Source of the DNA: Halobacterium hubeiense
GTDB taxonomy: Archaea > Halobacteriota > Halobacteria > Halobacteriales > Halobacteriaceae
Direction of reading: 5' to 3'
Assembly (NCBI RefSeq): GCF_001488575.1
Contig: NZ_LN831302.1
Coordinates: 682,001 to 746,000 of the forward strand
Length of the DNA stretch: 64,000 nucleotides
Position 1 is the stretch's first letter, and each line of letters starts with the position of its first letter. The notes under the pieces are model-generated. The model saw only the letters and a list, made by a program, of their open reading frames with translations, had not been told where the DNA came from and did no database searches. Made by a program: the position numbers and the translations under genes. Below, piece after piece: positions 1-64,000 of the stretch.

Positions 1-2
1 CC

Positions 3-527
3 GTCGATACCTACGACGACGCGCCCGTCCCCGAGCGCTTCCGCACGACAGCGGGCGTCCTCGCGCTCGCCGGCGCGGTGCTCGCCGTCGCGCTGTCCGC
101 CGCCGCCGACGTCGCACTCGCCGGCGGTGGGGCCGTCCCGACGGCCTCCCGCGCCGTCCACCTGCTCGCGTTCGCGGCGTGGGTCGGCGGCGCCGTCTGG
201 AACATCTTCGTCGCCGTGCCGACCGGCCAGCTCCGGCCGACCCCGCCGGTCGTCCGGGCCGCCGGCGAGCAGCTCGAACGCTTCCGCTGGACGGTGCGGT
301 TCGTCATCCCGACGCTCGTCGCGACCGGCGTCTTCCAGTCCGTGGACGTGCTCGGCACCAGCCCCGGCACGTACGTCGGGACGACCGCCGGGCTCGCGGT
401 GCTCGCGAAGCTCGGGTTCGTCGCGGTCCTGTTCGCCATCTTCCTCGCGTGCCCGATGTGGCGCGCGTGCTCGCCCATCGACGGCGTCTGCGACCTCGCG
501 GAGATGGACGGGGAGGTGGGCGACTGA
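3..527 (+). CDS. CopD-like membrane protein (5' truncated)
   Basis: The reading frame is already open at the left edge, so the N-terminus lies outside the window; 174 residues are visible. There are four likely membrane helices, at about residues 15-35, 50-70, 95-115 and 128-152. The second helix has the pattern H-L-L-A-F-A-A-W-V-G-G, which resembles CopD/DUF2269-type helices that hold a histidine in the membrane. A Cys-containing tail (C-S-P-I-D-G-V-C) follows the last helix. Its TGA overlaps the ATG of the TusA-like gene, so the two are co-translated, and an FmdE-like gene follows. A role in copper or haem handling is inferred from the helix pattern only; it could also be an unrelated haloarchaeal membrane family. 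Confidence 0.6.
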   Translation, partial: VDTYDDAPVPERFRTTAGVLALAGAVLAVALSAAADVALAGGGAVPTASRAVHLLAFAAWVGGAVWNIFVAVPTGQLRPTPPVVRAAGEQLERFRWTVRFVIPTLVATGVFQSVDVLGTSPGTYVGTTAGLAVLAKLGFVAVLFAIFLACPMWRACSPIDGVCDLAEMDGEVGD

Positions 528-808
528 TGCCCGACCTCGACGTCCCCGACACCGAGCCCGACGTCGACCCCGACCGCACCGTGGACAACCGCGGCCGCGG
601 CTGCGCGAACGGCATCGTGCGCGTCCAGCGCGCGCTCGAAGACCTTCCGCCGGGGTCGGTGCTGGAGATTCAGAGCACCGACCGCCGCGCGAAGACCGAG
701 TACCCGAAGCTCGCCGCCGAGACCCCCCACGAACTGCTCGCCGTCGTCGAGAGCCGGCGGCGCGTCCTCCGCAAGCAGTACACCACCTACCTCGAAATCC
801 ATGAGTGA
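527..808 (+). CDS. TusA/SirA-like sulfur-carrier protein
   Basis: This 93-residue protein has a disordered acidic N-terminus of about 20 residues and then a TusA-type fold signature. Asp-Asn-Arg-Gly-Arg-Gly-Cys26 is followed by an amphipathic helix (V-R-V-Q-R-A-L-E-D-L), then P-P-G-S-V-L-E-I-Q-S-T-D. TusA proteins relay persulfide sulfur on this cysteine. The usual Pro straight after the cysteine is Ala here, so a variant substrate or partner is possible. The start ATG overlaps the stop of the upstream CopD-like gene (TGATG) and its end overlaps the FmdE-like gene by 8 bp, so the three form one translational unit. The family call is good; the physiological sulfur acceptor is unknown. Confidence 0.72.
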   Translation: MPDLDVPDTEPDVDPDRTVDNRGRGCANGIVRVQRALEDLPPGSVLEIQSTDRRAKTEYPKLAAETPHELLAVVESRRRVLRKQYTTYLEIHE

Positions 809-1496
809 CCTCGTCGACCCCGACACTGACCCGACACCGAGACGCGGCACCGAGCGCACGAACTTCCAGCACCTCGCGGACGCCGACCCCATCGCGGTCC
901 GGGACCCGCTCGCGGAGGTGCTCGGCGTCGTCCCCGAGGGCGACCCGCTGGTCGTCGGCTTCCCCGAGGTCGTGCTCGCCGCGGGCCACGCTTGTCCCGC
1001 CGTCGCGGGCGCCTACCGCGCGACCCAGCTTGCGCTCGACGACCTCTACCCCGACGACCTCCCTGTCCGCAGCGATGTCGCCGTCGAGGTCGGCGGCGAG
1101 CCCGACGACCACGGCCTCGGCCCGATGGCGAACGTCGTCAGTCACGTCACCGGCGCCGACCGCGAAACTGGGTTCACTGGTTTCGGCGGCTACGGCGGCC
1201 GCGAGAACCTCCTCTCCTTTACCGACCTCGACGGCCCCGGGCGCACGTTCGCGTTCCACCGCCTCGACACCGACGACAGCGTCCGCGTCTCGTTCGCGCC
1301 GGGCGCCGTCGGGATGTCGCCGCCGGGCGCGGACGGCGGCAGCGTCACGGACCTGATTCCGAAACTGGTCGCCGGCGAGGCCTCGGCGGCCGAGCGCCAG
1401 CGGTTCTACGACCAGTGGCACAACCGCGTCCAGCGCGTCCTGCGCGCGTCCCCCGGCGAGGACAGCCCCTTCACGCTCCAGCACCCACAGAACTGA
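801..1496 (+). CDS. FmdE-like (Tra5-region family) protein
   Basis: The protein has 231 residues. The diagnostic stretch is Gly-His-Ala-Cys-Pro at residues 62-66 followed by A-Y-R-A-T at 71-75, which matches the G-H-x-C-P-x(5)-Y-R signature of the FmdE family, first named from formylmethanofuran dehydrogenase subunit E. Glycine-rich and acidic stretches follow (residues 125-150). There is no membrane segment or signal peptide. Haloarchaea do not make methane, so a methanofuran role is unlikely. The conserved His and Cys suggest metal or haem binding, which is inference. The gene overlaps the TusA-like gene by 8 bp and ends the CopD-TusA-FmdE unit. The next 77 bp lead to a kinase gene. Confidence 0.65.
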   Translation: MSDLVDPDTDPTPRRGTERTNFQHLADADPIAVRDPLAEVLGVVPEGDPLVVGFPEVVLAAGHACPAVAGAYRATQLALDDLYPDDLPVRSDVAVEVGGEPDDHGLGPMANVVSHVTGADRETGFTGFGGYGGRENLLSFTDLDGPGRTFAFHRLDTDDSVRVSFAPGAVGMSPPGADGGSVTDLIPKLVAGEASAAERQRFYDQWHNRVQRVLRASPGEDSPFTLQHPQN

Positions 1497-1573
1497 CCGA
1501 CCGTTCACTCCGAAGCGTTTCACCCGCGCCGTGACTACAAACAACTAAGTTGTCGTCCGCGGTCGGTTCCCGC

Positions 1574-2614
1574 ATGGGCAGTCTGCGACGACACGTGCCG
1601 GTCGCGGTCGTCGTCGGGTTCGCGGTCGCCCTGCTCGCCGTCTCGGCGGCCCACCACGCCACCGAAATCGAGCACATCAACCACACGGGCGGGCCGCTGT
1701 CCGCGTTCGTCGTCGACGCCATCCCCGCCGCGTTGCTCCTCGTCGCCGGCTACTGGCTGCACGGCGCCGACGTGGACGCCGACGCCCGCTGGCTCGTCGC
1801 GGCGTGGTCGATGGCCGGCAGCGCGCTCTTCACCAGCGTCACCGTGCTCACCGTCGCGATTCGCGAGTTCGAGGGCCGGAACGTCGTCGAACCCGTGTTC
1901 CCGATGCTCGTGGACGCGGGCGTCGGCGCCGTCGCCGGCTTCGCCGCGGGCGTCTTCTACGTCCGCGCGCGCCGCGACGCCGAACGCGCCGCCCGCGCCA
2001 GCGACGCGTTCGCGTTCGTCAACGACGTGCTCCGTCACGACATCCGCAACAGCCTCGGCATCATCCGCGGGCAGGCGGAGCTGCTCGCCACCGCGAGCGA
2101 CGACGAAGCCGTCGAGTCCCGCGCGACGACGATTCACGAGCAGACCGACGAGGCCCTCGACCGCATCGAGAACGCCGGCACCATCGCGGACACGCTCGGC
2201 GACGACGCCGCGCTCGAACCCGTGGACCTCGTCCCGGCCGTCGAGACCGCGGCCGACCGCGTCGCCGACGCCCACGCCGTCGCCGTCGACACCGAGCTCC
2301 CCGAGCGGGCGCTCGTGCGCGCGAACGACGCCGTCCAGTCGGTCGTCGACAACCTCGTGGAGAACGCCGCCGAACACAACGACGCCGACGACCCCCGGGT
2401 CGAGGTCGCGGTCGCGCGCGCCAACGAGACGGTCCGGTTCGAAGTCCGCGACAACGGCCCCGGCGTCGAAACGGACGTCCTCGCGGACGCCGACGGCGGC
2501 CTCGAACTCGTGCGGACGCTCGTCGACCACTACGACGGCCACGTCGAAGCCGCCGCCAACGAACCGCGCGGCGCCGTCTTCGCCGTCGAACTGCCGCGCG
2601 CCGGCGCCGCGTGA
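1574..2614 (+). CDS. Membrane sensor histidine kinase
   Basis: From the ATG chosen here (an upstream in-frame TTG at 1550 looks unlikely) the protein has 346 residues. Four hydrophobic helices span about residues 8-26, 44-62, 72-95 and 108-130. A HisKA dimerisation helix carries the phospho-acceptor His155 in L-R-H-D-I-R-N-S. An HATPase_c domain follows, with N-box Asn264 (E-N-A-A-E-H-N) and G1 box D-N-G-P-G at 293-297. The region normally holding the F and G2 boxes is short (G-G-L-E-L-V at 308-313), as in many haloarchaeal kinases. No periplasmic sensor domain is visible, so it probably senses through the membrane region. A second kinase follows 49 bp downstream on the same strand. Confidence 0.85.
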   Translation: MGSLRRHVPVAVVVGFAVALLAVSAAHHATEIEHINHTGGPLSAFVVDAIPAALLLVAGYWLHGADVDADARWLVAAWSMAGSALFTSVTVLTVAIREFEGRNVVEPVFPMLVDAGVGAVAGFAAGVFYVRARRDAERAARASDAFAFVNDVLRHDIRNSLGIIRGQAELLATASDDEAVESRATTIHEQTDEALDRIENAGTIADTLGDDAALEPVDLVPAVETAADRVADAHAVAVDTELPERALVRANDAVQSVVDNLVENAAEHNDADDPRVEVAVARANETVRFEVRDNGPGVETDVLADADGGLELVRTLVDHYDGHVEAAANEPRGAVFAVELPRAGAA

Positions 2615-2663
2615 CCCGGTTCGGCGAGTACGCTTAACTGCTTGCTGCCGGCACTCACGACAA

Positions 2664-4466
2664 ATGACCACCGCCACAGCGTCGGACAGCCGCCGGCGCC
2701 TCGCCGGGTACGCCGTCGCCGCGCTCGGCGTGGCGCTGTTCGCCGTGCCGGTGTACGACGTCTGGGACGACACCACCGACCTCGGCTGGGCGCTGCTCCC
2801 GTCGCTCGCCGAGAACGTCAGCCTGTTCGCGCTCGCCGCGCTCCTCGTCGCCGGCGGCGTCTGGCTCGCGCGCTCGCGGGCGGACGGCGACCACGCTACT
2901 ATCGTCGCCGCCACGACGTTCGCCGGCACCGCCGCGACGGCCGCGCTGTTCGCGTGGATTGTCGTCGTCCAGTCGTGGACGATGCAGGACCTCAAGCCGT
3001 ACGTCATCGCGCTCGACGCGGTCGTCGTCGGCGCGCTCGGGTCGTTCGGTATCGGCGTCTACCGCGCACGCTCGGCCAGCCGGCGCCGCGACCTCCGGGT
3101 GGAGCGCAACCGCCTCGCCGGCCTCTTCGAGAACACCAGCGACGCCGTCGCCACCGTCGAACTCGCGGACGGCTCGCCGGCGGTGTCGTCGGCGAACGAG
3201 CGCTTCCGGGAGACGTTCGCCGACCCGGAAGCCGCCATCGAGAACGCCGCCCGGCTTGCGGCCACCTCGCTGTCGTCGCTGCTTGACGGCGACCACGACG
3301 GCGAGACGACGACCCGAGAGGTCGCGTACAGCGACGCGGACGGTGTCCATCCGGTCGCGGACGCCGCCCGCGACGCCCGCGAGTTCATCGTCCAGTTCGT
3401 CCCCCACGATACCGACCGCGGGCGCACGTACGTCTACGTCGTCGCCACCGACGTCACCGAACAGAAACAGCTCGCGCGCGAGCGGGAAGCCAACGAACGC
3501 CTCGACCTCCTCCACGAGTACGCGTCGAAGCTCGTGAACGCCGAGAGCCGCGACCGCGCCGCGGCGCTCGCCCGGGAAGCCGTCGAGGAACTGTACGCAC
3601 CCGCAGCGGTCCGCGTCGTGCTCGACGGCGAGGTCGTCGCCGGGCCCGATGACGCCGACGCCACGTTCGACACGGTCGCGGCGGTCGGCGACCGCGGCCG
3701 CATCGAACTCGCGGCCGACCTCGCGACGCGCGAACTGAACGCGGTCAACGTGCTCGCGACCCACCTCGACGACGTGCTCGGGCGCCTCGACTACGAGCGC
3801 GAACTCGCCGACGAGCGCGAGGAACTGGACTTCATCAACCGCACGCTCCGCCACAACCTCCTCAACGACGTGCAGGTCGTGAAGGCGCGACTCCAGACGC
3901 TCGACGACGCCGACGACCTCGTGGACCACCGCGACGTCCTCCTCGACCACCTCGACCGCATGGCGGAGTTCGTCCAGACGATGCGCACCTACACCAAGTC
4001 CCTCGTCGAGGACGACGAACACGTCCTCCGGCCCGTGGACCTCCGCCCCGCGCTCGAAGCCGTCGCCGACGGCACGCGCACCGCCTACGAGGACGCCGAC
4101 GTCTCGCTCGGCGACGTCCCCGAGGTCGCCGTGAGCGCCGACGAACTCCTCGAACCGGTGCTGGAGAACGTCCTCACGAACGCCGTCGAACACAACGACA
4201 AGGAGACGCCGCGCGTCCACGTCGACGCGGAGCGCCACGGCGACTGGGTGGTCGTCCGCGTCGCCGACAACGGCCCCGGCATCCCCGACGACCGCAAGGA
4301 CGCAGTGTTCGAGCGCGGCGAACTCGGCGAGCACAGCTCCGGCAGCGGCTTCGGGCTGTTCCTCGTGCGCAAAACCGTCGAATCCTACGGCGGCGGCGTT
4401 GAAATCAGAGACAACGAACCCACGGGCACCGTCGTCCGCATCACGCTCCCCGTGGCGTCGACGTGA
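2664..4466 (+). CDS. Membrane histidine kinase with PAS-like and GAF-like regions
   Basis: The protein has 600 residues. Four membrane helices lie in the first 135 residues. A PAS-like sensor follows at about 147-265 (L-F-E-N-T-S-D-A-V at its start, D-V-T-E-Q-K at its end). Residues 280-375 look like a degenerate GAF domain. The phospho-acceptor is His397 in T-L-R-H-N-L-L-N-D. The ATPase domain has an N-box (N-A-V-E-H-N-D), a G1 box D-N-G-P-G-I-P-D-D and a full G2 box G-S-G-F-G-L-F-L-V. It ends 2 bp from the stop of the convergent HalX response-regulator gene, a plausible partner, although partnership is not proven by position. It is likely membrane-bound with a cytoplasmic catalytic part. 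Confidence 0.88.
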   Translation: MTTATASDSRRRLAGYAVAALGVALFAVPVYDVWDDTTDLGWALLPSLAENVSLFALAALLVAGGVWLARSRADGDHATIVAATTFAGTAATAALFAWIVVVQSWTMQDLKPYVIALDAVVVGALGSFGIGVYRARSASRRRDLRVERNRLAGLFENTSDAVATVELADGSPAVSSANERFRETFADPEAAIENAARLAATSLSSLLDGDHDGETTTREVAYSDADGVHPVADAARDAREFIVQFVPHDTDRGRTYVYVVATDVTEQKQLAREREANERLDLLHEYASKLVNAESRDRAAALAREAVEELYAPAAVRVVLDGEVVAGPDDADATFDTVAAVGDRGRIELAADLATRELNAVNVLATHLDDVLGRLDYERELADEREELDFINRTLRHNLLNDVQVVKARLQTLDDADDLVDHRDVLLDHLDRMAEFVQTMRTYTKSLVEDDEHVLRPVDLRPALEAVADGTRTAYEDADVSLGDVPEVAVSADELLEPVLENVLTNAVEHNDKETPRVHVDAERHGDWVVVRVADNGPGIPDDRKDAVFERGELGEHSSGSGFGLFLVRKTVESYGGGVEIRDNEPTGTVVRITLPVAST

Positions 4467-4468
4467 CG

Positions 4469-5119
4469 TTACCGGTCGGCGTCCTCGACGACCTGCAGGA
4501 GTTCAGCCATCGTCCCGTCGTCGGTGCCGTCGAGCTGTGCGGCGGCCTGCTCGCGCACGCGCTCTAATTCCGTCTGCAGCCGCTGGAAGCGCTCGTCGTC
4601 GGCCAGCTTCGACTCGTCGTAGCGCGCCTGCAACTCCGCGATTTTCGAGCTGAGCGCGTACAGCGCCCGGAGCTCCCGCGTGTAGTTCGCGCGCTCCAGC
4701 AGCTCCCGGGTGGCGTCCACGACCTCCTCGCGGTCCACGGGCTTCTCCAGGTACATATCGTAGTCCAACTCGACGACGTTGAGGTCGGGCTCCAGCGCCG
4801 TCAGCATCGCGACGCGAGCGCTCCCGTCGCGCTCGCGAATCTCCCGGAGGGTTTCGTCGCCGGAGCGCTTCGGCATCCGCCGGTCGAGCAACACGGCGTC
4901 GACGTGCGGGCCGTACTTCTCGAGCGCTTCCTCGCCGTCGGTCGCGACGACCGCGTTCCAGCGCTGGTCTATCCAGTCACCGACTGCCTCCGCGAACTCG
5001 GCCTCGTCGTCGACGACGAGAACCGTGTGGTCGCCGTCGAGCGCGTCGCTGCTCTCGCCAGCCCCGCTCCCGTCGGTCTGCGCGGGCGGACCCGAAGCCG
5101 CGAAACTGTCGGCGGTCAT
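4469..5119 (-). CDS. HalX-type response regulator
   Basis: This is a 216-residue protein. After a low-complexity N-terminus of about 30 residues comes a receiver domain with the acidic pair Asp37-Asp38, phospho-acceptor Asp79 (V-L-L-D-R-R-M-P), Thr107 and Lys126 (E-K-P-V). Residues 145-205 are helical and match the HalX domain, a haloarchaeal output module with the pattern N-Y-x-R-E-L-R-A-L-Y-x-L-x-x-K. There is no HTH, so the output is probably protein-protein signalling rather than DNA binding. It converges on the two kinase genes, with 2 bp between stop codons. The start ATG leaves a 60 bp gap to the next leftward gene. Confidence 0.9.
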   Translation of the reverse strand: MTADSFAASGPPAQTDGSGAGESSDALDGDHTVLVVDDEAEFAEAVGDWIDQRWNAVVATDGEEALEKYGPHVDAVLLDRRMPKRSGDETLREIRERDGSARVAMLTALEPDLNVVELDYDMYLEKPVDREEVVDATRELLERANYTRELRALYALSSKIAELQARYDESKLADDERFQRLQTELERVREQAAAQLDGTDDGTMAELLQVVEDADR

Positions 5120-5179
5120 ACCAGTGTAGTCGGCTGGCCCCCGTAAAACTGGATTGGCCGTCAGGTTACACGAGCGCGC

Positions 5180-6322
5180 TCACTCCCCGGCGAGGTCGAA
5201 CTCCTCGCGGAGCAACCCGACCGCGTCCCGGACGCCGGCCGCAGAGGCGAGGTAGCTCGCGCCCACGCCGGACTTCACGGCGTTCGCCGCGGCGCCCCGG
5301 AGCACTGTCGGGCCGACCTGTGCGACCGCGCCATCCCCGACGCTCACCAGCCAGCCCGGCGAGTCGAACGTGTACTGTTCCAGTCGCGGCCGGAAGCCGT
5401 CGTCGCGCTCGCGTACGTCCGCGACCAGTTTCTCGACGTTCCGCGCCGCGACCTTCGCCTCGCGGACGGCCGCCTGCGCGGACGCCGGTACTGCCGTTCC
5501 CTCGGCGTCAATAACACGCGCGGCGTCCCCGAGTACGAGCGTCCGGTCGTCGGCGGCGAAGTCCGCGTGGACGTCCACGCGCTCGCCGTCGAGCGCGTCC
5601 GGGCCGCGGATGCCGCCCGTCCACACGAACACGTCGTACGCCACGTCGCCGTCGTCGGTCTCGATTACCTCGTCCGTCGCCCGCGAGACGGTAACGCCGG
5701 TGCGCACGTCCACGTCCTCGCGGTCGAGTTCGTCGCGGACCGCCGCTCGGAACTGCTCGGGGAACGACGGCGCGACCGTCTCGCGCTGTTCGAGCAACAC
5801 CACGTCCGCGTCGGCGTCCGCCTCGCGCGCGAACGCCGCGAGTTCGCCCGCCGTCTGTACGCCGGAGAGGCCGGCACCACCGACGACAGCCGTGCCGCCG
5901 CCCGATTCGAGGAGGTCCTCGAACTCGCTGCGGATGCGCGCGGCGTCGGGCAGTCGCTTCAGCGGGCTGGCGTGCGCCTCGACGCCCGGGAGGCCGTAGT
6001 ACGCCGTCTCCGCGCCGAGGCAGACCGCGGCCACGTCGTAGTCGAGACTGGTGCCGTCCGCGAGTTCGACCTGCCGGGCGTCGCGGTCGACGTCCTCGAC
6101 GGTCGCGACCTCGACACGCGCCCGGTCGAAGATGTCGTCGAGCGGGACGACGACGTCGTCGCCGAACTCCGGGTGGCGTATCACGCGGTGGAGTTCGTGC
6201 TGGACGAGGTGTTCGCCGGTGTCGTCGACGACCACGAGGTCGACGTCTGCCGGCAGCCGGTCTTCCAGTCGGTCGGTCAGGACGACGCCCGCGTAGCCAC
6301 CGCCGAGTACGACGACGCGCAT
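5180..6322 (-). CDS. NAD(P)/FAD-dependent oxidoreductase, NDH-2-like
   Basis: A protein of 380 residues with two Rossmann folds. The N-terminal FAD site is G-G-G-Y-A-G at 7-12. The NAD(P)H site is V-V-G-G-A-G-L-S-G at about residues 145-155. A later FAD-contacting motif reads V-L-G-D-A-A. This layout is typical of type II NADH dehydrogenases and sulfide:quinone oxidoreductases, which pass electrons to quinone at the membrane face without pumping. The redox-active cysteine pair needed for sulfide oxidation is absent, so NADH:quinone oxidoreductase is the better guess. It is monocistronic and leftward, with a 40 bp gap to the neighbouring gene. Confidence 0.8.
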   Translation of the reverse strand: MRVVVLGGGYAGVVLTDRLEDRLPADVDLVVVDDTGEHLVQHELHRVIRHPEFGDDVVVPLDDIFDRARVEVATVEDVDRDARQVELADGTSLDYDVAAVCLGAETAYYGLPGVEAHASPLKRLPDAARIRSEFEDLLESGGGTAVVGGAGLSGVQTAGELAAFAREADADADVVLLEQRETVAPSFPEQFRAAVRDELDREDVDVRTGVTVSRATDEVIETDDGDVAYDVFVWTGGIRGPDALDGERVDVHADFAADDRTLVLGDAARVIDAEGTAVPASAQAAVREAKVAARNVEKLVADVRERDDGFRPRLEQYTFDSPGWLVSVGDGAVAQVGPTVLRGAAANAVKSGVGASYLASAAGVRDAVGLLREEFDLAGE

Positions 6323-6362
6323 ACCGGTGCTACGCGAGCCAGCGCCAAAACCGTACCCGCCG

Positions 6363-7343
6363 TCAGAACAGCGCGTCGCTCTCGTCGAGAATCCGTGCGG
6401 GGCCGCCGACCTCCCAGACGTCCGTCTCGACGCCCGTCTCCGCGACGGCCGCCTCGACCTCGTCGGCGTACTCGGCGCGCGTGTTCACGTAGACCGTCGC
6501 GCCCGTGTCCGTCGAGAAGTAGACGGGGACGTCCTCTTCGCTGCGGAGGTCGCGGACGGCGTCGAACACCTCGATGGTGTCCGGCTTCCAGTACACCCAC
6601 CCCGACGGGCCGGTCATCGTCGTCGCCGCCAGCGACAGCGAGTCGTGCTCGGCGGTCTCGAACACGCGCTGGAAGTCGCCCTCGCGGAGCGCGTCGCGGG
6701 CCTCCGCCAGTTGCGCGTGGATGTGGGAGAGGCGCGCCTCGAACATGTGGCTCTCGGCGGCCTCGGCGTGCGCGTGCCCGGTCTCCTTGTAGGAGGGGAC
6801 CTTCGCGATGACGATGCGGAGGTCGTCGACGAACTCCTCGGGGACGTCGAGGCGCTCGCTCCGGCAGTCCTCGTCGTTCAGGCCCGTGTGGAGGTCCGAG
6901 AACCCGCCCGTGACCGCGCGCGCCGCGGAGGCGGAGCCGCGCCGCGCGATGGTCGAAATCTCGGGCAGCGAGAGGTCCAGTCCCGCGGCCTCGGTGGCCG
7001 CGCGAGCGAGCGCCGCGAACCCCGACGCCGACGACCCGAGGCCGATGTTCGACTGGAAGTTGTTCTCGCTCTCGACGCACACGCGGTCGTCGGTGCCTGC
7101 TCGCTCGCGGACCTCGTCGACGACCTTCCGGATGCGGTCGGCGCCCGAGCCCTCGACCTCCTCGCCGTCGATGACGTACGTGTCCTCGTCGCGGTCGGGC
7201 TGGAACTCGACGGTCGTCGTCGTGTTGCTCGGCGCGGTGCAGACGCTGATGGAGTCGTGGTAGGGGAGCCGGAGGTCCTCGTCCCGCATCCCGTGGTACT
7301 TCACGATGCCCTGAATCGGGTGGGCTCGCGCGGTCGCTTTCAT
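6363..7343 (-). CDS. mvaD: Phosphomevalonate/diphosphomevalonate decarboxylase (GHMP family)
   Basis: The 326-residue protein begins M-K-A-T-A-R-A-H-P at the ATG chosen here; an upstream in-frame ATG at 7370 would add nine residues that look like leader. The GHMP ATP-binding loop is N-I-G-L-G-S-S-A-S-G near residue 96, and the protein opens with the family's A-H-P-I-Q-G-I-V-K-Y-H-G substrate-side stretch. In Haloferax volcanii the homologous decarboxylase acts on mevalonate 5-phosphate, giving isopentenyl phosphate, so the same reaction is expected here, making precursors for archaeal membrane lipids and carotenoids. The choice between mono- and diphosphate substrate cannot be read directly from the sequence. 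Confidence 0.88.
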   Translation of the reverse strand: MKATARAHPIQGIVKYHGMRDEDLRLPYHDSISVCTAPSNTTTTVEFQPDRDEDTYVIDGEEVEGSGADRIRKVVDEVRERAGTDDRVCVESENNFQSNIGLGSSASGFAALARAATEAAGLDLSLPEISTIARRGSASAARAVTGGFSDLHTGLNDEDCRSERLDVPEEFVDDLRIVIAKVPSYKETGHAHAEAAESHMFEARLSHIHAQLAEARDALREGDFQRVFETAEHDSLSLAATTMTGPSGWVYWKPDTIEVFDAVRDLRSEEDVPVYFSTDTGATVYVNTRAEYADEVEAAVAETGVETDVWEVGGPARILDESDALF

Positions 7344-7588
7344 ACCCCGATGGGGGTCTGTCGCGCGCATAAACGTCCCGGAAGCCGGTCGGCGCTCGCG
7401 CTGTCCGCGTCGGAATCAGGCTGACAGGCGGCACGCGCGCCGGCGGGTCGGCAGGGCGGCGTGCCGCGCTCCCGCGAGCACCCTGCCGCCGTCGTCAGGT
7501 CACGCGTGACCGTGGTCCCGGCCTCGCATTTGAACGTTCGCCCGGCCGGTTCCGTTACAGGGAAAGGCGCGCCGGTCGAGTTCCGGGT

Positions 7589-8272
7589 ATGGGAACGCCG
7601 CTGGACACCCGGGAGGCACAGGTCGAGGAGGTCATCGACCGCCTCAGCGACGAGTACCCCGACCCCGAGATTTCGCTGAACTTCTCGAACCGCCTCGAAC
7701 TGCTGATTGCCGTGATTCTGTCCGCGCAGTGCACCGACGAGCGCGTGAACAAGGAGACCGCCCACCTCTTCGAGAAGTACGAGTCCATCGAGGACTACGC
7801 GAACGCCGACGAGGAGGAACTCGCGGAGGACCTCAACTCCATCACGTACTACAACAGCAAGGCCGGCTACATCAAGAGCGCCGCGCAGACCATCGTGGAG
7901 GACCACGACGGCGAGGTGCCGGACACGATGAGCGAACTCACCGACCTGTCGGGCGTCGGCCGGAAGACCGCGAACGTCGTGCTCCAGCACGGCCACGACA
8001 TCACCGAGGGCATCGTCGTGGACACGCACGTCCAGCGCATCTCGCGGCGGCTCGGCATCACCGAGGAGGAACGTCCCGAGGCCATCGAGGAGGACTTGAT
8101 GCCGGTCGTGCCGCGCGAGCACTGGCAGAACTTCACGCACTGGCTCATCAGCCACGGCCGGGACACCTGCACCGCGCGCAACCCCGACTGCGGGGACTGC
8201 CTGCTCGAAGACGTCTGTCCGTCCTCGAAGCTCGACAGCGACGTCGACCTCGCCGACGGCACCGAGTGGTAG
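7589..8272 (+). CDS. nth: Endonuclease III
   Basis: This is a 227-residue DNA glycosylase/AP lyase of base excision repair, removing oxidised pyrimidines. The helix-hairpin-helix L-S-G-V-G-R-K-T-A-N-V holds the catalytic Lys126; the catalytic Asp145 follows in V-V-D-T-H-V. At the C-terminus a [4Fe-4S] loop has Cys194, Cys201, Cys204 and Cys210 with the classic C-x6-C-x2-C-x5-C spacing. Length and motif order are normal for the family. The gene is preceded by about 245 bp of spacer shared with the divergent mvaD gene. It is probably transcribed alone; the next gene begins about 100 bp downstream. Confidence 0.96.
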   Translation: MGTPLDTREAQVEEVIDRLSDEYPDPEISLNFSNRLELLIAVILSAQCTDERVNKETAHLFEKYESIEDYANADEEELAEDLNSITYYNSKAGYIKSAAQTIVEDHDGEVPDTMSELTDLSGVGRKTANVVLQHGHDITEGIVVDTHVQRISRRLGITEEERPEAIEEDLMPVVPREHWQNFTHWLISHGRDTCTARNPDCGDCLLEDVCPSSKLDSDVDLADGTEW

Positions 8273-8370
8273 CGAGCCGACGACGCGCGTTTCACTCCCG
8301 TCGCGGAGACTCAAATCGGGGCTTTAGCTTTAGGAGGTGCTTTGAGGGAGCGACGTGTAGCCCCGCGCAG

Positions 8371-9072
8371 ATGGCAGAGAACCGCTTGCTCCCCTCGCGG
8401 TCGACCGTCGAGCGCGGCGACGGCTCCCGCGTGGTCGGCATCCGCGAGGACGCCGCCGCCGAAGTGTTCGAAGCGCTGTCTTCGAGCACCGCCCGCGAGA
8501 TTCTCGCCGCGCTGTACGAGGAGCCCGACACCGCCTCCAGCGTCGCCGAGCAGTGCGACACGTCCCTCCAGAACGCCACCTACCACCTAGAGAAGCTCGT
8601 GGACGCCGAGCTCGTGGAGGTCGCCGACACGTGGTACTCCGAGCAGGGCCGGGAGATGAACGTGTACGCGCCCGCGTCGGAGTCGCTGGTCGTGTTCGCG
8701 GCCGACGAGGCGTCGAAGCCGTCGCTGAAAGACCGGCTGTTGCGCGTGCTCGGCGCGGTCGGATTCCTCGGCGTCGCGAGCCTCGTCGTCCAGCGGCTGT
8801 TCGGCGGGCAGGCGTCGCCGGACTACCAGACAACGGGCGGCGACGCGGGCGGCGCGACGCCCGCGCCGGCGACGACTCAGGGCGGAGACGTCGGCATCAT
8901 GAACGAGCAGGCCACGGAGACGGCGCAAGCGACGACGACCGCCGCGAGCAACGTCACGCAGCAGGCCTCGCAGTCGGCCGCGCAGTCGCTCCCGCCGGGC
9001 GTGCTGTTCTTCGCCGGCGGGCTGCTCGTGCTCGCGGTCGTCTTCGCCTACGTCTGGTACCGGCGGCGGTAA
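8371..9072 (+). CDS. Membrane-tethered winged-helix (ArsR-like) regulator
   Basis: The protein has 233 residues. Residues 30-105 form a winged HTH: E-A-L-S-S-S-T-A-R-E-I-L-A-A-L, then S-V-A-E-Q-C-D-T-S-L-Q-N-A-T-Y-H-L as the recognition part, and a wing ending near N-V-Y-A-P. A hydrophobic stretch lies at about 125-142. A Thr/Ala/Gln-rich low-complexity linker runs to residue 205. A strong membrane helix at 209-229 ends in Y-R-R-R. With the positive tail probably cytoplasmic, the architecture suggests a DNA-binding protein held at the membrane. Its target and signal are not evident. It ends 6 bp before the stop of the convergent membrane-protein gene. Confidence 0.75.
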   Translation: MAENRLLPSRSTVERGDGSRVVGIREDAAAEVFEALSSSTAREILAALYEEPDTASSVAEQCDTSLQNATYHLEKLVDAELVEVADTWYSEQGREMNVYAPASESLVVFAADEASKPSLKDRLLRVLGAVGFLGVASLVVQRLFGGQASPDYQTTGGDAGGATPAPATTQGGDVGIMNEQATETAQATTTAASNVTQQASQSAAQSLPPGVLFFAGGLLVLAVVFAYVWYRRR

Positions 9073-9078
9073 CGCCGT

Positions 9079-9564
9079 TCAGAACTGCGTCTGGTACTTC
9101 GTCACGAACTGCGCGACGCCGAGCACCCACGCGACCAGCCAGCAGAGCACGTAGCCGACGACGCCCGCGCGCAGGCGGAGCCGCCACGCGCTCATGTTCT
9201 CGTGAATCTCGTCGAGGTCGACGTCCTGGTCGGGGTCGTTGTAGAGGTTGTACTCGCGCTTCGCGCGCAGGATGGGGACGATGCCGGTGAGCGCGAACGC
9301 CAACAGCGCGTACGCCTGCACGCCGAAGAACGCGTGCAGCACCGCGAACCCGCCGAGCTGGTCGACCAGCGCCGGGACCATCCAGAAGACGACGGGGACG
9401 GTGTTGAGCGCGAGCCCCACGAAGATGTACGCGAGGTGATGCCGCAGCGTCCCCCACGTGACGGTCTCGGCGTCGATGATGATCCACGCGCCGTAGAGGT
9501 AGCACGGGAAGCTCGCGGTGACCAGCAACGCCGCGACGCTCGCCACCGTCACGTCCTCGACCAT
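9079..9564 (-). CDS. Conserved haloarchaeal membrane protein
   Basis: This 161-residue protein has four membrane helices at about 7-29, 40-62, 68-95 and 128-150. A cytoplasmic-looking acidic loop of about 30 residues (Y-N-L-Y-N-D-P-D-Q-D-V-D-L-D-E-I) lies between helices 3 and 4. I do not recognise a characterised domain. It is the leftmost of a set of small membrane-protein genes bracketing the halocyanin/Rieske/cytochrome b genes, so a role near the respiratory complex is possible but rests on location alone. It faces away from that operon and shares an intergenic region of about 110 bp with the lipoprotein gene. Confidence 0.7.
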   Translation of the reverse strand: MVEDVTVASVAALLVTASFPCYLYGAWIIIDAETVTWGTLRHHLAYIFVGLALNTVPVVFWMVPALVDQLGGFAVLHAFFGVQAYALLAFALTGIVPILRAKREYNLYNDPDQDVDLDEIHENMSAWRLRLRAGVVGYVLCWLVAWVLGVAQFVTKYQTQF

Positions 9565-9646
9565 AGCGGGACGTTCGCGCGACGCGACTAAACGGGTTCG
9601 CTTCGTTCCCTCGGCGCGGAAACCACGGGACGGCCTGACACAAGAC

Positions 9647-9652
9647 GTTTAC
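9647..9652 (+). promoter_or_regulatory. TATA-like box of the lipoprotein gene
   Basis: GTTTAC lies about 26 bp before the ATG at 9676, the spacing of a haloarchaeal leaderless promoter. The same hexamer lies at a similar distance before the next gene. Confidence 0.5.
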
Positions 9653-9675
9653 CGGTCTCGGACACAGCCTCGGTC

Positions 9676-10113
9676 ATGTCCCCGACGCGCATCGCCGACG
9701 TCGCCCTCCTCGTCGCCGTCGCGGGCTGTGCGGGGCTCGCGCCGACCGGCAGCGAGACGGCCCCGACGACTGCGCCGACGGCGACACCGACGGAGACGAC
9801 GTCTAGTGACACGACCGCACCGCACACTGGCGTCGGCACGTCGCACTCCCCCGAACACCTCACGGTGCGCGCTAGCGCGGGTGTGGAGAACGCCACGGTG
9901 ACGCTGGCGCCCGACGGCGACGCAGAGTCGTACGAAGTCCCCGCCGGCCGGGAAGTCGACCTCACGCGCGAGATTCACGACCGCGGCCACGACGTGCACG
10001 TGATCGTCGAGCGCGGCGGCGAAGTCGTCTACGAGGCCGACGTCCTCGGATACGAGCACCACAGGGTGACTGTCAACGAGAACGACACCGACGTCAGCAT
10101 GGCGGTCGTGTAG
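9676..10113 (+). CDS. Small Thr-rich lipoprotein
   Basis: This 145-residue protein starts with a short hydrophobic signal and a lipobox A-V-A-G-C, so Cys18 would be lipid-modified and the protein anchored outside the cell. A Thr/Pro/Ser-rich linker spans residues 22-60, probably glycosylated or extended. The remaining 85 residues look like a small beta-sandwich (alternating hydrophobic residues, V-R-A-S-A-G-V-E-N-A-T-V-T-L). There are no metal ligands and no further cysteines besides the one at residue 18. It sits just upstream of the halocyanin/Rieske region with its own promoter. Function is unknown. Confidence 0.7.
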   Translation: MSPTRIADVALLVAVAGCAGLAPTGSETAPTTAPTATPTETTSSDTTAPHTGVGTSHSPEHLTVRASAGVENATVTLAPDGDAESYEVPAGREVDLTREIHDRGHDVHVIVERGGEVVYEADVLGYEHHRVTVNENDTDVSMAVV

Positions 10114-10122
10114 GTCGGAAGC

Positions 10123-10128
10123 GTTTAC
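10123..10128 (+). promoter_or_regulatory. TATA-like box of the 284-residue membrane protein gene
   Basis: GTTTAC is centred about 28 bp before the ATG at 10154. The box is identical to that of the preceding lipoprotein gene. Confidence 0.5.
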
Positions 10129-10153
10129 CCGCTTCACGCGCAACTCCGAGGTG

Positions 10154-11008
10154 ATGACTGACTCCAACGCCGGCGAGGGCGACAAGCCCGCGCCGGACGA
10201 GGAGCCCGACGCCGAGACGCCGGCGGACCTCCGAGAGCAGGTCGACTTCGAGGAGTTCGGCCCGAAGGAGATGGCCGAAATGTCCGCCGAGGAGTGGGAC
10301 GCCGCCTTCGACCCGGACACGTGGATTACGGGCGAGCGGCTGCTCGACCGCGTGGAGGGCGACCTCCGGCACCGGGTCGCCACGCGGGACGTGTTCGCGG
10401 TCGTCGAACGCGACACCATCGACGGCGAACCCGTCGTGCTCGCGTACTCCGACGAGGGGTACGCGGTCGTCTACGCCGACGGCACGGTGCAGGGCACCGG
10501 CACCGTCCTCCGGGACGTGAAGCCGACGGTCGCGCTCTGCTCGATGGACGACTACGACGTCCCCGACGCCCCCGAGGACGCCGGCCTCCCGGACCCCCAA
10601 GAGGTCCCCGAGGGGAGCGGCGGCCTCGGGACGACGCTGCTCCAGTACATCGGGCTCGCGCAGGTCGTCGTCGGCGTCCTCCTCGTCCTCTCGCCGCTGT
10701 TCTACGACCCGCTCGTGCGGTCGTGCCCGTCGGTCGCGGGGTCGGCCGCGCGCGCCTGCTCGGTGGCCGGGACGACGCTGGAGCTGTACCCGCTCGGGAA
10801 CTCCGCCATCATCGCCGTCATCGCTGGCGTCGGGTTCGTGCTGTTCGGCGCGCTGATGCTGGTAATCGTCGCCAACGCCCGGCTGTCGGACCGCTTCCGC
10901 TCCGAGGAGTTCCGCAACCGGCTGCGCTCGACGGGACTCGGTGACGGCGAACGGCCGTCGTTCGTCCCCGAAACGGACAGCCAGCGAGACGACTCCGACG
11001 CCCCCTGA
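10154..11008 (+). CDS. Haloarchaeal membrane protein near the quinol oxidase genes
   Basis: The protein has 284 residues starting at the ATG; a GTG directly before it is the alternative. The first about 155 residues are soluble and highly acidic, with an early F-x-x-F-G-P-K-E-M-A-E-M-S stretch. Two membrane helices follow near 160-185 and 218-245, with four Ser/Cys-bearing loop residues between them including two cysteines (R-S-C-P-S and R-A-C-S-V-A-G). I recognise no enzyme domain. It precedes the halocyanin gene by 86 bp in the same direction, and a homologous arrangement is common in haloarchaea as far as I recall. An assembly or accessory role for the bc-type complex is inference. Confidence 0.72.
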   Translation: MTDSNAGEGDKPAPDEEPDAETPADLREQVDFEEFGPKEMAEMSAEEWDAAFDPDTWITGERLLDRVEGDLRHRVATRDVFAVVERDTIDGEPVVLAYSDEGYAVVYADGTVQGTGTVLRDVKPTVALCSMDDYDVPDAPEDAGLPDPQEVPEGSGGLGTTLLQYIGLAQVVVGVLLVLSPLFYDPLVRSCPSVAGSAARACSVAGTTLELYPLGNSAIIAVIAGVGFVLFGALMLVIVANARLSDRFRSEEFRNRLRSTGLGDGERPSFVPETDSQRDDSDAP

Positions 11009-11061
11009 ACGCCGGTAGAACCGGCGTACGGCCCGTCTCGTTCCGCGCGGCCATCGGTGGG

Positions 11062-11067
11062 TTTATG
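11062..11067 (+). promoter_or_regulatory. TATA box of the halocyanin-petABD operon
   Basis: TTTATG is centred about 29 bp before the ATG at 11094, consistent with a leaderless transcript that starts the halocyanin, Rieske and cytochrome b genes. Confidence 0.6.
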
Positions 11068-11093
11068 CGGGAGCCATCCTGACTCACGACTGT

Positions 11094-11768
11094 ATGAAGA
11101 GGCGGGACTTTCTGAAGATTGCGACCGGTTCGGCCGGCGGCGCTGCAGCCATCGGCGCAGCCGGCGCTCGGTCGTCCTCCACGTCCGCCGCCGTCCAGGA
11201 GGGCGAAGGAAACAACACGACCTCCGGGAACGGCACGTCCGGGAACGCCACGACGTCGGAGGGCGACTCGGGCGAGGACGGAGGACTCCCGGGCGCGGGG
11301 ACGACGAAGACGGTGACGGTCGCCCCCAACGGCCAGCTCGTCTTCGAACCCGAGACCGTCTACATCCAGCCGGGTGCGACGGTCGAGTGGGAGTGGGCGG
11401 CGGGCGGCCACAACGTCGTCCCGGACAGCATCCCCGAGGAGGCCTCGTGGGAGGGCCACGAACCACTGGAGGACTCCGGGTTCACGTACTCGCACACGTT
11501 CGAGGGCCCGACCGGGGAGTACGACTACGTCTGTACGCCCCACGCCGGCGCCGGCATGGTCGGCACCGTGGTCGTCAACGAGAGCGGACAGGCACCCGGA
11601 GGCGAAGGCGGCGGAGCCGAGCTCCACCCCGAAGAGATGGGCGTGCCGTTCCAGGCACACTTCGTGGGCATCGCGACCATCCTGATGATGATCGTGTCGC
11701 TCGTCTACGCCTTCTTCGTCCTCAAGTACGGCGAATCACAGCACGCGAGCGCACCCAACAAAGAATAA
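11094..11768 (+). CDS. Halocyanin-type blue copper protein, C-terminally membrane anchored
   Basis: This 224-residue protein has a Tat signal (M-K-R-R-D-F-L-K), a Gly/Thr/Asn-rich linker, then a plastocyanin-like domain at 70-162. The type 1 copper ligands are visible as His106, Cys147, His150 and Met155 (G-H-N-V-V-P ... V-C-T-P-H-x4-M). A membrane helix at 189-210 anchors the C-terminus, with a short cytoplasmic tail. It would be exported folded and hold copper on the outer face. It is the first gene of an operon with the Rieske and cytochrome b genes, so it is the likely electron acceptor of the complex in place of cytochrome c. Its copper domain closely resembles that of the protein at 18575. 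Confidence 0.92.
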   Translation: MKRRDFLKIATGSAGGAAAIGAAGARSSSTSAAVQEGEGNNTTSGNGTSGNATTSEGDSGEDGGLPGAGTTKTVTVAPNGQLVFEPETVYIQPGATVEWEWAAGGHNVVPDSIPEEASWEGHEPLEDSGFTYSHTFEGPTGEYDYVCTPHAGAGMVGTVVVNESGQAPGGEGGGAELHPEEMGVPFQAHFVGIATILMMIVSLVYAFFVLKYGESQHASAPNKE

Positions 11769-12155
11769 ATGTCCTCGAAAGGCTCCAACTACGGCGACAT
11801 CCACCGGTACGAGCCCGCCCGCGAGAGCACGGCGGCGACCGTCGCAATCGTGTTGCTGACGCTCGTCGAAGTCGCGTTCGTGGCGGTGTTCGCGTACGGC
11901 CTCGTCACGGGCTGGGGCGTGGACCCCGTCGGCAACATGTACCTCGGGTTCCTCCTCGCGGCCATCTTCATCGACCTCTCGTTCGTCCTGCTCCTCTACC
12001 GCAAGGAGTTCCTGCCGGACGTGATGATCGTGAAGAAGCGCCGGCGCAAGTGGGAAGACCTCTACGTCCGTGAGGACCAGGTCGACGGCGAGTCCGCGTT
12101 CGGTGACGTCAGCGAACAGTTCAAGAAGGCAATCTACCCCTACTACGAGAAATAA
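11769..12155 (+). CDS. Small membrane protein of the bc-type complex operon
   Basis: This 128-residue protein has two membrane helices at about 23-46 and 57-77, then a basic patch (K-K-R-R-R-K-W) and a soluble C-terminus of about 35 residues. It starts at the base after the halocyanin stop codon, and its last base is the first base of petA (TAATG), so it is translated with them. The fixed position between halocyanin and the Rieske gene suggests a structural subunit or assembly factor. There are no cofactor ligands. It belongs to a haloarchaea-restricted family I cannot name with certainty. Confidence 0.78.
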   Translation: MSSKGSNYGDIHRYEPARESTAATVAIVLLTLVEVAFVAVFAYGLVTGWGVDPVGNMYLGFLLAAIFIDLSFVLLLYRKEFLPDVMIVKKRRRKWEDLYVREDQVDGESAFGDVSEQFKKAIYPYYEK

Positions 12156-12988
12156 TGTCTGACAAGTACCCAGAGAGTTCGGGACGCCGCCGCTTCGTGA
12201 AGGGCGTCGTCGGGAGCGCCGGCGTGGCCGGCATCGGCACCGCCGGCGTCGCCAGCCTCGACGCGGTCACCAACCAGACGGGGACCGGTGGCGGCCAGAC
12301 GACGTACTTCGGCGTCCAGAACACCGGCGGGCCCGCGCCGCGTGCGATGCCGATGGTCCCCCTCGAAATCGACGACGAGGGGTACCTCCGCGGCGTCTAC
12401 CCCGAGGTTCAGGAAGTCGAACAGCAGGGCGAGACGGTCCAGGTCGCCCGCGAAGACCTCGGCGGCATCACCTACGAAGTCGACTGGTTCCAGTACTGCG
12501 GCATCCAGGACTACGAGGGCCTCCAGCCGAGCTACGAGGGCGACAACTACTTCCGGTACTCGGGCGGCTCCAGCTCCTACGACTGGCAGCCCGGCTCCGG
12601 CCAGGTCCACGTCGACGACTTCTCCGACTACGACACGTGGGCCAACGACTACGGCGAGGCCGGCATCGGGAAGCCCGCGTCCGTGACGTGGCGCTCCCAG
12701 GACACCGACAACTCGATTCCGGTGCAGGTCATCCGGAGCACGCTCCTCGAGGACGCCATCGAGGACGCCAGCGGCGAAGTCGGCGAGTGGCTCGACGCCG
12801 CCACGGAGAACGGCTTCATGGCGTTCCTCAACAAGTGCACGCACTACTGCTGTGTGCCCGGCTACCGATCCTCGAACTACGAGGGCGCCGGCGACAAGAT
12901 TTACTGTGCGTGCCACCAGTCCATCTACGACCCGTACAGCATCGTCAAGCGCAGTTTCACGGCGTACCCGCGCCCGGAGGACGGATAA
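12155..12988 (+). CDS. petA: Rieske iron-sulfur subunit of the quinol oxidoreductase
   Basis: This 277-residue protein has an N-terminal G-R-R-R-F-V-K-G followed by a hydrophobic stretch, consistent with a Tat-dependent signal anchor as in other Rieske proteins. The [2Fe-2S] motifs are near the C-terminus: box I C228-T-H230-Y-C-C233 and box II C251-A-C253-H254-Q-S. Cys228, His230, Cys251 and His254 are the cluster ligands and the other two cysteines can form the stabilising disulfide. The long insert between the signal and the cluster domain (residues 60-210) is larger than in mitochondrial proteins. It transfers electrons from menaquinol at the outer face, probably to halocyanin. Tightly packed between small-protein and cytochrome b genes. 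Confidence 0.95.
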   Translation: MSDKYPESSGRRRFVKGVVGSAGVAGIGTAGVASLDAVTNQTGTGGGQTTYFGVQNTGGPAPRAMPMVPLEIDDEGYLRGVYPEVQEVEQQGETVQVAREDLGGITYEVDWFQYCGIQDYEGLQPSYEGDNYFRYSGGSSSYDWQPGSGQVHVDDFSDYDTWANDYGEAGIGKPASVTWRSQDTDNSIPVQVIRSTLLEDAIEDASGEVGEWLDAATENGFMAFLNKCTHYCCVPGYRSSNYEGAGDKIYCACHQSIYDPYSIVKRSFTAYPRPEDG

Positions 12989-13804
12989 ATGAGCGTCGAA
13001 CGCAAGGACGACCACGACCACGACGCGTGGCTCGAGGAGAAAGACCTCACGCCCATCGAGCACACGTTCCTCGCGACGCTCGTCTGGCTGGACAAGCGGC
13101 TCCGGCTGGTCGACTACCTCGAACTGCTGGAGACGCTGTACTACCGGGTCAACCTCCAGATGCCGAAGAGCCACACCGAGCAGTACAACCTCGACAACAA
13201 GTTCTGGTACTGGTACCCACTGTACTCGCTGGGGTTCTTCTCGACGCTGGCGTACGTCGTCGCGGCGATATCCGGCGCGTTGCTCGGGTTCTACTACTCG
13301 CCGTCGACGGCCGCCGCCGCGTCGTCGAACATCGAGGGCGCGACCGTCGCGTACAGCGCGGTCGCCGCCATCATGACGGACCTGAACTTCGGGTTCTTCC
13401 TCCGGTCGCTGCACCGGTGGGCCGCGCAGGTGATGACCGCCGCGGTGTTCCTGCACATGCTGCGCGTCTACTTCACGGGCGCGTACAAGGAACCCCGCGA
13501 GGTCAACTGGATCATCGGCATCGTCCTGCTCAGCCTCACGATGGTCTTCGGGTACACGGGCTACCTGCTCCCGTGGGACCAGCTGGCGTTCTGGGCGGGG
13601 CAGATCGGCGTCGAGATGAGCCTCTCGATTCCGCTCATCGGCGAATGGGTCGCACAGCTCGTGTTCGGCGGCTTCTCGCCGGGGCAGCCGACACTCCAGC
13701 GAATGTACATCCTCCACGTGTTCCTGCTCCCGTTCGTGGTGACGACGGTCATCGCCATCCACCTCGGACTCGTCTGGATGCAGGGCATCGCGGAACCCCA
13801 CTAA
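12989..13804 (+). CDS. petB: Cytochrome b, N-terminal haem-bearing part
   Basis: A protein of 271 residues corresponding to the first four transmembrane helices of cytochrome b. Haem-ligand histidine pairs are seen in S-L-H-R-W ... V-F-L-H-M-L-R on one helix and Y-I-L-H-V-F-L-L-P ... A-I-H-L-G on the partner helix. The quinol-site signature G-Y-L-L-P-W-D-Q follows the second helix. An extra N-terminal segment of about 65 residues precedes the first membrane helix, as is usual in haloarchaea. It begins directly after the petA stop. Together with the next gene it makes a split cytochrome b, as in b6f and some bacterial complexes. Confidence 0.95.
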   Translation: MSVERKDDHDHDAWLEEKDLTPIEHTFLATLVWLDKRLRLVDYLELLETLYYRVNLQMPKSHTEQYNLDNKFWYWYPLYSLGFFSTLAYVVAAISGALLGFYYSPSTAAAASSNIEGATVAYSAVAAIMTDLNFGFFLRSLHRWAAQVMTAAVFLHMLRVYFTGAYKEPREVNWIIGIVLLSLTMVFGYTGYLLPWDQLAFWAGQIGVEMSLSIPLIGEWVAQLVFGGFSPGQPTLQRMYILHVFLLPFVVTTVIAIHLGLVWMQGIAEPH

Positions 13805-13808
13805 AACC

Positions 13809-14573
13809 ATGGCAGACGACGAACACACCGACGACGCGGCTCGCACCGACGGCACGGGCATCGTTCCGCCGGACGACGAGACGCCGACGTGGCGCGAACG
13901 CAAGGAGCGCACGACCGGCCTCTCCCGGCTGACCTACGAGTACTTCGAGCGCTCCCGCCGGGAGGACCAGGACCTCCGCGAGGAGTCCGACTACGTCGAG
14001 CGCGACGTGCTCGCGTTCCCGGTCTGGCCCCACGAGCTCATCCGGAACCTCGCGCTGACGAGTTTCTTCGTCGGGATGATTTTCTTCCTGGCGTCGACGC
14101 TCCCGCCGCACCTCGGCGCGCCCGCGAACCCGAGCCAGACGCCGAGCATCATCCTGCCGGATTGGTACCTCTACTGGTCGTTCGGCCTGCTGAAGCTCGG
14201 CCCGCTGAACCCCGACCTCGCCATCCTCGGCGGGGAGAAGCTGATGGCCGACCGGACGTACGGCGTGGTCGCGAACCTCGTCGTCGTCGGGTTCATCGCC
14301 ATCGTCCCGTTCCTCAACAAGGGGAGCGCGCGCCGGCCCGTCGAGCAGCCGTTCTGGGCGTCCGTCGGCGTGATGGGCGTCGTGTTCGCGGTGACCATCA
14401 GCGCGCTCTCCATGAAGAACCTGATTCCGCTGGACTCCCACCTCCTGTTCGACCTGACGTTCCTCGTGCCGCCGATAGCCGGCGCCATCGCGTACGCCCT
14501 GCTGAAGACGATGCGCGAGGGGTACATGTACGACCTCAACCGCCGGTACTACAAGCTCCGGCCGCCGAAGTAA
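13809..14573 (+). CDS. petD: Cytochrome b, C-terminal part (subunit IV-like)
   Basis: This 254-residue protein has an acidic N-terminus of about 75 residues and then three or four membrane helices at about 78-100, 150-172, 180-200 and 215-232. The P-E-W-Y motif that lines the quinol oxidation site appears as P-D-W-Y in L-P-D-W-Y-L-Y-W-S-F, a conservative change. It starts 4 bp after the petB stop. It completes the split cytochrome b of a menaquinol oxidising complex. The last gene of the tight block; a 129 bp gap follows. Confidence 0.92.
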   Translation: MADDEHTDDAARTDGTGIVPPDDETPTWRERKERTTGLSRLTYEYFERSRREDQDLREESDYVERDVLAFPVWPHELIRNLALTSFFVGMIFFLASTLPPHLGAPANPSQTPSIILPDWYLYWSFGLLKLGPLNPDLAILGGEKLMADRTYGVVANLVVVGFIAIVPFLNKGSARRPVEQPFWASVGVMGVVFAVTISALSMKNLIPLDSHLLFDLTFLVPPIAGAIAYALLKTMREGYMYDLNRRYYKLRPPK

Positions 14574-14702
14574 CCGGCTCCGACCGCCCGCCGCTCTCAG
14601 TTCTCCCGCTTCTCTCCGTTCTCCCGCCTCACGTTCGTCGCGAGTGCACGCGTTCCCCGCCGACCGCGACAGTGAAGTACCGCGCGGCCGTTCCTCCGAC
14701 CA

Positions 14703-14996
14703 ATGGGTGACGACGAACGTGGCAGAGACGTGGTCGTGCCCGACCGGCTCTACAAGTCCGTGACCGTCTTCTCGACGCTGTTCGCCGTCGTCACGGTCGT
14801 CCTCGGGTTCGTCTCGCTGGACAGCGCGACGAACGCGGGACGGGCGGCGCCCGAGGACGTGAACGTCGCGCTCGCGGCGCTCGGCGTCGGCCTCATCGCG
14901 GTCGGGGGGCTCGTGTACGCGTTCTCCTCGCGGTTCCGCGCCAGCGGAATGGCAAAGGATAAAGACAGCGGCGACGAACCTTCGGATAATGGCTGA
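14703..14996 (+). CDS. Two-helix membrane protein
   Basis: This 97-residue protein has two membrane helices at about 21-42 and 54-76, flanked by charged ends. The C-terminus (K-D-K-D-S-G-D-E-P) is acidic and probably disordered. It overlaps the next small membrane-protein gene by 8 bp and follows petD at 129 bp in the same direction. No known domain is recognised; the location points to an accessory role at the respiratory complex, which is inference. Confidence 0.7.
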   Translation: MGDDERGRDVVVPDRLYKSVTVFSTLFAVVTVVLGFVSLDSATNAGRAAPEDVNVALAALGVGLIAVGGLVYAFSSRFRASGMAKDKDSGDEPSDNG

Positions 14997-15249
14997 CGAG
15001 TTCGCGAAGGGGCTCGGCCTGTTGACGGGCGCGGGCCTCATCTGGATGGTGCTTGCGGGCTGGTACAAGACCCCGAGCTTCTCGGGCGCACAGCTCACCG
15101 GCGCGCCGCCGAGCGACCTCTCGATGCTCGGCGAGGCCGCGCTGATACTGACGGAGTCGATGTTCTGGCTGGCCATCTTCGGCGCGGCCCTGTTCTGGGT
15201 GGGCGTGCCGCTGGGCCGGCAGCTGTACGCGGGCATCGGCAGCGAGTAA
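14989..15249 (+). CDS. Two-helix membrane protein
   Basis: This 86-residue protein has helices at about 8-26 and 50-74 joined by a loop that holds W-Y-K-T-P-S-F-S-G. Its ATG lies within the last 8 bp of the preceding gene, so the pair is translationally coupled. As with its partner I see no catalytic residues. The pairing of two tiny membrane proteins downstream of cytochrome b suggests peripheral helices of the complex. The next 242 bp to the stop of the convergent gene hold no convincing gene. Confidence 0.7.
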   Translation: MADEFAKGLGLLTGAGLIWMVLAGWYKTPSFSGAQLTGAPPSDLSMLGEAALILTESMFWLAIFGAALFWVGVPLGRQLYAGIGSE

Positions 15250-15491
15250 CCGCTCCCGTTCCTTCTGACGGACGTCGCCCGTCCGCGTAGCCGTCGCTCT
15301 CCCGTACTCTGTGTCGAGCAGTTCCGCGCGCGCGTCGCGCTCTTAGTGGTCGGGCGTTACGGCTCGCGCGTCACGCTGCTCGGAGCCGTGTCACTGCTCG
15401 TCGCTGACCGAAGCGGAGCGAAGCGTCGCGTCGAGAAATCGGCGCGGTCGCTGCGGAATCTGTCGCAGTAGAGAAGCGTCGGCGGGCCGCC

Positions 15492-15932
15492 TCAGACGAC
15501 CTGCACCCAGTACGGCTTGATGAGGAAGAAGACGCTGATGTAGGCGGCGTACAGGAACGTGATGGTCGCCGCGACGAGAGCGCCCTTCGGGGCTTCCAGT
15601 TCGAGGCCCTCGCGGGCTTCGACCTTGCGCGCTTCGAACTCGAAGAAGTCGGCGAGCATCGTGCCGAGCGCGAGCACGGACAACACCATGCCGCTGTGGT
15701 GGTGCAGCGTCAGGTAGTAGAAGCTCAACAGCACGACGCCCCACGTCGTGAAGGCGTGGAACGGGTGCCACGAGAGCGCGTCCGCGCCGTTCTCGGCCTG
15801 CCGTTCGTGGGCGGCGTGGGCGACCCGCCGGCTGACGAAGTTCAACACGACCATGACCAACACGGCGTACTCGGCGTAGGGCGCCAGCACCGTGTCGAGT
15901 GGCCCGAAGAGCGTGACCGATGGAACTGCCAT
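15492..15932 (-). CDS. Histidine-bearing membrane protein beside the quinol oxidase genes
   Basis: This 146-residue protein has four hydrophobic segments at about 15-35, 60-78, 80-96 and 116-140. There are several histidines near the membrane borders: W-H-P-F-H, and H-H-H-S-G-M between the second and third segments. The pattern could bind a metal or haem, but no family is recognised. It converges on the small two-helix pair and closes the set of unnamed membrane proteins around the halocyanin/Rieske operon. Conservation of this context in other haloarchaea would support a shared role. Confidence 0.68.
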   Translation of the reverse strand: MAVPSVTLFGPLDTVLAPYAEYAVLVMVVLNFVSRRVAHAAHERQAENGADALSWHPFHAFTTWGVVLLSFYYLTLHHHSGMVLSVLALGTMLADFFEFEARKVEAREGLELEAPKGALVAATITFLYAAYISVFFLIKPYWVQVV

Positions 15933-15977
15933 GCGCGAACGTCGGTCTGTCGCGGTATTATGTCTTTTCCAATACGC

Positions 15978-16697
15978 TCACTCGAAGCCGACGCCCCGCG
16001 ACGCCGCGACGACCGCGACGGGGAACGGCTCCCCCCAGTCGAGTTCGACGGGGTCGTGCGGAGCGGCGAACCCGCGGTCGCGGCCGTCCACGAGCAGCGA
16101 CACGTCGGCTTCCTCGCGGACGACGGTGACGGTGGCGGGCGCGTCCAGCACCCACTGGACGCGCTCGACGCGGAACGGCGCGACGGGCACGACCGCGAGC
16201 GCGTCGGCGTCCGCGGACAGCAGCGGGCCGTTCGCGTCGCCGGCGTAGCCGTGGCTGCCGGCGGGCGTCGCGACGACGACGCCGTCCGCGCGCACCGCGT
16301 CGACGTCGCGGCCCCGCGTGGCGACCGCGTACTCGGAGATGCGCGCGGGCTCGTCGGTCACGAGCATCACGTCCGCGAGCGCGCGCACCGTCCGCTCGCC
16401 GGCACCGACCGCGAGCGTCGGCCGCTCGTCGACCTCGTAGTCGCCGCCGGCGAGCGCGGCCAGCGCGTCCGGCAGGTCGTCGCGGGTGACGCCGCCGTAC
16501 TCGTCGCCGGCGCCCACCGGGAGGACGGGCGCGCCCGGCGCCGCGGCCAGCGCGTCGAGGAGCGCGTCCTCGCCGAGCGCCGCGAGTACGTCCGCGTCGC
16601 TGTCCAGCGCCTCGTCGCCGACGACCGCTTCCCCGCCGGCGTCGCGCACGAGGTCGGCGGCGGTCGCTCCGTCACCGAGCACGCCGACGCGCGTCAC
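15978..16697 (-). CDS. NAD-kinase-like protein with a degenerate GGDG motif
   Basis: Starting at GTG 16697 (the only reasonable start before V-G-V-L-G-D-G) the protein has 239 residues. The second domain keeps the NAD kinase signature: V-A-T-P-A-G-S-H-G-Y-A then G-P-L-L and V-P-V-A-P, matching the S-T-P-T-G-S-T-A-Y region. The catalytic G-G-D-G-T of true NAD kinases is replaced by G-E-D-A-L at residues 42-46, and the following loop reads V-G-A-G-D-E-Y-G. ATP-dependent NAD phosphorylation is therefore doubtful; it may bind NAD or another nucleotide. It is monocistronic and leftward, with an 81 bp gap to the peptidase gene upstream. Confidence 0.78.
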   Translation of the reverse strand: MTRVGVLGDGATAADLVRDAGGEAVVGDEALDSDADVLAALGEDALLDALAAAPGAPVLPVGAGDEYGGVTRDDLPDALAALAGGDYEVDERPTLAVGAGERTVRALADVMLVTDEPARISEYAVATRGRDVDAVRADGVVVATPAGSHGYAGDANGPLLSADADALAVVPVAPFRVERVQWVLDAPATVTVVREEADVSLLVDGRDRGFAAPHDPVELDWGEPFPVAVVAASRGVGFE

Positions 16698-16778
16698 CGC
16701 GACACCCCACGCGGCATCGTCTCGCTCATGGTCGGAACGCGGGGCCGGCAGTCGCAAAAAGGCTACGGGCTCCCGGCG

Positions 16779-18080
16779 TCAGTACGGCCAGTCGCCGGTA
16801 ATCTGCATCCCCTCCGCGAGGTCCTCGGCTTCCAGTGCGGCGGCCACGTCGGCCTCGCTGGCGTGTGCGACCGCGAACCCGTCGCTGGCGAGTTCGACCG
16901 CGAGCGCGGTGAGGAGAATTGCTTGCTCGCGGAACGTCCGCACTTCCAGTTTGTCGAGCGTGTCCGCGTGCGTGTGCCCCCAGCCGCGGCCGTCGCCGTC
17001 GGTCTGACTGGTGACGTGGTAGCCGGGCACGCCGAACTTCACGTACTCCCAGTGGTCGGAGTGCGGCCCCATCTCTGGGGTCACCGAAATCGGGTGGTCG
17101 AAGCGCTGTGCGACCGTGCGGGCGGCGTCGCCGAGCGCGTCGAAGTGGTGCGTGTAGAACTCCAGCGTGCGGCCGGCGACGACCCCGTCGAGGTTCAACA
17201 CGGCGCGGACCTGCTCGCGGTCGCGGTTCGCGGCGTCGTAGGCGGAGCCGACCAGCCCGACTTCCTCCGCGCCGAAGCAGACGAACCGGACCTTCGTGTC
17301 GAGGTCGGCCTCGCGGTCGGCGAGCGCGTGCGCGAGCTCGACGACCATCGCGGTGCCGGCGCCGTTGTCCATCGCGCCCTCCGCGATGTCGTGGGCGTCC
17401 ACGTGGCTGGTCACGAGCAGCTCCTCGTCGGTGTCCGGGCCGAGCGTCGCGTGGACGTTCTGACTCGTCGCGTCGCCGACCTCGGCGCTCACGGAGACGC
17501 CCACGGTGTCGCCGTCGTACTTCCGGCCGAGGCGCGCGCCGACCTCCTTGGAGACGCCGAGCGCGGGAATCTCGCCGAGCGGCTGGTCCTCCGTGCCGAC
17601 GCTCCCCGTCGGCGGGAGCTGGCCCTCGACGTGGTTCTTGTAGACGAACGCGGCCGCCCCCGCCTCGACGGCATGGTAGTACTTCTCTCGGCGGTGGAGG
17701 TAGCGGTCGTACCAGCCGGGCACGTCCGAGGCGACCATCACGACCTTCCCGTCGAGGTCCGCGTCCTCGAAGTCGCTCGGGAGGCCGTAGCCGAGGTCCA
17801 CGAACTCGCCGGCGACGTCGCCGTTCGGACTGCGCGGGAGCGCGATGCAGTCCTCGTCGCCGTCCGGCGTCTCGACGGCGCCGTCGCCGCGCGTCCAGCC
17901 TTGAATCTCGAACTCGTCGAGGGTGGCGTCACCGCAGGCGGCCGCGAGCGCGTCCCGCGTCGCTTCCGCGGCCTCGCGCTCGCCCGGCGACCCGGCCATC
18001 CGGTCGCGCACGTCCACGAGCGTCTCGAGGTGGCTCCAGCCGGTGTCGCTGGTGAACACGTCGCCAATCCAGTCGGTCAT
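16779..18080 (-). CDS. M28-family metallopeptidase
   Basis: This protein has 433 residues from the ATG in M-T-D-W-I-G. The M28 two-zinc site is visible in order: T-S-H-V-D-A-H-D (first His), G-A-M-D-N-G-A-G (bridging Asp), C-F-G-A-E-E-V-G (catalytic Glu and ligand Glu), L-N-L-D-G (Asp) and G-H-T-H-A-D-T near the C-terminus (last His). An apical PA-type domain probably occupies residues 110-210. There is no signal peptide, so it is likely an intracellular aminopeptidase or a carboxypeptidase-like enzyme. Substrate is unknown. It is transcribed leftward with no close partner; the MTH865 gene lies 58 bp upstream. Confidence 0.88.
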   Translation of the reverse strand: MTDWIGDVFTSDTGWSHLETLVDVRDRMAGSPGEREAAEATRDALAAACGDATLDEFEIQGWTRGDGAVETPDGDEDCIALPRSPNGDVAGEFVDLGYGLPSDFEDADLDGKVVMVASDVPGWYDRYLHRREKYYHAVEAGAAAFVYKNHVEGQLPPTGSVGTEDQPLGEIPALGVSKEVGARLGRKYDGDTVGVSVSAEVGDATSQNVHATLGPDTDEELLVTSHVDAHDIAEGAMDNGAGTAMVVELAHALADREADLDTKVRFVCFGAEEVGLVGSAYDAANRDREQVRAVLNLDGVVAGRTLEFYTHHFDALGDAARTVAQRFDHPISVTPEMGPHSDHWEYVKFGVPGYHVTSQTDGDGRGWGHTHADTLDKLEVRTFREQAILLTALAVELASDGFAVAHASEADVAAALEAEDLAEGMQITGDWPY

Positions 18081-18138
18081 GGCCGTACCGACGCCGACCA
18101 CGCCGTAAGTCGTTACGGAAGGAGAAGTCGCGCCGCGC

Positions 18139-18396
18139 TCAGAGGTCGCCTTCGTCCTTCAGGCCCTCGATGACGTCGTCGACGAGGGATTCGGCGTCGT
18201 CGTAGGGGAAGTCCGCGCGGCTGGAGAGCTTCGTCGCCAGCTCCATCGCGGTGAAGGACTTGTCGCCGGCCTCGAACTTCGTCGAGGGGCCGTCCGGGAG
18301 CGCGGGCACCAGCCCCATCTGGTTCTTCACGGGGTAGTCGGCGTTCGAGAACGCGTCTAAGAGTTCCTTGCGGAGTTCGGATTCGACGTCTGCCAT
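18139..18396 (-). CDS. MTH865-family protein
   Basis: The protein has 85 residues, starting at the ATG that opens M-A-D-V-E-S. It matches the small archaeal MTH865 family, an EF-hand-like helical fold: L-L-D-A-F-S-N-A-D-Y-P-V, then G-P-S-T-K-F-E-A-G-D, and the helix F-P-Y-D-D-A-E-S-L-V-D. Biochemical function is not known. Upstream in-frame codons exist for another 110 residues but are out of character in composition. A 178 bp divergent region separates it from the second halocyanin gene. Confidence 0.85.
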   Translation of the reverse strand: MADVESELRKELLDAFSNADYPVKNQMGLVPALPDGPSTKFEAGDKSFTAMELATKLSSRADFPYDDAESLVDDVIEGLKDEGDL

Positions 18397-18574
18397 GTTC
18401 GCACGTGGACAGCGACCCGGCAAAAGGGTTCTGGAACCTTCGACCCGGCGCGGAGAGTTTCCACGCTCGACGCTCGTCTGCCCCGGCGCTCGCCGCGTTC
18501 CGTCCGCGACTCCCGACAGCCCGCGCAGACCGCAAACCAAAGTATTCAGTACCCGGTGTCCCCTAGCCCCGGGC

Positions 18575-19123
18575 ATGAACTCCGATGCAGACGAGCGGGT
18601 GACGCGCCGCAGTTTCCTCCGAACGGGTGTCGGCGCCGCCGCTGCGGGGGTCGCCGCGACTGGAACGGCCGCCGCGCAGGAAGGCGAGGGCGGCCCGACG
18701 GTCGTCACCGTCGGCCCGGGCGGGAGCAACGTCTTCGACCCAGAGACCGCCTACGTGCAGCCCGGTGGCACCGTCCGCTGGGAGTGGGGGTCCAGCGGCC
18801 ACAACGTCGTTCCCCAGTCGACGCCGTCGGGCTCGGACTGGTCGGGCCACGAGCCCCTCGAAGACTCCGGGTTCACCTACGAGCACACCTTCGAGACCGA
18901 GGGCACCTACGAGTACGTCTGTACGCCCCACGCCAGCCTCGGCATGGAGGGCGTCATCGAGGTCACGGAGAACCCGCCGGAGAACACCGGCTACCAGTCC
19001 ATCCTCCCGGACAGCGCGCTGAACCTCGGCGTCGCCGCGACCGGGTCGCTGGTGTCGGTGCTCGGTCTCACTTACCTCTTCATGCGGTACGGCGGCGACT
19101 ACGAGGGCGACTTCGGGGAGTAA
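18575..19123 (+). CDS. Halocyanin-type blue copper protein, membrane anchored
   Basis: A 182-residue paralogue of the protein at 11094. The Tat motif R-R-S-F-L-R lies at 11-16. The copper domain spans 41-130, with ligands His76, Cys116, His119 and Met124, and shares long runs with the other copy (G-H-E-P-L-E-D-S-G-F-T-Y and Y-V-C-T-P-H). A C-terminal helix at about 148-170 and an acidic tail anchor it. A TATA-like GTATTC is centred about 30 bp before the start. It stands alone rather than in a petABD operon, so it may carry electrons between the quinol oxidase and a terminal oxidase. Partner not shown by context. Confidence 0.9.
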   Translation: MNSDADERVTRRSFLRTGVGAAAAGVAATGTAAAQEGEGGPTVVTVGPGGSNVFDPETAYVQPGGTVRWEWGSSGHNVVPQSTPSGSDWSGHEPLEDSGFTYEHTFETEGTYEYVCTPHASLGMEGVIEVTENPPENTGYQSILPDSALNLGVAATGSLVSVLGLTYLFMRYGGDYEGDFGE

Positions 19124-19127
19124 CTTT

Positions 19128-20234
19128 CTAGACCGTCACCCACTCGCGGCGGTCGTCACTGCGCTCGACGGCGTCCAGCAGCCGCTGCACCGCGAGCCCG
19201 TCCGCGAAGTCCGGGGCGTACTCGCCCCCGCCGGCGGCCGCCCCGAGGAACTCGCTGTTCTCGTGGACGAACGTGTGCTCCCAGCCGAGGACGTGGCCCG
19301 CGGGCCACCAGTGCTCGCCGTAGGGGTCGTCGTCGTCCGTGACCAGCACCGTCTCGAAGCCGCGGCCGTCGCCGCGGCGGACCTCAAGTTCGTTGAGGCG
19401 TTCGAGGTCGAACCGGAGCGCGCCCTCCGAGCCGTCGATTTCGAACGTGTGGCCGTTCTTCCGGCCGGTCGCGTACCGCGTCGCCTCGAAGGTCCCCATC
19501 GCGCCGTTCGCGAACTCCGCGTGCGCCGCGAACGCGTCGTCGACGGTGACCGAGCGGGGTTCGCTCTCGCCCTCGGGGACGCGCTCCTCGACGAACGTCT
19601 CGCGGTGCCCGCTGACGGCGTCGACGTCGCCGACGAGGAAGCGCGCGAGGTCGAAGCTGTGCGCGCCGAGGTCGCCGAGCGCGCCCGACCCCGCGGATTC
19701 GGCGTCCATCCGCCACGTCCACGGCGCGTCCGCGTCCACCAGCCAGTCCTGGAGGTAGCGGAAGCGCGCGTGCCGAATCTCGCCGAGCGCGCCGTCCTCG
19801 ATTAGCTGCTTGGCGTACTGGACGGCGGGCACGAACCGGTAGTTGAACCCCGTCGCCGCGACGGCGTCGCTGGCCGCGGCCGCGTCCGCCATCCGCTCGG
19901 CGGCTTCCACGGTGGGCGCGAGCGGCTTCTCGCAGAGCACGTGGACGTCCTCCTCCAGCGCCGCGATGGAGGGCTCTACGTGGACGTCGTTCGGCCCGAG
20001 GTTGTAGAAGACGTCCACGTCGTCGATTGCGTCCCGCCAGTCGGTCGCCACGCGGTCGAAGCCGAGGCGGTCCGCGGCCTCGCGAGCGGCGGTCTCGTCG
20101 CGACCGACGAGCACGTCAAGCGATACCGCCGGCGCGTCCGGGAAGAACTGCGGGAGCGAGCGGAGCGCGTTCGCGTGCGCGTCGCCCATGAACCCGTAGC
20201 CGAGCATCCCCACTGAGAGCGGTTCGTCGGTCAC
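19128..20234 (-). CDS. Gfo/Idh/MocA-family oxidoreductase
   Basis: This 368-residue protein has an N-terminal Rossmann fold, G-Y-G-F-M-G-D-A-H, and the family's E-K-P-L-A motif near residue 95 that contacts NAD(P) and substrate. The C-terminal alpha/beta domain runs from about 130 on; the R-F-R-Y-L-Q-D-W and D-L-G-A-H-S-F-D-L stretches are typical, with the His acting in catalysis. Substrates in this family are usually sugars, inositols or aminosugars; which one is not evident. The start is GTG. It stops 4 bp from the convergent halocyanin gene. No sugar genes are adjacent. Confidence 0.85.
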   Translation of the reverse strand: MTDEPLSVGMLGYGFMGDAHANALRSLPQFFPDAPAVSLDVLVGRDETAAREAADRLGFDRVATDWRDAIDDVDVFYNLGPNDVHVEPSIAALEEDVHVLCEKPLAPTVEAAERMADAAAASDAVAATGFNYRFVPAVQYAKQLIEDGALGEIRHARFRYLQDWLVDADAPWTWRMDAESAGSGALGDLGAHSFDLARFLVGDVDAVSGHRETFVEERVPEGESEPRSVTVDDAFAAHAEFANGAMGTFEATRYATGRKNGHTFEIDGSEGALRFDLERLNELEVRRGDGRGFETVLVTDDDDPYGEHWWPAGHVLGWEHTFVHENSEFLGAAAGGGEYAPDFADGLAVQRLLDAVERSDDRREWVTV

Positions 20235-20328
20235 TGCCCCGCCCTCCGTCGGGCGCCGAACCCGGCGCTCGTGTCGTGTGCTGTCACGTCCGCAGGGTTC
20301 ACTCGGTACCGGATAAGCGTTGCCGTGG

Positions 20329-20820
20329 TCAGTGCGTCTCGACGGTGAGTTCGACCGGTCGGCGCTCGCCTTCGAGGTCCGCGACGACGCGTTCGACGAC
20401 GCGCTCGCCCTCCTCGACGACCTTGTCCACGACCCGCTCGACCACCCAGTCGAGGGAGACCAGCCGCGGGAGGTCGAGCGCGCCGCGCGCGCTGTCCGTG
20501 TCGTACGTGACGACGAACGTCACCCGCGACCCGTCGTCGGTCTCGGCGACCTCCCAGCGGCCGTGCGCGTCGATGCCGTCCACGAGTTTCCAGTCGATTC
20601 GCTCGGGTTCGTCCGTGTCGGTCACGCGCGAGCGCACCGCGTGCGTGAGCTTCCACCACGCGAACGTCAGTTCGTACTCGGTGCCCGCGCCGCCGTTCCC
20701 GTGCTGGGTGACCGACTGCAGGTACTCCGAATACTTGGCGTACCGCGGGAAGTCGGCGACGAACGCGTACGCTTCCGCCGGGGGGACGCGGACGTCTGTG
20801 CTCACCTCGACCGTGTTCAC
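20329..20820 (-). CDS. SRPBCC-fold (COQ10/START-like) protein
   Basis: This 163-residue protein opens V-N-T-V-E-V-S-T-D-V-R-V-P-P-A-E-A-Y-A-F-V-A-D, the start of a polyketide-cyclase/COQ10 helix-grip fold. G-R-W-E-V-A-E-T-D-D-G-S and L-V-S-L-D-W-V-V-E are its later strands and closing helix. Such proteins bind a hydrophobic ligand; quinone-binding COQ10 is the nearest eukaryote analogue. The start is GTG. It is divergent from the flavoprotein gene at 20908, 87 bp away. A lipid- or quinone-binding role is inference. Confidence 0.78.
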   Translation of the reverse strand: MNTVEVSTDVRVPPAEAYAFVADFPRYAKYSEYLQSVTQHGNGGAGTEYELTFAWWKLTHAVRSRVTDTDEPERIDWKLVDGIDAHGRWEVAETDDGSRVTFVVTYDTDSARGALDLPRLVSLDWVVERVVDKVVEEGERVVERVVADLEGERRPVELTVETH

Positions 20821-20907
20821 ACGTCGCCTTCGTTGCGCGGCGTCAAAGGTCTACTGTGGCCTGCCGGGACCGCGGCGCTTGTATCCGCTCGACGCCAACC
20901 GGGAGCC

Positions 20908-21627
20908 ATGACCGAACACGTCGCCGTGGTCGGTGGCGGGCCCGCGGGCCTGACCGCCGCCATCTACACCGCACGCGCCGGCCTCGACACGACCGTCTAC
21001 GACGCCGGCGAGCCGATTCTCGCGCGCAACGCTCACTTGGAGAACGTCCCCGGCTTCCCCGCGGGCGTGAACGCCCGCACCTTCCTCGACGCCACCCGCC
21101 AGCAGGCCGAGAACGCCGGCGTGGAGTTCGTCGAAGCGCGCGTCGAACGCGTCGCCGGCACCGACGACGGCTTCGTCGTCGAGACGGACGCAGCCGCCAC
21201 TGACACTGCGGACTTCGTGGTCGCGGCGTCGTGGCCGGACAGCTCCTACCTCGACGACTTCGAGTTGTCGCGCATCGACCGCGGGTCGAAGACGATGCTC
21301 GGCGTGGACGAGTTCGGGCGCACCGACCGCGACGGCGTCTACGCCGCCGGCCGCGTCGCGCGCCAGTCCCACCAGACCGTCGTCGCGGCCGGCCACGGCG
21401 CGACTGTCGGCCTCACGGTCATCGACGACAGCGACGTCCCCCACTACCACGACTGGGTCGCGCCCGAGGGCTACTTCACGGGCCGCGACCGCGACGTGCC
21501 GCCGGGTTGCGAGGAAATCGGCGAGGCCGAGCGCCGCGAGCGCGAGCAGGCGAGTCTGGACGCCCTCGCCGCGCTCTCCCCGGCGGACCCGCCGACGATG
21601 CACCCGAGCGTCGAAGACGACGACTGA
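20908..21627 (+). CDS. Short FAD-dependent oxidoreductase (thioredoxin-reductase-like, one domain)
   Basis: The protein has 239 residues. The N-terminal G-G-G-P-A-G (9-14) and T-A-A-I-Y-T-A-R-A-G match the FAD domain of thioredoxin reductases, and the closing motif D-G-V-Y-A-A-G-R-V matches the usual F-A-A-G-D. The central NADPH domain with its C-x-x-C pair is missing: the sequence jumps from the first FAD half to the second within about 60 residues. So it cannot act as a thioredoxin reductase; it may receive electrons from another protein. The C-terminus has an extra, charged 60-residue region. Possibly an electron-transfer or geranylgeranyl-type flavoprotein; function uncertain. Confidence 0.75.
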   Translation: MTEHVAVVGGGPAGLTAAIYTARAGLDTTVYDAGEPILARNAHLENVPGFPAGVNARTFLDATRQQAENAGVEFVEARVERVAGTDDGFVVETDAAATDTADFVVAASWPDSSYLDDFELSRIDRGSKTMLGVDEFGRTDRDGVYAAGRVARQSHQTVVAAGHGATVGLTVIDDSDVPHYHDWVAPEGYFTGRDRDVPPGCEEIGEAERREREQASLDALAALSPADPPTMHPSVEDDD

Positions 21628-21633
21628 CCAGCC

Positions 21634-21641
21634 TATTTATA
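21634..21641 (+). promoter_or_regulatory. TATA box of coaBC
   Basis: TATTTATA is centred 27 bp before the ATG at 21665, one of the clearest leaderless promoter signals in the window. Confidence 0.7.
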
Positions 21642-21664
21642 GCCGGGCGCGCAACTCCCCGTGA

Positions 21665-22816
21665 ATGCTCTCCGGAGTGAACGTCGCCCTCGGGGTCACG
21701 GGCAGCATCGCGGCGGTGAAGGTCGTGGAACTCGCCCACGAACTCCGCCGCCGGGGCGCGAGCGTGCGCGCCGTGATGACCGGGAGCGCGCAGGGAATCA
21801 TCAATCCGTGGGCCGTCGAGTTCGCCACCGACGAGCCCGTCGTCACCGAGATTACGGGCGGCGTCGAGCACGTCGAACTCTGCGGCCGCGACGGCTGGGC
21901 GGACGTCTTCCTCATCGCGCCGGCGACCGCCAACACCGTCGGGAAAATCGCGGGCGCCATCGACGACACGCCCGTGACGACCTGTGCGACGACCGCGCTC
22001 GGCGCCGACGTGCCGGTCGTCGTCGCACCCGCGATGCACGAGCCGATGTACGACCACCCGGGCGTGCTGGACGCCATCGACCGCGTGGAGTCGTGGGGCG
22101 TCGAGTTCGTGGACCCGCGCGTCGAGGAGGGGAAGGCCAAAATCGCCACCGAGGAAGCCATCGCAATCGAGACCGCTCGCGCGGCCAGCGACGACCCGCT
22201 GGCGGGCGAGCGCGTCGTCGTCACGAGCGGCGCGACCAGCGAGCCAATCGACCCCGTGCGGGTGCTCACGAACCGCTCGTCGGGGCGGACGGGGCGCGCG
22301 GTTGCCGCGGGCTGTTACGTCGCGGGCGCGGACGTCACGCTCGTCCACGACGGCGACGACGTGCCGTACGCGGAGACGGTACAGGTCGAGACCGCCGCGG
22401 AGATGCTGGCGGCGGCCCGGGACGCGTGCGCGGACGCCGACGCCCTGATTTCGGCGGCCGCGGTCAGCGACTACACCGTCGAGGCCAACGACGAGAAGAT
22501 TCGCTCCGGGCAGGACCTCACGCTCGACCTCGAACCGACGCCGAAGCTCATCGACGAGATTCGCGACGCCCACCCCGACCTCACCATCGTCGGGTTCAAG
22601 GCCGAGACCTCGGGCGACGACGACGCGATGGTCGCCGCCGCGCGGAAGACCCTCGACCGTGCCGACCTCTCGTTCGTCGTCGCCAACGACGCCAGCGTGA
22701 TGGGCGACGAGGACACCCGCGTCCTGTTCGTGACCCGCGAGTCGGTCACGGAGTTCGTCGGCAGCAAGACCGCGCTCGGCCGTCGCGTCGCCGACGAGCT
22801 CGCCGCGCGGGACTGA
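21665..22816 (+). CDS. coaBC: CoaBC: phosphopantothenoylcysteine decarboxylase / phosphopantothenate-cysteine ligase
   Basis: This 383-residue bifunctional flavoprotein makes 4'-phosphopantetheine for coenzyme A. The CoaC half (1-about 180) has G-V-T-G-S-I-A-A-V-K, the catalytic His69 in E-H-V-E-L, Asn90 in A-P-A-T-A-N and the P-A-M-H-E-P-M motif (122-128), where bacterial enzymes have Asn in place of His. The CoaB half begins V-V-V-T-S-G-A-T-S-E-P-I-D with R-V-L-T-N-R-S-S-G-R-T-G as the nucleotide/phosphate site and N-D-A-S-V-M near the end. Length is normal. It starts 38 bp after the flavoprotein but has its own TATA box. Confidence 0.95.
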   Translation: MLSGVNVALGVTGSIAAVKVVELAHELRRRGASVRAVMTGSAQGIINPWAVEFATDEPVVTEITGGVEHVELCGRDGWADVFLIAPATANTVGKIAGAIDDTPVTTCATTALGADVPVVVAPAMHEPMYDHPGVLDAIDRVESWGVEFVDPRVEEGKAKIATEEAIAIETARAASDDPLAGERVVVTSGATSEPIDPVRVLTNRSSGRTGRAVAAGCYVAGADVTLVHDGDDVPYAETVQVETAAEMLAAARDACADADALISAAAVSDYTVEANDEKIRSGQDLTLDLEPTPKLIDEIRDAHPDLTIVGFKAETSGDDDAMVAAARKTLDRADLSFVVANDASVMGDEDTRVLFVTRESVTEFVGSKTALGRRVADELAARD

Positions 22817-22858
22817 CGGCGACGACGGACTCCGGCGCGTAGCGTGGGAAACCGAAGG

Positions 22859-22868
22859 TATCATCATA
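22859..22868 (+). promoter_or_regulatory. Putative promoter of the Mrp operon
   Basis: TATCATCATA lies about 30-37 bp before the ATG of the micro-ORF at 22897. If this is the TATA box, the transcript would begin at or near that micro-ORF and not at mrpE itself. Confidence 0.4.
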
Positions 22869-22896
22869 CGGCGCACCCACTCGCCGAACACGACAA

Positions 22897-22956
22897 ATGA
22901 CGCTAGCTACGCGGCCGCAGTCGGCGCTGTGGCCCGAACCACGGGGGGTGACCTGA
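22897..22956 (+). CDS. 19-codon leader micro-ORF upstream of mrpE
   Basis: ATG to TGA encodes M-T-L-A-T-R-P-Q-S-A-L-W-P-E-P-R-G-V-T. The last base of its stop codon is the A of the mrpE ATG (TGATG), and a purine-rich GGGGTGA that could serve as the mrpE ribosome binding site lies inside it. Its ATG has the right distance from a TATA-like element for leaderless initiation. Ribosomes ending here would be positioned to start mrpE. It may be a real leader peptide or a chance ORF; no homologue can be checked here. Confidence 0.4.
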   Translation: MTLATRPQSALWPEPRGVT

Positions 22957-23999
22957 TGGCCGGCGACGACATCCTCGTCCCGGTCGACGACTCGGTGACG
23001 CTCCGGAAGACGGTGGCGTACGTCGCCGAGCGTGCCGCCGACGCCGACGGCCGGCCGACGCTGCACTTCGTCTACCCGGTCTCCGAGCGCATCGACACCA
23101 GCGAGGAGGGCGCGGAAGCCACGGGCGCCGTCGAACTCCTCGACCGCATCGAAGTGTGGGTCGAGGAGGACCTCGGTGACGGCGCCGACTCGGTCGGCGT
23201 CGAGACCGCCGTCGTCGGGCAGACCGAGTACCTGTTCAACCCCGGCGACTACGCCGACGTGCTCGTCGAGTACGCGCGACGCCACGGCGTCGAGACCGTC
23301 GTCCTCGACCCCGAGTACAACCCGCTCGGGATGGCGCCGCTGCTCCCGCCGCTGGAGGGCGAACTCGAGTCCGCGGGCCTGACCGTCGAACTCGCGCCCG
23401 TCGAGCGGGCGACCCGCCGCAGCCCGCTCACGCGGACCGCCGGCCTCGGCCAGTTCGTCGTGCTGTTCTGCTCGACGTACGCGTTCTACCTGCTCGTCTC
23501 CGGGACGCTGTCGGCGTTCGACCTCGCGACCGGCGCCATCAGCGCGGGGGTCGTCTCCGCCGTGCTGTGGCGCATCACCACCCGCGGCGAGGTCGAGCTG
23601 AGCAAGCTCGGCGGCCGGCTCGCGCGCTTCGCGCTGTACGTCCCGTTCCTGCTGTGGGAAATCGTGAAGGCGAACATCGACATCGCGTACGTCGTGCTCC
23701 ACCCGCGGCTCCCCATCGACCCGAAGACGGTGGAGTTCGACGCCGCGGTGTGGTCGGCGCTCCCGGCGACGACGCTCGCGAACAGCATCACGCTGACGCC
23801 CGGGACGCTCACGGTGGACGTCACGCAGCGACACTTCACCGTCCACAGCCTCACCGTCGGCTCCCGCGAGGACTTGCTCGACGGCGCGCTCGAACGCGCG
23901 GTCCGGTTCGTGTTCTACGGCCGGCGCGCCGCTCGCATCGCCAGCCCCGCCGAGCGCGGCGCGCGCACCGACGACGAGACGGAGGGTGAGAACGCGTGA
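22956..23999 (+). CDS. mrpE: Mrp antiporter subunit E with N-terminal USP-like domain
   Basis: Starting at the ATG preceded by GGGGTGA, the protein has 347 residues. Residues 1-150 resemble a universal-stress-protein/UspA fold (D-D-I-L-V-P-V-D-D-S-V-T-L at the start and N-P-L-G-M-A-P-L-L-P-P-L at the end). Membrane helices follow at about 160-200, then the MrpE core with F-L-L-W-E-I-V-K-A-N-I-D-I-A and L-T-P-G-T-L-T-V-D-V, both hallmarks of the subunit. Standard MrpE is about 160-180 residues, so the USP part is an addition. It opens a nine-gene operon for a multisubunit cation/proton antiporter; the USP domain might sense nucleotides, which is inference. Confidence 0.92.
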   Translation: MAGDDILVPVDDSVTLRKTVAYVAERAADADGRPTLHFVYPVSERIDTSEEGAEATGAVELLDRIEVWVEEDLGDGADSVGVETAVVGQTEYLFNPGDYADVLVEYARRHGVETVVLDPEYNPLGMAPLLPPLEGELESAGLTVELAPVERATRRSPLTRTAGLGQFVVLFCSTYAFYLLVSGTLSAFDLATGAISAGVVSAVLWRITTRGEVELSKLGGRLARFALYVPFLLWEIVKANIDIAYVVLHPRLPIDPKTVEFDAAVWSALPATTLANSITLTPGTLTVDVTQRHFTVHSLTVGSREDLLDGALERAVRFVFYGRRAARIASPAERGARTDDETEGENA

Positions 24000-24271
24000 C
24001 GCTGCTCACCGACATCCTGCTCGGGGGCGCGGCGGCGTTCGTCGTCGTCTCGCTGTCCATCCTCTACCGGGTCGTCAAGGGCCCGACGATGCAGGACCGC
24101 GTCATCGCGGTCAACGCCATCGGGACGAACATCGTCGTGGTCATCGCGCTCGTCGCGGCGGCCACCGGCAACCCGTCGGCGCTGGACATCGCCATCGTGT
24201 ACGCGCTGTTGAACTTCCTGATGAGCATCGCCATCTCGAAGTTCACCGTCGAGCGGGGTGGTGTGCTGTGA
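23996..24271 (+). CDS. mrpF: Mrp antiporter subunit F
   Basis: This 91-residue protein has three membrane helices, and the stretch Y-R-V-V-K-G-P-T-M-Q-D-R-V-I-A-V-N-A-I-G-T that marks MrpF. The start is GTG, overlapping the mrpE stop by 4 bp (GTGA). It is a small membrane subunit needed to assemble the antiporter complex. Confidence 0.93.
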   Translation: MTLLTDILLGGAAAFVVVSLSILYRVVKGPTMQDRVIAVNAIGTNIVVVIALVAAATGNPSALDIAIVYALLNFLMSIAISKFTVERGGVL

Positions 24272-24585
24272 CGCCCCGCGAGATTGCGGTGCTGGCGCTG
24301 GTCGCCGGCGGCGCGTTCTTCGCGTTCGTCGCGGCGGTCGGGCTCCTCCGACTGCCCGACGTCTACACGCGGGCCCACGCCGCCTCGAAGAGCGACACGC
24401 TCGGCGCCGGCCTCGCGCTCGCGGCGGTCGCCGCCACGTTCGGCTTCGACCTCTCCAGCGCGAAGGCCGCGCTGCTCGTCCTGTTCATGTTCATCACGAA
24501 CCCGACCGCGGCCCACGCCATCGCGCGCGCCGCCGCCGACCAGGGCATCGAACCGTGGACGACCGAGGAGGGTGACAGCGAATGA
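24268..24585 (+). CDS. mrpG: Mrp antiporter subunit G
   Basis: This 105-residue protein has three membrane helices and the MrpG signature G-L-L-R-L-P-D-V-Y-T-R-x-H-A-A-S-K-S-D-T-L-G. The start is GTG, overlapping the mrpF stop in GTGA. The acidic C-terminal tail (E-P-W-T-T-E-E) is a haloarchaeal feature. Confidence 0.94.
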   Translation: MTPREIAVLALVAGGAFFAFVAAVGLLRLPDVYTRAHAASKSDTLGAGLALAAVAATFGFDLSSAKAALLVLFMFITNPTAAHAIARAAADQGIEPWTTEEGDSE

Positions 24586-25112
24586 ACTTCGAACTCCCGC
24601 TCATCGCGTTCGTGCTCGCGTCCGCGCTGGCGACCGCCGTCCTCCGGGACGTGCTCGGCGCCATCATCGCGTTCGCGACGTACAGCCTCGGCATCGCCGT
24701 CGTCTGGGTGGTGCTGCAGGCGCCCGACGTCGGCCTCACGGAGGCCGCGGTCGGCGCCGGCGTCACCACCGTGCTGTTCCTGTTGACCATCGCGAAGACG
24801 GTGCGGCCGTCCGGGGACCGGCTGCTCGAACGGCTCGACGTGCCCGCGCTCGCCGTCGCCGTGCTGTTCGTCGCCGTGCTGGCGACGACGCTCACCGACC
24901 TCCCCGCTATCGGCGACCCGGACAACGTCGTCATCACGTCGGAGGTCACGACCTACTACCTCGAGAACGCGTACAAGGAAGCCGGCGTGAAGAACGCCGT
25001 CACTGCCGTCCTCGCGGCGTACCGCGGGTTCGACACGCTCGGCGAGGCGGTCGTCGTCTACTCGGCGGGCGTCGGACTGCTCGTCGTGCTCAAGAAGGAG
25101 GTGTTCGCATGA
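24582..25112 (+). CDS. MrpA C-terminal-type (DUF4040) antiporter subunit
   Basis: This 176-residue protein has about six membrane helices. It matches the DUF4040 domain that in bacteria is fused to the end of MrpA: A-P-D-V-G-L-T-E-A-A-V-G-A-G in the first half and Y-R-G-F-D-T-L-G-E-A-V-V near the end, the latter related to the E-F-R-A-Y-D-T-L-G-E motif. So MrpA is split in this genome, with the long antiporter-like part elsewhere in the operon. It overlaps mrpG and the next gene by 4 bp each. Confidence 0.88.
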   Translation: MNFELPLIAFVLASALATAVLRDVLGAIIAFATYSLGIAVVWVVLQAPDVGLTEAAVGAGVTTVLFLLTIAKTVRPSGDRLLERLDVPALAVAVLFVAVLATTLTDLPAIGDPDNVVITSEVTTYYLENAYKEAGVKNAVTAVLAAYRGFDTLGEAVVVYSAGVGLLVVLKKEVFA

Positions 25113-25597
25113 GCCAGTCTAACTCCGAGAGCGACCTTGAGGCCGCCGAGACCGCCGACGACCTGCGCTCGTACGTCGAGAGCCCCATCATCATGGCGAC
25201 GGTGCGCGTCGTCGCGCCGTTCGTGTTCACGTACGGCCTCTACCTGATGTTCCACGGCGCCGACTCCTCCGGCGGCGGGTTCCAGGGCGGCGTCGTCGTC
25301 GCCACGGTGATGTTGATGCTCGGCATCGCGTTCGGCATCGACCCGCTACGGGAGTGGGTCGGGGAATCGACGCTCGTGCTCGTCGTCGTCGGCGGCGTCG
25401 CGGCGTTCGTCGCCATCGGCGTCGGCACCGTCGTCGCGGGCGGCGGCTTCCTCGACTACTCGGCGTACGGCATCCACCACGCCAGCAAGTACGGCATCGA
25501 AGCGGTGGAACTGTTCATCGGCGTCATCGTCGCGAGCACCATCACCGGGTTGTTCTTCGCCATCGACGCCGGCAAGGACGGAGGTGACAACGAATGA
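25109..25597 (+). CDS. mrpB: Mrp antiporter subunit B
   Basis: This 162-residue protein has an acidic N-terminus of about 25 residues, then four membrane helices. G-A-D-S-S-G-G-G-F-Q-G-G-V-V and Y-G-I-E-A-V-E-L-F-I-G are MrpB/MnhB hallmarks. It overlaps the DUF4040 gene by 4 bp (ATGA). It is a structural subunit of the cation channel region. Confidence 0.94.
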   Translation: MSQSNSESDLEAAETADDLRSYVESPIIMATVRVVAPFVFTYGLYLMFHGADSSGGGFQGGVVVATVMLMLGIAFGIDPLREWVGESTLVLVVVGGVAAFVAIGVGTVVAGGGFLDYSAYGIHHASKYGIEAVELFIGVIVASTITGLFFAIDAGKDGGDNE

Positions 25598-25950
25598 TAG
25601 ACCTACTCGTCACCCGGGACTACTACGTCGCGGCGTTCCTGCTGTTGGGCATCGGGACGTACGTGATGATAGCCGCCGGGAACTTCGTGAAGAAAGTCAT
25701 CGGCATGAACATCTTCCAGACCGGCATCTTCCTGTTCTTCATCGCGTCGGCGTACCTCGAAGGCGGGACGGCGCCCGTGCTGAGCGACGGCGGCCCGTAC
25801 GTCAGTCCGCTGCCGCACGTGCTCATCCTCACCGCCATCGTCGTCGGCGTCGCGCTGACGGCGGTCGCGCTCGGGATGATCGTCCGCATCTACGCGGAGT
25901 ACGGCACGCTCACCGAGGACACCCTCAAGGAGGTGCGCAACAGTGAGTGA
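25594..25950 (+). CDS. mrpC: Mrp antiporter subunit C (NuoK-like)
   Basis: This 118-residue protein has three membrane helices and resembles NuoK of complex I: I-G-M-N-I-F-Q-T-G-I-F-L-F in the second helix and P-Y-V-S-P-L-P-H-V-L-I-L-T-A-I-V in the third. It overlaps mrpB by 4 bp and mrpD by 8 bp. Confidence 0.95.
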   Translation: MIDLLVTRDYYVAAFLLLGIGTYVMIAAGNFVKKVIGMNIFQTGIFLFFIASAYLEGGTAPVLSDGGPYVSPLPHVLILTAIVVGVALTAVALGMIVRIYAEYGTLTEDTLKEVRNSE

Positions 25951-27430
25951 CCTCGTCGCGCTCGCGGTCGTCGTCCCCATCGTCGGGTCGCTCGCGGCGT
26001 TCGTCGCTGGGGTCGCGCGCTCGGAGAGCGGCTGGCCGGTCGCGGTCGTCGCGTGCCTCGTCCAGCTCGCGGTCGCCGCGCAGCTCGCGGTGACAGCGTT
26101 CACCGACGGCACCATCAACTACGTCGTCGGCGGCTTCGAGGCGCCGTACGGCATCGAACTCGTCGTCGACGGGCTCTCCGCGACGATGATAGTCCTGATT
26201 GCGGTCGTCTCGCTTGGCGTGCTCGCGTACGCCCGCCGCGCCGGCCCGCGCTCGAACCCGTTCTACGCGGTGTACCTGCTGTTGGTCACCGGTCTGACCG
26301 GGATGAGCGTCACCGCCGACCTGTTCAACATGTACGTCTTCCTCGAAATCACGGGGCTGGCGGCGTACGCGCTCGTCGCCAGCGGCGACCGCGGCCGGTC
26401 GGCGGTCGCGGCGCTGAAGTACCTGCTCGTGGGGACGGTCGGCGCGTCCCTGTTCCTGCTCGGCGTCGGGTACGCGTACATCGACACCGGGACGCTGAAC
26501 ATGGCCGACCTCGGCATGAAACTCGCCGAGAACGGCTACGACGCGACGCTCACGCAGGCAGCGTTCGCGTTCATCGTCGTCGGCCTGTTCATCAAGGTCG
26601 CGGTGTTCCCGCTGCACACGTGGCAGCCCGACGCGTACGCGGGCGCCCCGGACAGCGTCAGCGCGTTCATCTCCGCGCTCGTCTCCACGGTCGCGGCGTA
26701 CGCGCTGTTGCGCATCGTCTACACGGTGTTCGGCGCCGCGTTCCTCGCGAACAACGAACTGGCGAACGTCATCCTCGTCGGCGGCGCCGTCGTCAGCATC
26801 GTCGTCGGCAGCCTGCTCGCAATCTCGCAGTCCGAAGTCAAGCGGATGCTGGCGTACTCGTCGGTCTCGCAGTTCGGGCTCGTGGTCGCCGCCATCTCCA
26901 TCGGGAACGTCACCGCGCTGATGGGCGCGGCCGTCCACCTCGTCGGCCACGCCATCATGAAGGGCGGGCTGTTCCTCACCGCGGGGCTGGTCGCCACGGA
27001 GACCGGCGCGCGCCGCGTCGAGGAGTTCGACGGGCTCGTCCAGCGCTCCCCACTCGGCGCGGGCGCGTTCGGCGCGCTCGCGGTGGCGATGGTCGGCATC
27101 CCGCCGACGATTGGCTTCGCGGGCAAGTGGTACGTCGCCGTCGGCGCCGCCGAGTCGGGGTCGTGGGCGCTGCTCGCGGTCATCGTCGGGAGCACGCTCC
27201 TGACGCTGGCGTACTTCGCGCGGCTCGTCGAGCGGATGTTCTTCCGCGAGCCCAGCGACGACCTCGAACCCGCCGGCGAGGCGGTCGCCGACGGCGGCGA
27301 GACCGCCGGCGTCTCCCTCGGGATGCAGGCGGCGGTCGTCGCCGCGGTCGTCGCCGCGGTCGCGCTCGGGTTCGCGGTGTTCGGCTACAGTGACCAGCTC
27401 CGACCGACCATCGAGGTGCTCCTCTCATGA
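25943..27430 (+). CDS. mrpD: Mrp antiporter subunit D, first copy (NuoN/M-like)
   Basis: This 495-residue protein has about 14 membrane helices of the proton-conducting antiporter family. Key charged residues seen are a glutamate in N-M-Y-V-F-L-E-I-T-G (the helix 5 Glu) and the lysine in L-F-I-K-V-A-V-F-P-L-H-T-W-Q-P-D-A, which with a histidine pair H-L-V-G-H-A-I-M-K-G make up the transmembrane proton path. The start is GTG, inside the end of mrpC. It is the best match to canonical MrpD of the three paralogues in this operon. Confidence 0.95.
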   Translation: MSDLVALAVVVPIVGSLAAFVAGVARSESGWPVAVVACLVQLAVAAQLAVTAFTDGTINYVVGGFEAPYGIELVVDGLSATMIVLIAVVSLGVLAYARRAGPRSNPFYAVYLLLVTGLTGMSVTADLFNMYVFLEITGLAAYALVASGDRGRSAVAALKYLLVGTVGASLFLLGVGYAYIDTGTLNMADLGMKLAENGYDATLTQAAFAFIVVGLFIKVAVFPLHTWQPDAYAGAPDSVSAFISALVSTVAAYALLRIVYTVFGAAFLANNELANVILVGGAVVSIVVGSLLAISQSEVKRMLAYSSVSQFGLVVAAISIGNVTALMGAAVHLVGHAIMKGGLFLTAGLVATETGARRVEEFDGLVQRSPLGAGAFGALAVAMVGIPPTIGFAGKWYVAVGAAESGSWALLAVIVGSTLLTLAYFARLVERMFFREPSDDLEPAGEAVADGGETAGVSLGMQAAVVAAVVAAVALGFAVFGYSDQLRPTIEVLLS

Positions 27431-29043
27431 CTGAAATCACTTCCATCCGGCCGCTCGCTGCGGTGCTCGTGTCGGCGGTCGCGGTCGCGCCGATTCTGGC
27501 GTCCCGCGGCCGGCAGAACGTCCGCGAGGCGTGGACGGTGCTGGCGGCGCTGGCGAAGTTCGGGCTGGTGGCCAGCATGGTGCCGGCCGCCCTCGCCGGC
27601 GACGTCTACGTCACCGAGCTCGGGACGTTCGTCCCGGGCGTGAAGTTCACTCTCCAGGCGGACGCGCTCGGCCTGCTGTTCGCGCTGCTGGCGAGCACTC
27701 TCTGGATCGTCACGAGCTTCTACAGCATGGGCTACATGCGGGGGCTCGACGAAGACCACCAGACGCGGTACTTCGCGTCGTTCGCCGGCAGCGTCTCCGC
27801 CGCCGTCGGCGTCGCGTTCGCGTCGAACCTCGTCGTCCTCTACGTGTTCTACGAGCTGCTGACGGTCGCGACGTACCCGCTGGTCGCCCACGACGGCACC
27901 GACGAGGCGCGCGCCGCCGGCCGCAAGTACCTCGCGTACACGTTCGGCGGCGGCGTCGCCGTGCTCGCCGGGACGCTGCTGGTCTACCAGCTCACGGGGA
28001 CGGTGGCGTTCACGACCGGCGGCATCGGCGACCTCGCGACCGCCGACCCGACGCTCGCTCGCGCGGTGTTCGCGCTGCTGGTCACCGGCTTCGGCGTGAA
28101 GGCCGCGCTGATGCCGATGCACTCGTGGCTCCCGGACGCGATGGTCGCGCCGACGCCCGTCTCGGGGCTGCTGCACGCGGTTGCGGTCGTCAAGTCCGGC
28201 GTGTTCGGCATCGCGCGCGTCCTGCTGGACGTCTTCGGCATCGACCTCGTCGCGGAACTCGGGGTCGGCGGCGTGCTCGCGGCGGTCGCCGCGTTCACGC
28301 TCGTGGTCGCCAGCGTCATCGCGCTCCGACAGGACCACCTCAAGCGCCGGCTCGCGTTCTCCACGATTAGCCAGCTGTCGTACATCGTGCTCGGCATCGC
28401 GGTCGCTGGCGCCATCGGCTCCGGCGACGCCGCGAAGTGGGCGCTCGTCGGCGGCCTCCTGCACATCCCGGCGCACGCGTTCATGAAGCTCACCCTGTTC
28501 TTCTGCGCGGGCGCGGTCCACGTCGAGACCCACACCGACTACATCTCCGAGATGGCGGGCATCGGCAAGCGGATGCCGCTCACGATGGGCGCGTTCGCCG
28601 TCGCCGCCGCCGGCATGGCCGGCATCCCGCTCATCGCGGGGTTCGTCAGCAAGTACTTCCTGCTCATCGGAACCGTCTCCGGGGGCTACCTCGCGTTCAC
28701 CGGCGCGCTGTTGCTCTCGGGCATCCTGAACATCGCGTACTTCTGGCCGGTCGTCTACACCGCGTTCTTCGAGAGCGCCGACGGCGCCGACGGGAAGCCG
28801 CTCGTCTCCAGCCCGTTCGGCGGCCGCTCCACGAGTGAAGTCAGGGCCGACGGCGGCCACGACCACGGCCACGGCGCGTTCGAGCGCCGCGCGCCGAACG
28901 GCGCGGAGTCGACGTGGTTCGTCCTCGCGCCGATTCTGTTCGCGGCCGCCGGCTCCGTCGTGCTCGGCGTCGTGCCGGACGCCGCGGTGTTCCTCCAGCT
29001 CGTGCGTGAGGTCGCCGACGCCGCCGTGGGGGTGATGGTCTGA
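27427..29043 (+). CDS. Mrp antiporter subunit D-like, second copy
   Basis: A second antiporter-like subunit of 538 residues with the same family pattern. V-L-Y-V-F-Y-E-L-L-T-V holds the helix Glu; G-V-K-A-A-L-M-P-M-H-S-W-L-P-D-A and H-A-F-M-K-L-T-L-F-F hold the Lys/His path. A His/Gly-rich loop (G-H-D-H-G-H-G) near residue 480 may bind metal or simply be a spacer. It is coupled to mrpD by a 4 bp overlap and shares its last base with the next start (TGATG). Confidence 0.92.
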   Translation: MTEITSIRPLAAVLVSAVAVAPILASRGRQNVREAWTVLAALAKFGLVASMVPAALAGDVYVTELGTFVPGVKFTLQADALGLLFALLASTLWIVTSFYSMGYMRGLDEDHQTRYFASFAGSVSAAVGVAFASNLVVLYVFYELLTVATYPLVAHDGTDEARAAGRKYLAYTFGGGVAVLAGTLLVYQLTGTVAFTTGGIGDLATADPTLARAVFALLVTGFGVKAALMPMHSWLPDAMVAPTPVSGLLHAVAVVKSGVFGIARVLLDVFGIDLVAELGVGGVLAAVAAFTLVVASVIALRQDHLKRRLAFSTISQLSYIVLGIAVAGAIGSGDAAKWALVGGLLHIPAHAFMKLTLFFCAGAVHVETHTDYISEMAGIGKRMPLTMGAFAVAAAGMAGIPLIAGFVSKYFLLIGTVSGGYLAFTGALLLSGILNIAYFWPVVYTAFFESADGADGKPLVSSPFGGRSTSEVRADGGHDHGHGAFERRAPNGAESTWFVLAPILFAAAGSVVLGVVPDAAVFLQLVREVADAAVGVMV

Positions 29044-30815
29044 TGGACGCAATCGTCCCGCCGTTCGTCCCCGTCCTGCTGGCGGCGCTGTTGCTGCCGT
29101 TCCTCGGGCGCCGCGTCGGCCACGCCGTCGGCGCGCTCGCCAGCGCCGCCGTCGTCCCCTACGTCTGGCTGGTCGCCGAGGGCGCGCACTTCCAGACCCA
29201 CCTGTTCGGGTTCAAGGCCGTGCTGTTCAACGTCGACCCCTTCTCGACGCTGATGGGGCTCATCTTCGGGTTCATCGGCGCCGCCGGCGTGCTGTACTCG
29301 TACGCCAGCGACGCCGACAACCTCCAGACCGCGTTCGCGCTCGGCTACGTGGGCACGAGCCTGGGCGCCGTCTTCGGCGGCGACTGGCTCACGCTCATCT
29401 TCTTCTGGGAGCTGATGGCCGTCACCAGCACGCTGTTGGTGTGGCATTACGGCGGGAAGGCCGTCCGCGCAGGCTTCCGGTACGCGCTCGCGCACGGCAT
29501 CGGCGGCACGCTCCTGCTCGGCGGCATCGTCTGGCACTTCGCCGAAACCGGGACGTTCCTGTTCGCCTCCGTGCCCGGCGGCCCCGAGTCCGGCGGGCTC
29601 GCGGGCCCGGTCGCGCCGATTCTCGGCGCCATCGGCATCGGCGTCAACGTCGGCTTCATCGGGCTGCACGCGTGGCTGCCCGACACCTACCCGCGCCCGC
29701 ACGTCGCCGCCAGCGTCTTCCTCTGCGTGTTCACGACGAAGACCGGCGTCTACGGGATGTACCGCGTGTTCCCGCAGGACGGCAACGTCGCCGTCGCGTA
29801 CATGGGCGGCCTGATGGCCGTCTTCGGCGCGACGATGGCGCTGTTCCAGAACGACATGCGCCGGCTGCTCTCCTACCACATCCAGTCGCAGGTCGGCTAC
29901 ATGGTCGCCGGCGTCGGCATCGGGGGCGCGCTCGCGCAAGCCGGCGCGTTCGCGCACGTCTTCAACCACATCCTCTACAAGGGACTGCTGTTCATGACGG
30001 CGGGCGTCGTCGTCTACCGCACCGGCGAGGAGAGCCTGAAGAAGCTCGGCGGACTCGCCCGCGAGATGCCGATTACCGCGGGCGCGTTCACCGTCGCCGC
30101 GCTCTCTATCGCGGGCTTCCCCGGCTTCAACGGCTTCGTGAGCAAGGGCATCGTCATCTCCGCGAGCCACTACTCCTTCGAGAAGGGGCCGCTCGTGCTC
30201 GGTGACTTCTACACGCTCGAACTGCTGTTGTTGCTCGGGGGCGTCGGGACGTTCATGTCCTTCATCAAGTTCGGCTACTACGCGTTCTTCCACGGCAGCT
30301 ACGACGGCTCCGTGAAGGACGCCAACCGCGGGCAGTCGGTCGCGATGGTGACCGTCGCGGCGCTGTGCGTGCTCTACGGCGTCTTCGACGGCGCGCTGTT
30401 CGCCATCCTGCCCTACGACGTGACGAGTGACGCGGTCGTCCACCACGTCTACCACACGTACACGGTCCCGCACGTCATCGAAGGCGTGGCGCTCGCCGTG
30501 CTGGGGCTCGTCGGCTTCGTGCTCGTGAAGAAGCCGCTGTCGAAGCTCGGCCGCGTCCCGGACGTCGACAACGCGTACAACCCGCTGACGTTCTACGCCA
30601 CCCGGTATCTGGTGGTCGGCGTCACGGAGCTGTACGCCGCGGTCGACCGCGCGGCCGTCCGCACCGCTGACGCGACCGCCGCGGTCGTCACCGCACCGGG
30701 CGCTGCTGCGGGGCGGCTCGTCGGCGAGGACCGCGTCTCGCTGCGCGCGGACGTGAGCACGAGTCTGTTGCTGGTCGTCGTGGTGGTCGCGCTTGCGCTC
30801 GTGCTCGTGCTGTAA
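29043..30815 (+). CDS. Mrp antiporter subunit D/A-like, third copy (NuoL-like)
   Basis: The longest antiporter-like subunit in the operon, at 590 residues. It has W-E-L-M-A-V-T-S-T-L-L-V-W-H (helix Glu), H-A-W-L-P-D-T-Y-P-R-P-H and F-N-H-I-L-Y-K-G-L-L-F, then an extended C-terminus with extra helices near 440-475 and 570-590. The R-P-H and C-terminal extension resemble the N-terminal part of MrpA/NuoL; together with the DUF4040 gene it could supply what one MrpA protein does in bacteria. It is the last gene of the operon; a 60 bp gap with a new TATA-like box follows. Confidence 0.9.
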   Translation: MDAIVPPFVPVLLAALLLPFLGRRVGHAVGALASAAVVPYVWLVAEGAHFQTHLFGFKAVLFNVDPFSTLMGLIFGFIGAAGVLYSYASDADNLQTAFALGYVGTSLGAVFGGDWLTLIFFWELMAVTSTLLVWHYGGKAVRAGFRYALAHGIGGTLLLGGIVWHFAETGTFLFASVPGGPESGGLAGPVAPILGAIGIGVNVGFIGLHAWLPDTYPRPHVAASVFLCVFTTKTGVYGMYRVFPQDGNVAVAYMGGLMAVFGATMALFQNDMRRLLSYHIQSQVGYMVAGVGIGGALAQAGAFAHVFNHILYKGLLFMTAGVVVYRTGEESLKKLGGLAREMPITAGAFTVAALSIAGFPGFNGFVSKGIVISASHYSFEKGPLVLGDFYTLELLLLLGGVGTFMSFIKFGYYAFFHGSYDGSVKDANRGQSVAMVTVAALCVLYGVFDGALFAILPYDVTSDAVVHHVYHTYTVPHVIEGVALAVLGLVGFVLVKKPLSKLGRVPDVDNAYNPLTFYATRYLVVGVTELYAAVDRAAVRTADATAAVVTAPGAAAGRLVGEDRVSLRADVSTSLLLVVVVVALALVLVL

Positions 30816-30846
30816 CTGTCTCTCACGGTCGCGCTCGTTCCGTCAC

Positions 30847-30853
30847 CTTTTAT
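30847..30853 (+). promoter_or_regulatory. TATA box of the phosphoribosyltransferase gene
   Basis: TTTTATT is centred about 26 bp before the ATG at 30876, separating this gene from the Mrp operon and fitting a leaderless start. Confidence 0.6.
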
Positions 30854-30875
30854 TCGCGGCGCAAGTACTTCCTGC

Positions 30876-31442
30876 ATGGATAGGCTCAAGCAGTCCCTGC
30901 TGGACGCGCCCATCATCGAGAAGGACGGGTACCACTACTTCGTTCACCCAATCAGTGACGGCGTCCCGATGCTGGAGCCGGAGCTGCTGCGGGAGATCGT
31001 CATCCGCATCATCCGGAAGGCGGAGCTCGACGACGTCGACAAGATTGTCACGCCGGCGGCGATGGGCATCCACATCTCCACGGCGGTGTCGCTGATGACC
31101 GACATCCCCATCGTCGTCATCCGCAAGCGCGAGTACGGCCTCCCGGGCGAGGTCGCGCTCAGCCAGCAGACCGGCTACTCGGAGAACGAGATGTACATCA
31201 ACGACGTCGAGGAGGGCGACCGCGTGCTCGTCCTCGACGACGTGCTCTCCACCGGTGGCACCCTGCGCGCCATCACGGACGCCCTCGAACACATCGGCGC
31301 GGACGTCGCGGACGTCCTCGCGGTCATCAAGAAGGCCGGCCCGAACGAACTCGACGACACGGACACGGACGTGAAGACGCTCATCAACGTGGACGTGCAG
31401 GACGGCGACGTCGTCATCGTCGACGCCGAAGGCGACGACTGA
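30876..31442 (+). CDS. hpt: Hypoxanthine/guanine phosphoribosyltransferase-like protein
   Basis: This 188-residue purine salvage enzyme has the PRPP-binding loop [14 protein letters not shown] near residues 113-126. The archaeal family opening [15 protein letters not shown] and the loop [11 protein letters not shown] are both present. Related haloarchaeal proteins are annotated as HGPRTase-like; which base is preferred cannot be decided by eye. It is monocistronic with its own promoter. Confidence 0.92.
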
Positions 31443-31507
31443 GCCGACTGCCGGCGGAACTCGCGACGTGGCGGGGGCTTTTCCTGCCGACGCTCCTTGA
31501 CTCGTGT

Positions 31508-32188
31508 ATGCCGTCTGCACTATTCGTCGTCAGCGAGGAAGGCTACTGGGGAGAGGAGTGCGTCGAACCGCTCACGACGCTCGACAGCGAGGGCTTCGAC
31601 ATCACGGTCGCGACGCCGAGCGGGTCGCCGCCCGTCCTCGACGAGCGCTCCGCGGACCCCGAAGAGGTCGGCGAGGAGACCGCCGAGTGGGTGCGCGAGG
31701 TCCACGAGAACGACGAGCGGCTCAACGACCCCGTCTCCGTCACGGAGGTCGAGGCCGCCGACTACGACGCAGTCGTCTTCCCCGGCGGCCACGGCACCGC
31801 GTGGGACGTCAATCAGGACGTCCACGCGCGCCGCCTCCTGCGGAACGCCGTGGAGGGCGACAGCGAGAAGGCGCTGGTCGTCTGCCACGCCGTCGGCATC
31901 CTCGCGTTCACGCGGGACAGCGACGACGACTTCCTCGTCGCCGGCCGCGACATCACCGGCTTCCCGAACGAGTGGGAGGAAGGCATCGTCGACGACCACG
32001 ACCGGATGCCCGACGGCCGCAAGCTCCCCTACTGGGTGGAGGACGAAGTGAAGGTCGCGGGCGCGAACTTCGACGCGGAACTGGACGCCGACACCAGCGT
32101 CACCGTGGACGGCGACCTCCTCACCGCGCGCGGCCCCGGTTCGTCCAGCGCCGCCGCCCAGGCGCTCCTCGAGGAACTGGACGCGTAG
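31508..32188 (+). CDS. DJ-1/PfpI-family protein (Hsp31-like glutamine amidotransferase fold)
   Basis: A 226-residue protein. The nucleophile elbow is V-V-C126-H127-A-V-G and the oxyanion region is F-P-G-G-H-G-T-A-W-D (91-100). An acidic residue pair near E-G-Y-W-G-E-E (11-17) fits the Glu that polarises the cysteine in this class. Hsp31-type family members act as chaperone/glyoxalase-like or deglycase enzymes; which applies is not decided. It is followed by a GC-rich inverted repeat and the initiator tRNA gene. A second DJ-1 family gene lies at 59957. Confidence 0.85.
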   Translation: MPSALFVVSEEGYWGEECVEPLTTLDSEGFDITVATPSGSPPVLDERSADPEEVGEETAEWVREVHENDERLNDPVSVTEVEAADYDAVVFPGGHGTAWDVNQDVHARRLLRNAVEGDSEKALVVCHAVGILAFTRDSDDDFLVAGRDITGFPNEWEEGIVDDHDRMPDGRKLPYWVEDEVKVAGANFDAELDADTSVTVDGDLLTARGPGSSSAAAQALLEELDA

Positions 32189-32258
32189 CTGGGGGAGAAC
32201 TCCCACACGGCGTCCGAAACAGAACCCTTAACTGCCGGACCGGGCTACGAAGGAATGC

Positions 32259-32333
32259 AGCGGGATGGGATAGCCAGGAGATTCCGCCGGGCTCATAACC
32301 CGGAGATCGGTGGTTCAAATCCACTTCCCGCTA
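32259..32333 (+). tRNA. Initiator tRNA-Met (CAT)
   Basis: A 75-nt gene. The acceptor stem AGCGGGA pairs with TCCCGCT, giving the A1-T72 pair typical of archaeal initiators, with discriminator A. The anticodon stem CCGGG/CCCGG carries the three G:C pairs of initiators around loop CTCATAA, anticodon CAT at 32294-32296. The T arm is GGTGG-TTCAAAT-CCACT. CCA is not encoded. A TATA-like TTAACT lies about 30 bp upstream. Confidence 0.95.
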
Positions 32334-32335
32334 CT
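32313..32335 (+). repeat. Direct repeat copy 1 (tRNA-Met 3' end plus 2 bp)
   Basis: The 23 bp from the T arm through the acceptor end and the next two bases recur exactly at 32448-32470. This layout is what an att core at a tRNA gene looks like. Confidence 0.85.
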
Positions 32336-32403
32336 CCTCTGATACTCACGCTTCATAGCGTCGCCTCCGTGCGACGCGTCACGTGAGTTGCTGTGAGTTA
32401 GCG

Positions 32404-32470
32404 AAGTGGATTTGAACGAGAGAACCGAGCGCAGCGAGGTTCGCGTAGTTCAAATCCACTTCCCGCTACT
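32404..32470. repeat. 67-bp inverted element ending in a copy of the tRNA-Met 3' end
   Basis: AAGTGGATTTGAAC (32404-32417) is the exact reverse complement of GTTCAAATCCACTT (32448-32461), which itself begins the second direct-repeat copy. Inside are a smaller inverted pair GAACC/GGTTC (422-426 and 438-442 of the 32 kb block) around a GAGCGCAGCGA loop. The whole could fold as a long hairpin. It may be the footprint of an element that integrated at the tRNA gene, or a short dispersed haloarchaeal repeat. The rest of 32189-32545 holds the tRNA and no other gene I can support. Confidence 0.7.
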
Positions 32471-32545
32471 TCTTCCACGAAACCAATCGCGGAGTTTCAT
32501 CTCCACTGTTTTCCCACCACTCTCGTTCCGTAACGTCCCGTTCGT

Positions 32546-34084
32546 TCACCCTGCCAGTTTCGCGCCGAGCGCGTCGCGGTAGCGGGCGGCGAGCTCGCGG
32601 ACGACGAAGCGGTCGCGGGGGTCCACGCCGAGCACGTGGAGCGCGGCGACGTAGACCGGGAGGCCCACGAGCACGCCCACTGGGACGGCGGCGATGCCGT
32701 CGATGGCTGTACGAACGCCGGCGAGTACGGCGGCCATGACGACGCCGGCGGCGAGCGGGCGGAGGTAGGTGGCGTCGAACGGCCACAGGTCCTCGAAGCG
32801 CCGGAGGAGCACGACTTGGATGCCGTTCTGGACGGCGATGGCGAGCGAGGTGCCCAGCGCGGCGCCGACGAGCCCGAACTCCCGGACGAACAGGTAGGTG
32901 AGGCCGACGTTCAGCACGGCGAGCAGCCAATCGAGGGCCATCCGGGCGTACTGGTGGTCGGTCATCATCAGCAGCCAGCCGGTGGCGCCGACGGCGCTCC
33001 CGACGAAGACGCCGCCTAAGTAGACTGACAGCGGAACGTACCCCCGGACGTACGTCTCGCCGAACAGCGCGAGGAGTTCCCGGCCGAACACGAGCTGGAC
33101 GGCGAGAATCGGGACGACGCTCGTGACGATGAGCCGCGTGACCGACGAGTAGACGGCGTTCAGGGTGGCGGTGTCGTCCTCGGCGTAGAGCCGGGAGGCG
33201 ACCGGCGGGAGCAGTTGGTTGAACGACAGCAGCGGAATCCACGCAATCGAGACGAGCACGAGTACGACGTTGTAGACGCCGGCCGCGACCGCGGTGAGGA
33301 GCGCGCCGACGAGGAGGACGTCGACGCGGTTCTGGAACACCTTCCCGAGGCTGCTCATCGCGACCGGGAGCGCGTGGTCGTAGAACTGGCGGGCTTCGCC
33401 GCGCGCGCCCCGGAGCGACGGCCGGATGCCGGTGACGCTGGCGGTGACCGGGTAGCCGGCGACGACCACGACGAGCAGGCAGGCGACGAACGCGCCCGCG
33501 ACGCCGACCACGGAGTAGCCGAGCGCGAGCGCCGCGAGCGCGCCGACGAGCCGCGTGGCGGGTCGCAGGAGCTTGTTGAACAGGACTTCGCCGCGCGCCG
33601 ACCCGCCCGCCCGGAAGGTCGCGGCGTACGTCATCACGAGCCCGAGCAGCACGACGAAGACGCCGAACAGCCGCATCGTCGCCGGGAATGCGGGGTGGGC
33701 GACGGTCTGTCCGTTAATCCACGGCGCGAGCACCCACACGCCGGCGGCGATGAGCGCGCCGACGCCGAGCGTGGTGAGGTAGGCGAGCCCGGTCACGCGG
33801 GACTGGCCCGCGGGGTCGTCCTCGTAGGCGGGGAGGTAGCGCTGGAGGGTGGGGACGCTGCCGAACGTGACCAGCCGGGAGAGCAGTTGCGCGATGCGCC
33901 ACGCGAGCGCGTACACGCCGTACGCGACGGGGCCGAGGCCGCGCGCGAGCACGAACTCCGAGGCGGTAATCAGCGCGCGCTGGGCGGAGACGCCCCCGGA
34001 GGTCACGACCGCGCCGTGGGCGATGGTCAGCAGCGCGTCGCGCTCGGCTTCCGGCACTTCGTCGTCGTCGGACGCGGCGCTCAT
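32546..34084 (-). CDS. Polysaccharide flippase (MOP/Wzx-like)
   Basis: This 512-residue protein, from the ATG in M-S-A-A-S-D-D-D (other in-frame starts would add up to 34 residues), has 12-14 membrane helices. The pattern A-S-E-F-V-L-A-R-G-L-G-P-V-A-Y-G-V-Y near the N-terminus and F-Q-N-R-V-D-V-L-L-V-G in the middle are typical of the oligosaccharide flippase family. It would move lipid-linked glycans across the membrane for S-layer N-glycosylation or an outer polysaccharide. It is divergent from the DUF2298 gene (about 100 bp apart), and both fit surface-glycan work, though no glycosyltransferase is adjacent. Confidence 0.88.
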   Translation of the reverse strand: MSAASDDDEVPEAERDALLTIAHGAVVTSGGVSAQRALITASEFVLARGLGPVAYGVYALAWRIAQLLSRLVTFGSVPTLQRYLPAYEDDPAGQSRVTGLAYLTTLGVGALIAAGVWVLAPWINGQTVAHPAFPATMRLFGVFVVLLGLVMTYAATFRAGGSARGEVLFNKLLRPATRLVGALAALALGYSVVGVAGAFVACLLVVVVAGYPVTASVTGIRPSLRGARGEARQFYDHALPVAMSSLGKVFQNRVDVLLVGALLTAVAAGVYNVVLVLVSIAWIPLLSFNQLLPPVASRLYAEDDTATLNAVYSSVTRLIVTSVVPILAVQLVFGRELLALFGETYVRGYVPLSVYLGGVFVGSAVGATGWLLMMTDHQYARMALDWLLAVLNVGLTYLFVREFGLVGAALGTSLAIAVQNGIQVVLLRRFEDLWPFDATYLRPLAAGVVMAAVLAGVRTAIDGIAAVPVGVLVGLPVYVAALHVLGVDPRDRFVVRELAARYRDALGAKLAG

Positions 34085-34188
34085 CGGTTCCGCTCGGGCG
34101 GAGTCGACTGTGAGCATTAAGCCGTTCGGTCCGCGAGGCGGGACGCGAACCCGAAAGCGTTTGGCGGCGGCCGCGCACGGTTCCACCG

Positions 34189-36570
34189 ATGGAGTACGGC
34201 GTCGTCCTGAAGTGGTGGTTGCTCTACCAGGCGCTGCTGGTCGTCGGGCTGCCGTTCGCGGCGCGGCTGCTGCCGGACGCGCCGGACCGCGGCGCGTCGC
34301 TGGCGGTGCCGACCGCCGTCGTGTTAGTGACGGTGCCGACGCTGTGGGTCGGCCAACTGGCGTTCGGGCTGTGGGTGGTCGTCGGCGTCGCTGCGGCCGT
34401 GGTCGCGGCGTCGGCGTGGCTGGCGCGCGGCGGCATCGACGTGCCGAGGCGCCCGCTCGCGGAGGTCGCGGCGGTGTTCACCGCCGCGTTCCTGTTCCTG
34501 ATCGTGATTCGGGCGGCCGCGGACGGCGTCCACCCCCACGGCGGCGAGAAGTTCCTCGACTTCGGGTTACTGCAGAGCCTGCTGCGCGCCGAGCAGCTGC
34601 CGCCGCAGGACTTCTGGTTCGCGGGCGAGCGCGTCGTCTACTACTACGGCGGCCACCTGATGGCGTCGATACTCGCGCTGTTGTCCGGGACGAGCGGGCG
34701 GTTCGCCTACGACCCGGCGCTGGCGGGGTTCTACGCGATGGCCGTGACCGCCGTGTACGGGCTCGCGAGCACGATTACCGCGAGCCGGTTCGCCGAAGCC
34801 GACCCAGTGGAGGGTTCGACGGCGCTCGGCGTGGCGGCGGTCGTCTTCGTCGTGTTGCTCGTGACGCTGGGCGTACCGTGGTACTACCTCGCCGTGCCGG
34901 CGGCGTTCGCGGCCGCCGTGTTCGCGGGTTCGACGCGAGTCCGCGCAGGGATGCTGGCGGCAATCGTCTACGGGTTCGCGAGCAACCTCGTGACGCCCGT
35001 GCGCCTGCTCGCGGGCACCTACGACGTGGTGCGGGAGGCGGTCGTCGCCGCGGGCGTCAAGTCGAATCGGGCGCCGACGATAACGCCGGCGGAGTTCGAC
35101 ATGTGGCACGCGAGCCGCGTCGTGGAGACGGGCATCAACGAGTTCCCGCTGTTCGCGTACCTGAACGGCGACCTGCACGCGCACATGATGAGCGTCGCCG
35201 TGCTGTTCCTCGCGGTCGGCATCGGGCTGGCGTACGCGCGGACGCCCGAGTCGGCGCGCCGCCGCCGGCTCGCGCTGCTGTTCGGCGCGTTCCCGGTCGC
35301 GGCGGCGACGATTCTCACCGTGAACACGTGGAGCTTCCCGGCGGTCGCCGGCGTGGCGATGCTGAGCGTCGCGCTCGTGGACGCCGACCCGCGAACCCTG
35401 TTGCCCGGCTCGCTCGCGCGTCGGTTCGAGCAGTCGAGCGCCGCGGTGCGCGAACTCCAGCGCGTCCTCCTCGGCGTCGCGGTCGCGGTCGCGGTCGCGG
35501 TCCTGGGGCTCGTCGTCGCGGCGCCGTTCGTGCAGAGCGTCCTGCTCGCCGGCGCGAGCAACCAACACCCCGCCGCGTTCCCGGTGCCGACGAAGCTCGG
35601 CGCGTTCCTGCTCGTCCACGGCCTGTTCCTCGTGGCGTTCGGCGCGTACCTCGTTTCCCGCGTCGCTCGCGACGGCTCGGACTGGGCGGCCGCCGCGCTC
35701 GCCGCAGTCGCCGCGGTGCTGCTCGCGGCGACGTTCGACCCCGTGATTGCCGGCGTCCGCGTCGGCGTCGTCGGCGTCCTGCTCGCCGGGCCGATACTCG
35801 CGGGCGCGTGGCTGCTGCGGCGCCGGGACGCCGTCGGCTTCGAGGGCGTGCTCGTCGTCGCGGGCGCGGGCCTCGTCGTCATCATCGAGTACGTCTACGT
35901 CGCGGACGCCGCCTCCTACGAGCGCTACAACACGATTTTCAAGGTGTACGCGCAGGTGTGGGCGCTGTGGTCGGTGCCGGCCGGCGTCGCGCTCGCCGCG
36001 CTCGCCGCACGCAAGCCCGACGTGTCCCGGCTGCGGTCGGTCGGCGGCACCGCGCTCGCCGTCCTGCTGGTCGTGTCGGCGTCCATCTACGGCGGGTTCG
36101 CGGTCGCCAGCCACGTCGACAGCGCCGACGACGCGACCCTCGACGCCTTCGAGCACGTCAACGACGAGCGCCCGGACGAGGGCGCCGCAGTCGAGTGGCT
36201 GAACGACAAGTCGGGCCAGCCCCACATCGTCTCCGCGCCCGGGACGACGCCGTACACGTGGCAGAATCCGGCGTCCAGTCTCACCGGGATACCGACGGTC
36301 GCGGGGTGGGCGCACGCCGGCAACTACCACAGCGACTCGGCGTACCGGACGCGCGTCAGCGACGTCGGCGTCGTCTACGAGACAAGCGAAGCCGTCTCGC
36401 GGGCCATCATCCTGCGGAAGCACGACGTCCAGTACGTCTGGGTCGGGCCGGTCGAGCGCGAGCGCTACGACGTGCGCGTCACCGACGAGGAACCGGGTAT
36501 CAGCGTCGCGTTCACGAACGAGAACGTGACCGTCTACGAAGTCACGCACTCGGAACTCGTCGAGCAGTAA
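34189..36570 (+). CDS. DUF2298 (Chlor_Arch_YYY) multispanning membrane protein
   Basis: This 793-residue protein has about 16-18 membrane helices. The family hallmark Y-Y-Y-G-G-H lies near residue 150, with H-P-H-G-G-E-K-F-L-D-F just before it and N-E-F-P-L-F-A-Y-L-N-G-D-L-H-A-H-M near residue 325. The acidic and His motifs on external loops resemble GT-C glycosyltransferases, so a polyprenyl-phosphate-sugar-dependent transferase is the usual guess. The soluble C-terminus (about 650-793) is likely outside the cell. The divergent flippase strengthens a surface-glycan link. Exact reaction unknown. Confidence 0.85.
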   Translation: MEYGVVLKWWLLYQALLVVGLPFAARLLPDAPDRGASLAVPTAVVLVTVPTLWVGQLAFGLWVVVGVAAAVVAASAWLARGGIDVPRRPLAEVAAVFTAAFLFLIVIRAAADGVHPHGGEKFLDFGLLQSLLRAEQLPPQDFWFAGERVVYYYGGHLMASILALLSGTSGRFAYDPALAGFYAMAVTAVYGLASTITASRFAEADPVEGSTALGVAAVVFVVLLVTLGVPWYYLAVPAAFAAAVFAGSTRVRAGMLAAIVYGFASNLVTPVRLLAGTYDVVREAVVAAGVKSNRAPTITPAEFDMWHASRVVETGINEFPLFAYLNGDLHAHMMSVAVLFLAVGIGLAYARTPESARRRRLALLFGAFPVAAATILTVNTWSFPAVAGVAMLSVALVDADPRTLLPGSLARRFEQSSAAVRELQRVLLGVAVAVAVAVLGLVVAAPFVQSVLLAGASNQHPAAFPVPTKLGAFLLVHGLFLVAFGAYLVSRVARDGSDWAAAALAAVAAVLLAATFDPVIAGVRVGVVGVLLAGPILAGAWLLRRRDAVGFEGVLVVAGAGLVVIIEYVYVADAASYERYNTIFKVYAQVWALWSVPAGVALAALAARKPDVSRLRSVGGTALAVLLVVSASIYGGFAVASHVDSADDATLDAFEHVNDERPDEGAAVEWLNDKSGQPHIVSAPGTTPYTWQNPASSLTGIPTVAGWAHAGNYHSDSAYRTRVSDVGVVYETSEAVSRAIILRKHDVQYVWVGPVERERYDVRVTDEEPGISVAFTNENVTVYEVTHSELVEQ

Positions 36571-36592
36571 GCAGGGAGGTCGGAGCCGAGAA

Positions 36593-36859
36593 TCAGACCG
36601 CGAGGTCGCCGGCGCGCTTTTTCACCGTGATGTCGTCGGCGTCGGCGGTTTCGACGTCGAGCCAGTGCGGGACGAAGTTGCGTTTCTCGTAGTCCTCGAG
36701 TTCGTCCTCGTCACCCATCACGCACCACAGCTGGACCTCGTCGGGGCCGTGCCAGTCGCCGTTGCGCGTCACCTGGAAGAGGACTTTCTCCTCGCCGTCG
36801 TACTCGATGACGCCGTCGCGGCGCACGCCGGGGTCCCCGTGGATGATGAGTCGCTTCAT
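36593..36859 (-). CDS. HAH_0734-family small protein
   Basis: This is an 88-residue protein starting M-K-R-L-I-I-H-G-D-P-G-V-R, with G-D-W-H-G-P-D-E-V-Q-L-W-C and P-H-W-L-D-V-E later. It matches a haloarchaeal family named HAH_0734 as I remember it. It has beta-rich composition with one Cys and conserved His and Trp residues. No activity is known. Its stop is 22 bp from the convergent DUF2298 gene. Confidence 0.75.
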   Translation of the reverse strand: MKRLIIHGDPGVRRDGVIEYDGEEKVLFQVTRNGDWHGPDEVQLWCVMGDEDELEDYEKRNFVPHWLDVETADADDITVKKRAGDLAV

Positions 36860-36906
36860 GACTGCGGGTTCGGAGGGTGGCGGATTAAACGCTTCGAAGC
36901 CGGCCG

Positions 36907-38190
36907 TCACTCGGCGGCGAGCGCGGCGCCCAGCCAGTACGTGGGCAGCCCGAACACGGCGAGCAGCGGAATCCACCCGAACACGAGGAACCACAGCAGC
37001 GACGTCGGGCCGAGCAGTGCCACGATGCCTCCGAGCGGCGCGATTACGGTGACGAACGGCGCGACGGCGGTCGCGACGTCGGTCCACCCGCCGCGCTCGG
37101 TTCTGGTCGCGCCGACGACCGCGAAGGCCCAGCCGTGCGCGGCCAGCAGGCCCGCGGAGAGCGCGCGAGCCGCCGTCATGGTGGCGACACCCGGGTGGAG
37201 GGCCGCGCCGACGCCGGCCGCGGCGACGCCGAGCGCCAGCGGCGTCCCAACCGCGGCCGCCGTCAGCACGCGAGCGCCATCGAGCCGTCCGGTGGCCGCG
37301 AGGCCGCCGACGACGACTGCGGTGAGCGCGGCGAACAGCGCGGTCGCGCCGACGAGGCTGAAGGACGTGTCCGCCAGTCCTGCGGCGACCGCGACGACCG
37401 CGACGAGCGCTCCGGCCGCCGCGAGCGCGGTGCCGACGCGTTCGGTGTCCTCGGGCGTGCCGGCGCGGTCGACAAACGCGCCGAACGCGCGGAGGAGGAC
37501 CGCGAGCGCGACGACCGGCACGGCGAGCACGACCCCCGAGGCCGCGAGGAAGCCCGGGAGCACCTCGACGCCGATTGCGAGTTCGGTCGCGACCGTCGAG
37601 ACGACGCCGCTGTCGGGCGCGAACGCCACGTAGTCGTCGTCGAGGTACTCGCCGGACGCCCGCGAGAGAACGTCGCTGCTCGCGCCCGCGGTAATCGTGT
37701 AGCCGTCCGGCGCGTGCAGGCGGAAGGCGTCGGTGTCGACCGCCCAGCCCGTCCGCGCGTCGTGGACCGCGTCCGCGAGCACGACGCCGCCGAACGACGC
37801 GTGCCCGAAGTCGGGGTCGAGGTGCGTGATTCTGACGCGGGACTCATCGACGCTGAGGGTGGCGTTCTCGGGGACGGGCGCGAGCCCGTCGTCGCGCTCG
37901 GCGAGCACGGCGAGGACCGCGTCGGAGTGGTTCGCGACTCGCTGTGCGCCGTCGCCCGCAAGCTCGTTCTCCACGACGACGTGCGCGCTCCCGTTCGCGC
38001 GGACGTGGACGTCCAGCGAGGACGAGACGACGGTGACTGGCGCGCCCGCTTCGCCGGCGGCGGACTCGAAGGACTCGCCGCACGCGCCGCAGACGTCTTG
38101 TGGCGGCGGTGCGGCGGCGGCTCCGGTGGCGAGCGCGAGCGCGACGACGAGCGCGGCTGTGGGGAGGGCGACCGTGCGGCGCGGGACCAT
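36907..38190 (-). CDS. Membrane protein with exported N-terminal domain
   Basis: The 427-residue protein, taken from the ATG just before R-R-T-V-A-L-P, has a signal-like helix (5-27), then an exported region with D-V-C-G-A-C-G-E-S (a C-x-x-C pair), an N-glycosylation-type N-G-S and a beta-rich stretch to about residue 185. Seven or eight membrane helices follow (about 195-425). No family is recognised. The CxxC just after the signal could be redox-active or bind metal. It lies upstream of the translation operon in the opposite direction, separated by about 120 bp. Confidence 0.68.
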   Translation of the reverse strand: MVPRRTVALPTAALVVALALATGAAAAPPPQDVCGACGESFESAAGEAGAPVTVVSSSLDVHVRANGSAHVVVENELAGDGAQRVANHSDAVLAVLAERDDGLAPVPENATLSVDESRVRITHLDPDFGHASFGGVVLADAVHDARTGWAVDTDAFRLHAPDGYTITAGASSDVLSRASGEYLDDDYVAFAPDSGVVSTVATELAIGVEVLPGFLAASGVVLAVPVVALAVLLRAFGAFVDRAGTPEDTERVGTALAAAGALVAVVAVAAGLADTSFSLVGATALFAALTAVVVGGLAATGRLDGARVLTAAAVGTPLALGVAAAGVGAALHPGVATMTAARALSAGLLAAHGWAFAVVGATRTERGGWTDVATAVAPFVTVIAPLGGIVALLGPTSLLWFLVFGWIPLLAVFGLPTYWLGAALAAE

Positions 38191-38262
38191 ACTCGGGGCG
38201 TCGCGGGCCGCCAGCAAAAACCTGTGCGTGCGCTGGGGGTTCCGTCCGCGAAACCAAACGGA

Positions 38263-38269
38263 TTTTAAG
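38263..38269 (+). promoter_or_regulatory. TATA-like box of the L44e operon
   Basis: TTTTAAG is about 45 bp before the L44e ATG, so a short leader of roughly 15-20 nt would precede translation here, in contrast to most operons nearby. Confidence 0.5.
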
Positions 38270-38310
38270 CGGCCGCGTGTAACCGAGAGACAACAGAGCT
38301 GATTTAGCCT

Positions 38311-38592
38311 ATGGAGATGCCACGCCGATTCAACAGCTACTGCCCGCACTGTGACGAACACAACCAGATCGAGGTCGAGAAGGTCCGCACCGGCCGCTCG
38401 TCCGGCATGAAGTGGGACGCTCGCCGCACCAAGCGCGCGAACGCCTCCATCGGGAACCACGGCCGCTTCTCGAAGGTGCCGGTCGGCAACAAGCCGACGA
38501 AGAAGACGGACCTCAAGTACCGCTGCAACGAGTGCGGGAACGCCCACCTCCGCGAGGGATGGCGCACCGGCCGTCTCACCCTTCAGGACTAA
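38311..38592 (+). CDS. rpl44e: Ribosomal protein L44e
   Basis: This 93-residue zinc-ribbon protein begins [14 protein letters not shown], has [11 protein letters not shown] at 30-40 and closes with Y-R-C-N-E-C-G. The two C-x-x-C pairs bind zinc. It belongs to the large subunit near the E site. It is the first gene of a conserved archaeal operon L44e-S27e-aIF2alpha-Nop10-PAC2. Confidence 0.97.
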
Positions 38593-38594
38593 CG

Positions 38595-38768
38595 ATGACG
38601 GGTGGATTCTTCAAAGTCGAGTGTCCGGACTGCGAGAACGAGCAAATCGTCTTCGGGAAGGCCTCCTCGGAGGTCGCCTGCGCCGTCTGCGGGACGACGC
38701 TCGCGCGTCCGACCGGCGGCGAGGCGGAGTTCACGGGTGAGGTCGTCGAAACCGTCGAGGCCAGATGA
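38595..38768 (+). CDS. rps27e: Ribosomal protein S27e
   Basis: The 57-residue zinc-finger protein of the small subunit has F-K-V-E-C-P-D-C and V-A-C-A-V-C-G, giving the C-x2-C ... C-x2-C site. The ATG lies 2 bp after the L44e stop and the end overlaps the aIF2alpha start by 4 bp (ATGA). Confidence 0.96.
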
Positions 38769-39565
38769 AGTACGTCGGCTGGCCCGAGGAGGGCGAACTC
38801 GTCGTCGGCAAGGTCGACGACATCGAGGACTTCGGCGTGTTCGTCGACCTCGAAGAGTACGAGGACAAGCGCGGCCTCGTGCACGTCAGCGAAGTGGCCA
38901 GCGGCTGGATCAAGAACGTACGCGACCACGTCAACGAGGACCAGACGGTCGTCGCGAAGGTGCTGGACGTCGACGAGTCCGCCCAGCAGATCGACCTCTC
39001 GCTGAAGGACGTCAACGACCACCAGCGCTCGGACAAGATTCAGGAGTGGAAGAACGAGCAGAAGGCCGACAAGTGGCTGACGCTGGCGTTCGGCGAGGAC
39101 ATGGACGACGACCAGTTCCGCCGCATCGCCAACGAGCTCCTCGGTGAGTTCGGCAGCCTCTACGAGGGGTTCGAGCAGGCCGCGATTCACGGCTACGAGG
39201 CCCTCGAGAAGACGGACCTCGACGACGACGAGCAGGACGCCATCGTCGAGACCGCACGCGAGAACGTCTCCGTGCCGTACGTCACGGTCACGGGCTACGT
39301 GACGCTGACGTCGCCGGACGCCGACGGCGTCGACGACGTGAAAGAAGCCCTGCAGGCCGCCGAGGGGAACGGCGAAGTCCCCGACGAGGCCGACCTCGAC
39401 GTGACGTACGTCGGCGCGCCCGAGTACCGGATTCGGGTGCAGGCGCCGAACTACAAGACCGCCGAGGACCAGCTGGAAGCCGCCGGCGCCCGCGCCGTCG
39501 AGGAGATCGACGCGCAGGGCGGCGAAGGGAACTTCCACCGCGAGCGCCAGCTCGAAGAGGAATGA
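38765..39565 (+). CDS. eif2a: Translation initiation factor aIF2, alpha subunit
   Basis: This 266-residue protein has an S1 RNA-binding domain at 5-80 ([18 protein letters not shown] ... G-L-V-H-V-S-E-V-A), a helical middle, and the alpha/beta C-terminal domain that docks on aIF2 gamma. The eukaryotic phospho-Ser51 position falls in the V-A-S-G-W-I-K-N-V region, where a serine is present, though its role in archaea is unclear. It sits tightly between S27e and Nop10 with 4 bp overlaps. Confidence 0.97.
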
Positions 39566-39744
39566 AGTCCGACATCCGGGTGTGTTCGGCGTGGCGCGAG
39601 CGCCACGACCGCCCGGTGTACACGCTTTCTGCGGAGTGTCCGGACTGCGGCGCCGACGCCGTCAACAGCGCGCCGGCGCCGTTCGACCCCGAGGACCCAC
39701 ACGGGCGGTACCGACGCGCTCTTAAGGAACGCAGCCGCCCCTAG
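39562..39744 (+). CDS. nop10: H/ACA RNP protein Nop10
   Basis: A 60-residue component of the H/ACA ribonucleoprotein that makes pseudouridine in rRNA. Seen are an early Cys (I-R-V-C-S-A-W), the C-P-D-C-G pair, then the conserved tail [15 protein letters not shown]. In many archaea four cysteines bind zinc; here only three are visible, so zinc binding may be weak. It overlaps the aIF2alpha stop by 4 bp. Confidence 0.93.
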
Positions 39745-39747
39745 GGT

Positions 39748-40503
39748 ATGGACGAAATCGACATCGCGTGGGAGTCAGAGCCGGAGCTGGACGACCCCGT
39801 GTTCGTCGAGGGACTGCCCGGCGTCGGGCACGTCGGGAAGCTCGTCGCTGAGCACGTCGTCGAGGAGGCCGACAGCGAACTGGTCGCGCGCGTGCACAGC
39901 GAGCACTTCCCGCCGCAGGTCACGGTCGGGGACGACAGCGTGGCTGAGCTGGCGAACGCCGAGATTCACGCCGTGGACACGGCGGGCCGTGACCTCCTTG
40001 TGCTGACGGGCAACCACCAGGCGCAGGACAACGTCGGCCACTACCGCGTCACCGAGGCGGTCCTCGACGTCGCCGAGGAGTTCGGCGCGAGCGAGCTGTA
40101 CGCGCTCGGCGGCGTCCCCACGGGCGAACTCGTCGAGGAGCACGACGTCATCGGCGCCGTCTCCGACGAGGACCTCAAGGAGCGCCTCGAAGACGCGGGC
40201 GTGGAGTTCCGCAGCGAGGAGCCCGCGGGCGGCATCGTCGGCTCCAGCGGCCTCCTGCTGGGCCTCGGCGGCCGCCGCGGCTTCGACGCCGCGTGCCTGA
40301 TGGGCGAGACGTCGGGCTACCTCGTGGACCCGAAGGCCGCGAAGGCCGTCCTCGCCGTGCTGGAGGAGATGCTGGGCTTCGACCTCGACGAGGAAGCCCT
40401 CGACGACCGCGCCGACGAGATGGAGGAGGTCGTCAGCCGCCTCCGCGAGATGGAGGACGGCCCCAGTCCCGGCGGCGAGGAAGACCTTCGGTACATCGGC
40501 TGA
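39748..40503 (+). CDS. PAC2-family proteasome assembly chaperone
   Basis: This 251-residue protein opens with D-D-P-V-F-V-E-G-L-P-G-V-G-H-V-G-K-L, the PAC2 signature, and has A-L-G-G-V-P-T-G and G-S-S-G-L-L-L-G-L-G-G-R-R-G later. Archaeal relatives are thought to assist proteasome assembly (PbaB type), and the gene is often placed after nop10. It starts 4 bp after the nop10 stop. Residues 205-251 form a charged helical tail. Confidence 0.9.
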   Translation: MDEIDIAWESEPELDDPVFVEGLPGVGHVGKLVAEHVVEEADSELVARVHSEHFPPQVTVGDDSVAELANAEIHAVDTAGRDLLVLTGNHQAQDNVGHYRVTEAVLDVAEEFGASELYALGGVPTGELVEEHDVIGAVSDEDLKERLEDAGVEFRSEEPAGGIVGSSGLLLGLGGRRGFDAACLMGETSGYLVDPKAAKAVLAVLEEMLGFDLDEEALDDRADEMEEVVSRLREMEDGPSPGGEEDLRYIG

Positions 40504-40562
40504 CGGACGCGGCGCTGTTTTCGACCGCTGGACCTAACCCCGCGTAGCGCCGACTGGGGGGC

Positions 40563-41258
40563 GTGAGCGACACTCCCTCGTGGCTGGCGTTCGGTGAGCG
40601 CGCCGCGTACCTCCCGGAGGCGGACGCGCTCGTGCTCGCGGACGTCCACGTCGGCCGGGACGCGGCCTCCGACGTCGCTCTGCCGCTGGGGGAGCGCGCG
40701 GACCTCGTGGAGCGCCTCGACGCCCTGCTCGCGGAGTTCGAGCCGGCGACAGTCGTGGTCGCGGGCGACCTCCTGCACGTCCACGGGAGCGTCCCCGAGG
40801 GCGTCCGCGAGACCGTCGGCGCCATCGAGGCGGCCGTCCGCGAGGCAGACGCTACGTTCCGCGTGGTGCGCGGGAACCACGACGCGATGCTGGACGCCGT
40901 CGGTATCGACGCCGAGGAGTCGGTCGTGCTCGCGGACGGCACCGCAATCTGGCACGGCCACGACGACCCGCCGGTGGACGCCGAGCGGTACGTCGTCGGC
41001 CACGAGCACCCCGCGGTCGAAATCGAGGGCGCGCGCCACCCGTGTTTCCTCTACGGGCCGCGCCAGCACGACGGCAGCGACGTCGTCGTGTTGCCGGCGT
41101 TCACGCGGCTCGCCCCGGGGACGCTCGTGAACGGGCTCCGCCGGGACGACTCGCTGTCCTCGATGCTGTCGGACCCCAGCGGCTTCCGGCCGGTCGTCGT
41201 CAGCGACGGGGAGACGCTGGCGTTCCCGGCGCTCGGCGAGTTCCGCGGCCTACTGTAG
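40563..41258 (+). CDS. SbcD-related archaeal metallophosphoesterase
   Basis: This is a 231-residue calcineurin-like phosphoesterase. The metal-binding series runs A-D-V-H-V-G (Asp, His), A-G-D-L-L-H (Asp), R-G-N-H-D-A (Asn, His), W-H-G-H-D (His) and V-G-H-E-H-P (His), in the normal order. The family is named from a distant link to the SbcD/Mre11 nuclease. The start is GTG. Its stop lies within the end of the convergent amine-oxidase-like gene (9 bp overlap). Confidence 0.85.
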   Translation: MSDTPSWLAFGERAAYLPEADALVLADVHVGRDAASDVALPLGERADLVERLDALLAEFEPATVVVAGDLLHVHGSVPEGVRETVGAIEAAVREADATFRVVRGNHDAMLDAVGIDAEESVVLADGTAIWHGHDDPPVDAERYVVGHEHPAVEIEGARHPCFLYGPRQHDGSDVVVLPAFTRLAPGTLVNGLRRDDSLSSMLSDPSGFRPVVVSDGETLAFPALGEFRGLL

Positions 41259-42542
41259 GTCCGCGCTGACGGCGTCCGCCGCCGCTTTTCCGCTCTCCAG
41301 CGCGCCGTTAATCGAGGAGTCGTGGGTGTAGTCGCCGGCGAGGTAGACCGGGCCGTCGGGGTCGCGGACGTCCGGGAGCGACTCGTGGACGCCCGGCGGC
41401 TGGGCGAACTGCGCGAACGGCAGGCGGTCGGTGCGCAACACCTCGAAGTCGCCCAGCGACGCCGCCGGGTACCACTCGGCGACGGTCTCCCGGGTCCGGG
41501 TTTCGAGGTCGCCGTCGGACTCCGCGCGGACGCCGTCGCGGGCGTCGTCGTGGCCGACCGTCGTGGCGGCGACGAGCGCGCGGTCGTCGGGCGCGTACTC
41601 GGGGGCGACGCCGGATAGCGGCGCGACTGTCGTCGGCACTTCGCCGTCGGCGTTCAGGTGGATGCGGTCGCTGTCCGCGAGCGGGTGGCCAGCCGGGACC
41701 GCGAAGTACTGGGTGACGCAGCCGCGGGCGTCGGTCGGAATCGCCTCGACGCCCGTGAGGTCGCGGCTGGCCTTCGGGTCCGCGGCGACCACGACGGCGT
41801 CCGCCTCGACGGTCTCGCCGGGAATCTGGACGGTCACTTCGCCGTCCCCAGCGGCGAGGTCCTCGACGGGCGCCTCGGTGACGACGCGGGCGTCCTGCTC
41901 GACTGCGCGGTCGGCGAGCTGGCGCGTGATGGCGCCCATCCCGCCCGCCGGAATCACGGTCTCGCCCTCAGAGAGCATCTTGAACGTGAACTCGAAGATG
42001 CGCTTGGAGGTGTCGAGGCCGCGGTCGAGCGTGATGCCGCCGTAGAACGGGCGCACGAACCGCTCGACGTACCGCTCGGAGAAGCCGTACGTGTAGAGGT
42101 GCTGTTCGATGGTAGCGTCGGGTTCGGCGAAGATTTCCCCGACGGACTTCGCCTTGAGGTCCGCGCGCAGCCGGAGCGTGCGGAGCTTGTCCATCGTCGA
42201 GACCTCGCTGTTGAACAGCGTCTGCGTGAGCGCGCCGGGCTCCCGCAGGGGGTCCGCGAGCACGGAGCGCCGGTCGCCCCGGCAGATGGTCGCGCCCGGC
42301 GAGAACGCGCGCAGGTCCAGCGCGTCGAAGTCCAGTTCGCGGCGCGCCGCGGGGTACGCGGTGAAAAGCACCTGGAAGCCGCGGTCGAAGACGTAGCCGT
42401 CGCCGCGCCGCGAGCGCACGCGCCCGCCGACGTCCTCGTTGCGCTCGAACAGCGTCACGTCGAAGCCGTCCGCGGCGAGGTGGCGCGCCGCGGTGAGCCC
42501 GGCGAGCCCGCCGCCGACGACCACGACCCGAGAGTCAGACAT
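41250..42542 (-). CDS. FAD-dependent amine-oxidase/phytoene-desaturase-like protein
   Basis: This 430-residue protein has G-G-G-L-A-G-L-T-A-A at the N-terminus, the second FAD-contact F-E-R-N-E-D-V-G-G-R-V-R, a long substrate domain, and a C-terminal Y-L-A-G-D-Y-T-H-D-S-S-I-N-G-A-L-E-S-G that closes the FAD site. The amine oxidase superfamily includes protoporphyrinogen oxidases and carotenoid desaturases. Substrate is open. The ATG start lies about 100 bp from the divergent threonine synthase gene. Confidence 0.85.
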   Translation of the reverse strand: MSDSRVVVVGGGLAGLTAARHLAADGFDVTLFERNEDVGGRVRSRRGDGYVFDRGFQVLFTAYPAARRELDFDALDLRAFSPGATICRGDRRSVLADPLREPGALTQTLFNSEVSTMDKLRTLRLRADLKAKSVGEIFAEPDATIEQHLYTYGFSERYVERFVRPFYGGITLDRGLDTSKRIFEFTFKMLSEGETVIPAGGMGAITRQLADRAVEQDARVVTEAPVEDLAAGDGEVTVQIPGETVEADAVVVAADPKASRDLTGVEAIPTDARGCVTQYFAVPAGHPLADSDRIHLNADGEVPTTVAPLSGVAPEYAPDDRALVAATTVGHDDARDGVRAESDGDLETRTRETVAEWYPAASLGDFEVLRTDRLPFAQFAQPPGVHESLPDVRDPDGPVYLAGDYTHDSSINGALESGKAAADAVSADLQ

Positions 42543-42641
42543 ATCCGAGTGTTCGCCCGCGGGCGACAAGAACGTGCGGGCTCTCGGGGCGGCCGCGCCG
42601 GAAGGGACAGGGCTTTTCGCGCCCGCTGTGAAGGCCCGCAC

Positions 42642-43835
42642 ATGGAGACGACGCCGGCCTTCGAGGGGCTTCGGTGCGTAGACTGCGAGGAGACGTTCGA
42701 CGCGGCCGAGGCGACCCACCGCTGTCCGGACTGCGGGGGCATCCTCGACCCGACCTACGACTACGACAGCCTCGACGTCACCCGGGAGACCTTCGAGTCG
42801 CGGCGATTCGACTCGATGTGGCGCTACGAGGAGCTGCTGCCGTTCTCGCGGGACGCCGCGGTGTCGATGGGCGAGGGCGCGACCGCGCTCGTGGAGTGCC
42901 CGACGCTCGCCGACGAGATGGGCGTCGGTGAGGTGTACGTCAAAGACGAGGGCCGCAACCCGACGGGGACGTTCAAGGACCGCGGGCAGACGGTCGCCGT
43001 CACCGCCGCCGCTCAGCACGGCGCCAGCGACGTGGCGCTCGCGTCCGCGGGCAACGCCGGGCAGTCGGCGGCCGCGTACGCGGGCCGCGCGGGCATCGAC
43101 TCGCACGTCTTCCTGCCGTCGCGCTCCGGCTTCGCGAACAAGGCGATGGTGAACGTCCACGGCGGGGACATGACCATCGTGGAGGGCCGCATCGGGGACG
43201 CAGGGGCGGCCTTCGACGACGCGATGGACGAGCACGACGACTGGTACTCGGTGAAGACCTTCGAGACGCCGTACCGACACGAGGGCAAGAAGACGATGTA
43301 CTACGAGACCGCCGAACAGCTCGACTGGGAGACCCCCGACCACGTGGTCTACCCGACCGGCGGCGGCGTCGGCCTCGTCGGGATGCACAAGGCGGCGAAG
43401 GAGCTCCGCGACCTCGGGCTCACCGACGACCTCCCGGCGATGTACGCCGCGCAGGCGGAGGGCTGTGCGCCCATCGTCCGCGCGTTCCAGGAGGGCCGCG
43501 ACGTCCACGAGCCGTGGGACACCCCGGACACCATCTGCGGCGGCATCGAGATTCCGGACCCGGGCGCCAGCCCGCTCGTCCTGGAGGCGCTCCGGGAGAG
43601 CGACGGCGGCGCGGTCGCCACCAGCGACGAGGCGATTCTGGACGCGGCCACGCAGGTCGCGGCTCACGAGGGCTTGGAGATGGGCGCGACGTGCGCGGCC
43701 GCCGCGTCGGGCGCGTCGGCGCTCGCCGAGGACGGCGCGTTCGGCGAGGACGACACCGTGGTCATCCTGAACACCGGCACGGCGAACAAGGACGCCGACG
43801 TGTTGCGCTCGCACCTGATGAGCAAGGGCATCTGA
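42642..43835 (+). CDS. thrC: Threonine synthase
   Basis: This 397-residue PLP enzyme converts O-phosphohomoserine to threonine. An N-terminal zinc-ribbon-like segment has Cys12, Cys15, Cys28 and Cys31. The PLP lysine is Lys112 in N-P-T-G-T-F-K-D-R-G, and the phosphate loop T-G-G-G-V-G follows near residue 240. It has normal length for the archaeal type. It has its own promoter region with CTTTTC at about 30 bp. Convergent and divergent neighbours are unrelated. Confidence 0.94.
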   Translation: METTPAFEGLRCVDCEETFDAAEATHRCPDCGGILDPTYDYDSLDVTRETFESRRFDSMWRYEELLPFSRDAAVSMGEGATALVECPTLADEMGVGEVYVKDEGRNPTGTFKDRGQTVAVTAAAQHGASDVALASAGNAGQSAAAYAGRAGIDSHVFLPSRSGFANKAMVNVHGGDMTIVEGRIGDAGAAFDDAMDEHDDWYSVKTFETPYRHEGKKTMYYETAEQLDWETPDHVVYPTGGGVGLVGMHKAAKELRDLGLTDDLPAMYAAQAEGCAPIVRAFQEGRDVHEPWDTPDTICGGIEIPDPGASPLVLEALRESDGGAVATSDEAILDAATQVAAHEGLEMGATCAAAASGASALAEDGAFGEDDTVVILNTGTANKDADVLRSHLMSKGI

Positions 43836-43888
43836 CAACGAACAGAAGTCTGACACGCGTCCACTCCGGAAAATATCAACTACAAAAT

Positions 43889-43901
43889 CAGATAATATCT
43901 G
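43889..43901. promoter_or_regulatory. 13-bp dyad upstream of the TAXI transporter operon
   Basis: CAGATA-A-TATCTG: two perfect 6-bp half-sites about one central A, inside an unusually AT-rich 147-bp spacer and about 50 bp ahead of the TATA box. A plausible repressor or activator site for the transporter operon. Confidence 0.4.
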
Positions 43902-43950
43902 GCCACGTTACCCGATTTTGGGCGTCGAACGCGTCTGTTAGAGCGAAATC

Positions 43951-43956
43951 TTAATA
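43951..43956 (+). promoter_or_regulatory. TATA box of the TAXI transporter operon
   Basis: TTAATA is centred about 29 bp before the ATG at 43983, consistent with a leaderless start. Confidence 0.65.
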
Positions 43957-43982
43957 CGTTCTGGGGGAGTCCGAATGTACGT

Positions 43983-44930
43983 ATGTCAAATCAGCAATCA
44001 CGCAGGCGGTTCCTTCAAGCGGCCGGTCTGACCGGCGTCGCGGCACTCGCCGGCTGTCTCGGTGGCGGCAGCGACGGTAACCGGCTCTCGTGGCACGCGG
44101 GCGGACAGGGCGGCACGTACTTCCCGCTCTCCAACGAGTTCAAGACGGTCGTCGAGGACAACACCGACTACACGCTGAACGTCCAGTCCACGGGCGCCAG
44201 CGTCGAGAACGTCGGTAGTCTCGCGGATACGGACGCCGACTTCGCGCTCATCCAGAACGACATCGCGTACTTCGCGAAGAACGGCACCGGCATCGACGCC
44301 TTCCAGGACGACCCCGTCGAGAACCTGATGGGCGTCGCGACGCTGTACCCCGAGACCATCACGCTCGTCACGCTGGAGAGCACGGGCATCGAGACGGTCT
44401 CGGACCTCTCCGGCGCCACCGTCAACACCGGCGACCTCGGCTCCGGCACGCAGGTCAACGCGCTCCAGATTCTGGAGGCCGTCGGCGTCGATGACTTCGA
44501 GGAGCAGAACGCGTCGTTCTCGCAGGCCGCCGACCAGCTCCGCAACGGCGACATCGACGCCGCGTTCGTCGTCGGCGGCTGGCCGGTCGGCGCCATCGCG
44601 GACCTCGCGAACACGAACAACCTCAACATCGTCCCCATCGACGGCGAGAACCGCGAGGCCGTCAAGGACTCGGCGTCGTGGTTCGCGAACGACACCATCC
44701 CCGGCGGCACGTACTCTGGCGTCAGCGAGGACGTCGAGACGGTCTCCGTGCAGGCGATGATTGCGACCAATGACAGCGTCGACGACAGCACCGTCGAGGA
44801 GGTCACCGCGGCCATCTTCGACAACGTCGACGACCTCACCATCAAGACGGACTTCATCGGCGCGGACAGCGCACAGGACGGGATGTCCATCGAACTCCAC
44901 CCCGGCGCGGCCGCGTACTTCGACCAGTAA
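43983..44930 (+). CDS. TAXI-type TRAP transporter solute-binding lipoprotein
   Basis: This 315-residue protein has a twin-arginine motif (R-R-R-F-L-Q) and lipobox A-L-A-G-C, giving a lipid-anchored Cys25 outside the cell. The binding-protein fold starts with L-S-W-H-A-G-G-Q-G-G-T-Y-F-P-L-S, the TAXI signature, and contains T-V-N-T-G-D-L-G-S-G-T-Q-V-N. These bring an organic acid, often glutamate, to the TRAP permease. The permease gene follows two genes on. Substrate cannot be told from sequence. Confidence 0.93.
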   Translation: MSNQQSRRRFLQAAGLTGVAALAGCLGGGSDGNRLSWHAGGQGGTYFPLSNEFKTVVEDNTDYTLNVQSTGASVENVGSLADTDADFALIQNDIAYFAKNGTGIDAFQDDPVENLMGVATLYPETITLVTLESTGIETVSDLSGATVNTGDLGSGTQVNALQILEAVGVDDFEEQNASFSQAADQLRNGDIDAAFVVGGWPVGAIADLANTNNLNIVPIDGENREAVKDSASWFANDTIPGGTYSGVSEDVETVSVQAMIATNDSVDDSTVEEVTAAIFDNVDDLTIKTDFIGADSAQDGMSIELHPGAAAYFDQ

Positions 44931-44940
44931 CGCCCGACTC

Positions 44941-44961
44941 GCGGCGGCCGCTGGCCGCCGC
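44941..44961 (+). other. Perfect GC hairpin downstream of the binding-protein gene
   Basis: GCGGCGGCC-GCT-GGCCGCCGC, 9-bp arms and a 3-nt loop, 10 bp after the TAXI stop codon. It could be a processing or attenuation hairpin that raises expression of the binding protein over the permease genes. Confidence 0.55.
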
Positions 44962-44997
44962 TTCGAACCGCGTTTCACTCGTCACGACCCCACACAG

Positions 44998-45021
44998 ATG
45001 ACACTACAGACGTCCCCATGA
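44998..45021 (+). CDS. 7-codon micro-ORF upstream of the DUF1850 gene
   Basis: ATG ACA CTA CAG ACG TCC CCA TGA; its TGA overlaps the ATG of the DUF1850 gene (ATGA). May couple translation, or may be chance. Confidence 0.3.
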   Translation: MTLQTSP

Positions 45022-45512
45022 GGCGGACGCGCGTCGCCGTCCTCGCCGTCGTCGCTCTCGCGGTCAGCTCGGTCGCGGTCGCCGCGGTGGCGCCCGGCGA
45101 GACCGTCCTCGTCGTCGAGGACACCGAGACCGGCGAGCAGTACCTCGACGCCCCGGTCGAGGACGGCACCACGGTCGCACTCGAGTACACGCACAGCGTC
45201 GAGAAGACGCGCGTCTACGACGGCTACACGGTCCGTGGCGACCGCCTGGAGATGACTCGCATGGCGTTCGAGTCCTACGGCTGGGGGTTGCCCAGCGGCG
45301 CGAACGTCACCCGGGAGAACGGGACGTTCGTCTACGACCCGCCCGGCAACACGACGCGGCTGACGGTCGCTCCGGGTCGCGTGGCGAAGCACAAGCTTCA
45401 CGTCGGCGATGAGACCTACGACCTCGTAGCGCTGACGGACGCCGAATCAGTCGACGTTCACGTCGTCCACCGTTCGGTGTTGGCGGACGCACTCGACGCT
45501 ATCCATGTCTGA
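45018..45512 (+). CDS. DUF1850 protein of the TRAP locus
   Basis: This 164-residue protein has a signal helix (2-24) and then a beta-rich exported domain with Y-T-H-S-V-E-K-T-R-V-Y-D and G-W-G-L-P-S-G-A-N, which identify DUF1850. The family often sits between TAXI binding proteins and the fused permease, as here. Its role in transport is not established. It overlaps the permease start by 8 bp. Confidence 0.88.
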   Translation: MRRTRVAVLAVVALAVSSVAVAAVAPGETVLVVEDTETGEQYLDAPVEDGTTVALEYTHSVEKTRVYDGYTVRGDRLEMTRMAFESYGWGLPSGANVTRENGTFVYDPPGNTTRLTVAPGRVAKHKLHVGDETYDLVALTDAESVDVHVVHRSVLADALDAIHV

Positions 45513-48234
45513 ACACCCAACCGACTCCCCGGCCGAGGACGCCGAATCAGTACTGCAGGAGATAGAACGCAAGCGCAGCTTACGCGGCTGGAGCGTGATA
45601 GCCGTCGCCGTCGTCGGCGTCGCGTTCTCCGTCTTCCAGATGTGGCTCGCGGCGCGCGGCTCCGAGCTCTCGGTCACGCTCCCGCTCGTCGGCGAGTTCG
45701 TGCTCGCGCGGCTCCAGCTCCTCCAAACCAACGCGGTCCACGTGGCGTTCGCGCTCGTGCTCACGTTCCTGCTGTACCCCGCGAGCACGGGTGACGGTCC
45801 GGTCGCGAGGCGGTGTGTCGCGTTCGCCGCCGCGCTCGACGACCGGCTCGGCGCCTCCCATCCCGTCACGCGCGGCGTCCGCCGCGTCGGCGCGTTCCTG
45901 GCGTGGGCGATGGTCGACCGCGACCTCGACCGCGTCGCCCCCGTCGACGTCGTCTTCGCCGCGGTCTCGGCGCTCACCGCCGTCTACTTCATCACGGACT
46001 TCGCCGAGATTCAGGAGATGCGCCGGTTCGGGCTGGAGGCCGGGCGGCCCGCCCCCGAGGTGTGGCTGGGCTACCTCGACGCGCTCAGCTTCGTCGTGGA
46101 ACCGCTGGCGTCCCTATTGGAGCCGCTGGCGTTCCTGCTCGGCCCGCTCGCGGACACCTCCTACGCGTTCGTGCTGGGCGTCGTCGGCGTCCTGCTCGTG
46201 CTGGAGGCGACCCGCCGCGCCATCAGCCTCTGGCTGATGGTCATCGTCGGGCTGTTCATCGTCTACGCCCGGTTCGGATTCTACATCCCACAGGACGCCG
46301 CCTACGTCGGCGTGCTTTCGATTCCGTCGTTCTCGTGGCCGGACATCGTCCAGAACCTCTGGTACAACACCGAGAACGGCGTGTTTGGGATTCCCGTGAC
46401 GGTCTCCGTGCAGTTCATCTACATCTTCATCCTCTTCGGCGCGTTCCTGGAGATGTCCGGCGCAGGCCAGTGGTTCATCGACCTCGCGTACGGCGCCACC
46501 GGCACCCGAAAGGGCGGCCCCGCGAAGGCGTCCATCCTCGCCTCCGGATTCATGGGCACCATCTCCGGGTCCTCTATCGCGAACACGGTGACCACGGGCG
46601 CGTTCACGATTCCGCTGATGAAGAAGTCCGGCTACCGGCCGGAGTTCGCGGGCGGCGTCGAGGCCTCCGCGTCCTCGGGCGGCCAGATTCTCCCGCCCGT
46701 GATGGGCGCGGCGGCGTTCCTCATCGTCCAGTACACGCAGACGCCGTTCGCGGACGTCATCGTCGCCGCCACCATCCCCGCTGTCGTGTTCTTCTTCGGC
46801 GTCTGGGTGATGGTCCACTTCGAGGCCGTCAAGCAGGGCATCGGCGGCCTCGACAAGTCCGAGCTCGTGGACATCCGCTCGCACCTCCGGTCGGGGTGGT
46901 TCTACCTCCTGCCGCTGGGGCTGCTGTTGTACTACCTCATCATCGAGCGGCTGTCGGTCGCGCGGTCGGCGTGGTTCACGGTCGTCGCCATCGGCGCGCT
47001 ACTCGCGCTGGTCGCCGCGTACGGCGACGAGACCCGCGGCATGCTCGCGGTCGTCTTCGCGGCGCTGGCCGGCGGGACGTTCCTCTCGGAGCTGCTGGTC
47101 GGCGGCGGCATCCTCGCCGCGCTCACCGGCGGCGGGAGCGGTGCCCAGCCGGCGGCCGCGGCGTTCGCCGCCGTGCTCGGTGACATCGGCTGGCTCGCCA
47201 TCGCGGCCGGCGTCGTCACGATGCTGGTGCGGCCCGGCCTCGATGCGACCGTGCTGAACTTCGACGAGGCCGTCGACGACGCCGCCGAGACGACCGCCGG
47301 TGCGGTCAACCGCCCCGGTCTCGCGTCGAACGCGCTCTACCGCTACGGCACGTTCGTCGCGAAGTCCATGGAGGACGGCGCGCGCACGGCCGTCCCGGTC
47401 GTCGTCGCCGTCGCCGCCGCCGGCATCATCCCCGGCGTCATCAGCATCTCCGGCCTCGGCCCGAACCTCGTCTCGCTCATCCGGTCGGTCGCCGGCGGGT
47501 CGCTGGTGCTCGTGCTGTTCATCACCGCCGTCTCCTCTATCATCCTCGGAATGGGGATGCCGACGACGGTGACGTACATCATCCTCTCGGTGCTGCTGGC
47601 GCCCGTGTTGACGCCGTTCGGCGTGCCGGAGCTGGCCGCACACCTCTACATCCTCTACTTCGGGGTGATAGCGGACATCACGCCTCCCGTCGCGGTTGCC
47701 GCGTACGCCGCCTCCGGGGTGGCGAAGTCGGACGCCTTCCAGACGGGCATCGAGGCGTTCAAGCTCTCCTTGAACAAGGCCATCGTGCCGTTCGCGTTCG
47801 TCGTCACGCCCGGCATCGTGATGCTGCGCCGCAACCCCGGTGACCTCCCGGTCGGCGAGCAGTTCAGCGTCGTCGGCGTCGCTGACCTGCTGGACTTGAG
47901 CTACTCCGTCCCCGAGATTCTGCTCCCCGTAATCGGCGTCTTCCTCGGAGTCATCGCGCTCGCCGCGACGGTCATCGGGTTCGTCTACACGGACGTGAGC
48001 GGCGTCGAGCGCACCGCGTTCGCGGTCAGCTCGCTACTGTTGATGGCGCCGTCGCTGGTCGTCACCAGCGCCTTCGACGTCCTGGGGCTGTTCGGCGTCG
48101 CCACCGGCGCCGTGCCGCTCGCGCTCGACCTCGCGCTCCGCGGCGTCGGCCTCGTGTTGTTCGCCGCGCTGCTCGCGCGCAACCGCCGCGAGAGCACCGC
48201 TGCGACGCCCGCGGACGCCAGCGACCCGGCCTGA
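45505..48234 (+). CDS. TRAP transporter fused permease (4TM/12TM)
   Basis: This 909-residue protein has about 18-20 membrane helices. The first 250 residues include the small (DctQ-like) permease part, and the rest the large DctM-like permease with F-M-G-T-I-S-G-S-S-I-A-N-T-V-T-T-G and S-G-G-Q-I-L-P-P-V-M-G-A-A-A-F, then G-M-G-M-P-T-T-V-T-Y and F-G-V-I-A-D-I-T-P-P-V. Ion-driven solute uptake through the membrane with the TAXI protein is expected. It is the third gene of the locus. Confidence 0.95.
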   Translation: MSEHPTDSPAEDAESVLQEIERKRSLRGWSVIAVAVVGVAFSVFQMWLAARGSELSVTLPLVGEFVLARLQLLQTNAVHVAFALVLTFLLYPASTGDGPVARRCVAFAAALDDRLGASHPVTRGVRRVGAFLAWAMVDRDLDRVAPVDVVFAAVSALTAVYFITDFAEIQEMRRFGLEAGRPAPEVWLGYLDALSFVVEPLASLLEPLAFLLGPLADTSYAFVLGVVGVLLVLEATRRAISLWLMVIVGLFIVYARFGFYIPQDAAYVGVLSIPSFSWPDIVQNLWYNTENGVFGIPVTVSVQFIYIFILFGAFLEMSGAGQWFIDLAYGATGTRKGGPAKASILASGFMGTISGSSIANTVTTGAFTIPLMKKSGYRPEFAGGVEASASSGGQILPPVMGAAAFLIVQYTQTPFADVIVAATIPAVVFFFGVWVMVHFEAVKQGIGGLDKSELVDIRSHLRSGWFYLLPLGLLLYYLIIERLSVARSAWFTVVAIGALLALVAAYGDETRGMLAVVFAALAGGTFLSELLVGGGILAALTGGGSGAQPAAAAFAAVLGDIGWLAIAAGVVTMLVRPGLDATVLNFDEAVDDAAETTAGAVNRPGLASNALYRYGTFVAKSMEDGARTAVPVVVAVAAAGIIPGVISISGLGPNLVSLIRSVAGGSLVLVLFITAVSSIILGMGMPTTVTYIILSVLLAPVLTPFGVPELAAHLYILYFGVIADITPPVAVAAYAASGVAKSDAFQTGIEAFKLSLNKAIVPFAFVVTPGIVMLRRNPGDLPVGEQFSVVGVADLLDLSYSVPEILLPVIGVFLGVIALAATVIGFVYTDVSGVERTAFAVSSLLLMAPSLVVTSAFDVLGLFGVATGAVPLALDLALRGVGLVLFAALLARNRRESTAATPADASDPA

Positions 48235-48252
48235 CTCACTTCCACTCCTTCC

Positions 48253-49428
48253 TCAGCCGAGCGCGTACAGTCCGCTGTCGTCGTTCGCGGCGACGAACAC
48301 GCGCCCGTCGGTCGCGCCCGCGACGTACCCCCAGTCCGTCGGCAGCGTGACCCGCCACTGCTGCGTCCCGTCGGCGGGGTCGTACGCCGCGACGACGGTT
48401 CCGTCGGCCGACGCGCCCCACGTCGCGTACACCAGCGACCCCGCCGCGGCCAGCGAACTCGGGCGCGCCGGCAACGACTCCCTCCAGACGGGGCCGTCGA
48501 AGTGCTCGTCGAAGCCCGCGAGCCGCGGCCCCGCGGCGGCGACCGCGCGGTCGCCGGCGACTGTCAGGCCGTCGAACCACGCGCCCGGGAACGTGTGGCG
48601 AACCGCGACGCGACCCTCGGACAGCGAGACGGCGGACAGCACCGCGCCCAGCCCTCGAATCCCGGCGCCGACGTGCGCCCACCCGTCCCGGACCGCGAGT
48701 CGCTCGACGGTCCCGGGGACGCCGAACTGCCACTGCACGTCGCCGCTGTCGGCGTCGTATGCGACGACCGTCGACCGGGTCCGCGCCGTGGTGTCGTCGT
48801 CCCGCGGCCGGTGACGGTACGTGTACGCGGCGACGACCGTGTCCCCCTCGCAGGCGACGGCCGGCACGTGGTCCGCGTGAGCGGCGCCGCGGGACCACGC
48901 GGTTCCCCCGCCGGGTCGTGCAGCGGCTATCGTGTCGGAGCCCGCGTCACCGAGAATTCGGCCGGCGGCGAGTGCGGTCGGCGCCACCTTGGCGCCGGTC
49001 CACGCGCGCTCGCCGGACTCGCGGTCGAGCGCGACGAGACCGCCGTCCATCGAGTCCGCGACGACGGCGTCGCGCGTGAGCAGCGGCTGGCCGTAGTAGC
49101 CGGCGTCGTCGCGCCAGCGCACGCCGCCGTCCGGCGCGACGGCGACGACGGCGTGCGTGTCGACAACGAAGGCGCCGCCGTCGGCCGTGAAGACGGCGCC
49201 CTCGTACTGCGGGAAGTCGGTGTCGCGCCACTGTCTCGCGGGCGCGGCGGTGACGGCGGCCGCGTCGCTGGCGCGGGTCCGCCGGCTCCCGCCGTGTCTG
49301 GTCGCCCACGCGTCGGACGCACCGGTCGCGTCCGGACGGCTCTCCCGGAGGGGGCCGCTACAGCCGGCGACTGCGCCGGTCGCGAGGGCGGCGGTGCTGG
49401 CGAGGAGGGCGCGCCGGGTGCGGGGCAT
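48253..49428 (-). CDS. PQQ-like beta-propeller lipoprotein
   Basis: This 391-residue protein has a twin-Arg-like start and a lipobox A-V-A-G-C (Cys23). The rest is a repeated blade pattern with L-D-R-E-S-G-E-R-A-W-T-G, Y-D-A-D-S-G-D-V-Q-W-Q-F and Y-D-P-A-D-G-T-Q-Q-W-R-V, typical of PQQ-like/BamB propellers. It is anchored outside the cell and probably binds other proteins or ligands; no dehydrogenase active-site residues are evident. It stops 18 bp from the convergent permease stop and is divergent from the metal regulator gene. Confidence 0.88.
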   Translation of the reverse strand: MPRTRRALLASTAALATGAVAGCSGPLRESRPDATGASDAWATRHGGSRRTRASDAAAVTAAPARQWRDTDFPQYEGAVFTADGGAFVVDTHAVVAVAPDGGVRWRDDAGYYGQPLLTRDAVVADSMDGGLVALDRESGERAWTGAKVAPTALAAGRILGDAGSDTIAAARPGGGTAWSRGAAHADHVPAVACEGDTVVAAYTYRHRPRDDDTTARTRSTVVAYDADSGDVQWQFGVPGTVERLAVRDGWAHVGAGIRGLGAVLSAVSLSEGRVAVRHTFPGAWFDGLTVAGDRAVAAAGPRLAGFDEHFDGPVWRESLPARPSSLAAAGSLVYATWGASADGTVVAAYDPADGTQQWRVTLPTDWGYVAGATDGRVFVAANDDSGLYALG

Positions 49429-49512
49429 ACGCGGGACTGTCAGGCGGACACTACAGGTAACTTGTCCTTCGGCGCCCCCTCGCGCTCACAGTTGGCCTCC
49501 GCCAACTATTTG

Positions 49513-49528
49513 TTTAGACGCGTCTAAA
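49513..49528. promoter_or_regulatory. Palindromic operator upstream of the DtxR-type regulator gene
   Basis: TTTAGACG-CGTCTAAA is a perfect 16-bp palindrome ending 12 bp before the ATG, overlapping the likely TATA region (CTATTTGTTTA). Its TTTAG...CTAAA arms are the style of DtxR/MntR/SirR operators, so autoregulation by metal is likely. Confidence 0.75.
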
Positions 49529-49540
49529 ACACGACAAGGA

Positions 49541-50224
49541 ATGCTCTCGGACGTCATGGAGGACTACCTGAAGGCGGTCTACGTGCTCCAGCGCGAGCGC
49601 GGCCCGCCGGTGAAGACCTCCGCCATCGCCGACTACCTCGACGTCACGCCCCCGACGGTCACCAGCATGGTCGGGAAGCTCGAAGACCGCGGGCTCGTCG
49701 CCCGCGAGAAGTACAAGGGCGTCGAACTCACCCCCGAGGGCGAGACCGTCGCGCTGGAGGTGCTTCGCCACCACCGCCTGCTGGAGTCGTTCCTCGCGGA
49801 CCACCTGGACTACGAGTACGACGAGGTCCACGACGAGGCCGACGCGCTCGAACACCACATCAGCGAGGAGTTCGAGCGCCGGCTCGCCCGGAAGCTCGAC
49901 GACCCCGCCGTCGACCCGCACGGCGACCCGATTCCCAGCGCCGACCTCGAACCCCCCGAACACCCTGAGACCACCGCGCTCGCGGACCACGCCGCCGGCG
50001 ACCGCGTCGTCGTCGCGCGCGTCGACGACCGCAACTCCGAGGAGCTTCGCTACCTCAAGGACGCCGGTATCCAGCCCGGCACCGAACTCGCCGTCCGCGA
50101 GCACGCCCCCATCGGGCTGTTCGTCGTCGAGGCCGACGGCGAGGACGTCCACCTCCCGGACCGCGTCGCGACCGTCATCCGCGTGCGCGCAGCCGACGAC
50201 GACGCCGAGGTGACCGAGGCGTGA
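49541..50224 (+). CDS. DtxR/MntR-family metal-dependent regulator with FeoA-like domain
   Basis: This 227-residue protein has a winged HTH at 1-65 (M-L-S-D-V-M-E-D-Y-L-K-A-V-Y ... T-P-P-T-V-T-S-M-V-G-K-L), a dimerisation and metal domain at about 66-140 with E-V-L-R-H-H-R-L-L-E-S-F and H-D-E-A-D-A-L-E-H-H-I, and an SH3/FeoA-like domain at about 150-218. Metal ligands would include the leading Asp/Glu and the His residues above. It is coupled by GTGA overlap to a GDT1-like transporter gene, which points to manganese. A perfect operator lies at its promoter. Confidence 0.92.
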   Translation: MLSDVMEDYLKAVYVLQRERGPPVKTSAIADYLDVTPPTVTSMVGKLEDRGLVAREKYKGVELTPEGETVALEVLRHHRLLESFLADHLDYEYDEVHDEADALEHHISEEFERRLARKLDDPAVDPHGDPIPSADLEPPEHPETTALADHAAGDRVVVARVDDRNSEELRYLKDAGIQPGTELAVREHAPIGLFVVEADGEDVHLPDRVATVIRVRAADDDAEVTEA

Positions 50225-50931
50225 CCGGCTTCGCGGAACTGGCCGCCATCGCGTTCGCCGCGCAGCTGGCCGCCCTCCCCGGCGAGAAAGTCCAGTTCAT
50301 CATCGCCGGGCTGTCCACGCAGTACGACCCGAAGGTCGTCGTCGCCGCCGCCACCTCCGCGTTCGCCATCTGGACCGCCATCGAAATCGTCGTCGGGAAC
50401 GCGCTCCGCAGCGCGCTGCCCGGCGTCTACCTCGACGCCATCACGGGCGTGCTCTTCTTCGTGTTCGGCGTCGTCCTGCTGCGCTCGATGCCCGCCGAGG
50501 GCGAATCCGGCCCGATGCAGGGGGACGGCGGCGTCGTCGCGCTCGGCGGCCGCTTCGAGCAAGCCACCATCTTCGGGCGCGCCATCCCCACGTACTTCGG
50601 CGGGTTCGTCCCCATCTTCGCGATGATGTTCGCCGGCGAGTTCGGCGACAAGACCCAGATGGTCACCATCGGACTGGCCACCCAGTACGGCGCCGCGCCC
50701 GCCATCTGGGTCGGCGAGATGGCCGCCATCGTCCCCGTCAGCCTGCTGAACGCGATGTTCTTCGCGCGGTTCTCCCGGAGCTTCGACGTGCGCCGCGCGC
50801 ACGCCGCGGCCGCCGCGCTGTTCTTCTTCTTCGCCGGCGACGTCGCGCTCCAGCTCCTGTTCGACGTCTCCGTCTGGGAGGCCATCGTCGCGACGGTCGC
50901 CCGCCTGCTCCCGGTGTCGCTGACGCCGTAA
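50221..50931 (+). CDS. TMEM165/GDT1-family cation transporter
   Basis: This 236-residue protein has six or more membrane helices in two UPF0016 repeats. The second repeat has the canonical E-F-G-D-K-T-Q motif (Glu140-Gly142-Asp143-Lys144). The first repeat shows L-P-G-E-K-V-Q at 19-25, so the leading Glu is lost and Asp is Glu. Family members move Mn2+ or Ca2+ in exchange for protons. Placement behind a DtxR-type regulator suggests manganese export under metal control, which is inference. The start is GTG. Confidence 0.88.
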   Translation: MTGFAELAAIAFAAQLAALPGEKVQFIIAGLSTQYDPKVVVAAATSAFAIWTAIEIVVGNALRSALPGVYLDAITGVLFFVFGVVLLRSMPAEGESGPMQGDGGVVALGGRFEQATIFGRAIPTYFGGFVPIFAMMFAGEFGDKTQMVTIGLATQYGAAPAIWVGEMAAIVPVSLLNAMFFARFSRSFDVRRAHAAAAALFFFFAGDVALQLLFDVSVWEAIVATVARLLPVSLTP

Positions 50932-50968
50932 CCGGCGTCTTTTTCTCCGGCCGCGACTACCTGTAGCC

Positions 50969-51601
50969 GTGTTCGACGCCGCCGTCTCCGTGGTCGCCGG
51001 GCTCGCGCTCGGGCTGTCGCTGGCCGCGCCGCCCGGCCCGATGAACGCCGTCATCGCCGAGGAAGCCGTCACCCGCGGCTGGCGCGCGGGCTTCTTCGCG
51101 GGGCTGGGCGCGATGACTGCCGACGCGTGCTTCTTCGCGCTCGCGCTCGTCGGCGTCGTCGCCTTCATCCAGGACGCGCCCACGGTGCGGACGCTGATGG
51201 TCGGCGTCGGCGGCGTGTTGATGCTCTACTACGCGTACGGCGCGTTCCGCGACGCTGGCTCGTTCTCCGACGCCGAGCCCGCCGAGGGCCGCGGCTTCCG
51301 GAAGGCGTTCGTGCTCGCGCTCACCAACCCCTACCAGGTGACGTGGTGGCTGACCGCCGGCGTCGGCCTGCTGAACCCGACCGAGTTCTCGGCGTTCGGC
51401 GTCCAGCTCTCCGCCGCGAACGGCGCGCTCACCATCGCCGGGTTCTTCGCCGGCATCCTCGTGTGGGTCGCGGGGTTCCCCGCGTCGCTGCGCGCGGCCG
51501 GCGAGCGCGTGGACGCGTTTGGCACGGTCGTCGCGTACGCCAGCGCGGGAGTGCTGGCGCTGTTCGGCGTACTCTTCCTGAGAAGGGCGGCCGGGCTGTA
51601 G
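50969..51601 (+). CDS. LysE-family exporter
   Basis: This 210-residue protein has six membrane helices; P-P-G-P-M-N-A-V-I-A-E-E-A near the start is the family signature. These export amino acids or related molecules. The start is GTG, after a T-run (50940-50944) that may end the regulator/GDT1 transcript. Its stop is next to that of the convergent HD gene. Substrate not evident. Confidence 0.88.
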   Translation: MFDAAVSVVAGLALGLSLAAPPGPMNAVIAEEAVTRGWRAGFFAGLGAMTADACFFALALVGVVAFIQDAPTVRTLMVGVGGVLMLYYAYGAFRDAGSFSDAEPAEGRGFRKAFVLALTNPYQVTWWLTAGVGLLNPTEFSAFGVQLSAANGALTIAGFFAGILVWVAGFPASLRAAGERVDAFGTVVAYASAGVLALFGVLFLRRAAGL

Positions 51602-52276
51602 CTACTCGCGCATCCCCGGCACTTCGGCTTCCAGCCACTCCCGGAACCACCGCACGCGCTTGACGCGCTGGTGGGCGATGGAGTCGGCGGTGTCGCTCTC
51701 CACGCGCTCGGCGGCGGTCTCCCCTCGTTCGAGCACGCGGTCTATCATCTCCGCGGCGTCGACGTGCGTGCGGGCCTCGTAGCCCATCCGCAGCAGCATC
51801 AGCGCCGCGCCGTTTGCGCCCGCCTTGTCGAGGACGTCGGCCTCGATGAGACACCGCGTCTCCAGCGGGAGTTCCGAGAGGTCGCCCTGATGGGAGTGGT
51901 CGGCGATGGCCGCACACACTTGGTCGACGAACGACGGCGCGAAGTCGCCGTGGGTCTCCAGGTACTTCCGCGCGATGCGCGCGCCCTCGTCGGCGTGTTC
52001 CTCCTGTTCGGCTTCCAGTTTCGCGATGTCGTGGAACAGCGCCGCGACGCGGACGACGTCGACGTCCGCGCCCTCCTCGCTGGCGATGCGCTCGCCGAGG
52101 TCGACGACGTTGCGGATGTGCGTGAACCGGTACTCCGCGGAGTGCCACGGGTACCACCGCATCCGCCCGCCGTCGTCCTCGTTCTCCACGCTGGCTTCGA
52201 GGTAGTCGCGGACGAACGCCGCCATCTCGTCGAACTGCGACTCGGAGACCGGCGACTCCTTTATCTCGACGCCCAC
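51602..52276 (-). CDS. HD-domain phosphohydrolase
   Basis: This 224-residue protein has the HD signature: His54 in R-F-T-H-I-R-N-V, His82-Asp83 in L-F-H-D-I-A-K and later A-A-I-A-D-H-S-H. It resembles the TIGR00295-type archaeal HD proteins. The start is GTG, with a good ribosome binding site (GGAGGTGA at 52281-52288, 4 nt ahead). Substrate is unknown; nucleotide or phosphate-ester hydrolysis is expected. Convergent with the LysE gene with no gap. Confidence 0.86.
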   Translation of the reverse strand: MGVEIKESPVSESQFDEMAAFVRDYLEASVENEDDGGRMRWYPWHSAEYRFTHIRNVVDLGERIASEEGADVDVVRVAALFHDIAKLEAEQEEHADEGARIARKYLETHGDFAPSFVDQVCAAIADHSHQGDLSELPLETRCLIEADVLDKAGANGAALMLLRMGYEARTHVDAAEMIDRVLERGETAAERVESDTADSIAHQRVKRVRWFREWLEAEVPGMRE

Positions 52277-52375
52277 GGTCTCACCTCCGTTAGTCGGCGT
52301 ACACGTACAGTCATTACTACAATGAAGGCTTGTTTCTCTCTTTAGCCTTTTGCAGGCCTCCCGAGACCCAGTGAG

Positions 52376-52684
52376 TCACTCGAGGTCGTAGTCCGCGACG
52401 GCGGCCTCGCAGTCCCGCATGGCGTCGAAGCGCTCCTCGTCGGGGTCGTCGATGGCGACGGACTCGACCTCCAGCCAGCCGTCGTCGTACACCAGCCCCG
52501 TCACCCAGTCGTCGGTGCCGAGGATGACGCGCTCGGTGATGACGACGGGCTCGCGGGTGTCGGCCTCGACGGCGTCCTCGCGGTCGACGGGCACCACCAG
52601 CGAGAACGCGTCGGCGTGGTTGAGCGCGGTGACTTCCTGCTGTCGCAGCGGCCGGTCCGGCAGCGACTCCAACGTATCGCTCAT
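52376..52684 (-). CDS. Uncharacterised haloarchaeal small protein
   Basis: This is a 102-residue acidic protein with a mixed alpha/beta pattern: L-P-D-R-P-L-R-Q-Q-E-V, D-W-V-T-G-L-V-Y-D-D-G-W-L-E-V-E-S and a helical end. There are no cysteines save one (D-C-E-A-A) and no membrane segment. I recognise no domain. Spacer to the zinc-ribbon gene carries an AT-rich promoter region used in one or both directions. Confidence 0.7.
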   Translation of the reverse strand: MSDTLESLPDRPLRQQEVTALNHADAFSLVVPVDREDAVEADTREPVVITERVILGTDDWVTGLVYDDGWLEVESVAIDDPDEERFDAMRDCEAAVADYDLE

Positions 52685-52772
52685 ACCGGCTGGAGGCGGC
52701 CGCGACGGTTAGGCCGTTCGCTCCGCGGGCTCCCGAGACCTATTTATTCACCTCGCTGGAACGCACACAAAA

Positions 52773-52781
52773 CATATATAC
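52773..52781 (+). promoter_or_regulatory. TATA box of the zinc-ribbon protein gene
   Basis: CATATATAC is centred 30 bp before the ATG at 52807. Very AT-rich for this genome and a textbook leaderless position. Confidence 0.7.
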
Positions 52782-52806
52782 TGACACTTCATCCCCTCCA
52801 ATCGAG

Positions 52807-52962
52807 ATGCCGCTCTGCCAGAACTGCGAGTCGTTCGTCACCAAGGACTACGTCCGCGTGTTCACGCCGCCCGGCGTCGAACAGCCCCGCGTCTGCCCGG
52901 ACTGCCCGGACATGGTGCGGGACGGCGCGGACGTCCGCGAGGCTCGCGCGACCCGGTCGTAA
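52807..52962 (+). CDS. 51-residue zinc-ribbon protein
   Basis: A very short gene. The product is M-P-L-C-Q-N-C-E-S-F-V ... R-V-C-P-D-C-P-D-M, with two C-x-x-C pairs (Cys4/Cys7 and Cys30/Cys33) placed to bind one zinc. A strong TATA box supports expression. It belongs, I believe, to a common haloarchaeal small zinc-finger family. Small zinc-finger proteins are frequent in haloarchaea and often affect stress, swarming or biofilm traits; which, if any, applies here is unknown. Confidence 0.85.
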   Translation: MPLCQNCESFVTKDYVRVFTPPGVEQPRVCPDCPDMVRDGADVREARATRS

Positions 52963-53040
52963 CGAGCATCAGCCGCATCGGCTTCTCTCCTGCCCTCCAC
53001 CACGCGGTACCGCTGCTCGCGCCCGCCGCGTCGCTGGCAC

Positions 53041-54915
53041 CTACTGCGCGTCCGCGATTTCCTCGACCAGTTCCACGCCCGTGAACTCGAAGCGCGCGCC
53101 GCCCTCGGCGCTGTCCGTGACCTCGACCTCCCAGCCGTGCGCGTCCGCGATCTCCTCCACGATGGCGAGCCCGAACCCCGTGCCGTCGTCGCTGGTCGTG
53201 TACCCGTGCCCGAAGACCGCCTCCCGTTCCTCGGCGGGGATGCCGCGGCCGTCGTCCGCCACGTAGAACCCCGAGGCGTCGTCGAGCACGCCGACGCGAA
53301 CCGTGACGTCGTCGCCGGCGTGCTCCACGGCATTCCGGGCGAGGTTCTCGAACACCTGCTGGAGCCGGTCGCGGTCCCCGCGAATCGCGAACTCGTCGAC
53401 GACCGCCAGCGACCCCGACTCGTCGACGACGCGCTCCCAGCACTGCTCGGCGACCGCCGCGACGTCGACGCGCTCGCGGTCGGTCACCGCCTGCCCCTCG
53501 CGCGCGAGCGTCAGCGTGTCCTCGATGAGCGTCTCCATGCGGTCCAGCGCCTCCGCGACCGCCGCGAGGTTCTGACTGTCGCCGTCCTCGCGAGCGAGTT
53601 CGAGGCGACCGCTCGCGACGTTCAGCGGGGCGCGGAGGTCGTGGCTGACGATGGTCGCGAACTCCTCGAGGCGCTGGTTCTGTCGCTCCAGCTCAGCCGT
53701 GCGCTCGCGGAGCCGGCGCTCGGACTCCAGGCGCGTGAGCGCCTCGCGGGCGTGCCCCGCGAGCAGCTCCGCCAGCTCCCGGTCGGTCGCGCCGAACGCC
53801 TCCGGCTCCCGGGAGACCGCCTGAAACGTCCCGATGTCCGCGATGGGCGTCGTCAACGCCGACCGGTAGTCGGGGTCGGCGGGCGTAATCTCGTACTCCC
53901 GGAGGTCGTCGGCGACGATGGTCTCCTGCCGGCGGTACGCCCGCGTCGCGAACGTGTCCTCGTCCAGCGGCGTCACCTCCCAGTACCCCTCGGTGTCGGC
54001 GTCCAGCGACCACGCCGCCTGCACGAGCGCGTCGCCCTCGTGGATGTCCACGGCCACGAGGTCGAAGTCGAGGATGTGCTCGGCGGCGTCCACGAGAATC
54101 TCGTACACCTCGCCGTTCGTGTCGGCCGCTTCCAGGTCCGTTGCCGCGTCGTGCAGCGCCGCCAGCGCCTGCCCGCGCTCGCGGTCCTCCGTGACGTCCC
54201 GCACCGTGCAGACGAGTTCGTCGTTCTCGGTCTGGGCCAGCGTGTGGTCCTCGACGAACGTCTCGCCGTCCGCCCGCAGCCCCGTCGTCTGCCCGCTCCA
54301 CACGCCCGTGTCCCTGACGTGCGGGAGGATCTCGTTCTCGACGCGCGACACCGCGCCGTCGGGGTACAGGATTCGCCAGTGCTCGCCGACGAGATCGTCG
54401 GCCTCGTAGCCGTAGAGGTCGGCGTACGCCTCGTTGACGTACATGAACTCGCCGTCCGCGTCGAGGATGCTGATGCCCTCCTCGGCGGCCTCGATGGCGT
54501 CCAGCTGGCGCTGCCGGTGGGCGTTCGCGCGCGCCGTGTCCACGTAGTTCAGCACGCGGTTCGCCAGAATCGTGTACTGGTCGGTGCCCGCCTCCTTCTG
54601 GAGGTAGTCGGTCGCGCCCGCGGAGATGGCGTCGCTGGCGACCTCCTCGGAGCCCTTCCCGGTGAAGAGGATGAATGGAAGGTCGGGATAGTCGTCGCGG
54701 ACGGCTTCGAGGAACTCGATGCCGTTCTTCCCCGGCATGTCGAAGTCGGAGACGACGCAGTCGACGTCGTCCTCGGCGAGAATCCCGCATCCGTCGCTGG
54801 CGTCGGCGGCCGTCACGACCTCGATGCGGTCGTCCTCGCGTTCGAGGAACTCGCCGGCCATCTCCGCGAACCCCGGCTCGTCGTCGACGTGGAGGACGCG
54901 GATGGTCTCGGTCAT
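53041..54915 (-). CDS. Cytoplasmic hybrid histidine kinase (receiver-PAS-GAF-HisKA-HATPase)
   Basis: This 624-residue protein has no membrane helix. It has an N-terminal receiver domain (Asp57 phospho-acceptor in V-S-D-F-D-M-P, Asp11/Asp12, Lys105 region), a PAS domain at about 130-250 with F-M-Y-V-N-E-A-Y-A-D-L-Y-G-Y, a GAF domain at about 265-400, HisKA with His425 in V-S-H-D-L-R-A-P-L, and HATPase with N-A-V-E-H-A-G, A-D-D-G-R-G-I-P and G-T-G-F-G-L-A-I-V. The order matches a large haloarchaeal kinase class. Signal unknown; the GAF and PAS may hold a haem, flavin or small molecule. Confidence 0.92.
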   Translation of the reverse strand: MTETIRVLHVDDEPGFAEMAGEFLEREDDRIEVVTAADASDGCGILAEDDVDCVVSDFDMPGKNGIEFLEAVRDDYPDLPFILFTGKGSEEVASDAISAGATDYLQKEAGTDQYTILANRVLNYVDTARANAHRQRQLDAIEAAEEGISILDADGEFMYVNEAYADLYGYEADDLVGEHWRILYPDGAVSRVENEILPHVRDTGVWSGQTTGLRADGETFVEDHTLAQTENDELVCTVRDVTEDRERGQALAALHDAATDLEAADTNGEVYEILVDAAEHILDFDLVAVDIHEGDALVQAAWSLDADTEGYWEVTPLDEDTFATRAYRRQETIVADDLREYEITPADPDYRSALTTPIADIGTFQAVSREPEAFGATDRELAELLAGHAREALTRLESERRLRERTAELERQNQRLEEFATIVSHDLRAPLNVASGRLELAREDGDSQNLAAVAEALDRMETLIEDTLTLAREGQAVTDRERVDVAAVAEQCWERVVDESGSLAVVDEFAIRGDRDRLQQVFENLARNAVEHAGDDVTVRVGVLDDASGFYVADDGRGIPAEEREAVFGHGYTTSDDGTGFGLAIVEEIADAHGWEVEVTDSAEGGARFEFTGVELVEEIADAQ

Positions 54916-55009
54916 TGTCCTCCGTACGCGCTACAGATTAACGGGTCTGCCGGTCCCCTCAATCGACGTCCGCGCTGCAGCCCTCGCAAAAGTGTAAGAA
55001 ATTTGACAG

Positions 55010-55082
55010 TAGTCCCGGGCGGATTCGAACCGCCGTCATGGGCTCCAAAGGCCCATATGATTGGCCACTACACCACGGGACT
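55010..55082 (-). tRNA. tRNA-Gln (TTG)
   Basis: A 73-nt gene on the minus strand. Acceptor AGTCCCG pairs with CGGGACT, discriminator A. Anticodon loop CTTTGGA within stem TGGGC/GCCCA gives anticodon TTG. T arm has GGTTCGAATCC. CCA is not encoded. Confidence 0.95.
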
Positions 55083-55154
55083 GCAACCGACGGTAGCCGG
55101 CGGGAACACAATAAGATTGCTTTTCGCGGGCTGTGGAGGAGTCCCCGCGCCGCC

Positions 55155-55589
55155 TCAGTCGTCAGCTTCGATGCCTTCCTCGACGAGCAGGCCGCACGCG
55201 TCGGCGTCGGCGTCGAAGCACTCCGGACACTGCGGCTCGCGGTCGATAATCATGTCGAGGCGGTCGGCGACCGTCTCGTCGATGACCGGTTCCAGCTGGC
55301 GGGCTTCCGCGCGGAAGTCGTCGACGTCGAGGACGTTCGCGAGGAAGCGCTCGAGGATGCAGTACGTCTGCAGCGCCTCGCGGGCGCGGGCTTCGCCGTC
55401 GTCGGTGACGGACGCGCCCTTGTACTTCTCGTGGGTGACGAGTCCGCGGTCCTCGAGCTTCCCGACCATCTCGTTGACGCTCGCGGGGCTGACGCCGAGG
55501 CGGTCGGCGAGTTCGCCGGTCGCCGCGGGGCCGTCCTCGAGCTGTTCGACGAGGAAGATGGTCTTCAGGTACTGGTCGGCAGTGTTCAC
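55155..55589 (-). CDS. DtxR-family regulator without C-terminal FeoA domain
   Basis: This 144-residue protein, read from the GTG that has GGAGGTG 6 nt upstream (another in-frame GTG at 55598 is less likely), has a winged HTH at 1-60 (A-D-Q-Y-L-K-T-I-F-L-V-E ... S-P-A-S-V-N-E-M-V-G-K-L) and a dimerisation/metal domain with Y-C-I-L-E-R-F-L. A C-terminal C-P-E-C plus one more Cys (121, 124, 132) may bind metal. It is a short, iron-dependent-regulator-like member. Upstream on the same strand are a ferritin-like gene and sufCBD, so iron/Fe-S control is the likely job. Confidence 0.85.
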   Translation of the reverse strand: MNTADQYLKTIFLVEQLEDGPAATGELADRLGVSPASVNEMVGKLEDRGLVTHEKYKGASVTDDGEARAREALQTYCILERFLANVLDVDDFRAEARQLEPVIDETVADRLDMIIDREPQCPECFDADADACGLLVEEGIEADD

Positions 55590-55630
55590 GCGACACACCT
55601 CCGGCGTTGAGTGGGTTCGTTCGTGCTCAT
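55586..55630 (-). CDS. 14-codon micro-ORF bridging the ferritin-like and DtxR genes
   Basis: ATG AGC ACG ... TGT GTC GCG TGA encodes M-S-T-N-E-P-T-Q-R-R-R-C-V-A. Its ATG overlaps the stop of the ferritin-like gene (ATGA) and its TGA overlaps the GTG of the regulator (GTGA). The ribosome binding site of the regulator lies within it. A translational bridge is the natural reading; chance cannot be excluded. Confidence 0.4.
   Translation of the reverse strand: MSTNEPTQRRRCVA
55596..55602 (-). promoter_or_regulatory. Ribosome binding site of the DtxR-like gene
   Basis: GGAGGTG, 6 nt before the GTG at 55589; decides the start. Its surroundings (GAGGTGTGT..CGTGA.CAC) nearly repeat those at 56128-56133. 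Confidence 0.65.
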
Positions 55631-56121
55631 GCGCGGGCCTCCATCAGTTTCGCGACTTCTTCGACGCCCTCCGCTTCGGCGTGGCGAATCTCCCGGAGCG
55701 TCTCCAAGACCGACTCGCGGTCGACGCTGAACGACGCCTCGCTGGCCTCGACGGCGTCGATGAGGTCGTCGTAGAACTTGTACGCGGTCTCCTCGCCGTG
55801 GAGCTGGTCGTAGAGCACGCCGTCGAAGTCCTCCGGGCCGGTCTGCCCGTAGCTCCCCGCGACGAGCTCCTTGACGTCCTCGAAGGGGATGCTGTCGGCG
55901 TCGAGGGCCTCGACGAGCGATTCGAGCCGGCGGCGGTGTTCCGCGGACTCCTCGCTGGCTTCCGAGAGCAGCGCCTCGATGGCTTCGTCGCGCTCCGCGG
56001 CGGGCAGCGACTGGTAGTGGCGGTGCGCGCGCGCCTCCACGACTTCCTCGAGGACGATGCCGATCTGGAGGAGGCGCGCGAGCTGGTCGTCGGAGTCGAC
56101 GCGGGCCGCGACCGTGCTCAC
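55627..56121 (-). CDS. Ferritin-like/rubrerythrin-like helical protein
   Basis: This 164-residue protein, from the GTG with a GAGGTG site 6 nt upstream, is all-helical. Acidic and His pairs recur in long helices: L-E-E-V-V-E-A-R-A-H-R-H-Y, S-E-E-S-A-E-H-R-R-R-L, L-H-G-E-E-T-A-Y-K-F-Y and I-R-H-A-E-A-E. This is the layout of a ferritin-like di-iron four-helix bundle. It lies between the suf genes and a DtxR-type regulator, so an iron storage, delivery or stress role is likely. Precise subfamily not assigned. Confidence 0.78.
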   Translation of the reverse strand: MSTVAARVDSDDQLARLLQIGIVLEEVVEARAHRHYQSLPAAERDEAIEALLSEASEESAEHRRRLESLVEALDADSIPFEDVKELVAGSYGQTGPEDFDGVLYDQLHGEETAYKFYDDLIDAVEASEASFSVDRESVLETLREIRHAEAEGVEEVAKLMEARA

Positions 56122-56153
56122 GGCACACACCTCGACGGCGGTACTCCGGTCAT
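56118..56153 (-). CDS. 11-codon leader micro-ORF before the ferritin-like gene
   Basis: ATG ACC GGA ... AGG TGT GTG CCG TGA encodes M-T-G-V-P-P-S-R-C-V-P; TGA overlaps the GTG start of the next gene. A TATA-like TTTAAG (56181-56186) is about 30 bp upstream of this ATG, so the mRNA may start leaderless here. The ending R-C-V-x-stop matches the 14-codon micro-ORF at 55586. Confidence 0.4.
   Translation of the reverse strand: MTGVPPSRCVP
56128..56133 (-). promoter_or_regulatory. Ribosome binding site of the ferritin-like gene
   Basis: GAGGTG, 6 nt before GTG at 56121; decides the start. It lies inside the 11-codon leader micro-ORF. Confidence 0.6.
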
Positions 56154-56180
56154 ACTACTCGTAACTGAGAGAGAAGCGGA

Positions 56181-56186
56181 CTTAAA
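56181..56186 (-). promoter_or_regulatory. TATA-like box of the ferritin-DtxR unit
   Basis: TTTAAG on the minus strand is about 30 bp before the micro-ORF ATG (56153) and about 62 bp before the ferritin-like GTG, which suggests the transcript begins at the micro-ORF. Confidence 0.55.
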
Positions 56187-56234
56187 CCGTTCCCTCCGAC
56201 GACGGCGCGTCGGTGCCGTCCTCGGAGCGAGCGC

Positions 56235-57458
56235 CTACTGCAGGCGCTCGTGGATGCGCGTCTGGAGGTCCTCGCGGAGCTCCTCGACTTCGACCTCTTC
56301 GAGCACCGGCACGAAGAAGCCCTCCACGAGCATGTCCGTGGCGAGCTGCTCGGGGACGCCGCGGTTCTCCATGTAGAACAGCGTCTCCTCGTCGACCTGG
56401 CCGACGGTCGCGGAGTGGCTGGCCTCGGTGTCGTGGTTGTTGATGATGAGCTTCGGGGAGGCGTCGGCCTCGCTCTCGTCGCTCAGCATCAGCGTGTTCT
56501 CGCGCTGGTAGCTGGACGTGTCCCAGGCGTCCTTCCCGACGTCCTGGACGCCCTCGTACACCGAGCGCGCGTCGTCGTCGATGACGCCGCGCGTCACGAG
56601 GTCGGCGGTCGTGTGTTCGGCGCGGTGCCAGACCTTCGAGTCGAGGTCGAAGTGCTGGCCGTCGTGGCCGAAGAACGCGCCGACGATCTTCGTCTCGCTG
56701 GAGTCGCCGTTGAGCTCCGTGGAGACGCTGGTCTTCGTCAGGCGGCTGCCGAGGTTGCCCTCGATCCAGTCGACCGTGCTGTAGGTGGTCGCGTCAGCGC
56801 GCTTGACGGTGTAGTTGTACGTGTCCTCGTCGAAGTCCTGCAGGCTCCCGTACTGGACGTAGGAGTTCTCGCCCGCGTCGAGTTCGACGACGCCCGAGTA
56901 GTAGCGGCCGTCCTCGACCTCGGCGGCGTCCTCGGCGGTGTCCTGGCGCTCCAGAATCGTCACGGAGGCGTTGTCCTCGGTGACGACGAGCGTGTAGTTG
57001 AACAGCGACCGGGAGGTCATCGACGTCCGAATCGTCACGTCCTCGGCGTCGACGCCCGCGGGCACGTAGACGACCGTGCCGGTCGTGAACAGCGCCGTCG
57101 AGAGCGCGGTCAGGCGGTTCTGCTGGGGGTCGACGATGCTGCCGAAGTGCTCCTCGACGAGTTCGGCGAGGTCGTCGTCCTGCAGGGCCTCGTGGAAGGA
57201 CGCCACTTCGACGTCCTCGGGGCCGACCTGGTCTTTCTGCTCGGTCTGTCCGAGCGGGTCGACCAGCGCCTCGAAGTCGAGGTCCTCGAGGTCCGTCCAC
57301 TTGCGGCCCGGCGTCTCGATGACGTTCGGGTAGTCGAGGTCGTCGAGCGCGTCGAGGGCGTCCAGTCGCGTCTGGAGCAGCCACTCGGGCTCGTCGCGCT
57401 CGTCGGCGAGCTGCCGTACGGTCTCTTCGCTGATGTCCTGGTGCAGTTGCGCGCTCAT
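56235..57458 (-). CDS. sufD: SufD, Fe-S scaffold subunit
   Basis: This 407-residue protein has the SufB/D beta-helix core: V-P-A-G-V-D-A-E-D-V-T-I early, then G-A-F-F-G-H-D-G-Q-H and Y-E-G-V-Q-D-V-G-K-D-A-W-D-T-S-S-Y-Q, with A-S-H-S-A-T-V-G-Q-V-D near the end. SufD pairs with SufB and SufC to build Fe-S clusters. The gene follows sufB after a 1 bp gap. The suf genes run leftward; the ferritin-like gene follows. Confidence 0.95.
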   Translation of the reverse strand: MSAQLHQDISEETVRQLADERDEPEWLLQTRLDALDALDDLDYPNVIETPGRKWTDLEDLDFEALVDPLGQTEQKDQVGPEDVEVASFHEALQDDDLAELVEEHFGSIVDPQQNRLTALSTALFTTGTVVYVPAGVDAEDVTIRTSMTSRSLFNYTLVVTEDNASVTILERQDTAEDAAEVEDGRYYSGVVELDAGENSYVQYGSLQDFDEDTYNYTVKRADATTYSTVDWIEGNLGSRLTKTSVSTELNGDSSETKIVGAFFGHDGQHFDLDSKVWHRAEHTTADLVTRGVIDDDARSVYEGVQDVGKDAWDTSSYQRENTLMLSDESEADASPKLIINNHDTEASHSATVGQVDEETLFYMENRGVPEQLATDMLVEGFFVPVLEEVEVEELREDLQTRIHERLQ

Positions 57459-57459
57459 G

Positions 57460-58890
57460 TTATCCGAGGCTCCCCTCCATCTCGAGTTCGATGAGGCGGT
57501 TGAGCTCGACCGCGTACTCGATGGGCAGTTCCTCCGTGATGGGCTCGATGAAGCCCGCGACGATCATCTGCTTGGCGTCGTCGTCGTCGAGGCCGCGCGA
57601 CTGGAGGTAGAAGACGTCCTCGTCGCCGATCTTGCCGACGGTCGCCTCGTGGGCGACGTCCACCTTCGACTCGTTGATCTCCATGTACGGCATTGTGTCG
57701 CTGGTGGACTCGTTGTCGAACATCAGCGCGTCGCACTCGACGGACGTCGAGGAGTTCTCGGCGCCGTCGGCGATGTGGACGAGGCCGCGGTAGTTCGTGC
57801 GGCCGCCGTCTTTCGCGATGGACTTGGACTCGATGGTGGACTTCGTGTCGGGCGCGTTGTGGTAGACCTTCGCGCCGGTGTCGATGTCCTGGCCCTCGCC
57901 CGCGAACGCGATGGTGATGTGGTTGTCGGTCGCGCCGCGGCCCTTCAGAATCGAGGAGGGGTACAGCATCGTCGCCTTCGACCCCATGGAACCGGAGACC
58001 CACTCCATGGTGCCGTTCTCCTCGACGATGGCGCGCTTCGTGTTGAGGTTGAACGTGTTCTTCGACCAGTTCTGCACGGTCGAGTACTGCACGTGAGCGT
58101 CCTCTTTCACGAAGACTTCGACGCCGCCGGAGTGGAGGTTGTGGCTGCCGTACTTCGGCGCCGAACAGCCCTCGATGTAGTGGACCTCCGAACCCTCCTC
58201 GGCGATGATGAGCGTGTGCTCGAACTGGCCCATGCCCTCGGAGTTCATCCGGAAGTACGCCTGCACGGGCATATTCACGGTCACGTCCTCGGGGATGTGC
58301 ACGAAGCTCCCGCCGGACCACACCGCGCCGTGGAGCGCCGCGAACTTGTTGTCGCTGGCCGGCACGCACTTCGTCATGAAGTGCTCTTTGACCAGTTCGG
58401 GGTACTCCTGCACGGCCTCGTCCATGTTGCAGAAGACGACGCCCTTCTCCTCCCAGCGCTCCTGCATGTTCTGATAGACGACCTCGGACTCGTACTGGGC
58501 GCCGACGCCGGAGAGCGCCTCGCGCTCGGCCTCGGGGATGCCCAGCTGTTCGAACGTGTCCTGGATGTCGTCCGGGAGGTCCTCCCAGTTGTCCGCGCCC
58601 GAGCGCTTGTCCACGTCGGGGCGGATGTAGGGGACGATCTCCTCGACGTCGAGTTCGGAGAGGTCCGGCTGACCCGGCCAGTCCGTCGGCATCGGCATCT
58701 TCTTGTACTGCTCGAGGGCGCGCAGGCGCCGGTCGAGCATCCACTCGGGCTCGTCTTTGTCTTCGGAGATGAGCCGAATGGTCTCCTCAGTGAGACCCTT
58801 CTCGGACTTGAAGGCGGACTTCTCCTCCTTCTTGAATTCGAATCGGGCCTCGGTGTCGGTTTCTTCGAGGTGGTCTTGGTCTGAACTCAT
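57460..58890 (-). CDS. sufB: SufB, Fe-S scaffold subunit
   Basis: This 476-residue protein has the SufB core: F-C-N-M-D-E-A-V near residue 150, A-F-A-G-E-G-Q-D-I-D-T-G and H-N-A-P-D-T-K-S, and V-A-H-E-A-T-V-G-K-I-G-D-E-D-V at the end. An invariant Cys (E-G-C-S-A-P) is in the middle. It receives sulfur and assembles clusters with SufC/SufD. 9 bp separate it from sufC. Confidence 0.96.
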   Translation of the reverse strand: MSSDQDHLEETDTEARFEFKKEEKSAFKSEKGLTEETIRLISEDKDEPEWMLDRRLRALEQYKKMPMPTDWPGQPDLSELDVEEIVPYIRPDVDKRSGADNWEDLPDDIQDTFEQLGIPEAEREALSGVGAQYESEVVYQNMQERWEEKGVVFCNMDEAVQEYPELVKEHFMTKCVPASDNKFAALHGAVWSGGSFVHIPEDVTVNMPVQAYFRMNSEGMGQFEHTLIIAEEGSEVHYIEGCSAPKYGSHNLHSGGVEVFVKEDAHVQYSTVQNWSKNTFNLNTKRAIVEENGTMEWVSGSMGSKATMLYPSSILKGRGATDNHITIAFAGEGQDIDTGAKVYHNAPDTKSTIESKSIAKDGGRTNYRGLVHIADGAENSSTSVECDALMFDNESTSDTMPYMEINESKVDVAHEATVGKIGDEDVFYLQSRGLDDDDAKQMIVAGFIEPITEELPIEYAVELNRLIELEMEGSLG

Positions 58891-58899
58891 GATGTTGTG

Positions 58900-59814
58900 T
58901 TATGCGGTCTCGTAGACCTGCTCGCGCACCCAGTCGTACCCCTTGTCTTCGAGCTGTTCGGCGAGCTCGGCGTCCCCTTCCATGACGACTTCGCCGTCGA
59001 GCATGATGTGGACGCGGTCGGGTTCGACGTAGTCGAGGATGCGCTGGTAGTGGGTGATCTGGAGGATACCCGTGTCCTGTTCGTCGCGCAGCGCGTTGAT
59101 GCCCTTCGCGACGTCCTGCAGGCGGTCGATGTCGAGGCCGGAGTCGATCTCGTCGAGCACGGCGATCGACGGTTCGAGGATGGCGGCCTGGAGGACCTCG
59201 TTCTGCTTCTTCTCGCCGCCGGAGAAGCCGGCGTTGAGGTAGCGCGTCGCGAACGACTCGTCCATGTCCAGCGCCTCCATCTTCTCGGAGAGGAGCTCCT
59301 GGAACTCGGCGACGCCGACTTCGCCCTCGTCGGCGGGCCCCTCCATCGGGGAGGTCTCGTAGCCCGCGTCCTCGTCATCTTCCTCGGCGTCCTCGTCCTC
59401 GCCGAAGAGGAGTTCGTCGCGCTCTTCGAGCTTCGCGTTGAGCGCGGTGCGGAGGAAGTTCACGAGCGTGACACCCTCGATTTCCGCGGGGTACTGGAAG
59501 CCGAGGTAGATGCCGAGCGCGGCGCGCTCGTTCGGCTCCAGTTCGAGGAGGTTCCACGTCCGCGCGTCCTCCGGCAGCTCGGCGACGTCGTCGAAGTCAC
59601 CCTCCTCGAGGTGGAGGAGGACTTCACCCTCGGTGACGTCGTAGGCCGGGTGGCCGGCGATGATCTTCGAAGTGGTCGACTTGCCCGACCCGTTCGGGCC
59701 CATCAGGGCGTGAATCTCGCCCGAGGGAATCTCGAGGTCGACGCCTTCGAGAATCTGCTCTCCGCCTTCTTCTGCGACTTTCGCGTGTACGTTTTTGAGT
59801 TCGAGCGTAGCCAT
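58900..59814 (-). CDS. sufC: SufC, Fe-S assembly ATPase
   Basis: This 304-residue ABC ATPase has Walker A G-P-N-G-S-G-K-S-T (39-47), signature F-S-G-G-E-K-K-Q and Walker B I-A-V-L-D-E-I-D-S-G-L-D. A roughly 30-residue, very acidic insert (about 135-168, D-E-D-A-E-E-D-D-E-D) is a haloarchaeal extra compared with bacterial SufC (about 250 residues). No nearby SufS or SufE gene; sulfur must come from elsewhere. First gene of sufCBD. Confidence 0.95.
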   Translation of the reverse strand: MATLELKNVHAKVAEEGGEQILEGVDLEIPSGEIHALMGPNGSGKSTTSKIIAGHPAYDVTEGEVLLHLEEGDFDDVAELPEDARTWNLLELEPNERAALGIYLGFQYPAEIEGVTLVNFLRTALNAKLEERDELLFGEDEDAEEDDEDAGYETSPMEGPADEGEVGVAEFQELLSEKMEALDMDESFATRYLNAGFSGGEKKQNEVLQAAILEPSIAVLDEIDSGLDIDRLQDVAKGINALRDEQDTGILQITHYQRILDYVEPDRVHIMLDGEVVMEGDAELAEQLEDKGYDWVREQVYETA

Positions 59815-59848
59815 TGCCTCAGTCGTCTGTACGGAGGGGCGTGGGACG

Positions 59849-59923
59849 CATAACGGTTACGGATTTCACGGGTTCCGGTTCGCGTTTGCGAAAAAACTGT
59901 TTCCGATTGGGAAAACCTAAAGC
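59849..59923 (-). promoter_or_regulatory. suf operon promoter region
   Basis: Upstream of sufC there is GTTATG (59850-59856) on the minus strand, about 38 bp from the ATG, and, further out, TTCGC-GTTT-GCGAA (59879-59892), GTTTCC...GGAAAAC and TTTAGG (59918-59923). TTTAGG is one half of a DtxR-type site, so metal control is possible but weakly supported. Confidence 0.35.
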
Positions 59924-59956
59924 GAGTTTCTGCGGACGTGCGGGCGCCCCCGGCGG

Positions 59957-60550
59957 TCAGTCGCCGGCGGGAACCCCCTCGCCGTGTTGGACTTCCGTCC
60001 CGAGCAGGTCGAGGAACTGGGAAATCCACTCTGGGTGGTCCGGCCACGCCTGCGCGGTCACGAGGTTCCCGTCCGTCGTCACCTCGTCGACCCACGTGCA
60101 GCCGGCGCGCTCGCACTCCGCGCGCACCGCCGGGTACGACGTCATCTCGTAGCCGTCCAGCACGCCCGCCGCCGCGAGAATCTGCGGGCCGTGGCAGAGC
60201 GTCGCGACGGGCTTGTCCGCCTCGAAGAAGTGCTGGACCGTCTCGATGACCTCGTCGTACGTCCGGAGGTACTCCGGCGCGCGGCCGCCCGGCACCACGA
60301 GGCCGTCGTAGTCCGCGGGGTCGACCTCCGCGAGGGTCGCGGTCAGTTCGAAGTCGTGCCCGCGCTCTTCGAGGTACGTCTGGTCGCCGCGGAAGTCGTG
60401 AATCGCGGTCTTCACCTTCTCGCCGGCTTCCTTCTCGGGGCAGACGGCGTCAACCTCGTGGCCGACCGCCTGCAGCGCCTGGAACGGGACCACGATTTCG
60501 AGGTCTTCGCCGAAGTCGCCGACCACCATCAGTAGGTTCTTGCCTGTCAT
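59957..60550 (-). CDS. DJ-1/PfpI-family protein
   Basis: This 197-residue protein has the nucleophile Cys119-His120 in A-T-L-C-H-G-P-Q, an acidic partner Glu15 in G-E-D-L-E and P-G-G-R-A-P-E-Y-L. These match the PfpI subgroup, described as protease or protein deglycase/chaperone. The start ATG is overlapped by the stop of a 12-codon micro-ORF. Divergent from an SDR gene with a shared 85 bp spacer that holds a dyad at 60590-60604. Confidence 0.9.
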   Translation of the reverse strand: MTGKNLLMVVGDFGEDLEIVVPFQALQAVGHEVDAVCPEKEAGEKVKTAIHDFRGDQTYLEERGHDFELTATLAEVDPADYDGLVVPGGRAPEYLRTYDEVIETVQHFFEADKPVATLCHGPQILAAAGVLDGYEMTSYPAVRAECERAGCTWVDEVTTDGNLVTAQAWPDHPEWISQFLDLLGTEVQHGEGVPAGD

Positions 60551-60585
60551 TGTCTCCCGGTATTCTGTTGGTGCTCCCCGAACAT
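60547..60585 (-). CDS. 12-codon micro-ORF upstream of the PfpI-family gene
   Basis: ATG TTC GGG GAG CAC CAA CAG AAT ACC GGG AGA CAA TGA encodes M-F-G-E-H-Q-Q-N-T-G-R-Q; TGA overlaps the ATG of the PfpI gene (ATGA). Its ATG is about 24 bp from a TTGATAG element. May be a leader peptide or chance. Confidence 0.3.
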   Translation of the reverse strand: MFGEHQQNTGRQ

Positions 60586-60589
60586 AACT

Positions 60590-60604
60590 GTTCGCTGGGC
60601 GAAC
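60590..60604. promoter_or_regulatory. Dyad between divergent PfpI and SDR genes
   Basis: GTTCGC-TGG-GCGAAC, perfect 6-bp arms. It sits between the divergent starts, next to the putative TATA elements, so one regulator could serve both genes. Confidence 0.5.
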
Positions 60605-60635
60605 TATCAAGCCGCTCGCGCCACACGCGCCGCAC

Positions 60636-61379
60636 ATGGTCTCAGCAGGACTCGACGGCGACGTCGCCATCGTCACGGGCGCGAGCAGCGGCATCGGCGA
60701 AGCCACCGCACACGTCTTCGCCCGCGAGGGTGCGACGGTCGTGCTCGCCGCGCGACGCCGCGAACGCCTCGAAACCATCGCGGACGACCTCGCGGCCGAG
60801 TACGACGCCGACACCCACGTCGTGCCGACGGACGTCACCGTGGAGGCCGAAGTCGAGTCGCTCGTCGACGCCACCGTCGAGGCGTACGGCGGCGTCGACG
60901 TGCTCGTGAACAACGCCGGCCTCGGCCGCAGTGGTGACGTCGAGAGCCTCGAAACGGCGGCGTACCGGCAGATGATGGACGTCAACTGCGACGGCGCGTT
61001 CTTCGCGACGCGCGCCGCGCTCCCGCACCTCCGCGAGGCCGACGGCAACCTCGTCTTCGTCGGGAGCTTCGCCGGCCAGTACCCGCGGCCGTCGAACCCC
61101 GTCTACGCCGCGACGAAGTGGTGGCTGCGCGGGTTCGCGCACAGCGTCGAAGCCGCCTACGGCGACGACGGCGTCGCCGTCACCGTCGTCAACCCCACGG
61201 AGGTCCGCACGGAGTTCGGCAGCGAGGACGGCGACGCCTTCGAGGAAGTGTTCGAGCCCGACGAGGTCACAGAACCAGTAGAAATCGCGGAAGCCATCGC
61301 GTTCGCCGCGCGGCAGGAGCCCCCGACGACGACCAGCGAAATCGACGTCTACCGCCGCGACAAGTTCGGCCACATCTGA
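60636..61379 (+). CDS. Short-chain dehydrogenase/reductase
   Basis: This 247-residue protein has the SDR signs T-G-A-S-S-G-I-G (14-21), N-N-A-G (92-95), Ser144 and the Tyr157-x3-Lys161 catalytic pair in V-Y-A-A-T-K. The A-A-R-R-R after strand 2 favours NADP(H). Substrate is unknown. It diverges from the PfpI gene and converges on polB with 16 bp between stop codons. Confidence 0.93.
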   Translation: MVSAGLDGDVAIVTGASSGIGEATAHVFAREGATVVLAARRRERLETIADDLAAEYDADTHVVPTDVTVEAEVESLVDATVEAYGGVDVLVNNAGLGRSGDVESLETAAYRQMMDVNCDGAFFATRAALPHLREADGNLVFVGSFAGQYPRPSNPVYAATKWWLRGFAHSVEAAYGDDGVAVTVVNPTEVRTEFGSEDGDAFEEVFEPDEVTEPVEIAEAIAFAARQEPPTTTSEIDVYRRDKFGHI

Positions 61380-61395
61380 CGCGGCCGCCCGCCGC

Positions 61396-63999
61396 TCACA
61401 TGAAGTTCCCGAGCCCGGTCTGGGTTTGCCCGCTCTTGACCTCGTCCCAAGAGATGTCCAGCGCTTCGAGGATGCGCTCGATTGGCCCCTTCAGCGTCTT
61501 CTCCAGCATCACGTCGTAGTCGATCTCGAACGTCTCGGGAATCTGGTCGGCGTACTCGTAGCAGATGACGTCGTGGTCGGTCTTGAACTCCACGTACAGC
61601 GGGTCGTCCCGCAGGTCCGGGTTCTCCGCCTCCAGTTCGCGGAAGAAGTCGGGGTGGACCTTCTGGAGGTAGACGCGCTTGGGTTTCGAGCCGCGCTGGA
61701 AGTTCGTGCCGAGCAGGAGGTTCGCGTACTTTGCGCCCCGGACCTGTGCGGTGTCCGTGTCGTAGTTGTCCAACCGCTTGCCGATGCCGCCCGGGATGCC
61801 GATGTCGTCGAGGTCCACGTCCCCGTCCTGGTACTCCTCGATGACGTCGTGGACGTACTCCTCGACGGCGTCGACGTCGCCCTCCTTGACGATGAGCTCG
61901 ATGACGCGCTTCTGCACGCGCTTGGTGATGGGCGCGATGTCCGAGCGCTGGTACTCGAAGCCCGTGATGTCGATGTCGTCGACGTCCTTGCCCTCCTTCC
62001 AGACGATGTGGCCGGCGTAGCGCTTCTTCTTGCCCGCCTGGAAGAACCGCCGGTAGAGCTTCTCGAACTCTATCTGGAAGCGGTGCTCGTCGGCGTTGAG
62101 CTGTTCGCTGGCGAACTCGTCGTAGGCGTCGTTGATGTGGTCCTCGATGTCGAACGACTCCTCGATGGCTTCCTCCTTCGAGAGGTCCGGCCCGAGTTCC
62201 AGCATCACGGAGTCGGTGTCGCCGTACGCGACCTCGTGCCCGACCTCGTTGGCGGCCTCCTCCGTGAACGAGATGACCTCGCGGCCCGTCGCGGTGACCG
62301 CCGCGCCCATCTCCTTGTCGTAGAGGCGGAACCGCTCCCAGCCCAGCACGCCGTAGAGGCTGTTCATGATGACCTTCACTGCGGCCTGCTGGCGGTCGTA
62401 GCGGTCGTAGGCCTCCGAGTCGGGGTCGTGTTCGTTGCGCGCGGCCTTCTTCTGCTCGCGCTCCGCGAGCGTCTCGTCGATGATTTCGCGGATGATGCCG
62501 TCCGGCTCCTTCCGGAAGTGCGTCCCGTTGGGCGCGCGGTACGTCTCCCCGTCGTAGCTCTCGGGGTCGACCTTCGTCTCGGGTGACGCGTTCGTCGTCA
62601 CCATGCACATCGGGTAGAGGCTCTTCAGGTCGAGCACGGTGACGTTCTCGCGGACGCCCGTAATCGGGTCGAAGACGGCGCCGCCCTCGTAGTCCTCGGA
62701 CTCCTGTTGGCCCTTCGACGGCAGCACGAACCGGCCGTACGCCTTGTGCAGGATGTACAAGTCCACCGCGTCCCCGGGCGTCGTGGCGTCCTCCAGTTTG
62801 CAGCCGACGAACTCCGCGACCTCCTTCCAGAACGGGACGATGTTCTGCTTGCGGTCGATTTCCACGCAGAGCTCCACGTCCCTGACGTTGTACTCCAGCA
62901 GGCGCTCGGGGTCGTCCTCCCAGAGGTCGCCGATGTCGCCGGTGTAGCGTTCCTTCCCGGCGTCGAGTTCCTTCTCGCCGACCGCGTCCAGCCGGTAGGA
63001 GTCCAGCTCCGAGCGCTGCATCCGCTGGTAGCCGTACAGCAGGTCGAAGACGACGCGGCCCTTGATGTTCGGGCCGCCCCAGCCCGACGTCCACACCTCG
63101 CCGACCCGCGAGAGCCTGTCCGAGTCGATGTCGTGCTCGCCGTACGAGCCGAGTTCGTCCAGCCGGTCGACGTAGTAGGGGGCGTCGAAGTCGTCGAAGT
63201 TCCAGCCCGTGAGCACGTCCGGGTCCGTCTTCTCGATGTAGTCGAGGAACGCCTCGTGCATCGCCTCCTCGCTGTCGAACGCCCGGACTTCGAGGTCCGC
63301 GCCGTCGTCCATCAGGTCGTGGTCGGCGAGCGCCTCCGGGGAGGGCGCGGTCGCCTCGGGCGCCTCGTAGAGCCACGCGACGTACTCGTCCCGGTAGGAG
63401 TCGTGGCTCGTCAGGCAGACGATTGGCTCCTCGCCGTCCTCGGGGAAGCCCGAGCGGTCGTCGACCTCGATGTCGAAGGTGTTGACGCGCACGTCGGCGT
63501 CCACCTCGCAGGTCTCGATTTCGTCGTGGTGGACGTAGACGGCGCCGTCGTCGGCGCGCCGCTCGGGCACGCGCAGGCCGCTGGTGATGTCCTTGTCGAT
63601 GAGCAGGCGGTTCGGGAAGAGGATGTCCGCCTCGTAGTGGTCGAAGCGGTCCCGGACGTTCCCGACGTCCCGGGGGGTCCGGCCGAAAATCTTCGTGAGC
63701 TTCTCGCCGCGGATGGACTCGTAGGGGTCGCCGTGCTCGTCGGTCTCCTCGGAGCCCGTGATGACGTCCTGCGCGAGGTCGTCCTCGTCGATGCTGTCCG
63801 TGGGCGCGTAGAAGTACGGCCGGAACCCGTGGACGCGGACGTGCTCGGCGGTGTTGTCGGCGGTGCGGCCGAACACGTGGACGACGGGGCGCTCGCGGTC
63901 GCCGTCGCCCTCGACGGTGTAATCGACTTGCGTGACCATCAGTTCGACGTCGCCGTCGGCGTCCGGGAGCGCCTCGGCCTCCGCGGAGACGATCTCGTC
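61396..63999 (-). CDS. polB: Family B DNA polymerase (5' part outside the window)
   Basis: The frame is open to the right edge, so the N-terminus is missing; 867 residues are visible. Exo motifs are F-D-I-E-V-D-D (ExoI), W-N-F-D-D-F-D (ExoII) and Y-N-V-R-D-V (ExoIII). Polymerase motifs are D-L-K-S-L-Y-P (A), K-V-I-M-N-S-L-Y-G (B) and Y-G-D-T-D-S (C). It is a proofreading replicative or repair polymerase. No intein is present at motif A, B or C, where haloarchaeal polB genes often carry them. Normal spacing throughout. Confidence 0.96.
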   Translation of the reverse strand, partial: DEIVSAEAEALPDADGDVELMVTQVDYTVEGDGDRERPVVHVFGRTADNTAEHVRVHGFRPYFYAPTDSIDEDDLAQDVITGSEETDEHGDPYESIRGEKLTKIFGRTPRDVGNVRDRFDHYEADILFPNRLLIDKDITSGLRVPERRADDGAVYVHHDEIETCEVDADVRVNTFDIEVDDRSGFPEDGEEPIVCLTSHDSYRDEYVAWLYEAPEATAPSPEALADHDLMDDGADLEVRAFDSEEAMHEAFLDYIEKTDPDVLTGWNFDDFDAPYYVDRLDELGSYGEHDIDSDRLSRVGEVWTSGWGGPNIKGRVVFDLLYGYQRMQRSELDSYRLDAVGEKELDAGKERYTGDIGDLWEDDPERLLEYNVRDVELCVEIDRKQNIVPFWKEVAEFVGCKLEDATTPGDAVDLYILHKAYGRFVLPSKGQQESEDYEGGAVFDPITGVRENVTVLDLKSLYPMCMVTTNASPETKVDPESYDGETYRAPNGTHFRKEPDGIIREIIDETLAEREQKKAARNEHDPDSEAYDRYDRQQAAVKVIMNSLYGVLGWERFRLYDKEMGAAVTATGREVISFTEEAANEVGHEVAYGDTDSVMLELGPDLSKEEAIEESFDIEDHINDAYDEFASEQLNADEHRFQIEFEKLYRRFFQAGKKKRYAGHIVWKEGKDVDDIDITGFEYQRSDIAPITKRVQKRVIELIVKEGDVDAVEEYVHDVIEEYQDGDVDLDDIGIPGGIGKRLDNYDTDTAQVRGAKYANLLLGTNFQRGSKPKRVYLQKVHPDFFRELEAENPDLRDDPLYVEFKTDHDVICYEYADQIPETFEIDYDVMLEKTLKGPIERILEALDISWDEVKSGQTQTGLGNFM

Positions 64000-64000
64000 C

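Follow-up and report, generated by a model that had tools for sequence, protein, structure and literature searches.

How do ribosomes reach the starts of a ferritin-like gene and of the DtxR-like gene behind it, when each start is overlapped by the stop of a very short open reading frame? The question is raised by a locus on the minus strand of a 64,000-nucleotide stretch of Halobacterium hubeiense DNA, here called the window, in which two micro-ORFs of 11 and 14 codons (uORF1 and uORF2) precede two genes that both begin with GTG and both carry GAGGTG 6 nt upstream of that codon (Table 1). The original prediction read these overlaps correctly, and its estimate that about 17 of 22 bases around the two starts are identical agrees with our recount (17/22). 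It missed that the ferritin-like stop is in turn overlapped by the start of uORF2: the 37-nt gap between the two genes is filled exactly by uORF2, with ATGA at one end and GTGA at the other. It went on to propose that both genes are entered through the micro-ORFs, that uORF1 opens a leaderless mRNA, and that a Cys codon in each micro-ORF could sense cysteine supply. The gene upstream of the locus presumably encodes a SufB/SufD-type protein, and a tRNA-Gln (TTG) gene lies about 70 bp past the DtxR-like gene, at 55009-55082 (-).

Table 1. Features of the ferritin-like/DtxR-like locus, in positions of the window
Feature	Position	Strand	Details and basis
SufB/SufD-type gene (presumed), upstream	56235..57458	-	name presumed
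TATA-like box TTTAAGT	56180..56186	-	TTAAGT starts 32 nt ahead of the uORF1 ATG
uORF1, 11 codons, MTGVPPSRCVP and stop	56118..56153	-	putative first cistron of a leaderless mRNA; sequence and 195-locus comparison
Shine-Dalgarno-like GAGGTG within uORF1	56128..56133	-	sequence
GTGA overlap of uORF1 stop and ferritin-like start (GTG at 56121)	56118..56121	-	sequence
Ferritin-like gene (Dps/bacterioferritin-type four-helix, predicted)	55627..56121	-	model, Foldseek and weak Pfam match
ATGA overlap of ferritin-like stop and uORF2 start	55627..55630	-	sequence
uORF2, candidate relay micro-ORF, 14 codons, MSTNEPTQRRRCVA and stop	55586..55630	-	sequence and comparison
Shine-Dalgarno-like GGAGGTG within uORF2	55596..55602	-	sequence
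GTGA overlap of uORF2 stop and DtxR-like start (GTG at 55589)	55586..55589	-	sequence
DtxR/SirR-type metal-dependent repressor gene	55155..55589	-	PF01325 (5e-18), PF02742 (5.8e-10)

The ferritin-like product is predicted to fold as a four-helix bundle nearest to Dps/bacterioferritin. Its model (pLDDT 89.5) has long helices at residues 11-37, 46-73, 102-126 and 135-163, Dps and Bfr structures match it at a TM of about 0.7, and the best Foldseek match is 2clb (TM 0.72, probability 1.00, E 0.017), none of the matches reaching 0.001. Searching Pfam and NCBIfam with this product gave no match at 0.001, and a weak match to Pfam Rubrerythrin was obtained for 20 of 37 relatives; the alignment shows conserved E and H residues, among which di-iron or ferroxidase ligands may lie. 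The start codons agree with the alignment of relatives: in every locus compared (195/195), the ferritin-like start closest to its expected position is 11 or 12 codons ahead of a conserved QLARLL. GTG codons at 56130 and 55598 were considered as alternative gene starts and rejected, as most relatives align only from the overlap GTG.

Of 146 genomes of the order, 136 have the ferritin-like gene. We retrieved 130 of 138 ferritin-like matches, leaving out those in the six genomes that diverge most, along with two second copies, and added 80 named loci, which are the best 80 of 294 and are biased to close relatives, above all Halorubrum. Dropping 15 duplicates from the resulting 210 loci left 195 distinct upstream regions, with 67 genus labels plus unassigned rows, the named and coded genera being partly the same. 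Changes were counted on a fast tree (FastTree on the ferritin-like and DtxR proteins, 194 rows), and because the loci are related, the counts overstate independence.

At the first junction, an in-phase ATG micro-ORF ends on the ferritin-like start, with a stop-start overlap of exactly 4 nt, in 152 of the 195 distinct loci. Counted from the nearest ATG, these micro-ORFs are 7-31 codons long, with 16 codons in L186 and L190, which are species related to Haloferax volcanii; length has changed at least 37 times on the tree among the rows having a micro-ORF, and presence at least 4 times. A Shine-Dalgarno match of at least 4 nt accompanies 140 of the 152, as against 7 of the 43 loci without a micro-ORF. 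This group of 152 is itself defined by being in phase, and we built a test that does not presuppose a micro-ORF: every TTAAGT-like box was taken, with one mismatch allowed, and we determined which start sits 27-33 nt past the beginning of the box. A start was found at this distance in 173 of the 195 loci, belonging to an in-phase micro-ORF in 132 and to the gene itself in 41, and the other 22 have no such box-and-start pair. None of the 173 has solely an out-of-phase ATG 27-33 nt past the box; L062 is the sole locus with an out-of-phase ATG at box distance, and it has the in-phase one besides. Three loci (L130, L178 and L181) have an additional upstream ATG that shares the reading frame of the gene, though it is off the box distance.

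The original prediction had placed a TATA-like box at a leaderless distance from uORF1. This holds for 132 of the 152 micro-ORF loci, in which the box lies 27-33 nt ahead of the micro-ORF ATG; by the rule used here 20 have no box at the micro-ORF, and 2 of the 152 carry a box 27-33 nt ahead of the gene start. It had also named homologous loci lacking the micro-ORF as evidence against it, and such loci do exist (43/195). In 39 of the 43, the box stands instead 29-30 nt before the ferritin-like start, so the micro-ORF-less loci fit a coupling reading as well. Three of the remaining four (L071, L084 and L112) have other A+T-rich stretches in place of the box, and L127 has neither micro-ORF nor box. 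The distance from promoter to first start codon is therefore kept, whichever codon comes first, and spacing this constant looks like that of leaderless transcripts, whose 5' end would lie at or near that codon. A natural switch of the promoter to the ferritin-like start appears to have occurred in family f17, where three rows of genus g30 (L015, L017 and L045) have no uORF1 and carry a TTAAGT box directly ahead of the ferritin-like ATG; genus g22 has kept uORF1 in all 14 rows.

The second junction was compared in 194 loci, one locus having no DtxR-like gene in its stretch. The ferritin-like and DtxR-like genes overlap directly in 58, are joined by a single micro-ORF in 125 and by two chained micro-ORFs in 7, and fail the strict rule in 4; in 190 of the 194, directly or via micro-ORFs, each stop overlaps or nearly touches the next start. 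The gaps holding a single relay come in 37 different lengths, the relay of the Haloferax rows being just 3 codons long, and among single-relay rows the junction has changed length at least 62 times on the tree. Of the 123 gaps of at least 15 nt, 121 are spanned by a single relay or by a two-link chain, where 28% would be expected from shuffled gaps at random phase and 72% from gaps shuffled at their own length. Modulo 3, the lengths of these 123 gaps are 1 in 115 cases, 0 in 8 and 2 in none, as follows from the frame arithmetic of one-link and two-link bridges, the 8 gaps of residue 0 being the seven double relays and L117. The original proposal that both genes are entered via a micro-ORF is thus supported at both junctions, in frame and overlap at the first and in bridging at the second.

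The four failures of the strict rule are L117 (30-nt gap), L160 (13 nt), L147 (2 nt) and L036, in which the micro-ORF stops 2 nt early. L117 is the one plain exception to bridging: its gap is one base short of that of its sister L114, which is in phase, and the relay frame is broken, either by a natural mutation or by a sequencing error. The chained relays are those of L012, L031, L046, L051, L060, L100 and L118; in L100 the two links are alike (MNTVEA.. and VNSVEA..), which suggests a tandem duplication.

Could in-phase micro-ORFs of this kind be accidents of high-GC DNA together with a Shine-Dalgarno motif? Any start followed by A gives NTGA, a high G+C content keeps frames open, the ending is partly forced by the ribosome binding site, as the original prediction rightly cautioned, and the 72% of true-length shuffled gaps that are bridged is in keeping with such an origin. 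An accident, however, leaves the phase unexplained (28% expected at random phase against the 121/123 seen), and in each of the 132 loci that carry an upstream ATG at box distance, an ATG in the right phase is among those present. As a base rate we took 464 kb of haloarchaeal DNA, consisting of the window and twenty 20-kb stretches with 372 genes predicted by a home-made caller. Box, micro-ORF and overlap occur in combination only at the ferritin-like/DtxR locus in this sample, and among 217 same-strand pairs only 4 are bridged from stop to start, the ferritin-like/DtxR pair included, with zero bridged in the two wrong frames. Twenty starts in the 464 kb, the window's two included, are overlapped by 4 nt by some ATG micro-ORF other than the tail of a predicted gene. 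We regard an accidental origin as extremely unlikely; the micro-ORFs exceed chance through a phase kept across most of the order, not through their sequence.

To see what is kept, we compared variability at codon positions 1, 2 and 3, which is nearly even in the first-junction micro-ORFs (0.58/0.58/0.54 over 48 distinct 13-codon sequences) and in those of the second junction (0.32/0.24/0.27 over 21 distinct sequences in 43-nt gaps), as against 0.10/0.004/0.32 and 0.19/0.18/0.26 in two blocks of the ferritin-like gene, the bias in the second block being modest. That the ORFs as such have been conserved over long times might be taken to mean that they encode functional small peptides. Their sequence and length differ freely, though, their codon positions are equally variable, and their G+C content is level over the three codon positions at the first junction (0.62/0.63/0.63) and shows a weak gradient at the second (0.59/0.68/0.75), unlike in the gene (0.75/0.33/0.86); a peptide function is hence very improbable.

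Similar considerations apply to the proposed cysteine sensor, an attenuator in which ribosomes would stall at the Cys codon of a micro-ORF when cysteine is scarce and so alter expression of the iron genes. A Cys does stand near the end of both micro-ORFs in the window and in some close Halobacterium relatives, but over the whole comparison it falls within the last four residues in no more than 14 of the 152 first micro-ORFs and, among the single relays, in 7 of 114. Where uORF1 is accompanied by a single relay of at least 15 nt, both micro-ORFs have such a Cys in 4 of 87 loci (L001, L002, L004 and L131), all in the window's genus. Aligning the region across haloarchaea, the check that the original prediction had suggested, thus shows frame and overlap to be kept (152/195) and the TGT codon not. 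Equal variation at the codon positions, and folding no stronger than in shuffles at either junction, likewise speak against an attenuator, which we consider highly unlikely. With Cys variable and the codon positions varying alike, selection acts on the frame and not on the peptide.

The likeness between the two micro-ORF ends in the window is limited to close Halobacterium relatives. Their shared core, GGTGTGTNNNGTGA, occurs twice in the 3.13-Mb genome as an exact pattern, both times at this locus, and the reversed pattern occurs once; across the order the core turns up in 109 of the 146 genomes, without being specific for those two junctions. In 11 genomes searched for a palindromic variant, with at most 2 mismatches, each genome gave 0-2 matches. 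An origin of the window's own micro-ORFs from a repeat or a mycobacterial interspersed repetitive unit (MIRU) is not supported by the exact-pattern counts (two copies, both here).

Another way to couple the micro-ORF to its gene would be for translation of the micro-ORF to open a hairpin that hides the gene start, with new ribosomes initiating there and the same ribosome not being passed on, a type of coupling described in the excerpted text of PMC6728339. An inverted repeat surrounds the Shine-Dalgarno motif and start in some relays of family f14, and the pairing of motif and start is slightly above that in shuffles (0.62 vs 0.57; 0.54 vs 0.47). Yet the RNA shows no excess folding at the first junction (mean z 0.03, 152 loci) or the second (mean z 0.53, 121 loci), with 20 single-base shuffles per locus, Shine-Dalgarno motifs are said not to be used for new initiation in Haloferax volcanii (excerpts of PMC6728339 and PMC3986360), and opening a hairpin would not require an overlap of exactly 4 nt. 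We therefore find this explanation improbable.

What is conserved, then, is phase, overlap and promoter spacing, and what is not conserved is the peptide. The pattern at this locus is real and selected, and it is best explained by translation relays: both micro-ORFs are very probably relay cistrons that pass ribosomes on by termination-reinitiation. RNA polymerase would start at or beside the uORF1 ATG and produce a leaderless mRNA, on which a ribosome would begin with uORF1; its termination at GTGA would lead to reinitiation on the ferritin-like gene, helped by the Shine-Dalgarno motif inside uORF1. At the ferritin-like stop the ribosome, presumably the same one throughout, would be passed via ATGA to uORF2 and then via GTGA to the DtxR-like gene. 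The selected trait would be the unbroken chain of stops and starts in the right phase, the peptides being throw-away products, and lineages without uORF1 or uORF2 would for the most part make do with a promoter directly ahead of the ferritin-like start or with direct overlap of the two genes, respectively.

These relays are consistent with what is reported for H. volcanii, in which overlapping gene pairs are strictly coupled, downstream translation depends on upstream translation in other pairs (both from excerpts of PMC6728339), and Shine-Dalgarno motifs are said to serve reinitiation and not new initiation (excerpts of PMC6728339 and PMC3986360). Reinitiation there is about half at a distance of 13-14 nt and close to nothing at 22-23 nt, with coupling almost lost at about 20 nt (excerpt of PMC10666635). 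Under these Haloferax limits, a start bearing a Shine-Dalgarno motif 30-60 nt from the 5' end, or a start 15-200 nt past the previous stop, would be poorly reached unless translation leads there, which the micro-ORFs would provide for. The idea of a short ORF delivering a ribosome is found in a 2025 review (excerpt of PMC12548453).

Translational coupling as a kind is already known. The coupling of H. volcanii genes through 4-nt overlaps (excerpts of PMC6728339 and PMC10666635) is alike in its ATGA or GTGA, in a Shine-Dalgarno motif at the overlap, in its distance dependence and in the group of organisms, but it joins two full genes, whereas here micro-ORFs with unconstrained peptides are interposed, singly or in chains, at a gap or behind an upstream promoter. 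Small ORFs also precede haloarchaeal genes in the long 5'-UTRs of H. volcanii (excerpt of PMC4983044), though the 5'-UTRs of 150-250 nt and ORFs of 15-31 aa in that survey leave micro-ORFs 30-60 nt before a gene outside its range. Mycobacterial leaderless transcripts and small proteins (excerpt of PMC4633059) have leaderless small ORFs in common with our locus; these are bacterial, and the likeness is drawn without the overlap geometry. A synthetic short ORF that boosts the next gene (excerpt of PMC13255528) and, in bacteria, a small ORF between Salmonella genes that favours translation of a Mg2+ transporter gene (excerpt of PMC8092293) follow the same principle, both being likened by description. 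Relay micro-ORFs in archaea are not described in the open-access titles and abstract beginnings among the matches listed, and within the open-access matches listed we found no description of the deeply conserved, chained and peptide-free form at the ferritin-like/DtxR locus.

If the relay reading is true, it would provide strong evolutionary evidence, independent of reporters, against haloarchaeal ribosomes scanning across gaps, since the gap between the two genes almost always holds a bridge in the right phase and chained bridges shift the phase of the gap accordingly. Unannotated micro-ORFs would gain a role that needs no peptide, and small haloarchaeal ORFs, or their ribosome-profiling signal, should not be taken as functional micro-proteins. 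The arrangement also suggests that, throughout the order, the ferritin-like protein and the DtxR-type protein encoded beside it are held to linked amounts.

To what extent do relays occur at other haloarchaeal junctions? The argC-argB pair, which is one of the 4 bridged pairs in the 464 kb and has a match in 98 of 99 genomes, was tried as a clean negative control and failed as such. In the 30 loci inspected there are 13 direct overlaps, one locus without a start, and 16 gaps of at least 15 nt, 8 of which are bridged under a generous rule that allows any in-frame start. This is partial evidence for recurring relays, which may be less strictly kept elsewhere.

A second case is a nirA-type gene, which we take to encode a nitrite/sulfite reductase and which has matches in 40 of 59 genomes. 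A touching micro-ORF precedes it in all 14 close homologues inspected (L269-L282; the lower-identity L283-L298 stand outside this count), by a permissive rule that 44% of shuffled upstream DNA passes. Chains of two to four links are found in 6 of the 14 (chains of at least two arise in about 6% of shuffles); 12 of the 14 have an ATG micro-ORF 7-31 codons long, as do 15% of shuffles. Some of these links start like the gene itself (MNTV/MNSV).

A pattern for the relay ending gave 7 places in 6 of 116 genomes, all 7 ending on open frames of 74-501 codons, and its reversed control gave zero. A looser pattern, again with zero in the control, gave 19 places in 15 of 99 genomes, five of them shared with the stricter pattern's 7. 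In 16 of these 19, the relay start overlaps by 4 nt the stop of a preceding open frame at least 60 codons long, such frames not all being confirmed genes; of the rest, L309 has a 1-nt overlap, L321 starts 6-11 nt past the stop, and L307 forms an internal link within a ferritin-DtxR chain. Several of the 19 have an 87-nt sequence in common, some match to which was found in 50 of 99 genomes with up to nine candidates scored per genome, many of the matches being to the middle part only. A dispersed module distinct from the window's micro-ORFs thus exists in haloarchaea. It resembles the MIRUs, in which a short ORF is coupled to the next gene at -4 spacing (excerpt of PMC12548453), and MIRUs are dispersed, whereas the window's two micro-ORFs have no further copies in their own genome by the exact pattern.

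It is somewhat more probable than not that haloarchaea have a general system of peptide-free relay micro-ORFs, singly or in chains and some sharing the dispersed repeat of about 87 nt, which would fill operon gaps, stop and start touching at each link, because ribosomes cannot cross untranslated RNA. If so, many junctions would be concerned, among others those at dtxR, the nirA-type reductase, purQ, nuoCD, rps28e, gatA, argB, argC, ndk and leuC, by the names we presume. The ferritin-like/DtxR pair is the most deeply kept relay case among those compared here.

Relay modules of the family ending in CACNNGNGGTGGCTCGCRTGA (L299-L305 and L306-L324) stand ahead of many operon genes, which we take to be rps28e, nuoCD, gatA, argB, argC, ndk, leuC, mnhB and an aminotransferase gene, and in the longer modules the middle part resembles a repeat dispersed in many genomes. 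The window's own genome has a 28-codon relay, MTSERRARSLRCAGCDFRRHTRHRGWLA followed by a stop, at G000:C1:2057388-2057474 (L313/L326), which bridges two genes that are presumably purS-like and purQ-like; in two other genomes (L314 and L323) a relay very much like it stands ahead of a purQ-like gene.
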